DNA from: Subtercola sp.
GTDB taxonomy: Bacteria; Actinomycetota; Actinomycetes; Actinomycetales; Microbacteriaceae
Direction of reading: 5' to 3'
Assembly: GCA_025463745.1 (NCBI GenBank)
Contig: JAODBB010000217.1
Coordinates: 20,790 to 84,789, forward strand
Length of the DNA stretch: 64,000 bases
Positions 1-64,000 of this stretch are shown here, piece by piece (position 1 is the first letter of the stretch; every line of letters begins with the position of its first letter). Position numbers and translations under genes: made by a program. A model generated the notes under the pieces. That model did no database searches and was not told the origin of the DNA. It was given only the letters and a program-made list of their open reading frames with translations.

Positions 1-6
1 CCAACT

Positions 7-1065
7 ATGAAAGTTCCCGCCGCCCCGCTTGCGCTCGACGACCTCGATCGTCGCATCGTCGCGGCCCTTCAGCTGGATCCTCGGGCGTCGTGGTCGCAGA
101 TCGGCAAGATGGTGAACACGTCGGAGACGACCGCGCTGCGGCGCGTGCAGCGGCTGCGCGACACCGGTGCGCTGATCATCTCGGCGTCGCCAGACCCGCA
201 GCGCTGCGGCTTCGGCCAGCCGGTGCTGCTGTACTTCCGCACCATCCCGGGCATGAAAGAGAGCCTGGCCGACCAGCTGGCGCAGCGTTCCGACATTCGG
301 TACGTCTCGCAGGTGACCGGCCGCGCCGATGTGATGTGCGAGCTGATCGCCCCCGACAGCCGATATCTCGCCGACGTGCTCATGCACCAGCTGCCGAAGA
401 CCGAACTCTTCTCGAGCAGCCGCACCGAAGTCGTGCTCAAGCGATTCAAGACCCGCGACCAGTGGAGCACGACCCTCCTCGACGGCATGAAGTCGACGCC
501 GGATCCCGGCCCCCAGATGACCGACGAACAGCTGCCGAAGCTCGACTCCACCGACCTGCAGATTCTCGCCGGGCTGAGTATCGACGGCCGGCGAAGCTAC
601 GCTGACCTCTCGACCGAATTGGGCATCAGCGAAACGGTGGTCGGGCGTCGCATGCAATCGATGATGTCGGCCAAACAGCTCGAATTCGTGGCGATGGTCG
701 ACCCCACGACACTCGGGTTCCAGATGGAGGCGATGCTGCACCTTCACGTCGACCTGGCGAAACTCGACGACACTGCTCGGGCCGTGGCCGAAATGCCCCA
801 GGCGCGGTATGTCTCGGCGACCAGCGGCGACTCCGACCTGATCATCGACGCGGTGTTCCGCGACGCCAGCGCCCTCTATGACTTCGTTTCGGCAACGCTC
901 GGCAAGCTGAGCGGCATTCGAGACGTGGAGATCGACATCGTTCTCGAAGCGATCAAACGGGACTACCGATATCCGTTGTTCTCGCGAGTCGAAGATCGCG
1001 AGACCGAAGAGAGCGTGTCGGCCGGTTCGTTCACGCACGCCTGGCGAGGCCCGACGTTGGTCTAG
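7..1065 (+). CDS. Lrp/AsnC family transcriptional regulator with two HTH-RAM modules
   Basis: Two AsnC-type HTH segments in one 352-aa ORF (LDDLDRRIVAALQLDPRASWSQIG and LDSTDLQILAGLSIDGRRSYADLS), each followed by a ligand-binding-like region. Confidence 0.85.
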   Translation: MKVPAAPLALDDLDRRIVAALQLDPRASWSQIGKMVNTSETTALRRVQRLRDTGALIISASPDPQRCGFGQPVLLYFRTIPGMKESLADQLAQRSDIRYVSQVTGRADVMCELIAPDSRYLADVLMHQLPKTELFSSSRTEVVLKRFKTRDQWSTTLLDGMKSTPDPGPQMTDEQLPKLDSTDLQILAGLSIDGRRSYADLSTELGISETVVGRRMQSMMSAKQLEFVAMVDPTTLGFQMEAMLHLHVDLAKLDDTARAVAEMPQARYVSATSGDSDLIIDAVFRDASALYDFVSATLGKLSGIRDVEIDIVLEAIKRDYRYPLFSRVEDRETEESVSAGSFTHAWRGPTLV

Positions 1066-1187
1066 GCCACGTCGAACCAAGCGCCCGCCGCACTGACCCA
1101 CAACAGCACACCCCACAACAGCACCTGTCTCGAAGCGCACTACGGCGCGCTCATTTTCCAGACCCCTCACGCACCTAGGAGAATCAC

Positions 1188-2750
1188 ATGACGAAAGAGT
1201 TCGATCGCCGTTCTTTTCTCAAGACCCTGACCGCTGCGGGCAGCGTCGTGCTGCTCGCCCCGGTGCTCGCCGCCTGTTCGCCGCTCAACAACGCGGCGTC
1301 GTCGCCCAGCGCCTCGGCGTTCGGCAACCCGGTCAAGGGCGGTACAGCAGTGCTGGCCATCCAAGACAACCCGGTCAACATGGATCCGGCAGACGGCCAA
1401 CTGTACTCGTCGCTCCAGGTCTACCAGAACATCTTCAGCACGCTCATCAACGTCGAGGCCGACTTCTCCTTCGCGGCGAACCTCGCGACGACCTGGAAGC
1501 AGGAAGACCCACTGACCTGGTCGTTCACCCTCGTGCAGAACGCGGTGTTCCACAACGGCGACCCGATGACGGCGAAAGATGTCGACTACTCGATCACTCG
1601 CATGAAGACCCACGGTCTTGGTGCCTTCGTCGCCTTCTTCGACTCGGTCGAAGTCATCGACGACTACACCTTCAAGATCCACCTGACGAAGCCGTACGGC
1701 CCGATGGAGGCCACGCTCGCGAGCTTCGTGAACATCGTCAGCCAGAAGGCCGTCGAGAGCCAGGATCCGAAGGAGATGCCGATCGGCACCGGCCCCTACA
1801 TGATGACCGAATGGGTCAAGGGCAGCCACGTCACCCTGAAGCGCTGGGACAAGTATTTCAAGAGCGACAAGCCCTACCTCGACCAGGTCACCTTCCAGTC
1901 TGTGCCCGACGACAGCGTTCGTCTCGCCGGCCTGCAGACCGGGCAGTTCGACTGGATCCAGACCGTTCCGGCGCAGCAGATTCCCGACATCGAGAAGTCG
2001 ACCACGATCTCGCACACCAAGGCCGGCCCGTACTTCCCCTACCTCATCGAACTCAACACCACCGGGGGCCCGTTCGCCAGTCTCCAGGCCCGCCAGGCCA
2101 TCAACTGGGCGATCGACCGCACCGAGATCGTGAAGCTGTCGTTCTTCGGCGCCGCGATCGAAGCCGCCGAGGCAGTGTCAGCCCCCAACCCGTTCTTTTC
2201 GGGTGCGAACTACTACGACGGCGGCCCCGACCTCGACAAGGCCAAGGCGCTGCTGGCGCAGGCGAATCTCACGAGTACCGACCTCGAGATCCTGGTCGAG
2301 CAGGAGGATTCGTCGTACACGCTGATCGCGCAGGTTCTGCAGTCGCAACTGCAGAAGATCGGCCTGAACGCGACGATCTCGACGGCCTCGTCTGCCGACT
2401 ACTTCGGGCGGCTCGCCAGCCAGAAGTTCGACATCGCGGTGACGTACTTCAGTGCATCCCTCGACCCGGCACTCACCTATTACCTGCTCGGGTATTCGAC
2501 GTCGGGCTTCAACTTCACCGGGTACAAGAGCCCCACGCTCGATGCGGCCCTCGAGAGCTTCACGTTCAATCCCGATCAGGATGCCCGCAAGAAGCTCTAC
2601 CCCGACATGGTGAAACTGTTCCAGCAGGAGTCGCCGTTCATCTTTCTTGCGAACCGGTACGCAGAGTACTTCACGAAGACCGACTTCGCCGGCGCCGTCT
2701 CGCTGCCCACGCTCGAGATCCGCGCGGAGGACATGTGGATTTCGAAGTAG
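1188..2750 (+). CDS. ABC transporter substrate-binding lipoprotein, peptide/nickel family (SBP_bac_5)
   Basis: Twin-arginine-like leader RRSFLKTL...LAAC lipobox; family 5 SBP features (NPVNMDPADGQLYSSLQVYQNIF); upstream of permeases. Confidence 0.9.
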   Translation: MTKEFDRRSFLKTLTAAGSVVLLAPVLAACSPLNNAASSPSASAFGNPVKGGTAVLAIQDNPVNMDPADGQLYSSLQVYQNIFSTLINVEADFSFAANLATTWKQEDPLTWSFTLVQNAVFHNGDPMTAKDVDYSITRMKTHGLGAFVAFFDSVEVIDDYTFKIHLTKPYGPMEATLASFVNIVSQKAVESQDPKEMPIGTGPYMMTEWVKGSHVTLKRWDKYFKSDKPYLDQVTFQSVPDDSVRLAGLQTGQFDWIQTVPAQQIPDIEKSTTISHTKAGPYFPYLIELNTTGGPFASLQARQAINWAIDRTEIVKLSFFGAAIEAAEAVSAPNPFFSGANYYDGGPDLDKAKALLAQANLTSTDLEILVEQEDSSYTLIAQVLQSQLQKIGLNATISTASSADYFGRLASQKFDIAVTYFSASLDPALTYYLLGYSTSGFNFTGYKSPTLDAALESFTFNPDQDARKKLYPDMVKLFQQESPFIFLANRYAEYFTKTDFAGAVSLPTLEIRAEDMWISK

Positions 2751-2775
2751 TCATGCGAACAGCTGGAGACGCCGG

Positions 2776-3720
2776 ATGATCCTCCGGCGGCTTCTACTGA
2801 CGATTCCGATTCTCATCGGAACGTCGATCATCGTGTTCGCGATTCTGCGCCTGATTCCCGGCGACCCTGCCGCGGCCATCCTTGGCTCGAACGCCACGCC
2901 CGACATGATCGTGCAGGTGCGCTCGCAGCTCGGGCTCGACCAGCCGATCTACCAGCAGTTCGTGACCTGGATCACCGGCATCGTGCAGGGCGACTTCGGT
3001 CACGACTACATAACCAACCAGTCGATCACCGAAGAACTCGCGGTGCGCCTGCCGGTGACGCTCGAGCTTGCTGCGTTCGCCTTCATTCTCGCCCTGCTCT
3101 TCGCCGTGCCGCTCGGTGTGATCTCCGCCGTGCGACAGGGCGGCTGGCTCGATCGGGCGGTGCGGGCGTTCGCGGTGTTCACCATCGCCATCCCCGACTT
3201 CGTGTTCGGCATTCTGGGCATTCTGGTGTTCGCGCTGGCGTTGTCGGTTGTGCCCTCGTCGGGATTCGTGCCGATCTCGGCCGGGCTCGGTGACAACCTG
3301 CGTTCGCTCGCGGTTCCTGCCGTCGCCCTGGCTCTGGGCCTCGGCGGAGTGCTCATCAGGGTCACCCGCTCGGCGATGCTCGACGTGCTGAACGCCGATT
3401 ACGTTCGATTCGCCAAGGCCAGTGGGTTCGGCGCGGGCACGATCGTCTTCCGGTATGCGCTCCGCAACGCATCCGTTCCCATCGTCACGGTGATCGGGCT
3501 GCAACTGGGCTACCTGCTCGGCGGTACCGTGGTGGTCGAACAACTCTTCGGCCTGCCAGGCGTCGGGCAGCTCATCGTGCAGGCGATGCTGTCGCGCAAC
3601 TATCCGGTGGTGCAGGCCTGCATTCTCGTCTTCGTCGTGGCCTTCATCGTGGCGAACCTCGCGACCGACCTGCTCTATGCCGTTCTCAACCCGAGACTGC
3701 GAAAGGCTGGTGCAGCGTGA
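2776..3720 (+). CDS. ABC transporter permease, DppB/OppB type
   Basis: MILRRLLLTIPILIGTSIIVFAILRLIPGDPA start of DppB family; internal ATG at 2776 of the longer ORF. Confidence 0.9.
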   Translation: MILRRLLLTIPILIGTSIIVFAILRLIPGDPAAAILGSNATPDMIVQVRSQLGLDQPIYQQFVTWITGIVQGDFGHDYITNQSITEELAVRLPVTLELAAFAFILALLFAVPLGVISAVRQGGWLDRAVRAFAVFTIAIPDFVFGILGILVFALALSVVPSSGFVPISAGLGDNLRSLAVPAVALALGLGGVLIRVTRSAMLDVLNADYVRFAKASGFGAGTIVFRYALRNASVPIVTVIGLQLGYLLGGTVVVEQLFGLPGVGQLIVQAMLSRNYPVVQACILVFVVAFIVANLATDLLYAVLNPRLRKAGAA

Positions 3721-4631
3721 GCGTTCAGCTGATGTCAGACGACCTGGCCGTGATGGCTCCGGATGCCGCGCTCCCCGGTGATGCCGTCAGCGATTCGCGA
3801 TTCGGCTCGAGTATCGCCAAGCGCGCCGAACTGGTCGCGGGCGGCTCCCTCGTGCTGCTCGCCGTGCTCGTTGCGATCATCCTTCCGCTCCTCAACCCGG
3901 GCGGGGCGACCGCGGTGGATGCGAGCCAGTCGCTCGCCAGCCCCAGCTTCACGCACATTCTCGGGGCCGACCAGCTCGGCCGTGACCTGTTGACCCGAGT
4001 CGCCGTCGGCTACCAGATCTCGTTGACCATCTCGGTCGGCGCCGTGCTCTTCGCCGTCATCGTGGGCGGGCTGCTGGGCCTGCTTGCCGCCACGGCCTCG
4101 TCATTTTTCGATGGTCTGGTCATGCGGGTGCTCGACGTGGTCATGGCGTTCCCCGCGCTACTGCTGGCGATCGTGGTGGTCGCCCTGTTCGGCGCCGAAA
4201 CCCAGGTGCTGCTCGTGGCGATCGGGGTCGTGTACATTCCGATCATCGCCCGGGTGACACGGGCAGCGGCACTCGAGACCTCGAGCCAGGCCTACACCGA
4301 AGCCGCGCTGGCACGCGGTGCGACGCGGGCTCGAATCGTGTTCCGTCACATCGCACCGAACAGCCTGGGCCCGGTCATCGTGCAGGCGTCGATTCTGATG
4401 GCGGTGTCGATCATGCTCGAAGCCTCGCTGAGTTTCGTCGGTCTGGGTGTTCAGCCGCCGACGCCCTCGCTCGGCCTGATGCTCTCGCAGGGTCGCGACT
4501 TCATGTCGAGCGACCCGTGGGTCATTGCAGCGCCGGCCCTCGCCATTCTGGTGATCGTGCTGGGCTTCACGTTGATCGGCGACGGCTTGCAGAGCTGGCT
4601 CGACCCCAAGAAGAGGGCGATCGCACGATGA
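3717..4631 (+). CDS. ABC transporter permease, DppC/OppC type
   Basis: Overlaps previous stop by 4 nt; DppC motifs (HILGADQLGRDLLTRV; EASLSFVGLGVQPPTPSLGLML). Confidence 0.9.
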   Translation: MSVQLMSDDLAVMAPDAALPGDAVSDSRFGSSIAKRAELVAGGSLVLLAVLVAIILPLLNPGGATAVDASQSLASPSFTHILGADQLGRDLLTRVAVGYQISLTISVGAVLFAVIVGGLLGLLAATASSFFDGLVMRVLDVVMAFPALLLAIVVVALFGAETQVLLVAIGVVYIPIIARVTRAAALETSSQAYTEAALARGATRARIVFRHIAPNSLGPVIVQASILMAVSIMLEASLSFVGLGVQPPTPSLGLMLSQGRDFMSSDPWVIAAPALAILVIVLGFTLIGDGLQSWLDPKKRAIAR

Positions 4632-5446
4632 CAACACTTCTCACCGTCGACGGCCTCGCCGTTCGTTATGCCGGGTCGCGGCGGCCCTCGATCTCGAACA
4701 TCTCGCTGCAACTCGCCGAGGGCGAAGTACTCGGGGTGGTCGGCGAATCGGGCTCGGGTAAGACGACCCTCGGGCTGTCGCTGCTCAGCCTGCTGCCGGC
4801 TGGCGCTGAGATGAGCGGCAGCATTCTCTTCGATGGCCAGCAGATCGTCGGGGCGCCCGAACGCGCGGTTCGGCCCCTTCGTGGAACCCGGCTCTCGACC
4901 ATTGTGCAGAACCCCGCGACCGCGCTGAACCCGAGCTTCTCGATCGGCAGCCAGATGACTGCGCTGCTGCGCCGGCACAAGAAGATCTCGCGCGCCGACG
5001 CACACACCCTCGCCATCGACTGGCTGGCCCGTGTCGGCATCGGCGAACCCGAGAACCGCATGCGGTCGTATGCCCACCAGCTCAGCGGCGGCATGAACCA
5101 GCGTGTCGTGATCGCGATGGCGCTGGCGCTCTCGCCGCGGCTGGTGATCGCCGACGAACCGACCTCCGCCCTCGATGTGACGGTGCAGGCCGCGATTCTC
5201 GGGCTGCTGAAAGACCTGATCGCCGACAGCGGCAGCTCGATGCTGCTGATCACCCACGACCTCGGCGTCGTCGCACAGATGTGCGACAGCGTCGCGGTGA
5301 TGAAAGACGGAGCGATGACAGAGAGCGGGCCCGTGCGGCAGATCTTCCACTCGCCGCAGACGGCCTACACGCGCCAGTTGCTCGCTGCGCAGCCGTCGCA
5401 TGCGGCCTCGTCGCCCGCCGCTCTGCAGAACGAGGTGGTGCGGTGA
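4628..5446 (+). CDS. ABC transporter ATP-binding protein, DppD/OppD type
   Basis: Walker [10 protein letters not shown], signature LSGGMNQRV, Walker [16 protein letters not shown] at 4628 overlaps previous stop. Confidence 0.9.
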
Positions 5447-6333
5447 GCGACGGCGTGCAGGCGCAGGAGTCGCCGCGGGTGGCGCAGTCGGCACAGCCGC
5501 TGCTGCAGGTGGACGCCGTGCGCAAGGAATACGACCGCAGCGGCTCGGTCGGCCGGTTTCGCCGCGCACCGAAAGAGCGGTTCGTGGCGGTAGACGACGT
5601 GTCGCTGACCATCTCGGCGGGCGAGACCCTCTCGGTGGTCGGGGAGTCGGGCTCGGGCAAGTCGACGCTCGGGCGCATGATCTTGGGGCTCACCGAACCG
5701 ACGAGTGGCAGCATCCTGTTCGACGGCGACGACATCACACACCGGGATGCGAGGCGACGGCGCGAACTGACGCGCGAAATCCAGGTGGTGTTTCAAGACC
5801 CGTACTCGTCTCTCGACCCTCGGCAGCGCATCGAAGACATCATTCGTGAGCCGCTCGACATCCACGGCATCGGAACGGTCGCCGAACGGCGACAACGCGT
5901 GGCCGACGTGATGGAGCAGGTGGCATTGTCTGAGCGGATGCGGCGGTTCTTTCCGCACCAGCTGAGTGGAGGCCTGCGCCAGCGCGTGTGCATCGCCTCG
6001 GCGCTGGTGGTGCGGCCGAAACTGATTGTGGCCGATGAGCCTGTCTCTGCGCTCGACGTGTCGGTTCAGGCGCAGATTCTCGATCTGTTCGAAGAGGTGC
6101 AACGGCGAACATCCGTCGCCCTGCTCTTCATCTCGCACGACCTCGGAGTGGTGCGCCAGATCAGCGACCGGGTCGCTGTGATGCGTCGCGGCGAGATCGT
6201 CGAGACCGGGCCGATCGACGACGTCTTCGAGCGGCCGACGCACCCCTACACGCGATCGTTGCTCTCGGCGATACCGCCGGCCGACCCCGATCTGCCGTTT
6301 CAGCCGGTGTTCTACGACGAGGCTGTGTCGTGA
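5443..6333 (+). CDS. ABC transporter ATP-binding protein, DppF/OppF type
   Basis: GTG start at 5443; Walker [31 protein letters not shown]. Confidence 0.9.
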
Positions 6334-6379
6334 GCGCCGCACTACTTCTCTTCTCCTCTTCTGCGGAAAGGCCCTGATC

Positions 6380-7807
6380 ATGGCTCGAGTTGCGCTCTAC
6401 GGCGGCGGCGGCGCACCCTTCAATCACGCAGCGATTCTGGCGGCGGCGGGGCACGAGGTGGAGTTCGTCTTCCCGGTCGACATTCTGGCCGGGGCTCTCG
6501 CCGGTGTCGACGCATTCGTGATGCCGGGTGGTGGCTACTTCGCGATGCAGGGGCAGCTCTCGCCGCTCGGCGTCGAAGGGTGCCGCACCATCCGTCACTA
6601 CGTCGAGGCGGGCGGAATGTACATCGGCTCGTGTGCGGGCAGCTACGACGCGGCGGCGGTACCCGCGCGTTTTCTCGACGACTGCCCCGAGCAGGCTGAA
6701 CTGCAATTGGTGGATGCACGTGTCTGGAACGACGGCGCGTCGCGGTTCGGTGTCATCCAATCTCCGGGCATCGGTGAGTTGCTGGCGTCGAACGTCGACC
6801 CCGGGCATCCGGTCATGGCGGGCATGCCCGCGGAGTTTCGCATCACGCATTACAACGGGCCGCTCTTCGTCGGAGGCAAGGCGCTCTCAGTGGTGGCAGG
6901 GGCGACATCGAACTTCACGGCGGCCGAGGGGTTCTTGGGCGGCGGCGGATCCCTGCTGATCGATGAGGCGGTGGCGCAGGGCGTTTCGAACATCGTCGCC
7001 GATGAGCGTGGTGAGGGGCGGGTGGTGCTGTTCGGCTCGCACCCCGAGTTCGGCGCATCGCTGACGATGGATGACGCGGGGCTACCGGCGACGATGCTGC
7101 TGAACGCGGTGGCATGGCAGCTGGCGGCGCGGGCCGATGTTTCTCCGGTGGCAGGGGCCGTCAGTAGCGCGGCAGGCGGTGGCTCGGTCGGCGGTGACGC
7201 GGCAGGCGGTGGCTCGGTGGGCGGTGGCTCGGTCGGCGGTGGCTCGGCTGGTGGTGGCTCGGCTGGTGGTGGCCCGGCCGGCGTGACTCTCGCCATCCAC
7301 TCGCCGATCGCGGCCGTCGCCGGCGACCTGGCGGGGCTGCCGGCGCTGGTCGATCGCATTCGTGCGCTCTGTGACGAGCTCGCGGCGCACGCCGGCGAAC
7401 CCGCCTGGCTCAAAACCGACCAGGCCATGTCGATGTTCGGCCACAGCGGGGCGGAGGTGTGGCAGAACGCGCTGCTGCGCATCCCGGAGTTCGCTGTCGA
7501 GGCGCTCGCCGCGGCATCCAGCCTGCCCGACTGGGTGCTCAGCTTTCGCCAGCCCGCCGAATGGATGATCGACGGCGGCTTCTGGGGAGTCGCCCCTCTG
7601 CTCGAACAGACCGCCGCCATGCTCGGGTCGGTGAGTGTCTCGTGGTCGGCTTCGTTCCCAGCCGACGACGGGTACGACCACATGACCGACAGCCCGTACC
7701 ACCTCGTCGCGGGCTCATACCTCGCCGCGGTCGGGCGCGCCTCGGCCGCGGCACTGCTGGCGCGGGCGTTCGCCGCCTCGTCTCGTCGTGGCGAGGCGTC
7801 GCTGTGA
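6380..7807 (+). CDS. BPL_N / class I glutamine amidotransferase-like protein with Gly-rich linker and C-terminal extension
   Basis: MARVALYGGGGA...FVMPGGGYFAMQG...GSCAGSYDAA nucleophile-elbow-like motif of BPL_N domain; GGGSVGGGSAGGG linker. Confidence 0.7.
   Translation: MARVALYGGGGAPFNHAAILAAAGHEVEFVFPVDILAGALAGVDAFVMPGGGYFAMQGQLSPLGVEGCRTIRHYVEAGGMYIGSCAGSYDAAAVPARFLDDCPEQAELQLVDARVWNDGASRFGVIQSPGIGELLASNVDPGHPVMAGMPAEFRITHYNGPLFVGGKALSVVAGATSNFTAAEGFLGGGGSLLIDEAVAQGVSNIVADERGEGRVVLFGSHPEFGASLTMDDAGLPATMLLNAVAWQLAARADVSPVAGAVSSAAGGGSVGGDAAGGGSVGGGSVGGGSAGGGSAGGGPAGVTLAIHSPIAAVAGDLAGLPALVDRIRALCDELAAHAGEPAWLKTDQAMSMFGHSGAEVWQNALLRIPEFAVEALAAASSLPDWVLSFRQPAEWMIDGGFWGVAPLLEQTAAMLGSVSVSWSASFPADDGYDHMTDSPYHLVAGSYLAAVGRASAAALLARAFAASSRRGEASL
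7175..7282 (+). repeat. Imperfect 15-bp tandem repeats (ggcggtggctcggtc) encoding a GGGSV/GGGSA linker
   Basis: Read directly: successive ggcggtggctcggtc / ggtggtggctcggct units. Confidence 0.85.
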
Positions 7808-7813
7808 CCCCGT

Positions 7814-9028
7814 TCAGTCGCCGTCGAGCTCGCTGACTCGACGGGCGTAGAAGTCTCGAACCGGGCCGTTGCGCTCCCGCGAACGAACTCGAACATACGC
7901 CTCGCGAGCAGCCCGGGTTCGCCCGAGACGGCGAAGGATGTCGGCGCGGGCCGCGATCGCTGTGCGCTCCGCCGCTCCCCCAAGCTCCGGCTCGATCGCG
8001 TCGAGCTCGGCGAGCGACCCCACTTCACCGCCCGGCAAGAAACTGCGAGCGACAATTCGGGCGACCTTGGCAGAAGGCGAGGGCCAGCGCTCGATGAGCC
8101 GGTCATACAGCGTGCAGATCGACACCCAATCCGTCTGTTGCCATTCCGACGCCTGCGAGTGAAGCCCCGCGATACCTGCTTCGAGGGCGAACCGCCCGCC
8201 GCCCTGTAACGCCTCGGTTGCCAAGTCGAGTCCCTCAAGAATTTCGCGCCTGTTCCATTCACTCCGGTCGGCGAATTCGAGCGTCACGACCTCGCCACGA
8301 GAATCGATGCGCGTGGATGCGCGAGCATCCGTCAGAAGCAGCAATCCGAGCAGTCCGGCCGTCTCATGGTTCTGCGGAAGCAGCACTCGAAGTCGACGCG
8401 CGAGTTCAATTGCCGTCACAGTCACCGACAGCGACCCTAACTGTTCGCCCTTCAGCGCCGTGTGACCGATGGTGTAGAATAGGTACACCGTGCTCAGAAC
8501 ATCGGTGAGCCGGTCATCCAGCATCAGTGCATCGATCGAACCGAACCGAATCCCTTCGCGCTCGATCTGCCGCTTTGCTCGAGTCAGTCGAGCGCTCAGC
8601 GCGGTGTGGCCAACGAGCATCGCGTCTGCGATCTGCTCCGTCGGAACGCCGCAGACGAATCGCAGAGCGAGTGCGAGCCGGGTCTCTGGCGCCAGGGCTG
8701 GAGTGCACGTGACAAGGAGCAAGCCGAGTCGATCGTCGCCGCCCGGCGATTCTTCGACCGAATCAGGCCTTTCGTCGAGAAGCAGAGGGAGCCGTTCACG
8801 AAGGCGAGCATCCCGTCTCACAGCGTCTATGGCTATTCGCTTGGCAACCGTTGTGACCCACGCGGCAGGATTGATGAGCAGTTCTCGTTCGCGCGATGTT
8901 GCGGCGCGGGCGAAGGCCTCCTGTACGGCATCCTCGGCCAGCTCGAGGCTGCCGGTGAAGCGGATGACCGCCGCAAGGATGCGTGGCCACTCCTGGCGAA
9001 ACGCGGTTTCGAGATCTGGAGTGGCCAC
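7814..9028 (-). CDS. ECF RNA polymerase sigma factor, ECF42/DUF6596-like with long C-terminal extension
   Basis: Sigma70 region 2 (ITGSLELAEDAVQEAFARA-like) and region 4 (LALRFVCGVPTEQIADAMLVGHTALSARLTRAKRQI) plus a roughly 200-aa C-terminal domain. Confidence 0.85.
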   Translation of the reverse strand: MATPDLETAFRQEWPRILAAVIRFTGSLELAEDAVQEAFARAATSRERELLINPAAWVTTVAKRIAIDAVRRDARLRERLPLLLDERPDSVEESPGGDDRLGLLLVTCTPALAPETRLALALRFVCGVPTEQIADAMLVGHTALSARLTRAKRQIEREGIRFGSIDALMLDDRLTDVLSTVYLFYTIGHTALKGEQLGSLSVTVTAIELARRLRVLLPQNHETAGLLGLLLLTDARASTRIDSRGEVVTLEFADRSEWNRREILEGLDLATEALQGGGRFALEAGIAGLHSQASEWQQTDWVSICTLYDRLIERWPSPSAKVARIVARSFLPGGEVGSLAELDAIEPELGGAAERTAIAARADILRRLGRTRAAREAYVRVRSRERNGPVRDFYARRVSELDGD

Positions 9029-9038
9029 GCCCTTATTA

Positions 9039-9407
9039 TTACTGCATCGCCCCGGTTTCCATCACCGGGTAGAGCTCGATCCATCCCCCGGTCGGGCAGA
9101 CGGCAGCGAGTTCGCGAGCTTGCGCGACGTCTTTCACGCCGAGCTTGTAGTAACCGGTCACGACCTCCTTCGCCTCACCGAATGGCCCGTCTGTGTAGAC
9201 CGCCGCCGCGCCGTTGCGCGCAGGAGTGATTCGTACGGCGGTCGAGGGCGGTTGCAGGGCATCCCCGCCCAGAACCTTCGCACCAGCGGCCTCGACCGCC
9301 TGTGCGAATTCGCCGTGCCCGCGCATGGCCTCCGACCATTGCGCTTCGCTGACCAGCGACGGATCCCACGCCTCTTCGACAATCAACACGATGTATTCCT
9401 CAGCCAT
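9039..9407 (-). CDS. YCII-related (DGPF) domain protein
   Basis: MAEEYIVLIVEE...DGPFGEAKEVVTGYYKLGVKDVAQARELAAVCPTGG; immediately upstream of the ECF gene. Confidence 0.85.
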   Translation of the reverse strand: MAEEYIVLIVEEAWDPSLVSEAQWSEAMRGHGEFAQAVEAAGAKVLGGDALQPPSTAVRITPARNGAAAVYTDGPFGEAKEVVTGYYKLGVKDVAQARELAAVCPTGGWIELYPVMETGAMQ

Positions 9408-9588
9408 GAGCTTCTCCTTTATCTTCAGAAGTCGGCAATGCCGCTTCAACGAATTTTCGATTCACTCTCGCGACGAACGATACCCGCCAGTTTCGACACG
9501 GGTCTGGAAAATATGATGACTTTCCGACGCCAAGAGCCGATCTGCTCTCCCCCTGCAGCCCGAATGATCGGCGTTGGCGACGATTTTC

Positions 9589-9607
9589 ATAGGATAGCCT
9601 TACCTAA
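9589..9607 (+). promoter_or_regulatory. Candidate DtxR/IdeR-type metal box overlapping the ZIP start codon
   Basis: ATAGGATAGCCTTACCTAA matches TTAGGTTAGCCTAACCTAA at 16 of 19 positions by eye. Confidence 0.65.
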
Positions 9608-10473
9608 TGAGTTCTGGGAACATCGTCGTATTGGGCGTCATAGCTGGCGTTACGATCTTTATCGGTCTCCCAATCGGACGACTCAGTTCCAAATCGACGT
9701 CGCTCCGCGCAGCGCTCAACGCAGTCACAATCGGCATCCTGCTGTTTCTTCTGTGGGATGTGCTGACGCACGCGCTCGAACCCCTCGATGCCGCACTGGG
9801 CGCCGCATCCGCTGGGGAACCGGGCGAGTGGCTCACGTTTGCTGTACTCGCCGCGGTCTTTTTCGCTGCAATCGCGTTGGGTTTGCTGTCTCTCGTCGCA
9901 TATGACGTTTGGATGCTTCGGCGTTCAGCTCGCCAGCGCGAGAAGTCTGCCCGGCTGACTCCAGCTCAGATTTTGGATTCGCAGTCAGTGCGTCGTGGTC
10001 CGCTCCGTTTGCACGAACCGGCGAGCCGCTTGGCCTTTCTCATTGCGATGGGAATCGGCCTGCACAATTTTTCCGAAGGTTTGGCGATAGGTCAATCCGC
10101 AGCAAGCGGCCAGCTTTCATTGGCTGTCGTCTTGGTAGTGGGCTTCGGGCTGCACAACGCAACGGAGGGGTTCGGCATCACTGCGCCTCTCGCCGGAAGC
10201 GGTGACAAACCGTCGTGGTCTCAGTTGTTGCTCCTTGGCATTATCGGCGGGGGCCCGACGTTCTTCGGCACGATCCTCGGTCAAGTATTCGTGAACGATC
10301 TCGTCTCGACGGCGTTCCTTGCCTTGGCCGCCGGATCGATCATCTATGTGGTTTTGCAATTGATCGCAGTTGCATTCAAGTTCGGAAAGCAGACACACCT
10401 CTACGTCGGCGTTCTAGGCGGCCTCTTCGCCGGTTTCAGCACGGACTTCATCATCGCGGCCGCTGGCGGATAG
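9607..10473 (+). CDS. ZIP family metal transporter
   Basis: Multi-TM protein with ZIP motifs GIGLHNFSEGLAIG and GFGLHNATEGFGI. Confidence 0.85.
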   Translation: MSSGNIVVLGVIAGVTIFIGLPIGRLSSKSTSLRAALNAVTIGILLFLLWDVLTHALEPLDAALGAASAGEPGEWLTFAVLAAVFFAAIALGLLSLVAYDVWMLRRSARQREKSARLTPAQILDSQSVRRGPLRLHEPASRLAFLIAMGIGLHNFSEGLAIGQSAASGQLSLAVVLVVGFGLHNATEGFGITAPLAGSGDKPSWSQLLLLGIIGGGPTFFGTILGQVFVNDLVSTAFLALAAGSIIYVVLQLIAVAFKFGKQTHLYVGVLGGLFAGFSTDFIIAAAGG

Positions 10474-10582
10474 GCCGTTCATACACACATGTGATGACGC
10501 GGAATATCCCTCTCAAGGCCGACGACCTCACAGCTGCGGCATCGTAGCGTTGAGCTATGTACTTCTTCCAGGTCTCGTTCCG

Positions 10583-10705
10583 ATGACCGAACTAACGCAC
10601 GACATCCTCGATGGAACGATCGCCGCGTGTGCACTGTGGGCGATCCTGTCCCTTCCCATCGCGATCCTTCTCGGGAAGGTCATTCACCAGCGCGATCAGC
10701 GCTGA
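10583..10705 (+). CDS. Small membrane protein (40 aa), not in the ORF track
   Basis: ATG...TGA read by hand: MTELTHDILDGTIAACALWAILSLPIAILLGKVIHQRDQR, one predicted TM helix. Confidence 0.4.
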   Translation: MTELTHDILDGTIAACALWAILSLPIAILLGKVIHQRDQR

Positions 10706-10711
10706 CCGCTA

Positions 10712-10927
10712 CTAGCTGGGGTCTTCGAGCCGAAACCCGACTTTCAGAGTCACCTGAAAGTTGGCGACTTTGCCGTCTTCGAGTTCACCACGCGTGCTGA
10801 TGACTTCGAACCAGTCGATGTTTCGAATGGTTGCTGAAGCACGCTCGATGCCATTGCGAATCGCAGCATCCGTTCCCTCCGGCGACGTGCCTACGATCTC
10901 CGTCAACCGGTAGGTGTGATTAGCCAT
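10712..10927 (-). CDS. Dodecin family protein
   Basis: 71 aa; HTYRLTEIVGTSPEGTDAAIRNGIERASATIRNIDWFEVISTRGELEDGKVANFQVTLKVGFRLE. Confidence 0.9.
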   Translation of the reverse strand: MANHTYRLTEIVGTSPEGTDAAIRNGIERASATIRNIDWFEVISTRGELEDGKVANFQVTLKVGFRLEDPS

Positions 10928-11004
10928 GACGTGCTCCTTCTCTTCGTGCAGAAACGTTGTTCTACCGACGATACGGGTCTGTCACCGACACGATCTAGCC
11001 CTCC

Positions 11005-11814
11005 TCATTCGGTGAGATTCGATTCGCCGAACCTGTAGCCGAGAAACCGGCCGTTGATCAGCAGCTCATTCGCGTCGCCGCGAAGGGCGGCTTCGTGCAT
11101 CCGCGATGCCGCCTGCTCCAGCACCGCCAGCTGCGCGGCCAATGCGCTGTCCGGCGTGCTGCCGTCGGGGTAGATGTGGCCGCGAGCCCACGCGGTCGGC
11201 AGGGCGAGATACGCGCGCAGCGTTTCGGGCAGGTAGACCGTCGCAGTGCGCCCGGCGTACACGTTCAATTCGACGTCGCCAGTCACCCGGGGCAGCGTGT
11301 CGAGAAGCAACTCGACGATGCGGCCGAGCGACGCTGAAGCCTCCGGCGGGATGAGCCCTCGCACCTTGAATGGAAGGGTTCGAAGGTCGGCGAAGACACT
11401 CTCGCGACCGACGCTGATCTGCGGCCCGGACACGGAGATGCCGAGCGCCCGCAGAGCGTCTGCCGGCGCCGAGGGCCGGCCTGCGAGAACAGCGACTCGT
11501 CCGGCGAACGCTTCGAGCCATTCCCCGAGATTCTGGATGCGCCGCGACACGACGATCCCGCGCACGACGCGACGTGTCTCAGCAGAGTAACTGTGCCCCG
11601 AAACGCAGATGAGTTCCATGATGTACCCTCGCGTCACGAGACGGATCGAGCTGATCGATCCCTCACGCCAAGCGACACGGTCTGCCAGCGACCGGTGGCG
11701 CACGACGGTCAGTGCAGACTCCACCACGGTTCGAGGAAGGATGCTCGTGGCGGCATCGACGAGTCCGCCGAGAAAAGCCTGCGGATCGTCTAGTGCGAGA
11801 ACATGCTCGGGCAT
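11005..11814 (-). CDS. Hypothetical protein
   Basis: 269-aa ORF with plausible codon usage; no family recognised. Confidence 0.55.
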   Translation of the reverse strand: MPEHVLALDDPQAFLGGLVDAATSILPRTVVESALTVVRHRSLADRVAWREGSISSIRLVTRGYIMELICVSGHSYSAETRRVVRGIVVSRRIQNLGEWLEAFAGRVAVLAGRPSAPADALRALGISVSGPQISVGRESVFADLRTLPFKVRGLIPPEASASLGRIVELLLDTLPRVTGDVELNVYAGRTATVYLPETLRAYLALPTAWARGHIYPDGSTPDSALAAQLAVLEQAASRMHEAALRGDANELLINGRFLGYRFGESNLTE

Positions 11815-11898
11815 GAGGTGAGTTTAACCCGGCACAGTGGCGATTGGCTGAAACGTGTGCCGCTGATCGTCGCCGTGAAGAAGCTCTCGGCCATACGT

Positions 11899-12891
11899 TC
11901 AGAGGCTGTGGTCAGAGTCTCTCTGTTTCCGGCGTCGCAGGATGAGGATGATAGCGGCCGCGATGATGAGGATGATGAGGATGGCGATGAGCGTGATGGC
12001 CCAGCCCGGGAATCCGGTGGTCTGTACTGCTGCGGTCGTGCCTGCCTGGGGGAAGGTCAGTGTTGCTGTTGTGTCGTGCACGATGAGGCCGCTGTTGAGG
12101 TCGACGGCGGCGTTCCACGGCCCTGCGGCGAGTCCGGCGTCGAGCGGGATCGTGACGGTGGCTGACTGTCCGGGCAGTATCGTTGTGGCGACGCTGGTCT
12201 TGAACGGGCCGGCCGAGGTGCTCCCGGGCCCGCCGGTGAGTGACACGGTGCCGGAGACGTCGACGGCGCGGCCGCCGGTGTTCGCGATCAGGGCGGTGAG
12301 CTGCGGGATGTTGTCGCTGGTTCTCGATGCGGTGAGGCTTTGGATGGCGAAGTCCGCGGGTGGCCCGTTCCCGGGGCCGACCGAGAGGTAGACGCGCACG
12401 CCGGCCCGGCTGGCGGTGTTGACGCCGGCGGTTTTGGGTGAACCGATCTGCGCCCACACGGTGGCGTATTGTTCCGCCTCGGGTGCGTCTGCGGGAACGG
12501 CGATGGTGACGGTGACATCGATGGCCTGTTTCGCCGCGAGGTGCACGACCGGCTGGTCGACGGTGATCCAGGAGGTCAGTTCGTTCGGGTGGTTGTCGTC
12601 GGGGCTGAATTTGCCGTCGGCGATGGTGGATGCGGCGGCATAGACCTGCACGTCGCGGGGCGCATCATCGAAGTTGGAGACGGTGATCCGTCGGTGGATG
12701 GTCGTGCCGGGTGGGAGATTATCGACGATGTTCGCTCGGGCTCGGGGATCGTCTTGACTCGCGGCCGGGATGTCGAGTAGCCGGATTCCCACTCCCGCAC
12801 CCGCGCCGGTGACGGGTGTCGGTGTCGGTGTTGGTGATGCGACGAACAGCATCGTTACGAGGGCCACCACGATGGCCGGGGTGTGGAGCAA
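11899..12891 (-). CDS. DUF916/WxL peptidoglycan-binding-like surface protein with C-terminal TM anchor
   Basis: N-terminal signal, beta-rich domain (NFDDAPRDVQVYAAAS...ELTSWITVDQP), C-terminal hydrophobic helix followed by RRRKQR. Confidence 0.65.
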   Translation of the reverse strand: MLHTPAIVVALVTMLFVASPTPTPTPVTGAGAGVGIRLLDIPAASQDDPRARANIVDNLPPGTTIHRRITVSNFDDAPRDVQVYAAASTIADGKFSPDDNHPNELTSWITVDQPVVHLAAKQAIDVTVTIAVPADAPEAEQYATVWAQIGSPKTAGVNTASRAGVRVYLSVGPGNGPPADFAIQSLTASRTSDNIPQLTALIANTGGRAVDVSGTVSLTGGPGSTSAGPFKTSVATTILPGQSATVTIPLDAGLAAGPWNAAVDLNSGLIVHDTTATLTFPQAGTTAAVQTTGFPGWAITLIAILIILIIAAAIILILRRRKQRDSDHSL

Positions 12892-12928
12892 AACGTCATC
12901 TCTTTCTCAGCCGGCGATTCTGATCATC

Positions 12929-12966
12929 GGTTCGCACGGGCGGCATCCTTGCCGCCCGTGCGAACC
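12929..12966. terminator. Perfect 16-bp inverted repeat, 6-nt loop, between two minus-strand genes
   Basis: ggttcgcacgggcggc-atcctt-gccgcccgtgcgaacc. Confidence 0.85.
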
Positions 12967-12968
12967 AC

Positions 12969-13000
12969 GGGGGTGCTGCCTGATTCAGGCATCACCCCCC
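12969..13000. terminator. Second hairpin next to the first
   Basis: gggggtgctgcctga..tcaggcatcaccccc, one mismatch in the stem. Confidence 0.7.
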
Positions 13001-13009
13001 GATCGCCGA

Positions 13010-13552
13010 CTAACCGACGGCGTCGGTCGTCACAGACTGGATGAACGTGGTCGAGTACACCCCAGCCAACCCATCTGCCGGAATCGTGAGCGCCAAGCTC
13101 GTGTCCCAGGTGGCCGAGTTGTTGCCATGCACGCCCGTCGCACCGAAAATCGCGCCAGAACCCTGTCCGATCGTCGGCGCGGCGGCGGCGAAAATGCCCA
13201 CGCCCGACGTTGCCGAAGCAGACCCAGGGGTCGCCGTGAGATTAGCCAGAGGGATGCTCTCACCCAGGTCAGTGTTCGAGAAGGCGAGAACAGTGTAGGA
13301 GACGTTCCAGCCATCGGTTCCGGCACGGGTGTCGGTGACGGTCGTGTTGGCAACAGTGCCGCTTGCAGTGCCTCCCGGCGCCGCATCGGAGAGTGCCACC
13401 GTTGCCGGCACGGTGATCGAAAGCTCGCCTCCAGTGACCGTCACGGTGGCATCGGTGCTACCGTCTGTGGCTGCCAGCGCCGGTGAAGCAAACGCCCCTG
13501 CCAGAACTATCGTTCCCGCGGCCGCTAGTGCTACGCGAAATGAATTACGCAT
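13010..13552 (-). CDS. Secreted WxL-like/beta-sandwich surface protein
   Basis: Sec signal MRNSFRVALAAAGTIVLAGAFASPALA, Ala/Thr/Gly-rich mature region; directly upstream of the DUF916-like gene. Confidence 0.65.
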   Translation of the reverse strand: MRNSFRVALAAAGTIVLAGAFASPALAATDGSTDATVTVTGGELSITVPATVALSDAAPGGTASGTVANTTVTDTRAGTDGWNVSYTVLAFSNTDLGESIPLANLTATPGSASATSGVGIFAAAAPTIGQGSGAIFGATGVHGNNSATWDTSLALTIPADGLAGVYSTTFIQSVTTDAVG

Positions 13553-13723
13553 TCGTACCCCTTTGTAGATCGCATTGAGAAAACTCCGTGCGATCGGTTC
13601 CGCACGAAAAAGGCCACTATGCCGCGATCAGATTCTGCAGAGCCCCCGAATTCGAGTATGTCAGAGCGGCGAAAAAAACAGCAAATCAACGAACCATCGC
13701 GGTCGCGGCTCTGGCCACGGCGG

Positions 13724-14944
13724 TCAGGTGAGGTCCAGCCAGCGTAATGCGAGTATCAGGTCGGCGTTCGCGGCGATGTGGTCGAGGTTTCTGCCGAGTA
13801 GGGTGCTGATTGTTCGTAGCCGGTGTGGAACGGTGTTCGGGTGTACGAAGAGTTCGCGGGCTGCTGCGCTGGCGGAGAGTCCGCAGTCGAAGTAGACGCG
13901 CAGGGTGTTCAGTAACTCGGGCCGGTTCGCGATCGGGCGAAGGCATTCCAGCAGAATGTCGGCCGTGCCGTGCTCGCGCAGCAGCAGTGTTTCGACGATG
14001 ACGCTGGCGTAGGGGATGATTTGGCCCAGTCTGCCGGTGCGTTGGCCTACTTCGAGGGCCAGTCTGGCTTGTCTCGCGGTTTCGTGCGCGACGCGCAGCC
14101 GGGCGCTGGTGCTGCTGACTCCAAGCAGCAGGCCTGGTAGATCTGTGTATGAGCGCAGTGCGCCTTGGAGCAGTGCCACGAGTGAGTCGGCGCTGCCTGT
14201 ACCGACCTCGGGGATGAGTAGCAGTGGGCGGTCGTCGAGCGTGCCGATCAGGATGCGCCCGCGTACCCGCATGCCGAGGTGGCTGAGGAGGTGTCGTTGG
14301 GCGTGGAGGTGGGTGCTTGCTTCTTCTTTCTCGGCGATCCCGATCGCGACTGCTGCGTAGATCTGGTCGGGATCGGCTTGCACGACGCGAGCACGTTCTT
14401 CGATGTCGGCTGCGCTGAGGCCGGTGCCGGACACGATTTGGGCGACGAGGTCGGTGGATAACCGGTCGTAGTGGCTTGTCACTTCGTGCTGCACAACGCG
14501 GTAGCTGTCTATCGAATGGTTCGTCAGGGTCTCGATCAGAAAGCCGAGCCGGCGGATGGCGTTGAGCAGCTCGCCGGTCTCGACTTGGCCGGCGTAGCCG
14601 ATCAGCTGTTCTTCGATCACCCGCTCAGCGGTGCGCCAGGAGAAGATCACGGCATCGATTGCTACGCCTTGGATCGCGCGCCTCGTACCGATCTCGTCGG
14701 CCACGGCGAGTGCTGCAGCCATTCCCGGAGGCTCAGCGTTGTCGTCGAGAGTCAGGCTGCGGAGGAGCCAGCCGACGTTGAACTCGATCTTTGATGAGAG
14801 CTCGGTGGGGTCGAGGTGGTTCTCGTCATAACTCTGCGACCCCCATACCCGGGAGAGGATCAGCGACTCGATGGCTCCTTCCATTTCGATCAGGTTACGT
14901 ACGACTTGTGTGATTAGCACAATCTGTCCTTCCAGAGACGCCAC
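13724..14944 (-). CDS. PucR family transcriptional regulator
   Basis: C-terminal PucR HTH (LRVYFDCGLSASAAARELFVHPNTVPHRLRTISTLLGR); divergent from NCS1 permease. Confidence 0.9.
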   Translation of the reverse strand: MASLEGQIVLITQVVRNLIEMEGAIESLILSRVWGSQSYDENHLDPTELSSKIEFNVGWLLRSLTLDDNAEPPGMAAALAVADEIGTRRAIQGVAIDAVIFSWRTAERVIEEQLIGYAGQVETGELLNAIRRLGFLIETLTNHSIDSYRVVQHEVTSHYDRLSTDLVAQIVSGTGLSAADIEERARVVQADPDQIYAAVAIGIAEKEEASTHLHAQRHLLSHLGMRVRGRILIGTLDDRPLLLIPEVGTGSADSLVALLQGALRSYTDLPGLLLGVSSTSARLRVAHETARQARLALEVGQRTGRLGQIIPYASVIVETLLLREHGTADILLECLRPIANRPELLNTLRVYFDCGLSASAAARELFVHPNTVPHRLRTISTLLGRNLDHIAANADLILALRWLDLT

Positions 14945-15038
14945 GCCTGCCTATAGGGTGCGGCCGTGCTCGGATCTACGATTCATAACATCCCACAATA
15001 GTTATCTCAACCACCTTCACGTTCTGCAAGGAGAAGCA

Positions 15039-16379
15039 ATGGCATCGACAAGCTCCACCTCTGCACCATCGATCGAAACCGCTACCGGCTCAGAGGACTA
15101 CGCCGAGGCGCGCGTGCCGGCGTCGCAGTTCCAGTCGACCTGGGACATCTCATTAGTTCGGATGGGTTTGACCGTTTCGGCGTCGGATCTCGTTTTCGGC
15201 TACACCCTTGGGTTGTATTTCGGGTTCGTGCAGGGGATGCTGATCTCGCTGCTGATCTCGATCATCGTCGCTGCGGTCTCGATCGGGATGGGCATGATCG
15301 GGCTTCGCGAACGGATCACGTTCGCTTTGACGACACGGTTCGCGTTCGGTCGTCAGGGCAGCCGGTTGCCGTCGCTGATCCTCGCCGTGGTGATCGCGGT
15401 GTTCTACGGATACATCATCGGGATCACGGTCAGCGTCTTCCCCGGCGCGAACGTGACCGGGTTGCAGGTTTTCTACTGCATAATCCTCGGCGTCATCTTC
15501 ACTGTGATCTCCGCGCTCGGTTTTTCTCGGGGCATGAAATGGATGGGCCGGATCGGCGTTCCACTGATGATTGTGCTGGTCGTGATCGCCGACATCCTCA
15601 CCCTGATTCACGTCGGCGGATTCGCGGCGATCTTCAACGCCGAACCCAAGTTGGCCGGCCAGATGACGTTCGCGGCGATTCTCGGGGCAGGTGTCGCTAA
15701 ATGGATGGCCGGCGCCACGATCAGCGCCGACATCATGCGCTTCGGTCGTAACAAGCGGGCGGTATACACGTCAACCCTGGCAGAATTCGTGCTCGGTAAC
15801 TTCGGCTTCAACTTGTTGGGACTGATCTTGGGATTGGGTTTGAAAAGTTCCGATCTCGGGGCGGCGTTCGGCCTGATCGGATTGACCGGGCTTGCGACGG
15901 TCGCGTTCTTCGTACAAGCCGTCACGGTTGAGACCAACGAACTGTATGCGGGCAGTTTCGCAGCAGCCAACGCGATCGGCGTGTCGAGGCGAGTGTCGAA
16001 CATCGCGATCGGCATTATCGGCATCGCGATCGGTATTATCGGTTTGTCGTTCGGCATCATTCCGAGCTTCTTAGCCTTCATCGGCTACCTCGGTTATGTT
16101 CTGCCGGTCATCCCGGGCATCATCTTGGCGGACTATTTCATTGTTCACCGAATGAGCTACGCCCGCAGTATCGGAAGCATCACTGCAGTGAATTGGCGGG
16201 CTGTCTCGGCGTTAGTCGTGACGGTGGCGGTGAATCTTGTTCTCGGCCTCGTACTGGGCGACGCGTTCTGGCACGTACTGCCCGTGCTGGGCGGGGTGAT
16301 CTATCTGTTGTTCTCGATTCCGCAGACCACGGCCGCGTGGCGCACAAAGCCGTCGGTAGCTGAGGCGGTCGTTGTATGA
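15039..16379 (+). CDS. NCS1 family purine-cytosine permease-like transporter
   Basis: 12-TM-like protein, SDLVFGYTLGLYFGFVQGMLISLLISI; ATG at 15039 preceded by aaggag. Confidence 0.88.
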   Translation: MASTSSTSAPSIETATGSEDYAEARVPASQFQSTWDISLVRMGLTVSASDLVFGYTLGLYFGFVQGMLISLLISIIVAAVSIGMGMIGLRERITFALTTRFAFGRQGSRLPSLILAVVIAVFYGYIIGITVSVFPGANVTGLQVFYCIILGVIFTVISALGFSRGMKWMGRIGVPLMIVLVVIADILTLIHVGGFAAIFNAEPKLAGQMTFAAILGAGVAKWMAGATISADIMRFGRNKRAVYTSTLAEFVLGNFGFNLLGLILGLGLKSSDLGAAFGLIGLTGLATVAFFVQAVTVETNELYAGSFAAANAIGVSRRVSNIAIGIIGIAIGIIGLSFGIIPSFLAFIGYLGYVLPVIPGIILADYFIVHRMSYARSIGSITAVNWRAVSALVVTVAVNLVLGLVLGDAFWHVLPVLGGVIYLLFSIPQTTAAWRTKPSVAEAVVV

Positions 16380-17413
16380 AGTTCGGTTTAGGAGTGCCGA
16401 CCGGCACTGAGGGGATGATGTACCCGGTGCCGTACGCTGACCCCGACCAGGCGATCATGCTGGCCGTTGAGGCCGAACGGTTGGGGTTCGACTCGGTGTG
16501 GGGCAACGACCATGTGAGCACGCAAGCCTACGTTCGTGCAGAGTTCAGTGAGGCACCCCGGTTCTACGACCCGTACATCTACCTCGCATTCGTGGCGGCT
16601 GAGACGACGACGCTTGAGTTGGCGACAGCAATCACGGTGATGTCTTTTCGGCATCCCGCGATCGTCGCTAAACAAGCGGCGACTCTGGACCAGCTCAGCC
16701 ACGGACGTTTCATCCTGGGTGTGGGCATCGGGGCGTACCGGGAGGAGACCGAATCGCTCTGGCCGGGCAAGCCGCTGCACCGGGGGCGCCAGGCCGACGA
16801 ATTCCTGCAGGCCCTTGAGCTGCTTTTCACAAAGCGGCGCGCCTCCTACGACGGCGAATTCGTGTCATTCACCGACATCGAGAGCTACCCTAAGCCCTAC
16901 CGCGGCCGCCTTCCTGTCTTGTCGGGCGGCAACGCGGCAGGCTCCAAAGAGCGGGCCGCGAAGTACGCCAACGGCTGGCTGCCCGCAGTGCTGACTCCCG
17001 ACGAGATCGCAGACGGCGTGACCGAGATCCGCATGACTGCCGAGCAGGCCGGCCGGGAACTACCGGAAGACTTCGAGGTCGCGCCGCAATTCTCGGTTGG
17101 TATCGGGGCTACCAGCCAAGCCGCACTGGAGGCGTTCGAAGCAACTCAACTCTTCACCCACATGCGTTCGCTGTCGACATCGACGCTCCGAGACCAGCAG
17201 GGCGGATGGCTCGACCGCAACCTCATCGGCAGTCCCGCCGAGATCCTCGACAAGGTGCACGCATACGCCGAGTCGGGCGTCACCACGTTGTCTGGGCTGC
17301 TCTTTGGCTGCAACACGGTCGAGCAGACCCTCGATGCCATGGCCGACTTCGCAGAAAACGTGATCGCACCGTACAAAAAGTCCGCACCCCACAACGCCGC
17401 CCCGGAGGCCTGA
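16376..17413 (+). CDS. LLM class flavin-dependent oxidoreductase
   Basis: MKFGLGVPTG...DSVWGNDHV...RFILGVGIGAYREE; overlaps permease stop. Confidence 0.9.
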   Translation: MKFGLGVPTGTEGMMYPVPYADPDQAIMLAVEAERLGFDSVWGNDHVSTQAYVRAEFSEAPRFYDPYIYLAFVAAETTTLELATAITVMSFRHPAIVAKQAATLDQLSHGRFILGVGIGAYREETESLWPGKPLHRGRQADEFLQALELLFTKRRASYDGEFVSFTDIESYPKPYRGRLPVLSGGNAAGSKERAAKYANGWLPAVLTPDEIADGVTEIRMTAEQAGRELPEDFEVAPQFSVGIGATSQAALEAFEATQLFTHMRSLSTSTLRDQQGGWLDRNLIGSPAEILDKVHAYAESGVTTLSGLLFGCNTVEQTLDAMADFAENVIAPYKKSAPHNAAPEA

Positions 17414-18645
17414 TGACCGACACCTTCGCCTCTTCACCCGCCTCTCCTGGCGGTCCGCTGATCCGCGTGGACCGTCACCTCGTCGCAGATCGTCTCGGTC
17501 GGCTTCGCGACCGCCTGGCCAGCAGCGACTTCGATGCGGTGCTGGTACTGTCTCCGGCGAACGTCGACTACGCGACCGGCTACCGCAGCGTCTCAGCCGC
17601 GGTACACGGCACCGCCTCAATGGGGGTGCTGCTGACCGGCGACCAACTCGTCACTGTCGGCCCGGTGGCTGATACCGCACCCGCGTTCGCCGCCGGCATC
17701 GATGAGAGCCAGTACGTCGCCTACGGGCGGTTTTATTTCGAATCAGTCGGCGGCACTGCTCGGGCGACTGCTCTTGTCGATGAGCATCCCGACTATGGCA
17801 GCGCGCTGACGAGCGCGGTGCGCCGGGCAGGTCTTAACCGGTCCCGTATCGGAATCGATCAGGCCGCCGTGACAAGCGAACTGCGTCTGGCGCTGGTGGG
17901 TGCATTTCCTGACATCAGCTGGGTGGATGCTAGCGACTGGCTCAGCGACGTGCGCGCTCAGAAACTCCCCGGCGAGGTGGCGATCCTCGAGTATGCCGGC
18001 CGGCTCGCCGAGCGTGCGATCGAAGCCGCGATCGAGTTCGCCCGGCCCGGAATCAGCGAACGCCAACTCGCTTCAGTCGTTTCTCAGACCATGGTCTCCG
18101 GCGGCGCAGACCCCCGGTTCGTCGTCGTGACGAGCGGCGAACGCTCAGGGTTCGCCGACGCGCTACCCACCGACCGGCTGCTACAAAAGGGCGACCTGTT
18201 GAGGTTCGACGTCGGCGGCACTGTAGAGGGCTACTGGTCTGACATTGGGCGTACCGCCGTTTTGGGTGCTCCGTCAGCGCGCCAACAAAAGTACTACGAC
18301 GCGATCCGCGCCGGCGTCGACACCCAACTCGAACACACCCGCCCCGGTATCACTGGTGCTGAGCTCTTCGATATCGCAGTCCAGGCCGTCCAAGATAACG
18401 GCGGCCCTGCCCCGTACCGGCGCCAGCACTGCGGGCACGGCATCGGAATGTCAACGTACGAGCCGGTGCTCATCCGCCCCGGCTCCCAGAATCAGCTGCG
18501 GCCGGGCATGGTCTTCTGCTACGAGACGCCCTACTACGAGCTGGGCTGGGGCGGGATGATGGTCGAAGACACACTGGTCGTCACCGACACGGGATATCGG
18601 ATGCTCACCGGAAACAATCGCGACCTGATCGTGATCGACGCGTGA
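17413..18645 (+). CDS. M24 family metallopeptidase-like protein (Xaa-Pro peptidase/creatinase fold)
   Basis: Metal-ligand pattern FDVGG..YWSDIGRT, HCGHGIGM, ETPYYE..GGMMVEDT; start at 17413. Confidence 0.88.
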   Translation: MTDTFASSPASPGGPLIRVDRHLVADRLGRLRDRLASSDFDAVLVLSPANVDYATGYRSVSAAVHGTASMGVLLTGDQLVTVGPVADTAPAFAAGIDESQYVAYGRFYFESVGGTARATALVDEHPDYGSALTSAVRRAGLNRSRIGIDQAAVTSELRLALVGAFPDISWVDASDWLSDVRAQKLPGEVAILEYAGRLAERAIEAAIEFARPGISERQLASVVSQTMVSGGADPRFVVVTSGERSGFADALPTDRLLQKGDLLRFDVGGTVEGYWSDIGRTAVLGAPSARQQKYYDAIRAGVDTQLEHTRPGITGAELFDIAVQAVQDNGGPAPYRRQHCGHGIGMSTYEPVLIRPGSQNQLRPGMVFCYETPYYELGWGGMMVEDTLVVTDTGYRMLTGNNRDLIVIDA

Positions 18646-19880
18646 GCGCCTACACCGGCAGGCTTGCCTGTCAGCGCTGCAACACCGGCTACGACGAACA
18701 GGCCGCATACGCGCTCTGCCCAGTGTGTCGTGAGCAGGGCGTGAACGTGTACCCGTCACCCGTCTACGACCTCACCGGCGTCACCGGTCTGCCCGCACCA
18801 CACAGCCAAAGGGGCGTCTTACGGTTCAGCGACCTCCTCCCTTTTGGCACCTCTCTGGCCGGTCACGCACCGCAGGGACTCGGCGAAGGGGACACGCCGT
18901 TGTTGCGCCTGAGCCGGGCTGGAGCGGCCGTCGGTCTTGAATCGCTGTGGTTGAAAGACGAATCACGAAACCCCACCTGGTCATACAAAGACCGGCTCGC
19001 GGTCGTCGCAGTCAACAAGGCGCTCGCGCAGGGCGCTGACACGGTGGTCGTTTCCAGTACCGGTAACCACGGCGCCGCTATCGCGGCGTATGCTGCGCGG
19101 CTTGGCGTGCGCTGCGTCGTGCTGACGTTGGAGTCCGTGCCGCAGGCGATGAAAGTCTTGATGCAAAGCTACGGGGCACAGGTCGCCGCACTGCGCGAAC
19201 CGGCCGGCCGTTGGGCGGTGATGCGTGACGGGGTTCAGCAGCGCGGCTGGGTCCCCATGTCGGGCTACGTGAATCCGCCGTCTGGGTCGAACCCATTCGG
19301 TGTCGACGGGTACAAGAGCATCGCGTACGAGCTGTGGGAACAGTTCGATGAATCACTGCCCGACGTGATCGTCGCACCCGTGGCATACGGCGACGGCATT
19401 GCCGGTCTTGTACGCGGCTTCGAGGACTTGATCGAGTTGCGGCTGACAACGTCGATACCGCGGATCGTGGCCGCCGAGACCTACGGGGCGTACTCCGAAG
19501 CTCTGGCCGGGCGCGGCCCGATCACTGACGTGCCCGAGCCGTCGGTCGCGTTCTCAATCGCTGCGCTCACCCCGACATGGCAGGGCCTCAACGCGCTCAA
19601 ACGCTCCGCCGGAACAGCCGCTCGCGGATCGAACACCATGATCCTCGAAGCGCAGGCCGCGCTGGCCGGCGGCGAGGGACTCTACCTCGAACCCTCGTCA
19701 GCTCTGACCTACGCGGTGCTGCCGGGATTGTTGGCACGCGGCACGATCAGCGCCACAGACAGGGTGGTGCTGCTGGGAACATCCACCGGGTTGAAAGACG
19801 TCGGTAGCACTGCTGCAACCCTCGCACCGGTACCAGTGATCGAACCGACACTTGCCAGCTTCGATGCAGCGTTAGGGTGA
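18642..19880 (+). CDS. Threonine synthase-like PLP-dependent enzyme with N-terminal zinc ribbon
   Basis: CQRC...CPVC ribbon; LWLKDESRNPTWSYKDRLA Schiff-base Lys; SSTGNHGAAIAAYAARLG. Confidence 0.88.
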   Translation: MSAYTGRLACQRCNTGYDEQAAYALCPVCREQGVNVYPSPVYDLTGVTGLPAPHSQRGVLRFSDLLPFGTSLAGHAPQGLGEGDTPLLRLSRAGAAVGLESLWLKDESRNPTWSYKDRLAVVAVNKALAQGADTVVVSSTGNHGAAIAAYAARLGVRCVVLTLESVPQAMKVLMQSYGAQVAALREPAGRWAVMRDGVQQRGWVPMSGYVNPPSGSNPFGVDGYKSIAYELWEQFDESLPDVIVAPVAYGDGIAGLVRGFEDLIELRLTTSIPRIVAAETYGAYSEALAGRGPITDVPEPSVAFSIAALTPTWQGLNALKRSAGTAARGSNTMILEAQAALAGGEGLYLEPSSALTYAVLPGLLARGTISATDRVVLLGTSTGLKDVGSTAATLAPVPVIEPTLASFDAALG

Positions 19881-19884
19881 CCGT

Positions 19885-20844
19885 ATGAGGATGGGTATCG
19901 CGCCGGCAGGAAGTCGCAACGCCGGCGTGGCCATCAGCATGGCCGAATACGCCGATCAGCTCGGTTTCTCCGAGCTCTGGCTCAGCGAAGACTACCTCGA
20001 ACGCGGAGCATTCGCCGTAGCAGGGGGTGTCGCAGCGCGCACCACCCAGATCACGATCGGACTAGGTGTGATCAACCCGTGGACCAGACACGTCGCTCTC
20101 ACCGCCATGGAATGCGCGGCGCTTGACGAAATCTCGAGCGGCCGTCTCATCGTGGGCCTCGGCGCCAGCAACGCCGGATGGATGCACGGCAAACTCGGCA
20201 TCGCGTTCGATAAACCAATCGGCCATCTCATCGAATACACGGAAGCGCTCCGCGCGTTACTCGACGGGCAAGAACTCAACCGAACGGTCGGCGGCCTCCA
20301 CATCCAGGCCGGGCTCTCGTTCCAGCCGCGCAAACACATCCCGGTGTACCTCGGAGTCAAAGGGCCCGTCGCGCTGCGGCGCGGCACGACAATAGCCGAC
20401 GGCCTGATGCTCTCCGTGCTCTCATCTGCGCCGTACATCTCATGGGTCGGCGCCGAATACGAGCCGAAACGGATGACCGCGTATACCTTCTTCTCCTGCG
20501 ACAACGACGGGGCGGCCGCGCGTGAACGAATCCGCTCTCGAACCGCCCGCTTTCTGGGCATGCACGGTGCCACCCCGATCACCGCGCTAGCCGGCATCGA
20601 CGAAAAACTCGCCCTTCAGCTGCGAGAGCGGATGCGTGAAGGCGCCGACGGGGCCGACCTCGTAACCGACGAGGTCATGCGAACAGTCACCGTGTCCGGC
20701 ACGCCCAGCGACTGCGCCGACGCGATCCGCCGCTTCGACCAAGCGGGGCTCGATACCCTCGTCATGATGGACGACGGGATCAGCGACCCACACCAATTCG
20801 TCAATGCGGTCGCGTCGGTTGCGCGTGCGGCCGGCAGTTTCTAG
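19885..20844 (+). CDS. LLM class flavin-dependent oxidoreductase (second)
   Basis: MRMGIAPAGSRNAGVAISMAEYADQLGFSELWLSED...GRLIVGLGASN. Confidence 0.88.
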   Translation: MRMGIAPAGSRNAGVAISMAEYADQLGFSELWLSEDYLERGAFAVAGGVAARTTQITIGLGVINPWTRHVALTAMECAALDEISSGRLIVGLGASNAGWMHGKLGIAFDKPIGHLIEYTEALRALLDGQELNRTVGGLHIQAGLSFQPRKHIPVYLGVKGPVALRRGTTIADGLMLSVLSSAPYISWVGAEYEPKRMTAYTFFSCDNDGAAARERIRSRTARFLGMHGATPITALAGIDEKLALQLRERMREGADGADLVTDEVMRTVTVSGTPSDCADAIRRFDQAGLDTLVMMDDGISDPHQFVNAVASVARAAGSF

Positions 20845-21002
20845 ATCCTTCGGGGGCTACAGAGGCCTTCACCATTGTGACGCTTCAGCATCGATGTGTG
20901 TTGTCATGTGAACTTCACAAAGTATCACTACGACGATAGAGTCAGTTATCAGAACTCTTCGTCGGCGACAGGGACCGACGTTCGCGAGACAAAGGACTGA
21001 CT

Positions 21003-21566
21003 ATGAAAACCACCGCAGAAAAGCATGTCGTCGTCGGGGCTGACTTCGCAGGGTTTCCGCTGAAAGAGGCCGTCAAAGAACATCTGGAATCGCGGGGCTG
21101 GATCGTTACCGATGTGACGCCCGAAATCGAGAATATTCCGATGTACCACAGGGTCGGCTTTCGCCTGGGCGCCGAGATCGCCGAGGGCAATTTCGAGAAA
21201 GCGCTCGCCTTCTGTGGCACAGGCATGGGCATCCATGTAGCGGCCAGCAAGGTTCCACACGTTCACGCCGCAGTCGCCGAAAGCGTGCCGGCTGCCCTCC
21301 GCGCCTCGACGGCGAACAACTGCAATCTGCTCGCCATGGGTGCGTTCTACATCGCCCCGCGCCTCGGTATGGCCATGGCAGATGAATTTCTCGAGCACAG
21401 CTTCGGTGAAGGCTACGAAGACTGGAACGACTTCGACACCTATCACCGAGTCGGCTTCGACGAAGTCGAGAACTTCGACTATGACAGTTACAAGGCCAAT
21501 GGATTTCAGATCACCGACCCTCAGAGCGCGCCGCTAGGCCCCGAGCCCAAGGGATTGGCGTACTGA
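21003..21566 (+). CDS. RpiB/LacA/LacB family sugar-phosphate isomerase
   Basis: VVGADFAGFPLKEAVKEHL...AFCGTGMGIHVAASKVPHVHAAVAES. Confidence 0.9.
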   Translation: MKTTAEKHVVVGADFAGFPLKEAVKEHLESRGWIVTDVTPEIENIPMYHRVGFRLGAEIAEGNFEKALAFCGTGMGIHVAASKVPHVHAAVAESVPAALRASTANNCNLLAMGAFYIAPRLGMAMADEFLEHSFGEGYEDWNDFDTYHRVGFDEVENFDYDSYKANGFQITDPQSAPLGPEPKGLAY

Positions 21567-21575
21567 TCTGAGTGC

Positions 21576-21708
21576 TTGAGTGCCGGGAAGACCCTGTTCG
21601 ATCGGGCGCGGCAGAATGACGAGACGAAGCGTCGCGAGCTGATCGGCAGACTGAACCTGCACGGTCAGGTGTTGTTCGTCGTCGATCAGCCCGCGACGAT
21701 CGGTGCGC
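21576..21708 (+). pseudogene. IS110-family transposase N-terminal remnant
   Basis: KRRELIGRLNLHGQVLFVVDQPATIGA matches the IS110 DEDD-domain VDQPxTIGALP motif; homology stops abruptly. Confidence 0.75.
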
Positions 21709-21719
21709 GCCGGTCGCTG

Positions 21720-22616
21720 TTACAGCCGAGCCGACCGCGAAAGTTGCACGATCGCTGCCGCAGCTTCGTTGCCGAGTTCCACGGCAGGCAACAGCTCGCT
21801 TCCGGCCGCCAGCGCAGCCACCACCGTTCCAAGAAACTCGTCGCCTGCGCCGGTTGTGTCGTGAGTCTTCACCTCGAGCCCGGCGACGTGGTGGAAGCCG
21901 CAACCGTCGAAGACGTACGCGCCGCCTGCGCCTGCGGTCAGAACGGCGCTCCTGCACATCGTGCTCAGTTCTCGCAGTAACTCTTCCGGCTCGTTCTCTG
22001 CTGGGCCTGATCCGGTCGCTACCCCGCCAGCACCACGCACTATTTGCTGAGCTTCACCCCGGTTGACGACGAGTGGATCGGCCGCAGCAAGAAGCCCGGC
22101 GTCGAGATCTCGCATCGGGCTGGGGTTCAGAACGAATCGAACGCGATTCGAGTCAGCCCAGTCGGCCGCCGCTGCAACCGATTCAGCTGGTATTTCGAGT
22201 TGGGTCAGAACGAGATTAGGGCGGCACCGATCAAGCGCAGTTCGAACCAACTCGGCGCTCACGTCGCTGTTGGCAAGGGGTACCACCACGATGCGGTTCT
22301 GTCCCGAGGGCACAAGCTGAATGAACGCTCGGCCTGTCTTCGTCGCACGTGCGGTGATGAAGTCGGTTCGAATGCCGTGGGCACGCGCGCTCTTTCGCGC
22401 CTGCTCGCCCTCGGCGTCGTCGCCGACGCACCCGATCAAGAATGTCGTTGCGTCTCGGGCGGCGGCTTTCGCCTGATTGAATCCCTTACCGCCGACAGCA
22501 TCGCTGAGACCCGTAGCAAGAACTGTCTCTCCCGCGGACGGCGACTGCCTCAACTCGATCACCACGTCGATGTTTATCGATCCGACCACGGCGACGCTTC
22601 CACCATCGGAGTTCAT
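21720..22616 (-). CDS. PfkB family carbohydrate kinase, ribokinase-like
   Basis: VVGSINIDVVIELRQSPSAGETVLA...GGKGFNQAKAAA and DTTGAGDEFLGTV. Confidence 0.9.
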   Translation of the reverse strand: MNSDGGSVAVVGSINIDVVIELRQSPSAGETVLATGLSDAVGGKGFNQAKAAARDATTFLIGCVGDDAEGEQARKSARAHGIRTDFITARATKTGRAFIQLVPSGQNRIVVVPLANSDVSAELVRTALDRCRPNLVLTQLEIPAESVAAAADWADSNRVRFVLNPSPMRDLDAGLLAAADPLVVNRGEAQQIVRGAGGVATGSGPAENEPEELLRELSTMCRSAVLTAGAGGAYVFDGCGFHHVAGLEVKTHDTTGAGDEFLGTVVAALAAGSELLPAVELGNEAAAAIVQLSRSARL

Positions 22617-24649
22617 CGGAGAAAGGCGGCGGCAACGCCCGCGTCGACGGGAATGTGCAGACCGGTGGTGTGGGTGAGGTCTGAGCCCGTCAGCACTGCG
22701 ACCGCGTTCGCCACGTGCTCCGGCAGCACCTCACGGCCGAGAATGGTTCGCTTCGCGTAATAGGCGCCGAGTTCTTCTTCCGGCACGCCGTAGACCGCGG
22801 CACGTTTCGCGCCCCAGCCGCCGGAGAAGATGCCTGAGCCACGAACGACGCCGTCGGGGTTGATGCCGTTGACCTTCACACCGTGCTCGCCGAGTTCGAC
22901 CGCGAGCAACCGCACCTGGTGCGCCTGGTCGGCCTTCGTCGCCGAGTACGCGATATTGTTCGGCCCGGCGAACACCGAGTTCTTCGACGAGATGTAGATG
23001 ATATCGCCGCCCATCTGCTGCTCGATCAGTACGCGGGCCGCAGCACGTGACACCATGAACGAACCTTTCGCCATCACGTTGTGCTGCAGGTCCCAGTCGG
23101 CGTCAGTGGTTTCGAGCAGAGGTTTCGAGAGCGAGAGGCCGGCGTTGTTCACCACGAGGTCGAGGCCGCCGAAGTGCAGCACGCAGGCGTCGATGGCGGC
23201 CTGAATCTCGGCCGCGCTGGTGACGTTGACCTGCACCCCGATAGCGACATCGGGCGAACCGAGTTCTGCCGCGGCATCCCGAGCCTTCTGCACGTCGAGG
23301 TCTGCGATCACGACGCACGCACCCTCGGCCGCGAGCCGAGTGGCGATGGCCTTGCCGATTCCGGATGCCGCACCAGTCACGAGCGCTACCCGGGTCGCGT
23401 GCGACTTCGGCTTCGGCAGGCGCGCGAGTTTGGCCTCTTCGAGCGCCCAGTATTCGATGCGGAACTTCTCTCCCTCATCGATCGGCGCGTAGCTCGAGAG
23501 TGCTTCAGCGCCGCGCATCACGTTGATCGCGTTGATGTAGAACTCGCCGGCGACTCGTGCGGTTTGCTTATTCGCACCATAGGAGAACATCCCCACACCT
23601 GGAATGAGCACGATCGCCGGGTCAGCGCCGCGCATCGCCGGCGAATCTTCGGTGGCGTGACGTTGGTAGTACGCCGCGTACTCCTCGCGGTACGCGGCGT
23701 GCAACTCTTTCAGCCGGGTGATCGATTCGTCGACCGATGCCGAAGCGGGCAGATCGAGAATCAGCGGCGTGACCTTGGTGCGCAAGAAGTGGTCGGGGCA
23801 GCTCGTACCCAGAGCGCCGAGCCGCGGATGCTCGGCAGAACCCAGGAAGTCGAGCACCACTTCGGCGTCGGTGAACGACCCCACCATCGGTTTGTCGGCA
23901 GACGCGAGCCCGCGGATCGTGGGCGCCAGCGCGGCGGCCTTCGCCCGGCGCTCCGCCTCGGGCAGCGCACCGAACCCATCGAGGCCAGCGCCGAACGGAA
24001 AGGCGCGACCATGAGCGGCGATGTACTCCGCCGCCGTATCGATGATCCAGAGCGAGTTCGCCTCGACCTCGTCAGAGGTGCCGCCCCACGCCGTGATGCC
24101 ATGCCCACCGAGAATGCAACCGATCGCTTCGGGGTTGGCCTGTCTGATCGCTGCGATGTCGAGGCCGAGCTGAAAGCCGGGCCGCCGCCAAGGCACCCAC
24201 ACCACCGAGTCACCGAAGATCTTCGTCGTGAGTTCCTCACCGTCAACGGCCGTCGCGATCGCGATGCCCGAATCCGGGTGCAAGTGGTCCACGTGCGCCG
24301 CGTCGACGAGGCCATGCATCGCGGTATCGATCGACGGCGCCGCGCCACCTTTACCGAACAGGGTGTGATCGAACGCGGCGACCATCTCGTCTTCACGCTC
24401 GATCCCCGGATACACGTTCACCAGCGAACGCAGCCGATCGACCCTCAGCACCGCGAGCCCCGACTCCGTCAGAGTGCCGAGGTCGCCGCCCGAGCCCTTG
24501 ACCCACATCAACTCGACCTCCGCGCCGGTCACCGGATCGATCTCGACACCCTTGGCCGAGGTGTTGCCGCCGGCATAGTTCGTGTTCTTCGGATCAGAGC
24601 CGAGCCGGTTCGAACGCTCGATCAGCTCTGCAGCAGTTGGATTCATCAT
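22613..24649 (-). CDS. Bifunctional class II aldolase / short-chain dehydrogenase (rhamnulose-1-P aldolase/dehydrogenase type)
   Basis: N-terminal aldolase NYAGGNTSAKG...HVDHLHPDSGIAIA; C-terminal SDR VTGAASGIGKAIA, YSATK. Confidence 0.92.
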   Translation of the reverse strand: MMNPTAAELIERSNRLGSDPKNTNYAGGNTSAKGVEIDPVTGAEVELMWVKGSGGDLGTLTESGLAVLRVDRLRSLVNVYPGIEREDEMVAAFDHTLFGKGGAAPSIDTAMHGLVDAAHVDHLHPDSGIAIATAVDGEELTTKIFGDSVVWVPWRRPGFQLGLDIAAIRQANPEAIGCILGGHGITAWGGTSDEVEANSLWIIDTAAEYIAAHGRAFPFGAGLDGFGALPEAERRAKAAALAPTIRGLASADKPMVGSFTDAEVVLDFLGSAEHPRLGALGTSCPDHFLRTKVTPLILDLPASASVDESITRLKELHAAYREEYAAYYQRHATEDSPAMRGADPAIVLIPGVGMFSYGANKQTARVAGEFYINAINVMRGAEALSSYAPIDEGEKFRIEYWALEEAKLARLPKPKSHATRVALVTGAASGIGKAIATRLAAEGACVVIADLDVQKARDAAAELGSPDVAIGVQVNVTSAAEIQAAIDACVLHFGGLDLVVNNAGLSLSKPLLETTDADWDLQHNVMAKGSFMVSRAAARVLIEQQMGGDIIYISSKNSVFAGPNNIAYSATKADQAHQVRLLAVELGEHGVKVNGINPDGVVRGSGIFSGGWGAKRAAVYGVPEEELGAYYAKRTILGREVLPEHVANAVAVLTGSDLTHTTGLHIPVDAGVAAAFLR

Positions 24650-24681
24650 CGAGACTTTCTGTCAAAGAATTGGATATGAAG

Positions 24682-24727
24682 GCAAGGCGGTGGTGCCGAA
24701 GAATGCTCCGATGCCACCGCCTTGCCA
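24682..24727. promoter_or_regulatory. Intercistronic hairpin between SBP and aldolase genes
   Basis: Perfect 13-bp arms ggcaaggcggtgg / ccaccgccttgcc, 20-nt loop. Confidence 0.8.
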
Positions 24728-24736
24728 CGAGGTGGC

Positions 24737-25786
24737 CTAGAAGTCGTACTGGTCGATGTTCGAGGCGTCGAAGATGATCGGAGCACCGACGTAAACCACG
24801 CCGTTCGCTCCCACCGTGTAGTCACCGAGTCGCCCGGCCGAGAACTTGTCACCCTCGGTACCGGTGATCGTTCCCTTGCGGAGCGCATCGATAGCGTAGG
24901 AAGCGAGGTAGCCCATGTCGGCGGGGCTGAACAAGACGAACGACTTCACGGTTCCGTCTTGAATGAACGCCTTTGTGGCGTTGGGGGTGCCGAGACCGGT
25001 GAGGGCGACTTTGCCTTTGAACGACGACTGGGAGATGTACCGGGCCGCTGCCGCCAGGCCGACGTTCGTGCTCGCAATGATGCCCTTCAGATTCGGATTC
25101 TTCTGCAGCGATGCGGCTGTCTTGTCGAACGACATCTGGTCGTCGTCATTGCCGTAGAACGTGTCGACCACTTTGAGGTTCGGAAAGTTCGAGGCGATGT
25201 ACGTGTTCATGCCACCGATCCAGGCGTTCTGGTTCGCTGCGTTGGCCGAAGCGCCCAAGATGGCGATATCGCCGCTGTCACCGATCTGGGCGACCAGCTG
25301 ATCGACCATGGCCTTGGAGATGCTTTCGTCGGTAGCGGGGCCGACGAACATGTCGCGATACTGGGGCTCGACGTCAGAGTCGAAGGTCACCACCTTCGTG
25401 CCCGCTTCGCGCGCGGTGGTCAGAGCCTGGCCGAGCGCCGAGGGGTCACTCGCCGACAAGACGACGCCCCCGACCTGCTGCTGGGCCAGCGTGTTGATGT
25501 AGCTGACCTGAGCGTCGGCGGCCGCGACCGCCGGGCCCACCTCGGTGAAGGTTCCGCCGAGCGCCGTGGTTGCTTCTTTCGCTCCCTTCGACGCGTTGTC
25601 GAAGTAGGGGTTGCCCAGCAATTTCGGGAGATAGGCGATGCTCAGCGCTTCAGAACCGGCCGACGTGGAACCGGTGGCGTTCGCGTCGGTTCCAGTGCAT
25701 CCCGCAGCGGTGAAACCGACGGCGACCGCAAGCAGCGCGGCCAAGGCGGCCCTGCCGCGTCGAGAGCGGAGTGGAAGTGTATTCAT
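24737..25786 (-). CDS. rhaS: Rhamnose-type sugar ABC transporter substrate-binding lipoprotein
   Basis: Lipobox FTAAGC; SIAYLPKLLGNPYFDNASKGAKEA; operon context. Confidence 0.85.
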   Translation of the reverse strand: MNTLPLRSRRGRAALAALLAVAVGFTAAGCTGTDANATGSTSAGSEALSIAYLPKLLGNPYFDNASKGAKEATTALGGTFTEVGPAVAAADAQVSYINTLAQQQVGGVVLSASDPSALGQALTTAREAGTKVVTFDSDVEPQYRDMFVGPATDESISKAMVDQLVAQIGDSGDIAILGASANAANQNAWIGGMNTYIASNFPNLKVVDTFYGNDDDQMSFDKTAASLQKNPNLKGIIASTNVGLAAAARYISQSSFKGKVALTGLGTPNATKAFIQDGTVKSFVLFSPADMGYLASYAIDALRKGTITGTEGDKFSAGRLGDYTVGANGVVYVGAPIIFDASNIDQYDF

Positions 25787-26856
25787 TGTAAACGTACCTT
25801 TCTTGTTGCATGTGGGCTGGGAAAAAATCGCGAGAAGAGCCTGCTTTTAAGCCAGGCGAAAACCGTGGGCGCAACAACCGAAGCCATCAGGAGCGCCCCG
25901 GTGACGATGTTGATCACATCAGAGGTCACGTTCGAGAAACGCAGTGCGCTCTGCAGAAGGCCGATGAGCACGACACCGGCGATGACGCCATGCAAGGCAC
26001 CTCGCCCGCCGAAGATCGACACGCCGCCGAGCAGAACCGCGGCGATCACTGTCAACTCGAGCCCGACGGCATTGTCGCCCCGGGAACTGCCATAACGGAA
26101 GGTGTAATAGATGCCCGCGAGGCTGGCCAGCAGTCCGCTCAGCAGAAAGAGGATGAACTTGGTTCTCTTTACGCGCACACCCGAGAACCGAGCGACCTCC
26201 CGCGCACGCCCGGTAGCGAAGATTCCGCGGCCGAAGGGTGTGAAATGGAGGAGCAGAGCGAACACGATCACGAGCGCGGCAACAAGCACCATGACAAGAG
26301 GAATCCCCGTGCGCGGGAAATTGGCATTCGCCAGGCTCTTATAGAAAGCGGGAAAAGTGGTTATCGACGTGGTGCCGAGAATTCCGACGGCGATTCCGCG
26401 GAACAGCGCGAGCGTGCCGATCGTCACCGCGAGCGAGGGCAATCCCACCACCGTCACCAAGAACCCGTTGAGCGCGCCGACAAAAAGGCCTACCGCCAGG
26501 CAGATGACCATCGCCAACTCGATCGGAACGCCACCCGCGTACAAGAAGCCCAGCACGACATTGCTGATGCCTACAGTGCTCGCCACCGACAGGTCGATTT
26601 CGCCCGAGATCAAGATGAGGGTCATCGGCAGGGCGATGAGGAGCACCGGCGTCAGGTCGAGCAGCAGATAGCTCAGAGTCAATGGAGTCGCGAACTTGGG
26701 AATACTGCTGCAGGCGACGATGGCCACGATGATGACGGCGATGATCACCGCGAACTCTCGGGTCAGTAGCACCCGCTGCCAGAGCGGCGAACCGTAGGCT
26801 GCGTACTTTCTCGACTCCCTCGTGACGGGAGCCACCAGGGTATCTGTTTCAGTCAT
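25783..26856 (-). CDS. Sugar ABC transporter permease (RhaQ/P type)
   Basis: MTETDTLVAPVTRESR start at 26856; RbsC family GEIDLSVASTVGISNV. Confidence 0.88.
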   Translation of the reverse strand: MTETDTLVAPVTRESRKYAAYGSPLWQRVLLTREFAVIIAVIIVAIVACSSIPKFATPLTLSYLLLDLTPVLLIALPMTLILISGEIDLSVASTVGISNVVLGFLYAGGVPIELAMVICLAVGLFVGALNGFLVTVVGLPSLAVTIGTLALFRGIAVGILGTTSITTFPAFYKSLANANFPRTGIPLVMVLVAALVIVFALLLHFTPFGRGIFATGRAREVARFSGVRVKRTKFILFLLSGLLASLAGIYYTFRYGSSRGDNAVGLELTVIAAVLLGGVSIFGGRGALHGVIAGVVLIGLLQSALRFSNVTSDVINIVTGALLMASVVAPTVFAWLKSRLFSRFFPSPHATRKVRLQ

Positions 26857-27883
26857 GTGACGACTCTCTGATTGAAGTGAACCGGTGCGCTTGACGCAGA
26901 GAAAGAATCCGGTCGAGCACGATGGCACCGAGGATGAGCACACCGACCACGGCCTGCTGCCAGAAGTCGGGAATGCCCAGAAGGGGCAGAGCGCGATTGA
27001 TACTGACCAGCAGGAGGGCGCCGATGCCTGCACCCCACACCGATCCGCTGCCACCGAAGATGGCCACGCCACCGATCACCGCGGCTGCCACGGCGCTCAA
27101 CTCGAGCCCGCTGCCGGCCTGGGAGTCGATGGTTCCGTACCGGGCCGTGAACAGCACGCCCGACAACCCGGCGAGTGCACCGGATGCGGCGAAAGCGATC
27201 AGGAGACGCCGCGTGACGTTCAGGCCATACAGTCGCGCGGCCTCCGGGTCAGACCCGATCGCGTAGAACTCGCGCCCACCGCGCTTGTTCTTCAGGTACC
27301 AGGCTGCTGCCAGTAACACGACGACGGCGACGATGGCGAGGGAGGGAATACCGAATACGGTGCCGATGCCGAAGGCAAGAAAGTCGTGGGGAAGTTGCGT
27401 GGCGTTGATCATCGAGCTGTGCGACCACGCCACGTTGATTCCCCGATAGGCGTAGAGGGTGCCGAGGGTCACGACCAGAGCCGGCGCCTTTGCGATCGCC
27501 ACCAGCAGCCCGTTGACCATTCCGAGAAGCGCGCCGAAACAGACCCCGGCGAGAACGACGAGCAATACCGGTATTCCAGGAAAATCGATGAACAGTCGGC
27601 CGGTCAGCCACGCGCTGAGCCCCAAGACCGATCCGACCGACAGGTCGATGTTGCGCGTGATCAGCACGATGGCCTGACCGGTGGCGAGGATGACCAGGAT
27701 GGCCGGGCTGAGCAGCAGGTCGCGAGGGCCATCGGGCCCGAACAAGAAGAGTGGATTCTGACTCACTGTCACGATCAGCAGAAGGAGAAATGCCAGTAGA
27801 ACACCGAGTTCGCGCGACCTGGCGAATGCTCCGGCTGCACCCGCGAGCGCGCCCTCGTTTTTTGCGCGAGTGAGAGTCGTCAT
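26849..27883 (-). CDS. Sugar ABC transporter permease
   Basis: RNIDLSVGSVLGLSAW; RbsC family. Confidence 0.88.
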   Translation of the reverse strand: MTTLTRAKNEGALAGAAGAFARSRELGVLLAFLLLLIVTVSQNPLFLFGPDGPRDLLLSPAILVILATGQAIVLITRNIDLSVGSVLGLSAWLTGRLFIDFPGIPVLLVVLAGVCFGALLGMVNGLLVAIAKAPALVVTLGTLYAYRGINVAWSHSSMINATQLPHDFLAFGIGTVFGIPSLAIVAVVVLLAAAWYLKNKRGGREFYAIGSDPEAARLYGLNVTRRLLIAFAASGALAGLSGVLFTARYGTIDSQAGSGLELSAVAAAVIGGVAIFGGSGSVWGAGIGALLLVSINRALPLLGIPDFWQQAVVGVLILGAIVLDRILSLRQAHRFTSIRESSHD

Positions 27884-29415
27884 ACTGCCGAGCGCCTTTC
27901 ATGGGTTGCGGAGAACATCACTGTCTCTGCGGTCGCTTCAGAGCGAGGGATGTCGGCGGTCATGTGGCCCTCTCGCATCACCAGGATGCGATCGGCCATG
28001 CCCAGCACTTCGGGCAGCTCGGATGAAATCATGATGATGGCAAGACCTTCTCCCGCGAGTTTCGATAAGAGGGCGTGCACGTCGGCCTTGGTGCCGACAT
28101 CGATACCTCTGGTCGGTTCGTCGACGATCAGCAGCGTCGGGTTGGTGGCAAGCCACTTCGCCAGCACGACCTTCTGCTGATTGCCGCCCGATAGGGTGGC
28201 CGTGCTCGTGTCGAGAGCGTTCGCCTTCACGCTGAGGCGTGCGAGCCAATCGGCGGCGGACCGGTTTTCTGACCGATTTGTGATGAAGCCGAATCGGGCC
28301 AGGCTCGACTTGATGGCCAGGGTGCTGTTTCTCGCCAGACCGAACGGAAGTACGATGCCTTGCTGCCGGCGGTCTTCGGGCACCAAGGCGATACCCAGCT
28401 GCATCGCCGCAACCGTATTCAGACGCGGAACGACTCGGCCTTCGAGCGTGACCGTGCCGCTTTCGTAACTGTCTATTCCGAAGATCGCGCGCGCTACTTC
28501 GCTCCGCCCCGCGCCGACCAGGCCCGCGAGACCGACGATCTCCCCGGCTCTGACCTCGAACGAAATGTCATGGAACTGACCGGTCGAGGTGAGCTTCTCG
28601 ACCTTCAGAACGACATCGCCGATCGGCACTGTCTGCTTGGGATAGAGGGAGTCGACGTCTCGGCCCACCATTTTGCGAACGATGCCTGCCACCGTTGTGG
28701 CCTCGATGCGATCGGTCGAGATGTATGCGCCGTCGCGCATCACCGTGATGGTGTCGCACAGGTCGTAGACCTCGTCGAAGCGATGCGAAATGAAGAGGAT
28801 GGCGCGCCCCTCGTCGCGAAGGCTTCGGGCGACGGCGAACAGCCGGCTCGCTTCGACCTCGCTCAGGGCGGCGGTGGGTTCATCCATGATCAGAATCCGG
28901 GCCTCGAGCGAGATCGCCTTTGCGATCTCGATGATCTGCTGATCGGCGATCGAAAGACCTTCGGCGGGCCTGTCGGGATCGATGTCGACTCCGAGGCGCT
29001 GAAAGAGACGACGAACATGGCCACGCATCGCCGCACGGTCGATTCGGCCGAAAGACTTCAGCAGGTGACGGCCCATGAAGATGTTCTCGGTCACCGACAA
29101 ATCGGGAAAGAGCGTGGGCTCTTGATAGATGACCGCGATGCCGGACTGCTTCGAGTCTGCTGTAGAGCGAAAGTGCACCGTCTCGCCCCCGAGCACGAAC
29201 TCACCGGAGTCGCGTTGGTACAGGCCCGCGATGATCTTCACGATCGTCGACTTGCCCGCCCCGTTCTCACCCATCAGTGCGTGAATAGAACCCGCTCGCA
29301 GAACGAGTTCACCGTCGCGAAGGGCTTGCACCGGGCCGAACGACTTGGAGACACCGCGAAGCTCAAGTACGACGTCGCCGGCCTCGGCGCGCATTGAGGC
29401 AGTACTCATGACCAT
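27880..29415 (-). CDS. Sugar ABC transporter ATP-binding protein (two ABC domains)
   Basis: GENGAGKST Walker A; LSGGNQQKVVLAKWLA; LLIVDEPTRGIDVGTKADV. Confidence 0.92.
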   Translation of the reverse strand: MVMSTASMRAEAGDVVLELRGVSKSFGPVQALRDGELVLRAGSIHALMGENGAGKSTIVKIIAGLYQRDSGEFVLGGETVHFRSTADSKQSGIAVIYQEPTLFPDLSVTENIFMGRHLLKSFGRIDRAAMRGHVRRLFQRLGVDIDPDRPAEGLSIADQQIIEIAKAISLEARILIMDEPTAALSEVEASRLFAVARSLRDEGRAILFISHRFDEVYDLCDTITVMRDGAYISTDRIEATTVAGIVRKMVGRDVDSLYPKQTVPIGDVVLKVEKLTSTGQFHDISFEVRAGEIVGLAGLVGAGRSEVARAIFGIDSYESGTVTLEGRVVPRLNTVAAMQLGIALVPEDRRQQGIVLPFGLARNSTLAIKSSLARFGFITNRSENRSAADWLARLSVKANALDTSTATLSGGNQQKVVLAKWLATNPTLLIVDEPTRGIDVGTKADVHALLSKLAGEGLAIIMISSELPEVLGMADRILVMREGHMTADIPRSEATAETVMFSATHERRSAV

Positions 29416-30182
29416 GGTGTTTCTCCTTTCTGACCAAGCGCCACTCGGCGCAGCAACTCGTCGGGCCGGGTATCGATACGCTCGGCGTCACGAGCCGACA
29501 AGTGAACGGGGGCTCCGATGGCAAGTGCTCCGGCAAGAATTCGAGCGGACTTGGCGGCCATGAGAGTGATCTGCGAAACCTCCTCCGCGGTGTGGCCGAG
29601 GGCGAACATGCCGTGATTGACGAGATAGATAACCTTCGGCATCGACCCATGCTCTGCCGTGAAGGCCCGAAGGCGCTCGCGCACGAGGCGGCCGAGCGAC
29701 AGCCCCGGGTCGGTGTACGGAATCAGTAGTTGGTACTGGCCCAGCACCACGATCTGGTCGGGAAACAGGCCACCCGCTACCAGCGCTTGGGCCTGTGACG
29801 AGCACAACAGTGAATTGACGTCGGTCGGGTGCGTGTGCCCCACGAACTTCGCCCCAGCCACGTCGATGCAGACGGCATGCAGGATGGCCTCGACCGAGGG
29901 TCTCTTCGCCGTATCGTCGATTCGCGAAGCCATTAGTACAGACCCGACGGTTTCGTCGTCTGCGCCTTCGTCATCAAGCAGTCTGAGGATGGGGGTCAGC
30001 GAGACGTGCACGTAGTCGCCGAGTTCGGCGCTGACCATCGAGACACCGCTTGCCTTGATGAACATGGTGTTCTCGGGGGCGGCTGCCGAAACGTTCCCCT
30101 CAGCGAGGATCGCCCAATCGTGGGCGGGGTCTCCTAGCTCATGCGAAAGTCGCAGGGCGCTCTCACGTAGCTCGCTCGTCAT
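29406..30182 (-). CDS. Class II aldolase (rhamnulose/fuculose-phosphate aldolase-like)
   Basis: MTSELRESALRLSHELG; GNVSAAAPENTMFIKASGVSM; FVGHTHPTDVNSLL. Confidence 0.88.
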   Translation of the reverse strand: MTSELRESALRLSHELGDPAHDWAILAEGNVSAAAPENTMFIKASGVSMVSAELGDYVHVSLTPILRLLDDEGADDETVGSVLMASRIDDTAKRPSVEAILHAVCIDVAGAKFVGHTHPTDVNSLLCSSQAQALVAGGLFPDQIVVLGQYQLLIPYTDPGLSLGRLVRERLRAFTAEHGSMPKVIYLVNHGMFALGHTAEEVSQITLMAAKSARILAGALAIGAPVHLSARDAERIDTRPDELLRRVALGQKGETPWS

Positions 30183-31690
30183 GCTCGCACACCCTTTCGC
30201 CCTGCCGACGTCCCGTTCGCCCACTCGATTGCAGCTTCCCAGCGCCGTTGCGCCTCAGGCGCAGGCTCGTATTGCTTCGGTGGCGAGGCTGCACGCATCA
30301 GTTCCCGCGCATGTTCGGTATCGCGTATCGTGCCCGCGCTGATCATCTGCACCAGCACATTGCCTGCGCTTGAACCCTCGGCGGGGCCGGCCAGAACAAC
30401 CCGGTCGCAGGCGTCGGCGGTGAGCTGACAGAGGAGCTCGCTGCGTGAGCCGCCGCCCGTCAGGTGAATGACCGACGAACTCTTGCCGCTCAACTTCTCT
30501 GCGGCTTCGATGGCCAGGCGATATGCGAGCGCAAGGCTTTCCAGGATGCAGCGAGCGAACTCACCCGGTGTGGCAGGAACCGCGAAGCCCTCGTCTCTGC
30601 AGTGCTGCACGATACGTTCTACCGTCTGGCCTTGCTCGACGAAATCTGGATGCGACACGTCGATGAGAGCGGCGAACGGCGTGGCCGTGTCGGCTTCTGA
30701 AATCACATCCACGACTGCCAAAGGCTCACTGCGGCTCGCGTTCCATTCACGTACGCACTCTTCGAGAAGCCACAGGCCCGTCAGATTACGCATGAAGAGT
30801 GTGCTGCCGAATGCGCCTTGCTCATTCGTGAATCCGGCCGATCGTGCCTCTGCACTCACAATGGCAGCAGACAGCTCCTGGCCGACCAAAGACCATGATC
30901 CGCTGGAGATATAGGCGAAATCGGGGCGATCGGGCGCCACCGGCAGCGCGAGTACCGCCGAAGCCGTGTCGTGCTCGGCGACCCGTACGACAACGACGGA
31001 TTGCTCGGCTTCGACCTGAGCGGCAGCACGCGGTGTGAGGCGACCCGCGACGCTGCCTGTTTCGAAGACCGGGGGAAGCGCGCCCTTCGGAACTCCTGCA
31101 GCTGTGAGCTGCTCGATCGACCAGTCGCCGGTCGTCGCATCCAGAAGCTCTGTGGTGGAAGCGATGGTGCGCTCTGCCCCGAGCACTCCCGTCAGCCAGA
31201 ACACCCACAGGTCGGGAATCAAGACGATCGAGCGATCTCGCGGGGCCGCGTCACTCGTGTAGAGCTCTGCCAACCGGTTGATGCTGTTGATCGGCATGCC
31301 CAAGATTCCCGTGCGAGAGTATGCAACGCTTTCGGGGATGACGTTCTTCATGAACTCGAAGTAAGACTTCGACGCACTCCGGTAGTGCGAGGAATCGAGC
31401 GCATCACCGTCGGCCGTGCGAACAAAGCTGAAATCCACACCCCAGCTGTCGATGCCGATACTACTGATCTGCAGGCGTCCGTTTTGCTCGGCATGCTTGA
31501 TTGCCGCACGAACTCCCTCGAGCGACCGCCTGAACAACTCATCGAGATTCCAGATCAGAAGCCCGTTTTTACGAATCGGTTCGTTCGAGAACCGGGTGAC
31601 TTCCACGAACGTGAGCTGCCCATCCTCGAGCGACCCATAACTTACTCGGCCGCTCGTGGCGCCAAGGTCTATAGCGATGTGAACCGACAT
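30179..31690 (-). CDS. rhaB: Rhamnulokinase (FGGY family)
   Basis: IAIDLGATSGRVSYGSL...SSIGIDSWGVDFSFV; HLTGGGSRSELLCQLTAD. Confidence 0.92.
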   Translation of the reverse strand: MSVHIAIDLGATSGRVSYGSLEDGQLTFVEVTRFSNEPIRKNGLLIWNLDELFRRSLEGVRAAIKHAEQNGRLQISSIGIDSWGVDFSFVRTADGDALDSSHYRSASKSYFEFMKNVIPESVAYSRTGILGMPINSINRLAELYTSDAAPRDRSIVLIPDLWVFWLTGVLGAERTIASTTELLDATTGDWSIEQLTAAGVPKGALPPVFETGSVAGRLTPRAAAQVEAEQSVVVVRVAEHDTASAVLALPVAPDRPDFAYISSGSWSLVGQELSAAIVSAEARSAGFTNEQGAFGSTLFMRNLTGLWLLEECVREWNASRSEPLAVVDVISEADTATPFAALIDVSHPDFVEQGQTVERIVQHCRDEGFAVPATPGEFARCILESLALAYRLAIEAAEKLSGKSSSVIHLTGGGSRSELLCQLTADACDRVVLAGPAEGSSAGNVLVQMISAGTIRDTEHARELMRAASPPKQYEPAPEAQRRWEAAIEWANGTSAGRKGVRA

Positions 31691-31825
31691 TTGATATTTC
31701 CCAAGAATGTACACAAGACGTCTACCTTGACGACTCGAACCAGCGGCGGAGTGCTGCTACTTAATGTGAAATGTAGCAAGATCTCTCATGCTGTGCAAGC
31801 TGGACATCCGCTGCATTACATGCCG

Positions 31826-31851
31826 TAACACTTTGATAACATGAGCTAACA
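31826..31851 (+). promoter_or_regulatory. Three phased TAACA direct repeats in the divergent promoter
   Basis: taaca at 31826, 31837 and 31847 between rhaB and the DeoR gene. Confidence 0.5.
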
Positions 31852-31888
31852 CTGGTGTACGCGAGTGGGCGCGGACGGGAGCGGAAGC

Positions 31889-32647
31889 ATGACGGTATCA
31901 GGGTCGGTTGCCAACGAAGACCGACGCGAAGAGCTGCGCCGCGAACTGCGCACAGCCGGAGTCATCGACCTGAATGCCTCGGCCGCCAAGTGGAACGTTC
32001 ACCCGATGACCATTCGCCGGGACCTCGACTTTCTCGAGCAAGAAGGAATCGCTCGCCGGGTGCGCGGCGGGGCGATCCACGTGGGTGTCGAAGACTTCCA
32101 GCAGCGCCAAGGGCGCGAACTCGCCGCCAAACGGCGGATAGCGCAGAAGCTGCTCCCCCTGCTACCCCGCAAGACAGCCATCGGCCTCGACGCCTCGACG
32201 ACCGTGTTCCAGTTCGTCCGCTCCATCGCGCGTGCCGAACAGCTCTCAGTCATCACCAACGGTCTCGCGACCTTCGAGTCCCTGCAGAACAAGGCCGGCA
32301 TTCGCTCCTACCTGACCGGCGGTGAATCCGAAGAGGCGAACCACAGCCTGGTCGGCCCGTTGGCGGTTGCGGCGGTGTCGGGATTCCTTCTGACGCGGTG
32401 CTTCGTCTCCACGACGTGTCTTGACCCGATGATGGGAACCAGCGAGGGAACCACTGCCCAGGTCGAAGTGAAGCGCGCCATGGCCGATGCGTCTGAGCAC
32501 GTGGTGCTCGCCGCAGACTCCAGCAAGCTCGGCACGCGCTCACTCGTTCGTGCGCTGCCGATGTCGCGCATCGACGTACTGGTGACCGAACTCGATGTCA
32601 GCGATCCGCGCCTCGACCCGTATCGAAACCTGGTCGAGATTCTCTGA
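31889..32647 (+). CDS. DeoR/GlpR family transcriptional regulator
   Basis: VIDLNASAAKWNVHPMTIRRDLDFLEQEGIARRVRGGA; IGLDASTT. Confidence 0.92.
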   Translation: MTVSGSVANEDRREELRRELRTAGVIDLNASAAKWNVHPMTIRRDLDFLEQEGIARRVRGGAIHVGVEDFQQRQGRELAAKRRIAQKLLPLLPRKTAIGLDASTTVFQFVRSIARAEQLSVITNGLATFESLQNKAGIRSYLTGGESEEANHSLVGPLAVAAVSGFLLTRCFVSTTCLDPMMGTSEGTTAQVEVKRAMADASEHVVLAADSSKLGTRSLVRALPMSRIDVLVTELDVSDPRLDPYRNLVEIL

Positions 32648-32801
32648 GTTCGCAGGAGGGCGCTACCAGCGGTTTCACTCGCTCGCGTAACGCGCACTCA
32701 GGCACAGCCATGCCCAAAACGGCATCTGCTGTTAAGAAACAAATAACGTTAAATCACACAGGACTAGACACGATCTGAATCCGTATCTATGCTATCAATT
32801 G

Positions 32802-32825
32802 TGTTACTAGCAACTCTAAGTAACA
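32802..32825 (+). promoter_or_regulatory. Inverted repeat TGTTACT-N10-AGTAACA, candidate operator
   Basis: Read directly; arms contain the TAACA core seen at 31826-31851. Confidence 0.55.
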
Positions 32826-32854
32826 TCGGTATGTCAGAGACGATTGAGGACCAA

Positions 32855-33682
32855 ATGACCGACGTTCCCCAGGTGAAGCTGAATGATGGATCGACGATTC
32901 CACAGATCGGCCTCGGCATCTATGGCCCGGATGACAACGCTGCAGCAACGGCAGTCGAAACGGCGATCGCACGAGGGTACCGTCTCCTCGACACGGCTGA
33001 GCAGTATCAGAACGAGGTCGGTGTCGGTGAGGGCATCCGGCGATCCGGGGTGAACCGCGACACGCTGTACGTCACCACGAAGCTCGGTAATGAGAGCCAC
33101 GGATACGACGCGACCCTTCGAGGTTTCGACGGCAGTCTGCAGCGACTCGGCCTGGAGTACCTCGACCTGTTCCTGATCCACTGGCCGATGACGAAGCTCG
33201 ATCTGTACCCAGAGAGCTGGCGCGCACTCGAGAAGCTCAGGGCCGACGGTCTGGTGAGATCGATCGGTGTCGCGAACTTTCAGGAGAGTCACCTTTGCCG
33301 GCTCTTCGACGAATCGCAAACGGTGCCCGTCGTGAATCAGATCGAGCTTCACCCGGGCGTTCAGCGCCGGGCGCTACGACAATTCAACGCAGCCCACGGC
33401 ATCGTCACCGAAGCATGGTCTCCTCTCGCGTACGGAAATCTGCTTCAGAACCCCGTGCTGCAGAGCATTGCAGAACAGCACGACAAGAGCGTGGCGCAGG
33501 TTCTGCTGCGCTGGCACCTCGACCTCGGCAACGTGGTCATTCCGAAGACAGTGAATCCCAATCGCATGGCAGAGAACCTCGACGTCTTCGATTTCTCTCT
33601 TCAGCCAGGCGAAGTCGCCCGGATTGAAGAGCTCGAGAACGGGGTGCGTAACGCCTACGACCCCGACCTCATGGACGCGTGA
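32855..33682 (+). CDS. Aldo/keto reductase
   Basis: VKLNDGSTIPQIGLGIYG...GYRLLDTAEQYQNEVGVGEGIRRSGV; YLDLFLIHWP. Confidence 0.92.
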   Translation: MTDVPQVKLNDGSTIPQIGLGIYGPDDNAAATAVETAIARGYRLLDTAEQYQNEVGVGEGIRRSGVNRDTLYVTTKLGNESHGYDATLRGFDGSLQRLGLEYLDLFLIHWPMTKLDLYPESWRALEKLRADGLVRSIGVANFQESHLCRLFDESQTVPVVNQIELHPGVQRRALRQFNAAHGIVTEAWSPLAYGNLLQNPVLQSIAEQHDKSVAQVLLRWHLDLGNVVIPKTVNPNRMAENLDVFDFSLQPGEVARIEELENGVRNAYDPDLMDA

Positions 33683-33807
33683 CGGCCGAACCGGCACACG
33701 TCCTTGCACCCAACGGCAGTATCTGCTGCCGGCATGTGTCAGCCCGAATGGTTCTGTCACTGCACCGTCAAATCACGCATTCGAAAAACTCAACGATGAG
33801 GTACACG

Positions 33808-35004
33808 ATGAACAACGAAAAGCCGACGCCCGGATCTCATTTAACGAAGGGACACCGCTACGGTTCGATAGCCAAAGGTGCGACGTATGTCACGCTGATC
33901 ATGCTGGCACTGAGCGGCTGTTCGATCGGCGGCGGAACTGCCGCGCCTTCGGCTTCGGGCATCGCAGGCTATTACGATCCCATCAACGCGGCGCTGTACG
34001 CTCCCGCAGACGCCCAGGTGATCCAACCGTCGTCGGGGCCGACAGATATCGGTCCGATCACCGGGCAAGAACTGACCCCGCTGTATTCGCAGGCCGAGCC
34101 GGTTCCCGACGGACCGATTGGCGATCCCTCGAAGACGTACACGTTCTGCTTCTCGCAAGGGCTGTCGAACAACCCCTGGTCGACGGCTCAGAAAGAGAGC
34201 TTGATGATCGAGGCCGCACGGCACCCGAACGTCACCATCAAGTACACGGAGACTAACGACCCCAGCCAACAGGTCTCCGATCTCCAGTCATGTGTCAGCC
34301 AGAAAGTGGATGGCGTGCTGGTGTTCCCCGAATCGGTCGGCCCCCTCACACCTGCCGTGAAATCGGTGTGTGACGCCGGGATCTTCATCATCGGCATGGA
34401 ACGCACGGTCGACACCACGTGCCCGAACTCGTGGGTGTACCTCGACTACAAACAGGGCGCCATCGATGTGGCAAAGGCGATCGGCGACAAACTCGGCGGC
34501 AAGGGTACCGTTGTCGAGACCCAGGGAACCATGGGTTCGTCGCCGCAGATCTTGCGCCACGAAGGATTCGCCGGAACGCTCGCGACAGACTATTCCGGCA
34601 TCACGACCTACGAAGCAACGCCGGCCGACTTCGATCGAACGAAGGCGTACCAATCGGCACTGAGCTTCCTGCAGTCTCCTCAGGGCAAGCAGATCGACGC
34701 CTGGTACACCCAGTACAGCGAAATGGCGCTCGGGGTTCGCGCAGCACTGGAACAGACCGGCCGCACAGACATTCCGATCTACACCTGGGGTGACGACAAA
34801 GCCACCTGCGCGGCCATCGAAGACGGATCGGTGCTGGCCTCGGTGCCGGCCACGCCGTTGCACGCCGATCTCGCTCTGCGCATCGCCATCAAAGCGATCG
34901 ATAAGCAGGACTACCCGAAGGCCGTGCTATTGCAGCAGCCGCCGCTGCTGACGAAAGACAACACGGCAGCTTACTGCGCAACGACCTGGGGCTCGGCGAG
35001 CTGA
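33808..35004 (+). CDS. Sugar ABC transporter substrate-binding lipoprotein
   Basis: Lipobox LALSGC; FCFSQGLSNNPWSTAQKESLMIEAARHP; start could also be 33796. Confidence 0.85.
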   Translation: MNNEKPTPGSHLTKGHRYGSIAKGATYVTLIMLALSGCSIGGGTAAPSASGIAGYYDPINAALYAPADAQVIQPSSGPTDIGPITGQELTPLYSQAEPVPDGPIGDPSKTYTFCFSQGLSNNPWSTAQKESLMIEAARHPNVTIKYTETNDPSQQVSDLQSCVSQKVDGVLVFPESVGPLTPAVKSVCDAGIFIIGMERTVDTTCPNSWVYLDYKQGAIDVAKAIGDKLGGKGTVVETQGTMGSSPQILRHEGFAGTLATDYSGITTYEATPADFDRTKAYQSALSFLQSPQGKQIDAWYTQYSEMALGVRAALEQTGRTDIPIYTWGDDKATCAAIEDGSVLASVPATPLHADLALRIAIKAIDKQDYPKAVLLQQPPLLTKDNTAAYCATTWGSAS

Positions 35005-35087
35005 GCGACTCGCACCCAGCACGGCGCTCTTCAGAGCACGCGCTGCCGATCATCCGTCTTGCCCCAGTCGAAGGGAATGACATCACC

Positions 35088-36674
35088 ATGAACGACTTTC
35101 ACATCGAAGTCAGCATGGCCGAGCGACCGAATGATCGCGCAGCGCGGCCGGAGGCGGCGGTAGACCCCTCAGCAGTCTTGGCCTTGCGTAACATATCCAA
35201 GCGCTATCCGGGCGTGCTGGCTCTGTCAGACGTCGACTTCACCCTCTACCCGGGAACCGTGCACGCCATCAGCGGAGAGAACGGTGCCGGGAAGTCGACG
35301 TTGTCGAAGGTGCTTTCGGGCATCATTCAGCCGGATGCCGGGCGGATTTTCGTCGACTCTCAGCCGGTCACTATTCCTACCCCCACCGAGGCTCGCCGAT
35401 TGGGCATCAGCGCCGTTCCACAAGAGCTGTCGCTGGTTCCCGATCTGTCGGTGGCAGAGAACATCGGCGTCATTGCATTGCCGAGCCGCGGCGGGTTCGT
35501 TTCTCGCCGCGCCCTCCGGGCCCAGGCAGAACCCGTGCTGCATTCGCTCGGGCTGAAAATCGACCCGCTGTCGCGTCTGGGTGATCACTCGCCGGGCATT
35601 CAGCAACTCGTGATGATCGGCCGTAGCCTGGTACATCAGGCACGGGTCATCATTCTCGACGAACCGACCGCCGCTTTGACAGAGCCGGAGGTTCGCCACC
35701 TCTTTGAGGTCGTCAAACGCGAACGCGAGACAGGTACTGCCTTTGTGCTGGTCAGTCACCGTTTTCAAGATCTCGCCCGCCTCGCCGACACCGTCACTGT
35801 TCTGCGCGACGGGTGCCACATCATCACCTCGCCGATGGCCGAGCTCACGCACGACGACATGGTTCGCGCGATGGTGGGGCGCACCGTCGAACGGTTCGTT
35901 CACGACGCACAGGTCGCCCCGGGAGCTGATACCGAGGTCAAGGATGGCGGCAGCCGGCCACGCCTCTCCGTTCGGCACCTCAGCAGTGCGGGCAAATTCG
36001 ACAATGTGAGCTTCGACGTGCGTCCCGGTGAGATCGTCGGGCTGGGCGGCCTGCTGGGTGCGGGTCGCACAGAGGTTGCGCGGGCCGTCTTCGGGGTCGA
36101 TGGCTTCACCTCGGGTGAGGTCTTCATCGACGGCGAGAAGGCACGCATTACCAGCCCCCGCAAAGCCATCAAGGCGGGGCTGATGATGGTTCCCGAAGAG
36201 CGCAAGAGCCAGGCCCTGGTACTCAGCATGAGCATTCGCCAGAACCTCACCTCGACCGGCACCCGGCGAATCTCGCGTGGCGGCTGGCTGCGGCCGCGCA
36301 AAGAGCGAGACATCTCGCTCCAACTGATTCAGCAACTCGGTATCAAGGCGACCGGGCCCGAAGTGCTCGTCGGAACCCTGAGCGGCGGCAATCAGCAGAA
36401 GGTCGTCATCGGCCGATGCTTTCTCGACGACTTCTCGGTCTACATCTTCGACGAGCCGACCAGAGGCGTCGACATCAACGCCAAATTCCAGATCTACCGA
36501 CTCATCAACAGCCTGGCGAAAAAGGGAGCGGGCGTTCTCCTCATCTCGTCGGAGTTGCCCGAATTGCTCGCCGTGGCCGACCGCATCCTCGTCATGAGAG
36601 AAGGGCGCCTTGTAGCCGACCTGCCTGCCGATACGGCGACCGAAGAGCAGATCTTGTCTTCTGCAATGGTCTGA
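35088..36674 (+). CDS. Sugar ABC transporter ATP-binding protein (two ABC domains)
   Basis: SGENGAGKST; LSGGNQQKVVIGRCFL; IFDEPTRGVDINAKFQIY. Confidence 0.92.
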   Translation: MNDFHIEVSMAERPNDRAARPEAAVDPSAVLALRNISKRYPGVLALSDVDFTLYPGTVHAISGENGAGKSTLSKVLSGIIQPDAGRIFVDSQPVTIPTPTEARRLGISAVPQELSLVPDLSVAENIGVIALPSRGGFVSRRALRAQAEPVLHSLGLKIDPLSRLGDHSPGIQQLVMIGRSLVHQARVIILDEPTAALTEPEVRHLFEVVKRERETGTAFVLVSHRFQDLARLADTVTVLRDGCHIITSPMAELTHDDMVRAMVGRTVERFVHDAQVAPGADTEVKDGGSRPRLSVRHLSSAGKFDNVSFDVRPGEIVGLGGLLGAGRTEVARAVFGVDGFTSGEVFIDGEKARITSPRKAIKAGLMMVPEERKSQALVLSMSIRQNLTSTGTRRISRGGWLRPRKERDISLQLIQQLGIKATGPEVLVGTLSGGNQQKVVIGRCFLDDFSVYIFDEPTRGVDINAKFQIYRLINSLAKKGAGVLLISSELPELLAVADRILVMREGRLVADLPADTATEEQILSSAMV

Positions 36675-36722
36675 ATCAGCTGCCTGAGTACTGCAATCCA
36701 TGAGCCAAGAAAGCCGAGAGCA

Positions 36723-37808
36723 ATGACGAACTCGCTACAAACCTCCCCCACGCGCGCCGATTCCGCGCCGACTGGGCCTGTGCGGCCCAGACCCTCACAA
36801 GTCGTACAGTCCATCTTCAGAAAGGCGGGTGCGTTACCGGCCCTCTTACTCGTACTGATCGTCGGTACCTCGCTCTCGCCGTTCTTTCTCACCGTCGACA
36901 ACGTGCGCAACGTTCTGTCTCTGGCGTCGATCATCGGGCTGCTGGCCGTCGGACAGGGGTTCGTGATCATCGCAGGTGGAGCAGGGATCGATCTCTCCAT
37001 CGGGGCAACCCTTGCGCTGGCCTCGATCATCGGCGCGAAGTTCGCGCCGTACGGGCCGTGGGCGATCGTCGCGGCGGCACTCGTGACCGGGCTGTTCGTC
37101 GGCGCCATCAATGGTCTCGGGGTCGCGTTCGCACGGCTCCAACCCTTCATCATCACTCTTGGCACGATGACTATCGCCACCGGAGCGGCATACTACATCT
37201 CCGGCTCCAACCCGATCCGCCTGTCGGGTGAGAATGCTCTGCCTCTGCTCACCGACAGCTTCTTCGGAATTCCGACGGCTGTGATCCTCTTCTTCGTTAT
37301 CATCGTGATCGGCCACATCGTGATGTCGAAAACGGTCTTCGGCCGTCAGATCTATGTGACCGGCGGTAACGAAGAAGCGGCGGTGTTCGCGGGCATCCCG
37401 GTGGCCCGGCGGCGGCTGGCCGTCTACATGATCTCCGGCTTCTGCGCGGGGCTCGGCGCGCTGGTGCTGATGGCCCGGCTCGAAACCGCAGACCCGGCCT
37501 ATGGCAGCACGTACGCCTTGGCGTCGATTGCAGCGGTCGTGGTGGGCGGCGCTCCCCTGACGGGTGGCGTCGGCACCATTCGAGGAGTCGCGATCGGTGT
37601 TCTCATTATTCAGTTCATCTCGAACATCCTCGACCTGCTCAATGTGAACAGTTACATCCAGGCGATGATTCAGGGCCTCATTCTGATTGCGGTGGTGGCC
37701 CTCAACAGACAGGGCGGAGACAGTGCCGTCTCGTCACTGAAACGTGCCCTGCCGCTCGTGATCGGCCTCGCGATAGGAGCGCTGTTCGTGTTCGGCATTC
37801 GCTGGTAG
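36723..37808 (+). CDS. Sugar ABC transporter permease
   Basis: GAGIDLSIGATLALASI; RbsC family. Confidence 0.9.
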   Translation: MTNSLQTSPTRADSAPTGPVRPRPSQVVQSIFRKAGALPALLLVLIVGTSLSPFFLTVDNVRNVLSLASIIGLLAVGQGFVIIAGGAGIDLSIGATLALASIIGAKFAPYGPWAIVAAALVTGLFVGAINGLGVAFARLQPFIITLGTMTIATGAAYYISGSNPIRLSGENALPLLTDSFFGIPTAVILFFVIIVIGHIVMSKTVFGRQIYVTGGNEEAAVFAGIPVARRRLAVYMISGFCAGLGALVLMARLETADPAYGSTYALASIAAVVVGGAPLTGGVGTIRGVAIGVLIIQFISNILDLLNVNSYIQAMIQGLILIAVVALNRQGGDSAVSSLKRALPLVIGLAIGALFVFGIRW

Positions 37809-37901
37809 TCGGCCCAACGCCATTCGGCCCTCTATCGAGTGCGCCGAGGGTGAACAGAATCTGTCGGACAGAGATCAACCAAGGAAAATGAAAGGCTAGA
37901 C

Positions 37902-39557
37902 ATGTCAGCGACACGAAAGAATCCAGAACGCACAGACGTTCTGATCATCGGGGCGGGCGCCTCGGGTGGAACGGCAGCCAAAGTGTTGACGGAGGCCGGA
38001 GTGAAGGTCGTGGCGCTCGAGCGAGGTTCGTACCTGCGCAACGAGCACTACTCAGGTGATGAACTGAAATACATCAATCGCAACTACGTGTGGCCAGACC
38101 CCGATTTGAAACCCCGCACCTACCGCAACGGCGAAGACGCCGAAACCGAGGTTACTCAGTTTTCGCCCACGCCTCAGGGCGTCGGCGGTGGAACCATCCA
38201 CTGGGGCGGCATCGTACCGCGCATGACCCTCGACGACTTCAGACTGCGATCGCTGCACGGCGACATCGAAGGTGCGAGTCTCGTGGACTGGCCCATCCAA
38301 TACGACGACCTCGAGCCTTATTACACGAAGGTCGAGTGGGAACTCGGCACCTCGGGCCTGGCAGGAGCGAACCGCTGGGAGGCCCCGCGCAGTAAGGGCT
38401 ACCCGACCCCGCCGGTCGCCCTCAGCCACTACGGGCGCGTGTTCAGCCAAGCGATGAAGAAGATGGGCCACAGCACGTTCCCTATTCCCCAGGCCATGGT
38501 GACGACGCCCTACAAGGGCCGTAAGCCGCATGTCTACTCGGGCTTCTGGCAGCAGTACGGCGACCCGGTGGGCGCGAAGTCTTCCACGGCGAACACCTTC
38601 ATTCCCGACGCCCTCGCCACCGGGCTGCTCGACCTTCGAACGGACTGCTACGTCAGTCGCATTCTGCTCACTCCCGATGGAAAGGCGCGCGGCGTCGTCT
38701 ACACCGACATCGAGGGCAACGAATTCGAGCAACTCGCCGACGTTGTTCTGTGCTGCGCGGGAGCGATCGAGACAACACGCTTGCTGCGTCTCTCAGCCAC
38801 GGAGCATCATAAAGACGGGCTAGGCAACTCGAGCGGGCTGCTCGGTCGCAACGCCACCTTTCATGAATATCTGTTCGCCGTCGGCCTCTTCGACAAAGAG
38901 GTCGTCGACCCGCTTTACCCCTGGGCCGGTCACTACATGAACTCGATGTCGTTCGACTTCTATAAAACCGACTACGACCGAGGCCACCTTCTCGGCACGT
39001 TGATCTTCGCTTCCATGCTCGGGCACCCGATCAACTGGACCTTCCCCGGTCGGCCCACCTGGGGCCAGGCCTCGAAAGACGCCGACCGCGACCTCTTCAA
39101 CCACAGCATGAAGCTCGGCGTGATGACTCAGGATCTGCCCCGCGAACAGAACATCGTCGACCTCGACCCCACCATCACCGACGGCTGGGGGCTGCCCGTG
39201 GCGAGAATCACCCACACGCCGCATCCGAACGATTTGGCACACACCAACTGGCAAGTCGACAAGAACATGGAGATTCTGACCGAAGCCGGCGCCAGCAAAG
39301 TGGTTCCGGTGTATCTCGACAAGATCACCGGCAACTGCTGCCACGAGATGGGCACTGCCCGCATGGGAACCGACCCTAACAAGTCGGTCGTCGACATCTG
39401 GAATCAGACTCACGATGTTCCCGGTCTGTACATTCTCGATGGCAGTTTCTTTCCGACCTCCACCGGGGTGAACCCGACCCTGACCATCATGGCTAACGCG
39501 TGGCGCGTGTGCGAACGCATCATCAAGGTGCACAAGCACGGCCGCAACCCACTATGA
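37902..39557 (+). CDS. GMC family FAD-dependent oxidoreductase
   Basis: TDVLIIGAGASGGTAAKVLTEAG; C-terminal NCCHEMGTARMGTDP...LYILDGSFFPTSTGVNPTLTIMA. Confidence 0.9.
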   Translation: MSATRKNPERTDVLIIGAGASGGTAAKVLTEAGVKVVALERGSYLRNEHYSGDELKYINRNYVWPDPDLKPRTYRNGEDAETEVTQFSPTPQGVGGGTIHWGGIVPRMTLDDFRLRSLHGDIEGASLVDWPIQYDDLEPYYTKVEWELGTSGLAGANRWEAPRSKGYPTPPVALSHYGRVFSQAMKKMGHSTFPIPQAMVTTPYKGRKPHVYSGFWQQYGDPVGAKSSTANTFIPDALATGLLDLRTDCYVSRILLTPDGKARGVVYTDIEGNEFEQLADVVLCCAGAIETTRLLRLSATEHHKDGLGNSSGLLGRNATFHEYLFAVGLFDKEVVDPLYPWAGHYMNSMSFDFYKTDYDRGHLLGTLIFASMLGHPINWTFPGRPTWGQASKDADRDLFNHSMKLGVMTQDLPREQNIVDLDPTITDGWGLPVARITHTPHPNDLAHTNWQVDKNMEILTEAGASKVVPVYLDKITGNCCHEMGTARMGTDPNKSVVDIWNQTHDVPGLYILDGSFFPTSTGVNPTLTIMANAWRVCERIIKVHKHGRNPL

Positions 39558-39589
39558 ACCCTTCACACCCCACGAAAGGAAACAAGCAC

Positions 39590-40351
39590 ATGGTCAGCCA
39601 ATCAGAGTGGCCAACCACGACGGCCTCGCCACTGAAGGGCCCGCAAAGAACATTCTTCACCGAGCACGAGTGGCAGGTCATCGAGGCGGCAACCGCCCGC
39701 ATCATTCCCACCGACTACGACCCGGGGGCACGTGAGGCGCAGGTAGTGCGATTTCTCGATCGTTTTCTCTCCGGCACCGACTACATCTATGCAAGTGCCC
39801 GGGGCGACGGGTTTCTGGAAATGAGCGGAAAAGAACACGAAGCCTGGCAGAACCGAATCGAGCATCGCCAGCAGGTGTATCGAGACGGTATTCAGACTCT
39901 CGACGAGCTCAGCGAAAGTGCCTACCGAAGAGGATTCACCGAACTCAGCGACGAGGAACGAGATGCCGTTCTCACGAAAGCATCGGGCAAGCCAAAACCC
40001 AAGCACGTCGTTCTGAGCAACGACGTCGCCTCCAACGCCGGCGAAGGCGGGCCTCCCCCAAGCAATCAACCCGTGAACGATACGGGCATGGGCTTCTTCG
40101 ACATGCTCGTGACGCACACCCGCCAAGGCTTCTACGCCGACCCGGTGTACGGCGGCAATGCCGGCTTCATCGGCTGGCGAGTCATCGGCTTCGACGGGCC
40201 GAATTCCCTTGCCGACACGGTAGACGGCTCGTACACCACGACCGACTACATGTTGATGTCGGCCAAGTGGCCGTATGCGCAGAGCCCCGCGGTTCAGGCC
40301 TACCGCATCACGCATGCAACATCTTCCCGGCCCATCCCTTCCGCGGAATGA
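39590..40351 (+). CDS. Gluconate 2-dehydrogenase subunit 3 family protein
   Basis: FFTEHEWQVIEAATARIIPTDYDPGAREAQVVRFLDRFL...YADPVYGGNAGFIGWRVIGFDG; RBS gaaagga upstream. Confidence 0.88.
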   Translation: MVSQSEWPTTTASPLKGPQRTFFTEHEWQVIEAATARIIPTDYDPGAREAQVVRFLDRFLSGTDYIYASARGDGFLEMSGKEHEAWQNRIEHRQQVYRDGIQTLDELSESAYRRGFTELSDEERDAVLTKASGKPKPKHVVLSNDVASNAGEGGPPPSNQPVNDTGMGFFDMLVTHTRQGFYADPVYGGNAGFIGWRVIGFDGPNSLADTVDGSYTTTDYMLMSAKWPYAQSPAVQAYRITHATSSRPIPSAE

Positions 40352-40371
40352 ATAAGAAAGAGAGAAACACC

Positions 40372-41376
40372 ATGGAAAAGACCAGAATCATCCTCGACAC
40401 CGACATCGGAACCTACTATGACGACGCCGTGGCAGTGATGTTCGCGGCGCAGTCTCCCGAATTGCAGGTGGAGGGCGTGACCACCTGTTACGGCGACACC
40501 GACCTGCGCGCGCGAATCGCAGCGAAAGTGCTGAAGACCGCCGGCCGCGAAGACATTCCGGTCTTCAAAGGCATCGGGCGGCCGATGCGAGGCTACGGCC
40601 TGATGTTCGGATTCGAAGGCGAAGGCATTTTGGAACCGGATGAAGAGATCACCTACGAGAAACAGCACGCGGTAGATTTCATCATCGAGACGATCATGAA
40701 CAACCCGGGCGAGATCAAGGTCGTCACGCTCGGCACGGTTTCGAACGTGGCGCACGCAATCTTGAAAGAGCCGAAGGTGATCGACAACATCAAAGAACTC
40801 ATCATCATGGCCGGAGTCGTCATTCCCATCGTCGACGAGAAGGGGGTGCGGCGCTCGCCACGCGAAGAGTACAACTTCAACAACGACGCGATCGCCGCAG
40901 AAATCGTACTCAACTCGGGTATGCCGATCAGCTACGTGCCGTGCGATGTGACGCTGTACACACCGCTGCTCGACGACGACCGTGACAAGATCCGCGCCAC
41001 GAAGACGCCCATCTGCGAAATGGCGACGCGGATCTTCGACCTGTGGCCACCGCAGGAGAAGCTCATCTACACGGCCGTCGGCATCGCGACCGAGCACACC
41101 GCGCTCTGGCTGCACGACCCGCTAGTGGTCATGCACGCCTTCGAACGTACGCTGCTGAAGATGTTCCCCTTGCACATCGCCACGGAGTACAACCCGACCA
41201 ACATCGAACGCGACATGTACATCGCCAACATGAACGGCAACCAAGACCTTCTTCGCACCAACCCCAAGAAGCTGCCGCCGAACATGGATGTTGCCCTCGA
41301 GGTCGACGGCCCGCGCGTCAGCCGCTTCTTCACCGAACGCCTCACCGCGCCGATGGGTAATGGCCTGACCAAGTAA
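40372..41376 (+). CDS. Nucleoside hydrolase family protein
   Basis: RIILDTDIGTYYDDAVAVMFAAQSPELQVEGVTTCYGD; EYNFNNDAIAAEIVL. Confidence 0.9.
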   Translation: MEKTRIILDTDIGTYYDDAVAVMFAAQSPELQVEGVTTCYGDTDLRARIAAKVLKTAGREDIPVFKGIGRPMRGYGLMFGFEGEGILEPDEEITYEKQHAVDFIIETIMNNPGEIKVVTLGTVSNVAHAILKEPKVIDNIKELIIMAGVVIPIVDEKGVRRSPREEYNFNNDAIAAEIVLNSGMPISYVPCDVTLYTPLLDDDRDKIRATKTPICEMATRIFDLWPPQEKLIYTAVGIATEHTALWLHDPLVVMHAFERTLLKMFPLHIATEYNPTNIERDMYIANMNGNQDLLRTNPKKLPPNMDVALEVDGPRVSRFFTERLTAPMGNGLTK

Positions 41377-41410
41377 TCGACGACGAAAGTCATCGAAAAG
41401 AGTGGTGGCG

Positions 41411-42465
41411 TCAAACGTCCGTCGGGTTTCCGCGGAGGTTTGGCGCCACTTCGCCCAGGTACAGAACACCGTTGATCCGGCGCGGGATGCCAAGGGGATT
41501 TCCGTCGCGCAGGGCTTCAGGTAATAAGCCCTGGGGAGCATCCTGATAAGCGACCGGGCGCTGGAATCGTCGAACGGCAGTCGCGCCCACCGAGCTGTGC
41601 TGCGTCGAGGTCGACGGCCACGGGCCCCCGTGGTGCTGAGACCAGGCGACTGCGACACCCGTCGGCCATCCCCCGAAAAGCAGGCGACCGGCCACTTGTT
41701 CCAGCCGAGCGACGACCGTGCTGAGAGCGTCGTCGGGCTCAGAGTGGATGGTCGCCGTAAGGCTGCCCTCGAGAAGGTCTAGCGCCGCGAGAAGCTCTGT
41801 TTCGTCGCCGTAGCGAACGAGGACGGTGACCGGTCCGAATACCTCGGTGAGCACTGTGTCGGCGTGTTCGATGAGCACCTGAACGGTTGTAGCCAGCACG
41901 ATGGGTTGCGCCTCGGGGCCAGAGTCCTGCTTGCCACCGGCGAGCACCTCAAGCCCCGGCACGCCAAGGAGGTCGCGCAAGCCGCTTTGAAATCCTTCGG
42001 CGATCGACGGAGTGAGCATCCGGGAGCGCTGAGTGCCGACGAGCCCGGCGAGCGCCCGTTCCGTGCGCGATAGGCGGGGCACGAAGACGACGCCTGGTTT
42101 CGTACAGAACTGCCCCGCCCCAAGTTGGAACGACCCGGCCAGACCTGCCGCGAGTTCGGCGCCCCTCGCTGTGTCGGCGGCACGGGTGATGACGACCGGA
42201 TTGACGCTGCCCATTTCGGCGAAGAATGGAATCGGCGTCGGCCGCCCCGCCGCACGGTCGTATAGAGCTCGCCCACCGTTCAGCGAGCCGGTGAACGATG
42301 CTGCTGTGATCGCCGGATGATCGATCAGCGCGTTTCCCGCTTCAAATCCTGTCACCAGCGAAAATACCCCGGGGGGCGCACCGCGTGAGAGTAACGCGTC
42401 GGCCACAAGATCCGCCGTCAGGCGTGACAAGCGCTCGCTCACCGACGTCGGGGCAGACGGGCTTG
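41411..42465 (-). pseudogene. Aldehyde dehydrogenase remnant (2,5-dioxovalerate/KGSADH type), N-terminal part lost
   Basis: C-terminal ALDH homology with catalytic Glu/Cys-region motifs (FFAEMGSVNPVVI; GQFCTKPGVVFV); the N-terminal region is replaced by unrelated sequence. Confidence 0.75.
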
Positions 42466-43003
42466 TCGTGCTCGTCGCTGGCAAGTCGCGTCTCGGATTC
42501 CGGCACCCGTTGCCGACCGACGCTCTTCTCGGACACCGTGCGATGGTCGTGGCGTGCGCCAGACGGCATGGGATGATCGCGAACCTCACCCGCTGGGCAG
42601 CTTCGGTTCGCAGTCAGCCGGTGAGCGTCGCGATGAGAACCGCATTCTCGACGTGGAGAGCGATATCTTCGCGGCGACCGTTGCCGGTCGCCGGCTTTCG
42701 GATGTGTTCGGAGACATCATCGATGCCTATCCGCGCCACGGTTTCGCTACGGATAGCTGGACCGAACACCACCAAGGTGGCCCGACGGGGTACGTCGGCC
42801 GTGACCCGCGAGCCTCACGGATGACCGCTAAAGACTGCCTCACCGTGAACCAGGCCGTGGCATGGAACCCGTCGGCACCATACACGAAGATCGAAGACAC
42901 TGTGCTGCTGACCGAGGTGGGCATTGAGGTGCTCACGGTCGACGAACGATGGCCGACCCTCGACGTCGATGGCCGACTTCGGCCTGTGACGCTGGAGCTC
43001 TGA
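42441..43003 (+). pseudogene. M24 family peptidase remnant, 5'-truncated and frameshifted
   Basis: GLVVLVAGKSRLGFRHPLPTDALLGHRAMVVACARRHGMIANLTRW in one frame, then LSDVFGDIIDAYPRHG...EHHQGGPTGYVGRDPRAS...NQAVAWNPSAPYTKIEDTVLLTEVGIEVLT in another; frame change near 42595-42605. Confidence 0.7.
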
Positions 43004-44450
43004 TGGTGAGCCGGATCGACCGGGGCGCCCTTGTCGCCAAGCATTCCCCCCATTACCATGCAGTCAACCCGACCGCACCACTGTCAGTCGGCAACGGCGA
43101 GTTCTGTTTCACGACCGATGTGACCGGGCTGCAGACCTTCCCCACCGACTACTCGGTCGATTCGGATGCCGGCAGCACCCCTGGAACACTTCTGGGAACG
43201 CTCTCACAGTGGGCCTGGCATTCGACGTCGGCACCACCATACGACGTGAATGAGAGCTACCGCTTTTACGAGACAGCACAGGGCAGCGTTCCCTACGTCG
43301 ATCTCGGCAACAACTCGTCCATTCACGATCAGCACGGAGAATCGCCCGCCGAAGAGTGGCTGCGAAACAATCCGCACCGTCTTGACCTGGGTCGAGTAGG
43401 CCTGTGGACAGGCAGCCAACCCGACATCGAAAAGCTCGGCAACATCGATCAGACGCTAGACCTCGGTGCAGGCATCCTGAGCAGCCGATTCGTTCTCGAC
43501 GGGCGACAGATGGACGTGCGCACGGCCGCGCATCCCGATTGCGATGCGATCGGCGTGCTGATCGAGACGGCCGACGGCGGTGAGGTCGGGGTGCGCCTTC
43601 GTTTTCCATACGGCTCAGAGGATTGGGGCAACGCGGCGGACTGGGACGCCCCGGATCGGCACCGAACCACGATCACGACGGTTGACCAAGGCTGGTGCCT
43701 CAAGCGCACGATCGATGACACGTCGTACTCGATCAGAATCACGGCACCTGCGGCCGAACTAGTCAGACTGGCTGAGCACGACATTGTCGTGCAGTCATCC
43801 GGCCGGCTGCAGGTCACCATCGAATTCTCTGGCGGCAATTGCGGCAACGGAATGATCCAACCCGGCCCACTTCGGGCGTCGCAAGTGCACACCGCCACCA
43901 CCGCGCACTGGCAGAAATTCTGGGCCACAGGTGGAGCCATCGACTTCTCGGAGAGCGACGACTCGCGTGCACACGAACTGGAGCGCCGGGTCATACTCTC
44001 GCAGTACCTGACTGCCATTCAATGCGCCGGAAGCACGCCGCCCGCCGAGACAGGCCTGACAATGAACTCGTGGCGCGGCAAATTCCACGTTGAGATGCAC
44101 TGGTGGCACGCGGCGCATTTTCCGCTGTGGGGCCGACCCGAGCTGCTCGAGCGGAGTCTGCCGTGGTACGAAATGTGCTGGCACGGGCCCAGACGACCGC
44201 GCGTGCACAGGGGCATGTGGGTGCGCGCTGGCCCAAACAGGTGGGACCCGACGGTCGCGAAGCGCCCAGCAATATCGGTCCGTTCCTGGTCTGGCAGCAG
44301 CCGCATCCCCTCTATCTTGCCGAGCTGGTGTATCGATCACGACGAGACCGACAGACCCTCGAACGCTGGGCGCCGATCGTCTTCGAGACCGCCGCCTTCA
44401 TGGCGTCGTTCGCAACTCCCGGTGAAATGGGCTTTGAACTCGGCTCGGCG
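43003..44450 (+). pseudogene. Glycoside hydrolase-like protein, frameshifted and 3'-truncated
   Basis: ATG at 43003 overlaps the M24 stop; HYHAVNPTAPLSVGNGEFCFTTDVTGLQTFP...WHAAHFPLWGRPELLERSLPWYEMCW, then continuation in another frame (VGARWPKQVGPDGREAPSNIGPFLVWQQPHPLYLAELVYR), then truncation. Confidence 0.7.
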
Positions 44451-44630
44451 TCTCCCGAGCGAGGGTCTCGGACACAATGGAGGGACTGCCTGGCTCGTCT
44501 AGAACGGGGCGATGGTTCTGAGTAGGTGCTTGAGACTCCCCCGGATCAGACAAACAGTCGAATAGACGCCGATGACGATCAGCGAAAACGAAGACCGACG
44601 CATGTCGCGTCGAGCGTCGTATTGGTGGAC

Positions 44631-44754
44631 CTAAGGAGAAGGATTTCAAACTTGACGCCCGAGCTCAATAAATTGATTGGACAATAGCCAATCTGATCAG
44701 GCATTTCTCTAATCGAGCCGCAATACTACAGCCGAGTTGGAACTATCGCCTCAG
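44631..44754 (+). repeat. 124-bp inverted-repeat-bounded element, copy A (IS21-terminus/MITE-like)
   Basis: ctaaggagaaggatttcaaacttgacgccc ... gccgagttggaactatcgcctcag; collinear with copy B at 57470-57593. Confidence 0.65.
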
Positions 44755-44954
44755 TTCTCGCTACAGGCCAGGCCACACAACCGTGGCATTGTTCCTCCGG
44801 GCAGCCGAAAGCGTCGGGCACAATTTCGCTCGGAGTGCAGGCGATCTCCAGCTGTTGAAAACGTAGTCACGGCAATCCGTGGAATCAGCAGTCGCTTTCG
44901 GCGCCGGGAGACATCGATGATGAGCGGCGAACCAACTGCCCGCGCTGGATGGAT

Positions 44955-46652
44955 TCAGCGCAGGCTGTGCAGCAAAGCCGCCCGGGCGCGGACGGCGATA
45001 TGCAGATTGAGCCGGGAGTCCGCGTCGGTCAGGTCGCGGCCGCTCAGCTCGCGGATGCGGCCGAGGCGGTATCGCAGCGTGCTGCGATGAATGATCAGCG
45101 AATCCGCCGTGCGATCGTAGTTGCCGCCGGAATCCAAGTAGACGGTCAGCGTGTGCACCAGCTCGGAGTGGTGATCCCGGTCGTGATCGACCAGGGCGCC
45201 GAGCCACTCGTTCACGTACCGGTCGAGCTCGGCCCCGTCGTCGGACGTGTCGAGGATGCGGAGCAGGCCGAGGTCGTCATGGCTCGACAATCCGTATGGC
45301 CGGCGCGACGCGACCCGGATCTGCAAGGCCCGGCTCGCCTCTGCGAAGGAGCGGGGGAGATCGTCGGCGATGCAGCGTCCACCGACACCGATCGTGCCGC
45401 GCGTGCTGAAGATCGTGGACGACAGCCTCTCGTAGAGGCTTGAGAGGTCGACGCGGTCGGCGACTACGACAAGGACTGTATCCGGTCGCCGCGAGATGAG
45501 GGCCGGTACGCGCATCGCCCCGAGTTCGTGGCGCACCGCGGCACCGATGTCGACACGGTTGGGCGTCGGGTACTCCCACGAGACGAGTACGACGCGCTGA
45601 TGATTGCTGAGATCGAAATGGAGCGACTCCGCGCGAGCGAGGGCATCGACGACTTTGGCGCCGCTGACCAGGTCGTCCGCGAGGTCGCGACCCAGCCGGA
45701 TCTCCACCTCCGCGACGCTACGGTGGTGGGAGAGCTCGACGGCGATCATCGCGCTCGCATACTCGACGGCGAATCGATCGTCGTCGCTCCGGTTGTCATC
45801 CGGATCGTAGATGCCGACCACGCCGAGCGTCTCTTCGCCCGAGCGGACCCGGGTGGACTGCCAGCCGGTATTCACCACGTCGCCGGCGGTGAGAGTGCTG
45901 ACGGGCGCGCGCATATTGGACGGCGCGGCCGAGTCGCCGACTCCGACGAAGGCACGCTCGTTGCCGAAGGAGTCCTGCAGCACGACCGAGCGTCGGGTGA
46001 TCGCGCTCAACGCCTCGATGATCTGTGTTTCGCCGTTGCTGGTGCCGGCCGCTTTGACGATGGAGTCTCGAATGTGCTGGTGCGTGTTCAGACGTACGAT
46101 CGTTGCCGCCATCGTGCGGTTCGAGCCCGCCTGAGCTTCGCCGAGCTGCCGCAGCTCATTTGCCTGACGGCGCTCTCGGTCGATGAGCTCGGCCGTCGCC
46201 AGCGCGGCACCGGTCGGCTCGGCTAGCGCGCAGAGCAGGAACAACGCCTCGCGCGACGGTTCGGCTTTCGTTTGGAGCACGAAGGCGCCTTTGACCTTGC
46301 CAGTTCCCCGAAAGAACAGAGCGTATCGCCAGACCTTACCGTTCTCCAGTACACCGTTCATCCCTGCGCGTGCCTCCACCAGCAAATCAAGTCTGCGGTT
46401 CGCCTTGCCCGAATAGCGGGCGAGATGATCGCCCTCGGCGACGTACACGGCGGGAACGGCGCATCCGGCAATCGCCTTGGCCGACGCGCACGCGAGACGC
46501 AATGTTCGGCGCGTGGTCGGCTGCTCGAACATCTTCGAACCCACCCTGAAGAGGCCGTACAGATCCGACTGTGCCTTCGCATCGAGGTCGGCCCGCTCGA
46601 CAAAACTTGGATCGCTCAGTGCGCACATGATGGTGGACTCCGCTGTGTACAC
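44955..46652 (-). CDS. PucR/CdaR-like transcriptional regulator
   Basis: C-terminal LTVYLDSGGNYDRTADSLIIHRSTLRYRLGRIRELSGRDL; GAF-like N-terminal region. Confidence 0.85.
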   Translation of the reverse strand: MYTAESTIMCALSDPSFVERADLDAKAQSDLYGLFRVGSKMFEQPTTRRTLRLACASAKAIAGCAVPAVYVAEGDHLARYSGKANRRLDLLVEARAGMNGVLENGKVWRYALFFRGTGKVKGAFVLQTKAEPSREALFLLCALAEPTGAALATAELIDRERRQANELRQLGEAQAGSNRTMAATIVRLNTHQHIRDSIVKAAGTSNGETQIIEALSAITRRSVVLQDSFGNERAFVGVGDSAAPSNMRAPVSTLTAGDVVNTGWQSTRVRSGEETLGVVGIYDPDDNRSDDDRFAVEYASAMIAVELSHHRSVAEVEIRLGRDLADDLVSGAKVVDALARAESLHFDLSNHQRVVLVSWEYPTPNRVDIGAAVRHELGAMRVPALISRRPDTVLVVVADRVDLSSLYERLSSTIFSTRGTIGVGGRCIADDLPRSFAEASRALQIRVASRRPYGLSSHDDLGLLRILDTSDDGAELDRYVNEWLGALVDHDRDHHSELVHTLTVYLDSGGNYDRTADSLIIHRSTLRYRLGRIRELSGRDLTDADSRLNLHIAVRARAALLHSLR

Positions 46653-46788
46653 GCTAGCCGCTTTCGACTAGACCCGACAGTGCAATGACGAGGATTTCTT
46701 TGGCTCCGCTGGGACGAAGATACGGCGATTCCGCGGGCGCACACTCGGCAACAGCGAGACCGAGATCGACCTCGCGAGGGAGGACATC

Positions 46789-48663
46789 ATGGCTAAAGCA
46801 GTCGGCATCGACCTCGGCACCACGAACTCTGTGATCGCTGTCTGGGAGGGGGGCGAGGCGAGAGTCATCCCGAACGCGGAGGGTGCGCGCACGACCCCGT
46901 CGGTCGTGGCGTTCACAGACACCGGTGAGCGACTCGTAGGCCAGCTCGCCCGGCGGCAGGCGATCCTCAATCCCAAGGGCACGATCTCGTCGGCCAAACG
47001 CTTCATCGGGCGCAACTTCGACGAGGTCGAAGGGGAGACCAAGGCGGTCGGGTTCGATATCGCGCCCGGTCCGAACGGAGAGGCCCGGTTCACCATCCGC
47101 GGAAAGTTGTACGCACCGGAGGAGATCAGCGCGCTGGTACTGCGCAAACTCGTCGACGACGCCGCCAAGTTCCTCGGTGAGAAGGTCACCGAGGCAGTCA
47201 TCACAGTCCCGGCGTACTTCAACGACGCTCAACGTACATCGACGAGGGATGCCGGTCGCATCGCAGGACTCGAGGTGCTCCGCATCATCAACGAGCCGAC
47301 CGCTGCAGCTCTCGCATACGGCCTCGACAAGAAGGAGCACGAGACGGTGCTCGTCTTCGACCTCGGCGGCGGCACCTTCGACGTCAGTCTGCTCGACGTC
47401 GGCGACGGCGTCGTGGAGGTGCGCTCCACCGCAGGCGACACCCACCTCGGCGGGGACGACTTCGATCGCCGGATCGTCGATTACCTCGCCGACGAGTTCC
47501 AGAAAGAGAACGGAATCGACCTTCGCAACGACCCTCAGGCCCTCCAGCGTCTCTTCGAGGCATCCGAGAAAGCGAAGGTCGAGCTCAGCACGGTGAGCCA
47601 GACGCAGGTCAGCCTGCCGTTCATCACGGCGGATGCCTCTGGTCCGAAGCACTTGACGACCACGCTCAAGCGCGCCACCTTCGAAAACATCACCGCCGAC
47701 CTGGTCGAGCGTTGCCTGGCTCCGGTGCGCCGGGCGATGGAGGATGCGAAGGTCACCGAGAACGACATTGACGAGGTCATCCTGGTCGGTGGTTCGACGA
47801 GGATCCCGGCCGTGCAGAACCTCGTCAAACGGCTCACCGGCGGCAAAGACCCGAACATGACCGTGAACCCGGATGAGGTGGTCGCCATCGGTGCGGCGAT
47901 CCAGGCGGGGGTGCTGAAGGGTGAAGTCAGCGACGTGCTCTTGCTCGATGTGACCCCGCTCTCCCTGGGCGTCGAGACCCGTGGTGGCGTGATGACGAAG
48001 CTCATCGAACGCAACACCACCATTCCGGCGCGCCGGAGTGAAGTGTTTTCCACAGCACAGGACAACCAGGATTCGGTTGAGATTGTGGTGCTGCAGGGTG
48101 AGCGCGAACGAGCCGCCGACAACCGGGTGCTCGGCCGATTCACGTTGACCGGTATCAGGCCGGCGCCACGCGGCGACCCGCACGTCGAGGTCACGTTCGA
48201 CATCGACGCGAACGGGATCCTCGATGTGAAAGCGCGCGATAAGGACACCGGCGTCGAGCAGGGGATCACGATCAGCGGTACGACGAATCTCGACCAGACC
48301 GAGATCGACCGCATGGTGCAGGAGGCCGAGCAGCACCGCACCGAAGACCAGCGTCTGCGCGAAGACATCGACGCCCGGAACGAGCTCGATGCGGCCGCCT
48401 ACAGGGCCGAGCGCACGCTTTCGGATCGTGGCGAATCCGTACCCGAGCATGAGCGCTCCCGCGCCGAGATGCTGATCGGGCAGGCGAGGGAGGCCGTGGG
48501 GCGAGAGGTCTCCGCATCCGAGGCTCGAGAACTGGCAAGCGAACTGCTGCAAGTGGAGGCAGCCCTCTCCGTCGCCCGAGCCTCCGAGGCGTCGGCATCC
48601 TCGGGCTCCGAGGATGCCGACGATTCGGACGATGTCGTCGACGCCGAGTTCGATCGAAACTGA
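46789..48663 (+). CDS. dnaK: Molecular chaperone DnaK
   Basis: [22 protein letters not shown]...[20 protein letters not shown]. Confidence 0.97.
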
Positions 48664-48676
48664 GGACCTCGGGAAC

Positions 48677-49213
48677 ATGGACCACCCGGATGAGCGCAGC
48701 ACGAACACCGAGGAGGGGCTCCCTTCCGGCGAGCGCGCCGAGCGGCCGGAGAAATCCTCCGCGGCCCCGAGTGACGACCTCAGCCTTCGCCTTGCGGAAG
48801 TCGAGGATCGTTGGCATCGCGCGGCGGCCGACCTCGACAACACCAGGAAGCGGGCTGCCCGCGAACTCGCGTTGGCCCGCGATGCAGAGCGGGCTCGCGC
48901 CGCATCCGTCTTCCTCCCCGTCGTAGACGGTCTCGAGGATGCGGTCACCTATGCCACAGGGGTGAACGCCGCACTTGCCGAAGGCATGGAATCGATCCGA
49001 GAGCAAGCCATCGATGCGCTCGAGCGTCTCGGCTATTCCCGAATCGACGAAGTGGGTGTGCCGTTCGATCCGCGCATCCACGAGGTCGTGTCGGTGGTCG
49101 AGCGAGGCGAGCGGCCGCCCCGTACGGTCGTCGCCGTCCCTCGGCTCGGATTCGGAAGCCCTGAGCACCTGCTGCGTCCCGCCGACGTCGTCGTGACCGC
49201 AGCGGAAGCGTGA
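48677..49213 (+). CDS. grpE: Nucleotide exchange factor GrpE
   Basis: DRWHRAAADLDNTRKRAARELALARDAERARAASVFLPVVDGLEDA; position after dnaK. Confidence 0.92.
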   Translation: MDHPDERSTNTEEGLPSGERAERPEKSSAAPSDDLSLRLAEVEDRWHRAAADLDNTRKRAARELALARDAERARAASVFLPVVDGLEDAVTYATGVNAALAEGMESIREQAIDALERLGYSRIDEVGVPFDPRIHEVVSVVERGERPPRTVVAVPRLGFGSPEHLLRPADVVVTAAEA

Positions 49214-49217
49214 CGCC

Positions 49218-50159
49218 GTGGCCGACGATTACTACCAACTGCTCGATGTCTCACGGTCGGCGGACGCCAAGGAGATTCAGCGCGCGTACCGCAAACTGGC
49301 CCGCAAATACCACCCGGACGTGAACAAGCAGCCCGGCGCCGAAGACAGGTTCAAGCAGATCAGCGAGGCATACCACGTGCTGGCTGATCCGGAGTCGCGG
49401 GCCCTGTACGACCGGTTCGGGCCGGAGTTCCGTCACCACGCGGACGCCGAGCGTGAATACGCCTCACAAACCCGCGGCAGCAGAGGAGGAGGCGGGGGCC
49501 GTACCAGATCCGGCCCTGGGCCGTCCGGGTTCAGCTGGTCGAGTGCTCAAGGCACCGCTGGTCCGGGTGGCGCCTCCGTCGACTGGGATGACCTCTTCGG
49601 AGACGTCTTCGGCTCGATGAGGGGAATCGACGCCGAGGCCGAACTCGAACTCACCCTCGAGGAGGCCTACCGCGGCGGTACCCGGACACTCGTCCTCTCC
49701 GCTCCCGACGGCAACCGTCAGACGTTCGACGTTCAGATACCGCCCGGTGTGCTCGACGGCCAGCGCATTCGCATGCCCGGCGGCGGAAGCGTCGGCAGGC
49801 ATGAGGGCGGGACCGGAGACCTCGTCATAACGGTCAGAGTCCGACCCGGCCGTCGATTCCGGCTCGACGGCAAAAACATTGAGATGGACCTGCCGATCTC
49901 TGCCTGGGAGGCCGCGCTCGGGTCGAGCGTCTCGACCCGAGCGCCCGGTGGCCAGATCACCGTGCGGGTTCCCCCGGGCTCTTCCAGCGGCCGGCGGCTC
50001 CGACTGAAGGGCCAGGGGATGCCGCAGCAGGGCGGAAGGCCCGGCGACCTGTTCGCGAGGGTCAAGATCATGGTTCCTCCGCACCTCACCGACCGTGAAC
50101 GCGAACTATTCGAACAGCTGAAGAGCGCATCTGCCTTCAATCCGAGGTCTTCATCATGA
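49218..50159 (+). CDS. cbpA: DnaJ/CbpA co-chaperone
   Basis: J domain [34 protein letters not shown]-terminal client-binding domains; no CxxCxGxG zinc domain. Confidence 0.93.
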
Positions 50160-50463
50160 GTTCATCCCTCGTCCTAGCGCTTCCGCCCCGCCTAGACCTC
50201 GGCATGGTCGCCGCCGCATCCGGCATCCATCCCGAGCTGGTGCGGCGGTTCGTCGAGCTCGGGCTTGTTTCCGCCTGGAAAGACGGGTCGGATCGGTTGT
50301 GGTTCTCCCCGGCGGCGCCCCAACTGGTACGTCGCATCGTACGACTTCACGCCGATCTGTCGCTCAACTACTCCGCCGTCGCCCTCGTCATCGACCTCCT
50401 CGCCCGGATCGACGTGCTCGAGAACCAACGGTGGGTGATCCGCTCCGGAAAGGAGACGCCGAA

Positions 50464-50473
<10 letters not shown>
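50156..50473 (+). CDS. cbpM: CbpM-like / MerR-type chaperone modulator
   Basis: 105 aa, [20 protein letters not shown]...[20 protein letters not shown]; overlaps cbpA stop. Confidence 0.8.
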
Positions 50474-53105
<2,632 letters not shown>

Positions 53106-53109
<4 letters not shown>

Positions 53110-53594
53110 CGACGGCGACCACGATCGTCCGCTGCGGGAACTGCGGCCACAAGAACCGCGTTCCTCTCGCGGCCGGCGGGCGTCCGCGCTGCGGGAACTG
53201 CCACAGAGCGCTTCCGTGGATTGTCGACGCTTTCGACGACACCTTCGCGGAGGTCGCTGAAAAGGCGGACCCGCCGGTCATCGTCGACATGTGGGCGACC
53301 TGGTGCGGCCCGTGCCGAATGGTCAGTCCGGCGCTGGAGCGACTGGCTATCGAGAGGGCAGGCGACGTGAAGCTCGTCAAAGTGGATGTCGATCGCGCGC
53401 CTCGACTGTCTTCGCGGTTCACCGTGCAGGCCGTACCGACCCTGCTCATCATGCACCACGGCAAAGTCATCGCTCGGCAGGCCGGCGCTGCCCCTGTCGA
53501 GGTGTTGCGCCGCTGGTTCGACGACGCGATGGAGAAGGATGCGCGAGAGGAGAAGAGCGCATCCCCGGGCGCCGACCGGGAACGCAGATCATGA
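53106..53594 (+). CDS. Thioredoxin with N-terminal zinc ribbon (Trx2/TrxC-like)
   Basis: [11 protein letters not shown]...[10 protein letters not shown]; active site [13 protein letters not shown]. Confidence 0.93.
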
Positions 53595-53854
53595 CAGGCC
53601 AACCCGATCCCCATCTCGTCTACGTCCGTCGCGTGTCCCCCCGCACTCCCGGCGTTTGCGAGGAGTGCATGGCCCTTGGCACCCCCTGGGTGCACCTCCG
53701 GCTGTGTCTGACGTGCGGCAAGGTCGGTTGTTGCGACTCCTCGCCCATGAAGCACGCCCGAGCGCACGCCCTGCACGACATGCATCCCATCGTTCGCTCC
53801 CTCGAGCCTGGCGAGACCTGGCGCTGGTGCTATCTCGATGAGGACTTCGCATGA
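53591..53854 (+). CDS. UBP-type (ZnF-UBP) zinc finger protein
   Basis: CEECMALGTPWVHLRLCLTCGKVGCCDSSPMKHARAHALHDMHPIVRSLEPGETWRWCYLDE. Confidence 0.92.
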   Translation: MTGQPDPHLVYVRRVSPRTPGVCEECMALGTPWVHLRLCLTCGKVGCCDSSPMKHARAHALHDMHPIVRSLEPGETWRWCYLDEDFA

Positions 53855-55560
53855 TGGCAGGCGTCGAACCAGAAAACCTCGTCGCTGAGACCCCGGACAC
53901 ATGTGGGGCGTACCCGCGGCTCACGCCCTCGCAACTGGAGGCTCTGGGCGAGGTTGGAACGACCGTGCGCGTGTCGGAGGGTGAGGTGCTTGCGCGGGCG
54001 GGCGAGCCACTCGTCTCGTTCTGGGTTGTGCTCAAAGGCCGCCTCATGGTCTACAAGGGCGATGCGGGCCTGGGCCGCAGCGGCCAGGAGCCGGGCGATG
54101 ACGGCTTGGGCGGTGCGGCTGCGAAGGTCGAGATCCACGGTCCCGGCCGCTTCGTCGGCGACATCGGGTTGCTCGAGGGGCAGCCGTCGTTTGCCACGAT
54201 TGCCGCAGTGGAGAGTGGCATCGCGCTCGAGGTGCCGATCGAGGAGCTGGAACGGATTGTGACCGGAGACCCGCTGCTCGGCGACGTCATCCTGCGCGCA
54301 TATCTGATCCGCCGGTCGATGGAGATCGGATACGGCGCGGGGCTGCGTGTCATCGGATCGCCCTTCTCGCCCGACACCCGTCGGCTGCTCGACTTTGCAG
54401 CACGCAATCGGGTGCCGCACAGGCTCCTCGACGTGGAACGCGACCCTGCTGCCGAAGCCATCATGCGGCGGACGGGCCTGGGAGTCGACGATGTGCCGGT
54501 GGTGATCGTCGCCGGATCGCGCATCCTGCGCAATCCCTCCATCGTCGAGGTGGCGCATGCGCTGGGCCTGCGGCGGACCCGACCTCCGGCGACCAGCGAT
54601 CTGCTCGTCGTCGGCGCAGGGCCAGCGGGTCTCGCCGCGGCGGTCTACGCCGCCTCCGATGGACTCTCAGTGGTTCTCTCCGACGCCGTTGCGACTGGCG
54701 GCCAGGCCGCACGGTCGGCGCGGATCGAGAACTACCTCGGATTCCCCGCCGGCATTTCGGGCGCAGAACTCGCCGACCGCGCGAATCTTCAGGTCGCCAA
54801 GTTCGGCGCCACCCTCTTCGCCCCCGCGACCGCTCAGAGCCTCACCTCCGATGAGGGTGCGCTGGCGGTGCAGTTCTCGGACGGAACGAGCGTCTCCCCG
54901 CGGGCAGTGGTGGTCGCATCCGGAATGGAGTACAACCGCCTCGCCGCCGCGAACCTCGAACGCTTCGAGTACACCAGCGTCTACTACGCCGCCACGATCA
55001 ATGAGGCGCGCGAGTGCGGCACCGACCCGGTCGTCGTGGTCGGAGGCGGAAACTCGGCCGGGCAGGCGGCCGTCTTCTTGGCCGGTACCGCCTCACACGT
55101 GCACCTGGTCGTTCGTGGGGCGGATCTGACGGCGAGCATGTCGCGGTACCTCATCGTGCAGGTGGAGCGTCATCCCCGCATCACCATGCACCTGCAGGCG
55201 GTGGTGGTCTCGGCGAACGGCAGCGCCCACCTCGAGTCGGTCATCGTCGAGCACGTGCCGTCGGGTGAGCGAGACGAAGTCGCGACAGCGCACCTCTTCG
55301 TGTTCATCGGGGCGACGCCGGCGACATCGTGGCTCGCGCCAGACATCGCACGCGACGAGCGCGGCTACCTCATCACAGGGCGTGGTGCGACTCCATCAGG
55401 CTCGAGCCGGCACTCCCTCGAGACGTCGTTGCCGGGTGTCTTCGCTGTCGGCGATGCCCGCAGCGGATCAGTGAAGCGCATATCAGCGGCGATCGGCGAA
55501 GGCGCGAGCGTCGTCAGAATGGTGCACGATCACCTCGAGACCGGTGGCTGCCGACTCTGA
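53851..55560 (+). CDS. cNMP-binding domain / glutaredoxin-fold-like segment / thioredoxin reductase-like flavoprotein fusion
   Basis: cNMP-type N-terminus (VRVSEGEVLARAGEPLVSFWVVLKGRL), then VVGAGPAGLAAAVYAASDGLSV...GGQAARSARIENYLGFP, GGGNSAGQAAVFLAG. Confidence 0.92.
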   Translation: MMAGVEPENLVAETPDTCGAYPRLTPSQLEALGEVGTTVRVSEGEVLARAGEPLVSFWVVLKGRLMVYKGDAGLGRSGQEPGDDGLGGAAAKVEIHGPGRFVGDIGLLEGQPSFATIAAVESGIALEVPIEELERIVTGDPLLGDVILRAYLIRRSMEIGYGAGLRVIGSPFSPDTRRLLDFAARNRVPHRLLDVERDPAAEAIMRRTGLGVDDVPVVIVAGSRILRNPSIVEVAHALGLRRTRPPATSDLLVVGAGPAGLAAAVYAASDGLSVVLSDAVATGGQAARSARIENYLGFPAGISGAELADRANLQVAKFGATLFAPATAQSLTSDEGALAVQFSDGTSVSPRAVVVASGMEYNRLAAANLERFEYTSVYYAATINEARECGTDPVVVVGGGNSAGQAAVFLAGTASHVHLVVRGADLTASMSRYLIVQVERHPRITMHLQAVVVSANGSAHLESVIVEHVPSGERDEVATAHLFVFIGATPATSWLAPDIARDERGYLITGRGATPSGSSRHSLETSLPGVFAVGDARSGSVKRISAAIGEGASVVRMVHDHLETGGCRL

Positions 55561-55936
55561 GTACCCCGCGGTGACGGCAGAACCGAACCGGCCCAACCTC
55601 GTCGCGGTGCGCACGCTGAAGGGCCCGCTCAACCGAGCGAGCCGATGGATGCTGCCCAGCTCACTCGAGTGCTGAATCGAACGGCTCTGAAGTGAGCGCA
55701 CCTGGCGCGATGCGACCATCTACCGTCGACTCTCTACGTCGCTCATCAGGATTCCGTCGAGAACAGCACGCAGACGCAGCTCGGCGGCGATGGTATTCCT
55801 TTGAGGTGCCGGGATGCGAACCCTCAGTTTTGTGGATGGTGTGTGTTCAAGCTGGCCGAGATCTCTGCCAGTCTGAACATGACTGCCGATTCAGCGTCAT
55901 CGCGTATGTACCCGCCGGCACCGTGAGGAGAACCAG

Positions 55937-57451
55937 ATGACCGACGCACCTGAGCGTGATCTTCGGCTCAGCAATGAAGATCTCGTACCGCTGAAATCAC
56001 AAACCTGGACGAGTTACAACTTTCTCGCCTTCTGGATGAGCGTGGTGCACAGCGTCGGCGGATACGTGATGGCCGGCAGCCTCTTCGCCCTCGGCCTCGC
56101 GAGCTGGCAAGTGCTGGTCGCATTGCTGATCGGAATCGGAATCGTCTACTTCTTCGTGAATCTGGTCGCAAAACCCAGCCAGCTCACTGGTGTACCGTTC
56201 CCGGTCATTCAACGCTCGGTGTTCGGGGTGGTCGGAGCAAACATTCCCGCGATCATCCGGGGCCTTATCGCTGTTGCCTGGTACGGCATCCAGACCTATC
56301 TGGCCTCGGCCGCCCTGGTCATTGTGGCTCTCAAGCTCTGGCCTGAACTCGCCGGCATCGCTGATGTGAATCGCTACGGTTTCGCAGGGCTGTCACTTCT
56401 CGGCTGGATCGCTTTCATGATTCTGTGGGTGGTTCAGGCGCTCGTGTTCTGGCGTGGCATGGACGCCATCCGCAGGTTCATCGGTTTCTGCGGCCCCGCT
56501 GTCTACGTCGTCATGATTCTGCTCGCCGTGTACCTCGTCTCGAAGGCCGGCTGGTCGAATATCGACTTCAACCTCAGCTCGAGCGAACTCAACGGCTGGA
56601 ATGTTGTTCCTGTCATGCTCGGAGCGATCGCGCTCGTCGTCTCCTATTTCTCTGCGCCGATGCTCAACTTCGGTGACTTCTCGCGGTACGGCAAGTCGTT
56701 CAAGGCCGTAAAACGCGGCAACTTCTGGGGCCTGCCGGTGAACTTCTTGTTCTTCTCGATTCTCACCGTGGTCTGCGCAGCCGCCACGGTGCCGGTCTTC
56801 GGCGAACTCATCACCGACCCTGTGCAAACGGTTGCTCAGATTGACAACGTCTATGCGATCGTTCTGGGAGCTGCGACATTCGCGATAGCCACCGCCGGCG
56901 TCAACATCGTGGCCAACTTTGTTTCACCGGCGTTCGATTTCTCGAACGTGAACCCTCAGAAGATCTCTTGGCGCACAGGGGGCATGATCGCGGCCGTCGG
57001 TTCGGTGCTCATCACCCCGTGGAATCTCTATTCGAGCCCCGAGATCATCCACTACACACTCGATACGCTCGGCGCGTTCGTCGGCCCGCTGTTCGGCATC
57101 CTGATCACCGACTTCTATGTCATTCGTAAGCAGAAAGTGTACGTGGACGACCTCTACACAATGAAGACATCCGGTCGGTACTGGTACCAGAAAGGTTTCA
57201 ACCCGAACGCGGTCATCGCCACGCTGATCGGCGCTGTGATCGCCGCCTCGACAGTGATCATTCCGATGCTGCAAGCCGCCGCGTCGTACGCCTGGTTCAT
57301 CGGCTGCGCCCTCGGCGCCGGCAGCTATTTCATCGCCGAGAAGGTCAAGCCGTGGGCGAGCCGCAGTTTCGCCGACGACGGCCAGGTTGCGGCGGGCCAA
57401 CCAGCCGAAGACGCACTCGCGTCAGCAGACTCAGCTGCGAGCGTTGGGTAA
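55937..57451 (+). CDS. NCS1 family permease
   Basis: LSNEDLVPLKSQTWTSYNFLAFWMSVVHSVGGYVMAGSLFALGLASWQVL. Confidence 0.92.
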   Translation: MTDAPERDLRLSNEDLVPLKSQTWTSYNFLAFWMSVVHSVGGYVMAGSLFALGLASWQVLVALLIGIGIVYFFVNLVAKPSQLTGVPFPVIQRSVFGVVGANIPAIIRGLIAVAWYGIQTYLASAALVIVALKLWPELAGIADVNRYGFAGLSLLGWIAFMILWVVQALVFWRGMDAIRRFIGFCGPAVYVVMILLAVYLVSKAGWSNIDFNLSSSELNGWNVVPVMLGAIALVVSYFSAPMLNFGDFSRYGKSFKAVKRGNFWGLPVNFLFFSILTVVCAAATVPVFGELITDPVQTVAQIDNVYAIVLGAATFAIATAGVNIVANFVSPAFDFSNVNPQKISWRTGGMIAAVGSVLITPWNLYSSPEIIHYTLDTLGAFVGPLFGILITDFYVIRKQKVYVDDLYTMKTSGRYWYQKGFNPNAVIATLIGAVIAASTVIIPMLQAAASYAWFIGCALGAGSYFIAEKVKPWASRSFADDGQVAAGQPAEDALASADSAASVG

Positions 57452-57469
57452 TCCCGATTCGTTGTGGAG

Positions 57470-57593
57470 CTGAGGCGACGGATTTCAAACTTGACCCCGG
57501 AGCTCAGTCGCGTCATCGGGAAAAATAATGGCTGATCTGGGCTTTAGCTGCGATGAGTCCGCTGACAGGGTCAAGTTGGAACTGTCTCCTCAG
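57470..57593 (+). repeat. 124-bp inverted-repeat-bounded element, copy B (IS21-terminus/MITE-like)
   Basis: ctgaggcgacggatttcaaacttgacccc ... agggtcaagttggaactgtctcctcag; ends are inverted repeats of each other. Confidence 0.7.
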
Positions 57594-58124
57594 GTTCCGG
57601 ATTCGACACGGGTTGAACTCAATCACGCTCTTGTGCCGTCAATTTTGGAGCAAGGCCCTACGCATCTATCCGAACCTCGCAGTCAGGCGCCTGCGGGCGC
57701 TCCCGCTGCCGCATTGGCGTTGCTTCTGATAGCACTACTCGCCGCTCGCGACTAGCGCAAATACAGCTCGCATTTTCATGCACTTAGCTAGCGGATAACT
57801 GACGCGCCTCAAGACGATGTTTCAGGCTGTTCCCATCTTGTGGTAATCCGAGCGGGCGTCGGACAGCTCGTCTGCTGAGGTTTGGTTTTTCCAGCCGCGA
57901 GGCCGATCGACGCAGACAACTGGCGGTTGGCTGCTTCGCGATCGTGCAGGGACTTCGTGTGAGCGGGTCTCGACGGTGACGACGTGCACGTCATCCACGG
58001 TCTGGATGAGCCGCTAATGGCGAGGCGCGGCGTGAATCTCGGAGCGGTATGGCGTGAGAGGCGAGGGTGTGAAGTAACGCCCCGGCAGCGACCTTCTCAT
58101 CCGGCGGGATGAGGCAGAGTTGGG

Positions 58125-58751
58125 TCACGTGCGGGGCCACACGCCGGAGCTGCCGCGGCGATGGCTGTCGATTAAGTGGGTGTCGATGATGCCGATCGCT
58201 TCCATCAGCGCGAACATCGTTGTGGGTCCGACGAAGGAGAATCCCTGGGCCCGCAGCGCTTTGGACAGGGCCACCGACTCGTGCGAGACGGTGGGGATCT
58301 CGCCGAAGTCTCGAGGCTCGGGCGTCGTCTCGGGTTGGTGTGACCAGACGAACTCGACCAGTCCGCCTTGGTCGCGGAGCGCGATAGTGGCACTCGCGTT
58401 CGTGATTGCAGCGAGAATCTTCGCCCGGTTGCGCACGATGCCCGTATCTGCCAAGAGTCGTTCAACGTCCGTGTCGGTATAGCCGGCGACGATATCCGGG
58501 TCGAAGTGATGGAATGCTGTGCGGAACGCAGGGCGTTTACGGAGGATCGTCGCCCATGACAGGCCGGCCTGGAATGCTTCCAGGCTGATCCGTTCGTAGA
58601 GCCCGTGTTCGTCACGGACGGGCATGCCCCATTCTTGGTCGTAATAGTCCCGCAGGAGATCGTCGGTGGCAGCCCACGCGGGGCGGGCGAGCCCGTCGGG
58701 GCCGATGACGGCTCCGAGAGCAGCTTCCGTGGAGGGTTCAGGGTTCGGCAT
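58125..58751 (-). CDS. tag: DNA-3-methyladenine glycosylase I
   Basis: ARPAWAATDDLLRDYYDQEWGMPVRDEHGLYERISLEAFQAGLSWATILRKR. Confidence 0.93.
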   Translation of the reverse strand: MPNPEPSTEAALGAVIGPDGLARPAWAATDDLLRDYYDQEWGMPVRDEHGLYERISLEAFQAGLSWATILRKRPAFRTAFHHFDPDIVAGYTDTDVERLLADTGIVRNRAKILAAITNASATIALRDQGGLVEFVWSHQPETTPEPRDFGEIPTVSHESVALSKALRAQGFSFVGPTTMFALMEAIGIIDTHLIDSHRRGSSGVWPRT

Positions 58752-58752
58752 T

Positions 58753-59421
58753 TCAGCTCATTCCTGTGACGCGCATGGTGATGTTGATCCGGCCTCGATC
58801 CAGGCCGCTTTCGGCGGGTGCTGTGCCGGGATAGACCTTGGTGATCCCGTGGTAGGCGAGCCGAGAAGGCCCGCCGAAGACGAACAGGTCTCCAGATGCC
58901 AGATCGATGTTCTCGTAGGGCTGGTTGCGGTTTTCGGTGTTCCCGAACCTGAACTGGCAGGTGTCCCCGATCGAAAGCGACACGACGGGGGCGAGCGATA
59001 TCTCGTCTTTGTCTTGGTGCATGCCCATTCGGGCGATGTCGTCGTAGTAGTTCACCAGTGCCGTGTCGGGGGTGTAGTCGTCGCCTGCGTGCGGGTCGCC
59101 GGTCGCAGCGACGAGCGCTTTGCGGCCGAGGCTGACCATCCAGCCGGGGAAGTCGAGAACCCGGCTGCCGTTCACGTCGGTGGCGCGGCGGGTGTATTTG
59201 TAGGGCTGCCAATGCCACCCGAGGCATACGGTGCGCACCGACATTTCGTGGCCGCGGACTTTCGCCGCGCGCAGCGGCACGGGGCCTTGTACCCACTGCC
59301 GGAATTGGTCGACGATCCAGCTCTGTTGTTCGATGGTGAGCCATCCTGGCACCAGGTGCGCGCCGGGTGTGAGCTCGCGGCTCGGACGATCGAGGAAGTC
59401 GTCGCTGAAGAGGGTGCTCAT
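58753..59421 (-). CDS. alkB: AlkB-like alpha-ketoglutarate-dependent DNA dioxygenase
   Basis: ALVNYYDDIARMGMHQDKDE...VSLSIGDTCQFRFGN...DLFVFGGPSRLAYHGITKV. Confidence 0.93.
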   Translation of the reverse strand: MSTLFSDDFLDRPSRELTPGAHLVPGWLTIEQQSWIVDQFRQWVQGPVPLRAAKVRGHEMSVRTVCLGWHWQPYKYTRRATDVNGSRVLDFPGWMVSLGRKALVAATGDPHAGDDYTPDTALVNYYDDIARMGMHQDKDEISLAPVVSLSIGDTCQFRFGNTENRNQPYENIDLASGDLFVFGGPSRLAYHGITKVYPGTAPAESGLDRGRINITMRVTGMS

Positions 59422-59951
59422 ACGTCACGCTCCGGGTGGATCTGGGCGAGTTCGGCGCCATCGATGCGCCAAGTGCCGCCATTGGCCGTCGCCCCCGTCA
59501 GGCCATCGAGGTGTTGGATACCCGCCAGTCGATGCAGGGTGGGCGCGGCAGCGGAGGCGAATCCGATCGTGGAGGCAGCGGCCCAGTTCGTGGACCAGAT
59601 GAGTCGGCGGATCATTTGAGCCAGCCCCGCCGGCGCCCCGCCGAGGACGTACAAGTCCGGGTAGAACCTGACAAGATTTCGCGCTTCACGCATCCATGAG
59701 GCGGCGGCGTCCGGCCACTCGATGGAGTCGAAAACGAAACCTCCCTGGTTTCTCCATGCGGTCGCGAAAGCTTTTGCGGCGGCCGCGGAATGCGGGTCAT
59801 CGCTGTGCCCGATCGTGACTGTTTCGGCACCGCGGGCCAGGGCGAGGCGGACCATCTGGTCGATCTCCTCTGCCGCGTGTGGCTTGGGCTGGGTGTGGGC
59901 ACCCACCACGGCGGCGACGCGGGCGTCGTCGAGGCGGGGAGAGAGCGTCAT
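59418..59951 (-). CDS. Hypothetical Rossmann-like protein in alkylation-repair operon
   Basis: 177-aa ORF overlapping both neighbours; AETVTIGHSDDPHSAAAAKAFA...YVLGGAPAGLAQM. Confidence 0.75.
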   Translation of the reverse strand: MTLSPRLDDARVAAVVGAHTQPKPHAAEEIDQMVRLALARGAETVTIGHSDDPHSAAAAKAFATAWRNQGGFVFDSIEWPDAAASWMREARNLVRFYPDLYVLGGAPAGLAQMIRRLIWSTNWAAASTIGFASAAAPTLHRLAGIQHLDGLTGATANGGTWRIDGAELAQIHPERDV

Positions 59952-60244
59952 TGCGGCGCCCCTGTAGCGATCTTCCAGGCGCGATACTTTTCAGGCATAC
60001 ATGTCCCGCAGGGGCGGAATCCAGCGGCGATCGCGGTCTGTTCGTCGGCGAAGAAGGCCCTGTTCCTGACATAGCCGCGGTGGGCGATCGCGCGCCGAGC
60101 CGCGGGGCAATCGAGGCGCCCGTAAATCTTCGATCCTCGGTGTCCGCCTAGCAGTCCTGGGGTCGCCGATGCGTAGGGGCGTCGGTCGGAGCCGAGAAGC
60201 GTGTAAGTCTTCCCAGGTCCGGCGAGCTGATCAGTGTTGGTCAT
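59948..60244 (-). CDS. Stand-alone Ada metal-binding-domain-like protein
   Basis: KIYGRLDCPAARRAI...NRAFFADEQTAIAAGFRPCGTCMPEKYRAWK. Confidence 0.88.
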   Translation of the reverse strand: MTNTDQLAGPGKTYTLLGSDRRPYASATPGLLGGHRGSKIYGRLDCPAARRAIAHRGYVRNRAFFADEQTAIAAGFRPCGTCMPEKYRAWKIATGAPQ

Positions 60245-60246
60245 GT

Positions 60247-60978
60247 TCAGCCGGCTTCGTGGAAGACGAGGGCTAGCGTGTGGCGTTCGCCGGAACGGAT
60301 CGCTGACACCCCATGCCGTACCGGTGCCGCCGACCAGCCGCGTTTGGATTCAACGGGCCGGTCCCGGGTCGTGAACAGGTATCCGTGGCCGTGTGGCAGC
60401 AAGGTTGCTGTGCCGCGGGATTGGGCGCGTGGCCGCTGCTCGAGGAGCAGGAATTCACCGCCGGTGTGGTCGACGCCTGGCTCGTTCAGGTTGATGACGA
60501 CCTGCAGCGGGAACACGAGGTCGCCGTAAAGGTCACGGTGCAGTGCGTTCCAGTCTTTCTCACCGTATTTCAGCAGGATCGCGGAGGACCTAGTCTGGCC
60601 GGCCTCGTGACACATCTCCAGCCACTCGTCGAGTGTTTCCGGCCATGGTGCGACGCGTCCGAGTTTGTCGTACCAGTCCCTGGCGATCGGCAGCAGGCGC
60701 GGGTAAAGGGCTTGCTTGAGTCGTTCGATCGGCTCCGGATACGGCGTGTTGAAGTAGCGGTACTCGCCTTCGCCGAAACGGTGACGGCCCATGTTCACGG
60801 TGCTTCGGAACGCGGCGTCGTTGGAGTACATCTCCCGGATCTCGACCGTCTCCTCGGGCGTTAGCAGCTGCGGCAATAGGGCTCCGCCGTACTCGTTGAT
60901 CTCCTCGGTGATACTGTCCCAGTCGCCGGATGCGACGCGGATCTCCCAGACGTCGTTTTTCAACTGCTTGGCGCTCAT
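60247..60978 (-). CDS. 2OG-Fe(II) oxygenase (prolyl-hydroxylase-like)
   Basis: WNALHRDLYGDLVFPLQVVINLNEPGVDHTGGEFLLLEQRPRAQSRGTA...RHGVSAIRSGERHTLALVFHEA. Confidence 0.88.
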   Translation of the reverse strand: MSAKQLKNDVWEIRVASGDWDSITEEINEYGGALLPQLLTPEETVEIREMYSNDAAFRSTVNMGRHRFGEGEYRYFNTPYPEPIERLKQALYPRLLPIARDWYDKLGRVAPWPETLDEWLEMCHEAGQTRSSAILLKYGEKDWNALHRDLYGDLVFPLQVVINLNEPGVDHTGGEFLLLEQRPRAQSRGTATLLPHGHGYLFTTRDRPVESKRGWSAAPVRHGVSAIRSGERHTLALVFHEAG

Positions 60979-61601
60979 GCGGCTGCCTCCATTTCCAGTA
61001 GTGCGGTCTTAGCGGCGAGGCCACCGATGTAGCCGCCGAGGGTGCCGTCAGTTCGAAGCACACGGTGGCAGGGGACCACGATCGGCAGAGGGTTGGTGCC
61101 GCAGGCCGTGCCGACGGCGCGGACAGCGTTCGGATTACCGACGATTGTGGCGACCTGCTTGTAGCTCTGGGTCATTCCGTAGCCGATCTCGGGGAGGTGT
61201 TTCTGCACCAGCCGGCGAAACCCGGACGACAGCGACAGGTCCAGGTTCAGATCGAAGGTTTTGCGTCTGCGGTCGAAGTACTCCTCGACCTCGAAAGCGG
61301 CCGCATCCAGTCGCTTGGGTGCTTTGAGGATGCGGCGGCTGACCTTTGTGCCGAGAGTGTCGAGGACCTTGTCGAAATCTTCGCTCTCGTATGCCACGCG
61401 CAGCAGTCCTCTTTCGGTGGCTGCGAGGAGCAGTGTGCCGACCGGAGTGTCGATGGTCGTGTAGGCGATGTCCAGAATTCCGGCCTGCTGGGCTGACTCT
61501 TCAAGCCTGCGATGTAGCCGCTCCATCATCTCTGTCGAAGGCAGGGCGCTGTGAGCGAGGAGGTCGGAGATCTCCTGATCGCCGGTGGTGTCGGTGTTCA
61601 T
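60975..61601 (-). CDS. Methylated-DNA-[protein]-cysteine S-methyltransferase with N-terminal extension
   Basis: GTACGTNPLPIVVPCHRVLRTDGTLGGYIGGLAAKTALLEME. Confidence 0.93.
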   Translation of the reverse strand: MNTDTTGDQEISDLLAHSALPSTEMMERLHRRLEESAQQAGILDIAYTTIDTPVGTLLLAATERGLLRVAYESEDFDKVLDTLGTKVSRRILKAPKRLDAAAFEVEEYFDRRRKTFDLNLDLSLSSGFRRLVQKHLPEIGYGMTQSYKQVATIVGNPNAVRAVGTACGTNPLPIVVPCHRVLRTDGTLGGYIGGLAAKTALLEMEAAA

Positions 61602-62098
61602 TCTGATGCTCCTTTCGAATGTGTGCCGGCGAACGTTTTTCGCAGGCTCTTGATGCCATCAGATGCGGCCCGCCGGGCTGCATCCGTCGTCCCGCCAAGG
61701 ATTTCGGCGATTTCTAGATAGGGAAGTCCAGCGAGGTAGTGGTACGCGATGACTTGTCGCTGTTTCTGGGGAACGGTCTTCACATGGTCCCAGATCTCGG
61801 TATCCGCGGTGGCCGGGACCCCCAGTGAGGAAGGCTGATCGGGTACGACGTCGACAGGGATGGCGATGCGTTTTTGAACGCGAATGATGTCAATCGCTTT
61901 TCTGTGTGCGATCGTAACCAGCCACGCCTGAATGTTGGCGTCATCCGGTAACGTCGGATAGGCCTTCATCGCAGAGATGAACGTTTCAGACCAGGCATCG
62001 TCGGCGTCGTCGAATCCGACGACGGCTCTGCAGACGCGCAGGACCGTGGCGCCGTGCTCGGCCACGATGCTCTCGAAGGGTTTCTTAGTGTTCATCAC
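61598..62098 (-). CDS. ECF RNA polymerase sigma factor
   Basis: Region 2 VVGFDDADDAWSETFISAMKAYPTLPDDANIQAWLVTIAHRKAIDIIR; region 4 VPQKQRQVIAYHYLAGLPYLEIAEILGGTTDAARRAASDGIKSLR. Confidence 0.92.
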   Translation of the reverse strand: MMNTKKPFESIVAEHGATVLRVCRAVVGFDDADDAWSETFISAMKAYPTLPDDANIQAWLVTIAHRKAIDIIRVQKRIAIPVDVVPDQPSSLGVPATADTEIWDHVKTVPQKQRQVIAYHYLAGLPYLEIAEILGGTTDAARRAASDGIKSLRKTFAGTHSKGASE

Positions 62099-62139
62099 TC
62101 AGTAGACGCGATCAGGGAGTGCGACGTGAGATGGTGACG

Positions 62140-62673
62140 TCAAAAGAGTTTTTCCGCGTCCACGAGCTCTCTGGCGGCTCGCGATTCCTCGGTCTCTTCT
62201 AGATCCAGAAGGAACTGCTTCCGCCTGAGGCCGCCGGCATACCCGGTCAGTTTCCCGCCCTTGCCGACCGCACGGTGACACGGGACGATGATGCACAGCG
62301 GGTTCTGCCCGACTGCCTTCCCGACCTGCTGAGCCAGTGACTTGTTCCCCAGACTCTCCGCGAGGTCACCATATGTCGTCGTGGTTCCCGACGGGATCTC
62401 CTTCAACAACGCCCAGACCTGCTCCTGAAAGTGATCGCCGCGAGTCACCGTCGTCAGATTGAACGTCGTTCGTCCTTCCCGAAAATACTCACCGAGTTGA
62501 ACCGATGCGACCGCAAGCACCACATCGTCGAACGCCTCGACGCGATCACCGAAGGTATCTGCGGGCGGCATGTACCAGTGATGGGGGAAATAGAGCCCTG
62601 TCAACGCCTCACCCATCGCGACAAGCGTGATCTGCCCGAGAGGGCTCTCAATCACCGCGTGACGTGTATCCAT
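62140..62673 (-). CDS. ogt: Methylated-DNA-[protein]-cysteine S-methyltransferase (second, Ogt-like)
   Basis: MDTRHAVIESPLGQITLVAMGEALTGLYFP...NPLCIIVPCHRAVGKGGKLTGYAGGL. Confidence 0.94.
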   Translation of the reverse strand: MDTRHAVIESPLGQITLVAMGEALTGLYFPHHWYMPPADTFGDRVEAFDDVVLAVASVQLGEYFREGRTTFNLTTVTRGDHFQEQVWALLKEIPSGTTTTYGDLAESLGNKSLAQQVGKAVGQNPLCIIVPCHRAVGKGGKLTGYAGGLRRKQFLLDLEETEESRAARELVDAEKLF

Positions 62674-62880
62674 TAGTCCGTTCCTCTCTCGTAACGACGA
62701 TCTCATTCAGAAGACGCTGCGCACCAGCGAAACGTGAGGACGCGCAGTCTTGGAAGTTTGGAGGTCTTGCTCGGGCCCGAACTTCTCAGCGGCTCAGCTC
62801 ACGTCTCCGATGTGTCCGACGTCTACCAGGTAGAGATCTTTCGATCTGGCGACGAGCCACAAACCTTCAAAGGACAGCCG

Positions 62881-63612
62881 ATGCGACTCACACCCTCCAC
62901 CAAAATGGTCCGGATTGGCCGCCTCGAGATGTTCAGTGATGGCGCCTTCGCCATCATCATCACGCTCCTGGTTCTGGAGATTCATCGACCAACTGGTGAA
63001 CCCGGGCAGTTAGGCGAGGAACTGATTCGAGAGTGGCCGTCTTATCTGGCCTACGGCGTCGCCTTCGTCTACATCGGCGTTATCTGGCTGAACCATCACT
63101 ACGTCTTCAGCCTGCTCTCGCACACTGATCTGTCACTTCAGTGGATCAATTTCGGCATCGTGGGTACCAGCGCCCTCATACCGTTCCCCACAGGCGTTCT
63201 AGCCGGCGCATTCGCATCGAACAATCTCGACGATCAGAGGAGCGCGGTGCTGCTCTATTCGCTGATCGCCTTTCTCATGTCGATTTCGTGGATACCGTTG
63301 TTTCTGTACCTACGCCGCAACCCGGCCACCCTCAAGCCGACTGAAAGACCCAACCACTTCACCATCGAGATCATCCGGCCAGCAGCCGGAGCAGCCGGCT
63401 ACGTTCTGGCCGCCGCGTTGGGATGGTTCGTCGCGCCGATCGCCGCAGTTGTCATCTTCGTTCTAATAGTCATCTACTATGCCGCAACCAGCACAGGACT
63501 CAGCACCGGCATCCGCAACGATTCGGAAACCACGTCCTTGTCTGCGAACGACGGCAGTCACGAGAGTGTAGACCGTTTACCACTTTCGGTAGGAACGTCG
63601 GACCTTACGTAA
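62881..63612 (+). CDS. TMEM175/DUF1211 family potassium channel-like membrane protein
   Basis: GRLEMFSDGAFAIIITLLVLEI signature, WLNHHYVF, multiple TM helices. Confidence 0.9.
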   Translation: MRLTPSTKMVRIGRLEMFSDGAFAIIITLLVLEIHRPTGEPGQLGEELIREWPSYLAYGVAFVYIGVIWLNHHYVFSLLSHTDLSLQWINFGIVGTSALIPFPTGVLAGAFASNNLDDQRSAVLLYSLIAFLMSISWIPLFLYLRRNPATLKPTERPNHFTIEIIRPAAGAAGYVLAAALGWFVAPIAAVVIFVLIVIYYAATSTGLSTGIRNDSETTSLSANDGSHESVDRLPLSVGTSDLT

Positions 63613-63621
63613 GGTCCGACG
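63596..63621. terminator. 26-bp perfect palindrome spanning the TMEM175 stop codon
   Basis: cgtcggaccttacgtaaggtccgacg. Confidence 0.7.
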
Positions 63622-63881
63622 CCGGACTCTCAACCCAATGGCAAAGGATTGTCGATTCTCTCGTGGTCGAGGAGCACTGCGGCTCGCACCATACTCTGAA
63701 TAGCCGCCGCCGTCCGATCAAATGACACAGTTATCTGGCTTTCCAGATGCAGCTCTAGGTTGAATTCCACGACTCCGCAGCAACGACTCGATCCTCGACC
63801 GAACTCCGAGCTCGCATTGGTGCCTGACGAGTCGACGACCTCGATTTCGGACAGCCTGTGTCTCGAAAACCTCAGGCGGAT

Positions 63882-64000
63882 TCAACTGGTCGTAGCAACA
63901 GGGGTCTCGTCTGTGGTTGAGAGTAGTTGATCGAGAGCGTGTGCGGGGGTGATTCCGGCGAGGGTGCGTCGTGGCCGTTGGTTCAGCTCGGTGGCGACCT
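63882..64000 (-). mobile_element. IS30-family transposase C-terminus (runs off window) with probable terminal IR
   Basis: Hand translation of reverse strand: VATELNQRPRRTLAGITPAHALDQLLSTTDETPVATTS*; ggcggattcaactggtcgtagcaaca at 63875-63900 looks like an IS30 end. Confidence 0.75.

Follow-up and report, generated by a model that had tools for sequence, protein, structure and literature searches.

What can a stand-alone Ada domain do within an alkylation-repair operon once the residue that defines its chemistry is gone? The zinc-bound Cys38 of Ada serves in the textbook account as both a suicidal methyl acceptor and a switch, and the protein designated AdaG here, encoded in a 64,000-nucleotide stretch of DNA (the window, to which all coordinates refer; Table 1), resembles the Ada N-terminal domain (N-Ada) with a glycine in this place. 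The reading that we favor, at a probability of about 0.45, is that AdaG is a non-suicidal, stand-alone paralogue of N-Ada, which with a Zn(Cys)3 site binds methyl phosphotriesters together with a PF09859 oxygenase and the adjacent protein P177 as its partners.

Table 1. AdaG, its zinc-site codons, and the surrounding repair genes in the window
Feature	Position	Strand	Basis and remarks
Second O6-methylguanine methyltransferase (Ogt)	62140..62706	-	Pfam; upstream of the operon
ECF sigma factor	61598..62098	-	Pfam/NCBIfam
MGMT (O6-methylguanine methyltransferase)	60975..61601	-	Pfam; PCHR intact; ~45-aa N-terminal extension; 4-bp overlap with the ECF gene
Oxygenase, PF09859 (Oxygenase-NA), 2OG-Fe(II)	60247..60978	-	Pfam, 256.9 bits; HxD intact (LHRDLYG); directly upstream of AdaG
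AdaG	59948..60244	-	98-aa Ada-like zinc domain, Gly replacing the methyl-acceptor Cys; Pfam PF02805, 83-sequence alignment, AlphaFold/N-Ada match
Gly42 codon (GGG; position of E. coli Ada Cys38)	60119..60121	-	Profile-profile alignment and codon reading
Cys46 codon (= Ada Cys42)	60107..60109	-	Alignments and codon reading
Cys79 codon (= Ada Cys69)	60008..60010	-	Alignments
Cys82 codon (= Ada Cys72)	59999..60001	-	Alignments
P177, predicted single-lobe type I periplasmic-binding-protein fold	59418..59951	-	Model and Foldseek; 4-bp overlap with AdaG
AlkB-like 2OG-Fe(II) oxygenase	58753..59421	-	Pfam, 160.9 bits
Tag, 3-methyladenine DNA glycosylase I	58125..58751	-	Pfam, 210.9 bits

The AdaG reading frame begins with ATG, and its product scores 34.6 bits (E = 1.9e-8) against the Pfam profile Ada_Zn_binding (PF02805), whose curated cut-off is 23; the N-Ada structures are its closest solved relatives by sequence. 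In a profile-profile alignment with ten canonical Ada domains (probability 95), KIYGRLDC of AdaG aligns with GIFCRPSC and AAGFRPCGTC lies opposite AAGFRPCKRC, i.e., Gly42 corresponds to Cys38, Cys46 to Cys42, Cys79 to Cys69, and Cys82 to Cys72. The Ada motifs CRPSC and PCKRC named in PMC10779285 are both present in the E. coli Ada sequence of this alignment. The window protein contains exactly three cysteines and is basic (predicted pI of 10.1). Its AlphaFold model is of moderate confidence (pLDDT of 78, pTM of 0.62), and among solved structures Foldseek matched it to the methylated N-Ada/DNA complex 1u8b, with a modest fit (E = 0.02, TM of 0.45) despite a probability of 0.99, and to 1zgw (0.98); the remaining three matches had a probability of 0.01, which leaves N-Ada as the only meaningful one and places the modeled protein in the N-Ada fold. 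AdaG thus shares with E. coli N-Ada (PF02805; 1u8b, 1zgw, and 1adn) the sequence family, the predicted fold, three of the four zinc cysteines, and the GFRPC core, but it differs in its N-terminal part and in a longer loop ahead of that core, and it lacks the acceptor Cys38, the equivalents of Arg45 and Arg71, the AraC-type HTH, and the methyltransferase domain of Ada.

The first-pass annotation had proposed the glycine and the three remaining ligands from this one protein, and both hold throughout the family. The first relatives were drawn from genomes of the same class, and a wider scan of genome contigs then detected 489, of which the best 80 loci were retained. Gly42, Cys46, Cys79, and Cys82 are each present in 83 of the 83 aligned members, all of which match the PF02805 profile at E values of up to 0.1; with Gly34, Tyr41, Tyr58, Arg62, Phe65, Ala71, and Arg77 they make up the eleven strictly invariant positions. 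All four glycine codons occur at Gly42 (GGC in 40, GGG in 20, GGA in 13, and GGT in 9), so the residue is maintained at the protein level. A cysteine elsewhere that might restore the site was looked for in the 83 members, where no further conserved cysteine column was found (Cys83 occurs in just 14). Asp45 is present in 81 of the 83. His35, in the motif GGH, was considered as a fourth ligand and rejected, since it is kept in 66 members and replaced by Tyr in 14 and Asn in 3 and hence is not obligatory. Because the contig scan had yielded the best 80 loci partly from a seed containing YGRLDC, the glycine was checked in profile searches that do not require it. The divergent members found in this way, at 58 to 132 bits, carry only glycine and also keep the three zinc cysteines (IYGTLEC in L191, IYGTLYC in L192, IFGALDC in L193, IYGLLDC in L096, and IYGRLNC in L148), and seed bias was rejected as the source of the invariance.

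AdaG is thus a recurrent family with a conserved glycine mark and not a one-off. It occurs in five or more phyla, including Actinomycetota, Bacillota, Pseudomonadota, Chloroflexota, and Bacteroidota, and is sparse in the genomes surveyed, with a high-scoring member in 4 of 247 genomes of the class and a member in 3 of 200 Burkholderiales and, down to 58 bits, in 4 of 195 Pseudomonadales, a fifth match there (L194) having been left out as a PDC-S40-like protein. A record from Sphingomonas (L021) groups with Aneurinibacillus and Heyndrickxia in the tree and for this reason looks like a Bacillota contaminant. Databases do show the family, since its genes have already been labeled as Ada metal-binding domain proteins; e.g., plasmid-borne relatives carry the NCBI name "Ada metal-binding domain-containing protein," a domain label that conveys neither the loss of the acceptor nor the role in an operon. 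Searches of the open-access literature for acceptor-less stand-alone Ada domains, for PF09859 together with Ada, and for an ECF-controlled alkylation operon returned no description, which is weak evidence of novelty.

Several known proteins come close to AdaG. The AdaA proteins of Bacillota, stand-alone or AraC-fused, have a similar zinc domain, and in some loci (L021, L054, and L066) their genes share a cluster with that of AdaG, but unlike AdaG they retain all four cysteines. The His-type Ada-like domains (L106 and L119), for which NF051437 "sunset" (NCBIfam) may be the nearest model, share with AdaG the Ada-like core and a non-cysteine acceptor position, but their VYHxPxC motif could supply a histidine as the fourth ligand where AdaG has glycine. 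PDC-S40 of PADLOC (about 210 aa) has a C-terminal AGxRPCxxC core (E of about 1e-9) with a GNRG/GGHR-like lead-in related to that of AdaG, but it is longer and has WIxC instead of YGxxxC. AdaG matches the PDC-S40 profile over positions 73 to 105 of 211 only and is not a full-length member, and L009, which is one, scores 238 bits for PDC-S40 with no Pfam match. Together with L009 to L013 and L098 to L104, PDC-S40 makes up a candidate phage-defense family with the AdaG core and three cysteines, in which the acceptor cysteine is also absent.

E. coli Ada contacts the A box of its promoters through Arg45 and Arg71 (PMC4437013). AdaG has Ala49 in place of the former (82 of 83 members) and Val, Thr, or Ala at position 81 in place of the latter, and the 98-aa protein consists of one domain only, the second DNA-binding (B-box) domain of an Ada-type activator being absent. 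With the base-reading arginine pair and the B-box part gone, a role as an Ada-like transcription regulator is, judged by sequence, unlikely.

The setting of the gene points to repair. AdaG is the fourth of seven genes, in the order ECF sigma factor, MGMT, PF09859 oxygenase, AdaG, P177, AlkB, and Tag, which from the first to the last overlap by 4 bp or sit no more than 2 bp apart and form a translationally coupled alkylation-repair operon; several actinobacterial families repeat this arrangement (L019, L039, L058, L061, L064, L070, and L085). In Bacillota, too, loci such as L054 and L066 contain repair genes near AdaG, which judged by eye are AlkA-, AdaA-, and endonuclease IV-like. Among the best 80 of the 489 loci, a PF09859 gene lies immediately upstream of AdaG in 48, a same-strand repair gene within 3.5 kb in 60, an ECF gene within 3.5 kb in 28 (some contigs being short), and ECF, MGMT, and PF09859 genes together in 25. 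The last figure and the shared operon would fit a sensor or co-regulator of the ECF sigma factor, as which AdaG had initially been suggested to act. This proposal does not fare well, because ECF genes are found at a minority of the loci and are missing from those of Bacillota and Proteobacteria, where AdaG has quite different neighbors or lies away from repair genes, and because the lost arginines argue against Ada-box binding. The MGMT, adjacent to and overlapping the ECF gene, is moreover the more natural candidate regulator, and we regard an ECF-related role of AdaG as highly improbable.

The ECF/MGMT pair itself (60975 to 62098), with its 4-bp overlap, is arranged as sigma and anti-sigma factor pairs typically are, and the MGMT, which has about 45 additional aa at its N terminus, may be a candidate methylation-sensing anti-sigma factor. 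A scan of the operon for sigma-70-type promoters gave zero sites, but such a scan tells nothing where an ECF sigma factor may drive transcription. Divergent from the operon lies a TMEM175-like potassium channel gene (62734 to 63612; 90.7 bits). Some AdaG loci have no repair neighbor or stand beside restriction genes, so that AdaG may also act outside alkylation repair: on the Psychrobacillus plasmid pPB01 (L134) it is found near genes for a BglII-like restriction enzyme, dcm, and HNH, and in Bacillus sp. MRMR6 (L068) HNH_2 and a weak SRA-like gene adjoin it, a hint that restriction islands form a second context.

P177, the downstream neighbor, is by its high-confidence model (pLDDT of 91; Foldseek probability of 1.00 to LivK-like proteins) one lobe of a type I periplasmic-binding-protein fold. 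It has no obvious signal peptide and looks cytoplasmic, with many invariant Trp, Arg, and Asp residues. Its score for Pfam Peripla_BP_6 is below the cut-off, and a sequence search of the PDB returned chance matches only, the periplasmic-binding-protein match coming from the fold search. P177 adjoins AdaG in 21 loci, the two are fused in four Nonomuraea (L069, L080, L082, and L084), and among the 247 genomes of the class P177 was not seen without AdaG, the sole carrier there being the genome of the window. In L090 the P177 frame continues into the C-terminal end of AlkB, an apparent in-frame deletion of most of AlkB.

The invariant glycine and three cysteines, the lost arginine pair, the linkage to repair genes in several phyla, and the match to the N-Ada fold support AdaG as a repair effector. 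As such, AdaG would be a paralogue of the Ada N-terminal domain that turned to repair instead of regulation. It would keep the N-Ada fold with zinc on three cysteines, and the obligatory glycine in place of the sacrificial Cys38 would leave an open zinc position over the DNA-facing site. The protein would then most likely bind methyl phosphotriesters in alkylated DNA without itself taking up a methyl group, and hence without being consumed, and would act jointly with the PF09859 oxygenase and P177 of the same operon. For AdaG, we infer the zinc binding, the DNA binding, the nature of the lesion, and the physical partnership.

Two forms of this repair-effector reading differ in what happens at the lesion. 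In the first, AdaG would be a catalytic phosphotriester demethylase, in which a free thiol, bound as a thiolate at the vacant zinc position, accepts the methyl group and then dissociates, allowing the protein to turn over. Three invariant cysteines beside an invariant residue without a side chain are what an open-site zinc needs, and the lack of any drift of the glycine to Ala, Ser, or other residues favors a site that requires space, although glycine may also persist for backbone reasons. Homocysteine methyltransferases activate an outside thiol on three-cysteine zinc sites and provide a possible precedent by analogy. He, Wei, and Verdine are said to have made the sacrificial N-Ada catalytic (JACS, 2003), reportedly by removal of Cys38 and addition of a small thiol, and if so the AdaG family may be the natural counterpart. 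On the other hand, residues that bind the thiol were not identified, and the main low-molecular-weight thiols differ among the carrier phyla. Overall, this catalytic form is unlikely, and the full proposition of a natural Cys38-to-Gly N-Ada, kept across several phyla and using a free thiol on an open Zn(Cys)3 site for the catalytic repair of methyl phosphotriesters, is a shade more doubtful still. It nevertheless qualifies the initial verdict that the protein cannot be a phosphotriester methyltransferase. With glycine for the acceptor throughout the subfamily and three ligands instead of four, AdaG is not a canonical suicidal methyl acceptor, and to this extent the verdict stands, but in principle an external thiol could serve at a vacant Zn(Cys)3 site.

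The second form, a lesion flag that binds methyl phosphotriesters, performs no chemistry, and recruits repair proteins, would parallel the alkyltransferase-like (ATL) proteins, which have lost the acceptor and retained the fold. The proteobacterial loci bear on it. The gene directly upstream of AdaG encodes a PF09859-like paralogue there that has lost the iron-ligand Asp of the HxD motif (LHQR, LHQC, or LHQS versus LHQDLYG; L029, L038, L040, L050, L051, L057, L074, L089, and L092), often with an intact paralogue nearby, and to judge from its motif it is probably a dead oxygenase kept beside AdaG. Such a partner fits a binding-only module, but the partner oxygenase is intact in Actinobacteria, and a nucleotide-excision gene linked to AdaG was not seen. 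A flag of this kind is a tentative possibility, on balance doubtful.

The next gene further upstream in Proteobacteria usually encodes an Ada that has Ser, Ser, and Ala for Cys42, Cys69, and Cys72 and mostly keeps Cys38, a set reciprocal to the cysteines of AdaG. From this reciprocity a shared site was considered, in which the two proteins build one zinc site in trans. All eight such neighbors (L029, L038, L040, L050, L071, L074, L092, and L132) have the Ser/Ser/Ala replacement in an N-domain that is otherwise highly conserved (84% mean column identity). In the two orders Burkholderiales and Pseudomonadales, AdaG is present in 3 of 5 genomes with a zinc-less Ada versus 7 of 395 overall (hypergeometric p = 3e-5, with kinship ignored and ten weaker Ada matches left out of the zinc-less count). 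However, two of the eight have Arg or Gly at the Cys38 position as well, the Ada gene beside AdaG in L051 has its whole N-domain deleted, two Pseudomonadales genomes (G959 and G818) have a zinc-less Ada without AdaG, and no such Ada is found near the actinobacterial loci, all of which makes a split site extremely improbable. By the first three of these observations an obligate pairing of AdaG with zinc-less Ada was rejected, and so was an obligate pairing with canonical Ada, since G212, G428, and G514 carry AdaG with no second Ada-domain match.

The reciprocal decay in Proteobacteria, with a zinc-less Ada, an Asp-less oxygenase paralogue, and AdaG side by side, is an unexpected pattern in itself. 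With three cysteines kept, the glycine fixed, and the promoter-reading arginines dropped, the AdaG family separates repair from signaling, and it makes testable whether methyl phosphotriesters are repaired with turnover or merely flagged. The same holds for the functions that P177 and the PF09859 oxygenases, so far little studied, have beside it. If the catalytic form were true, AdaG would be a multiple-turnover enzyme for phosphotriester repair, as opposed to the known suicidal activity of Ada. The glycine, invariant in the relatives examined, points to a non-suicidal form of Ada that is widespread within alkylation-repair operons.
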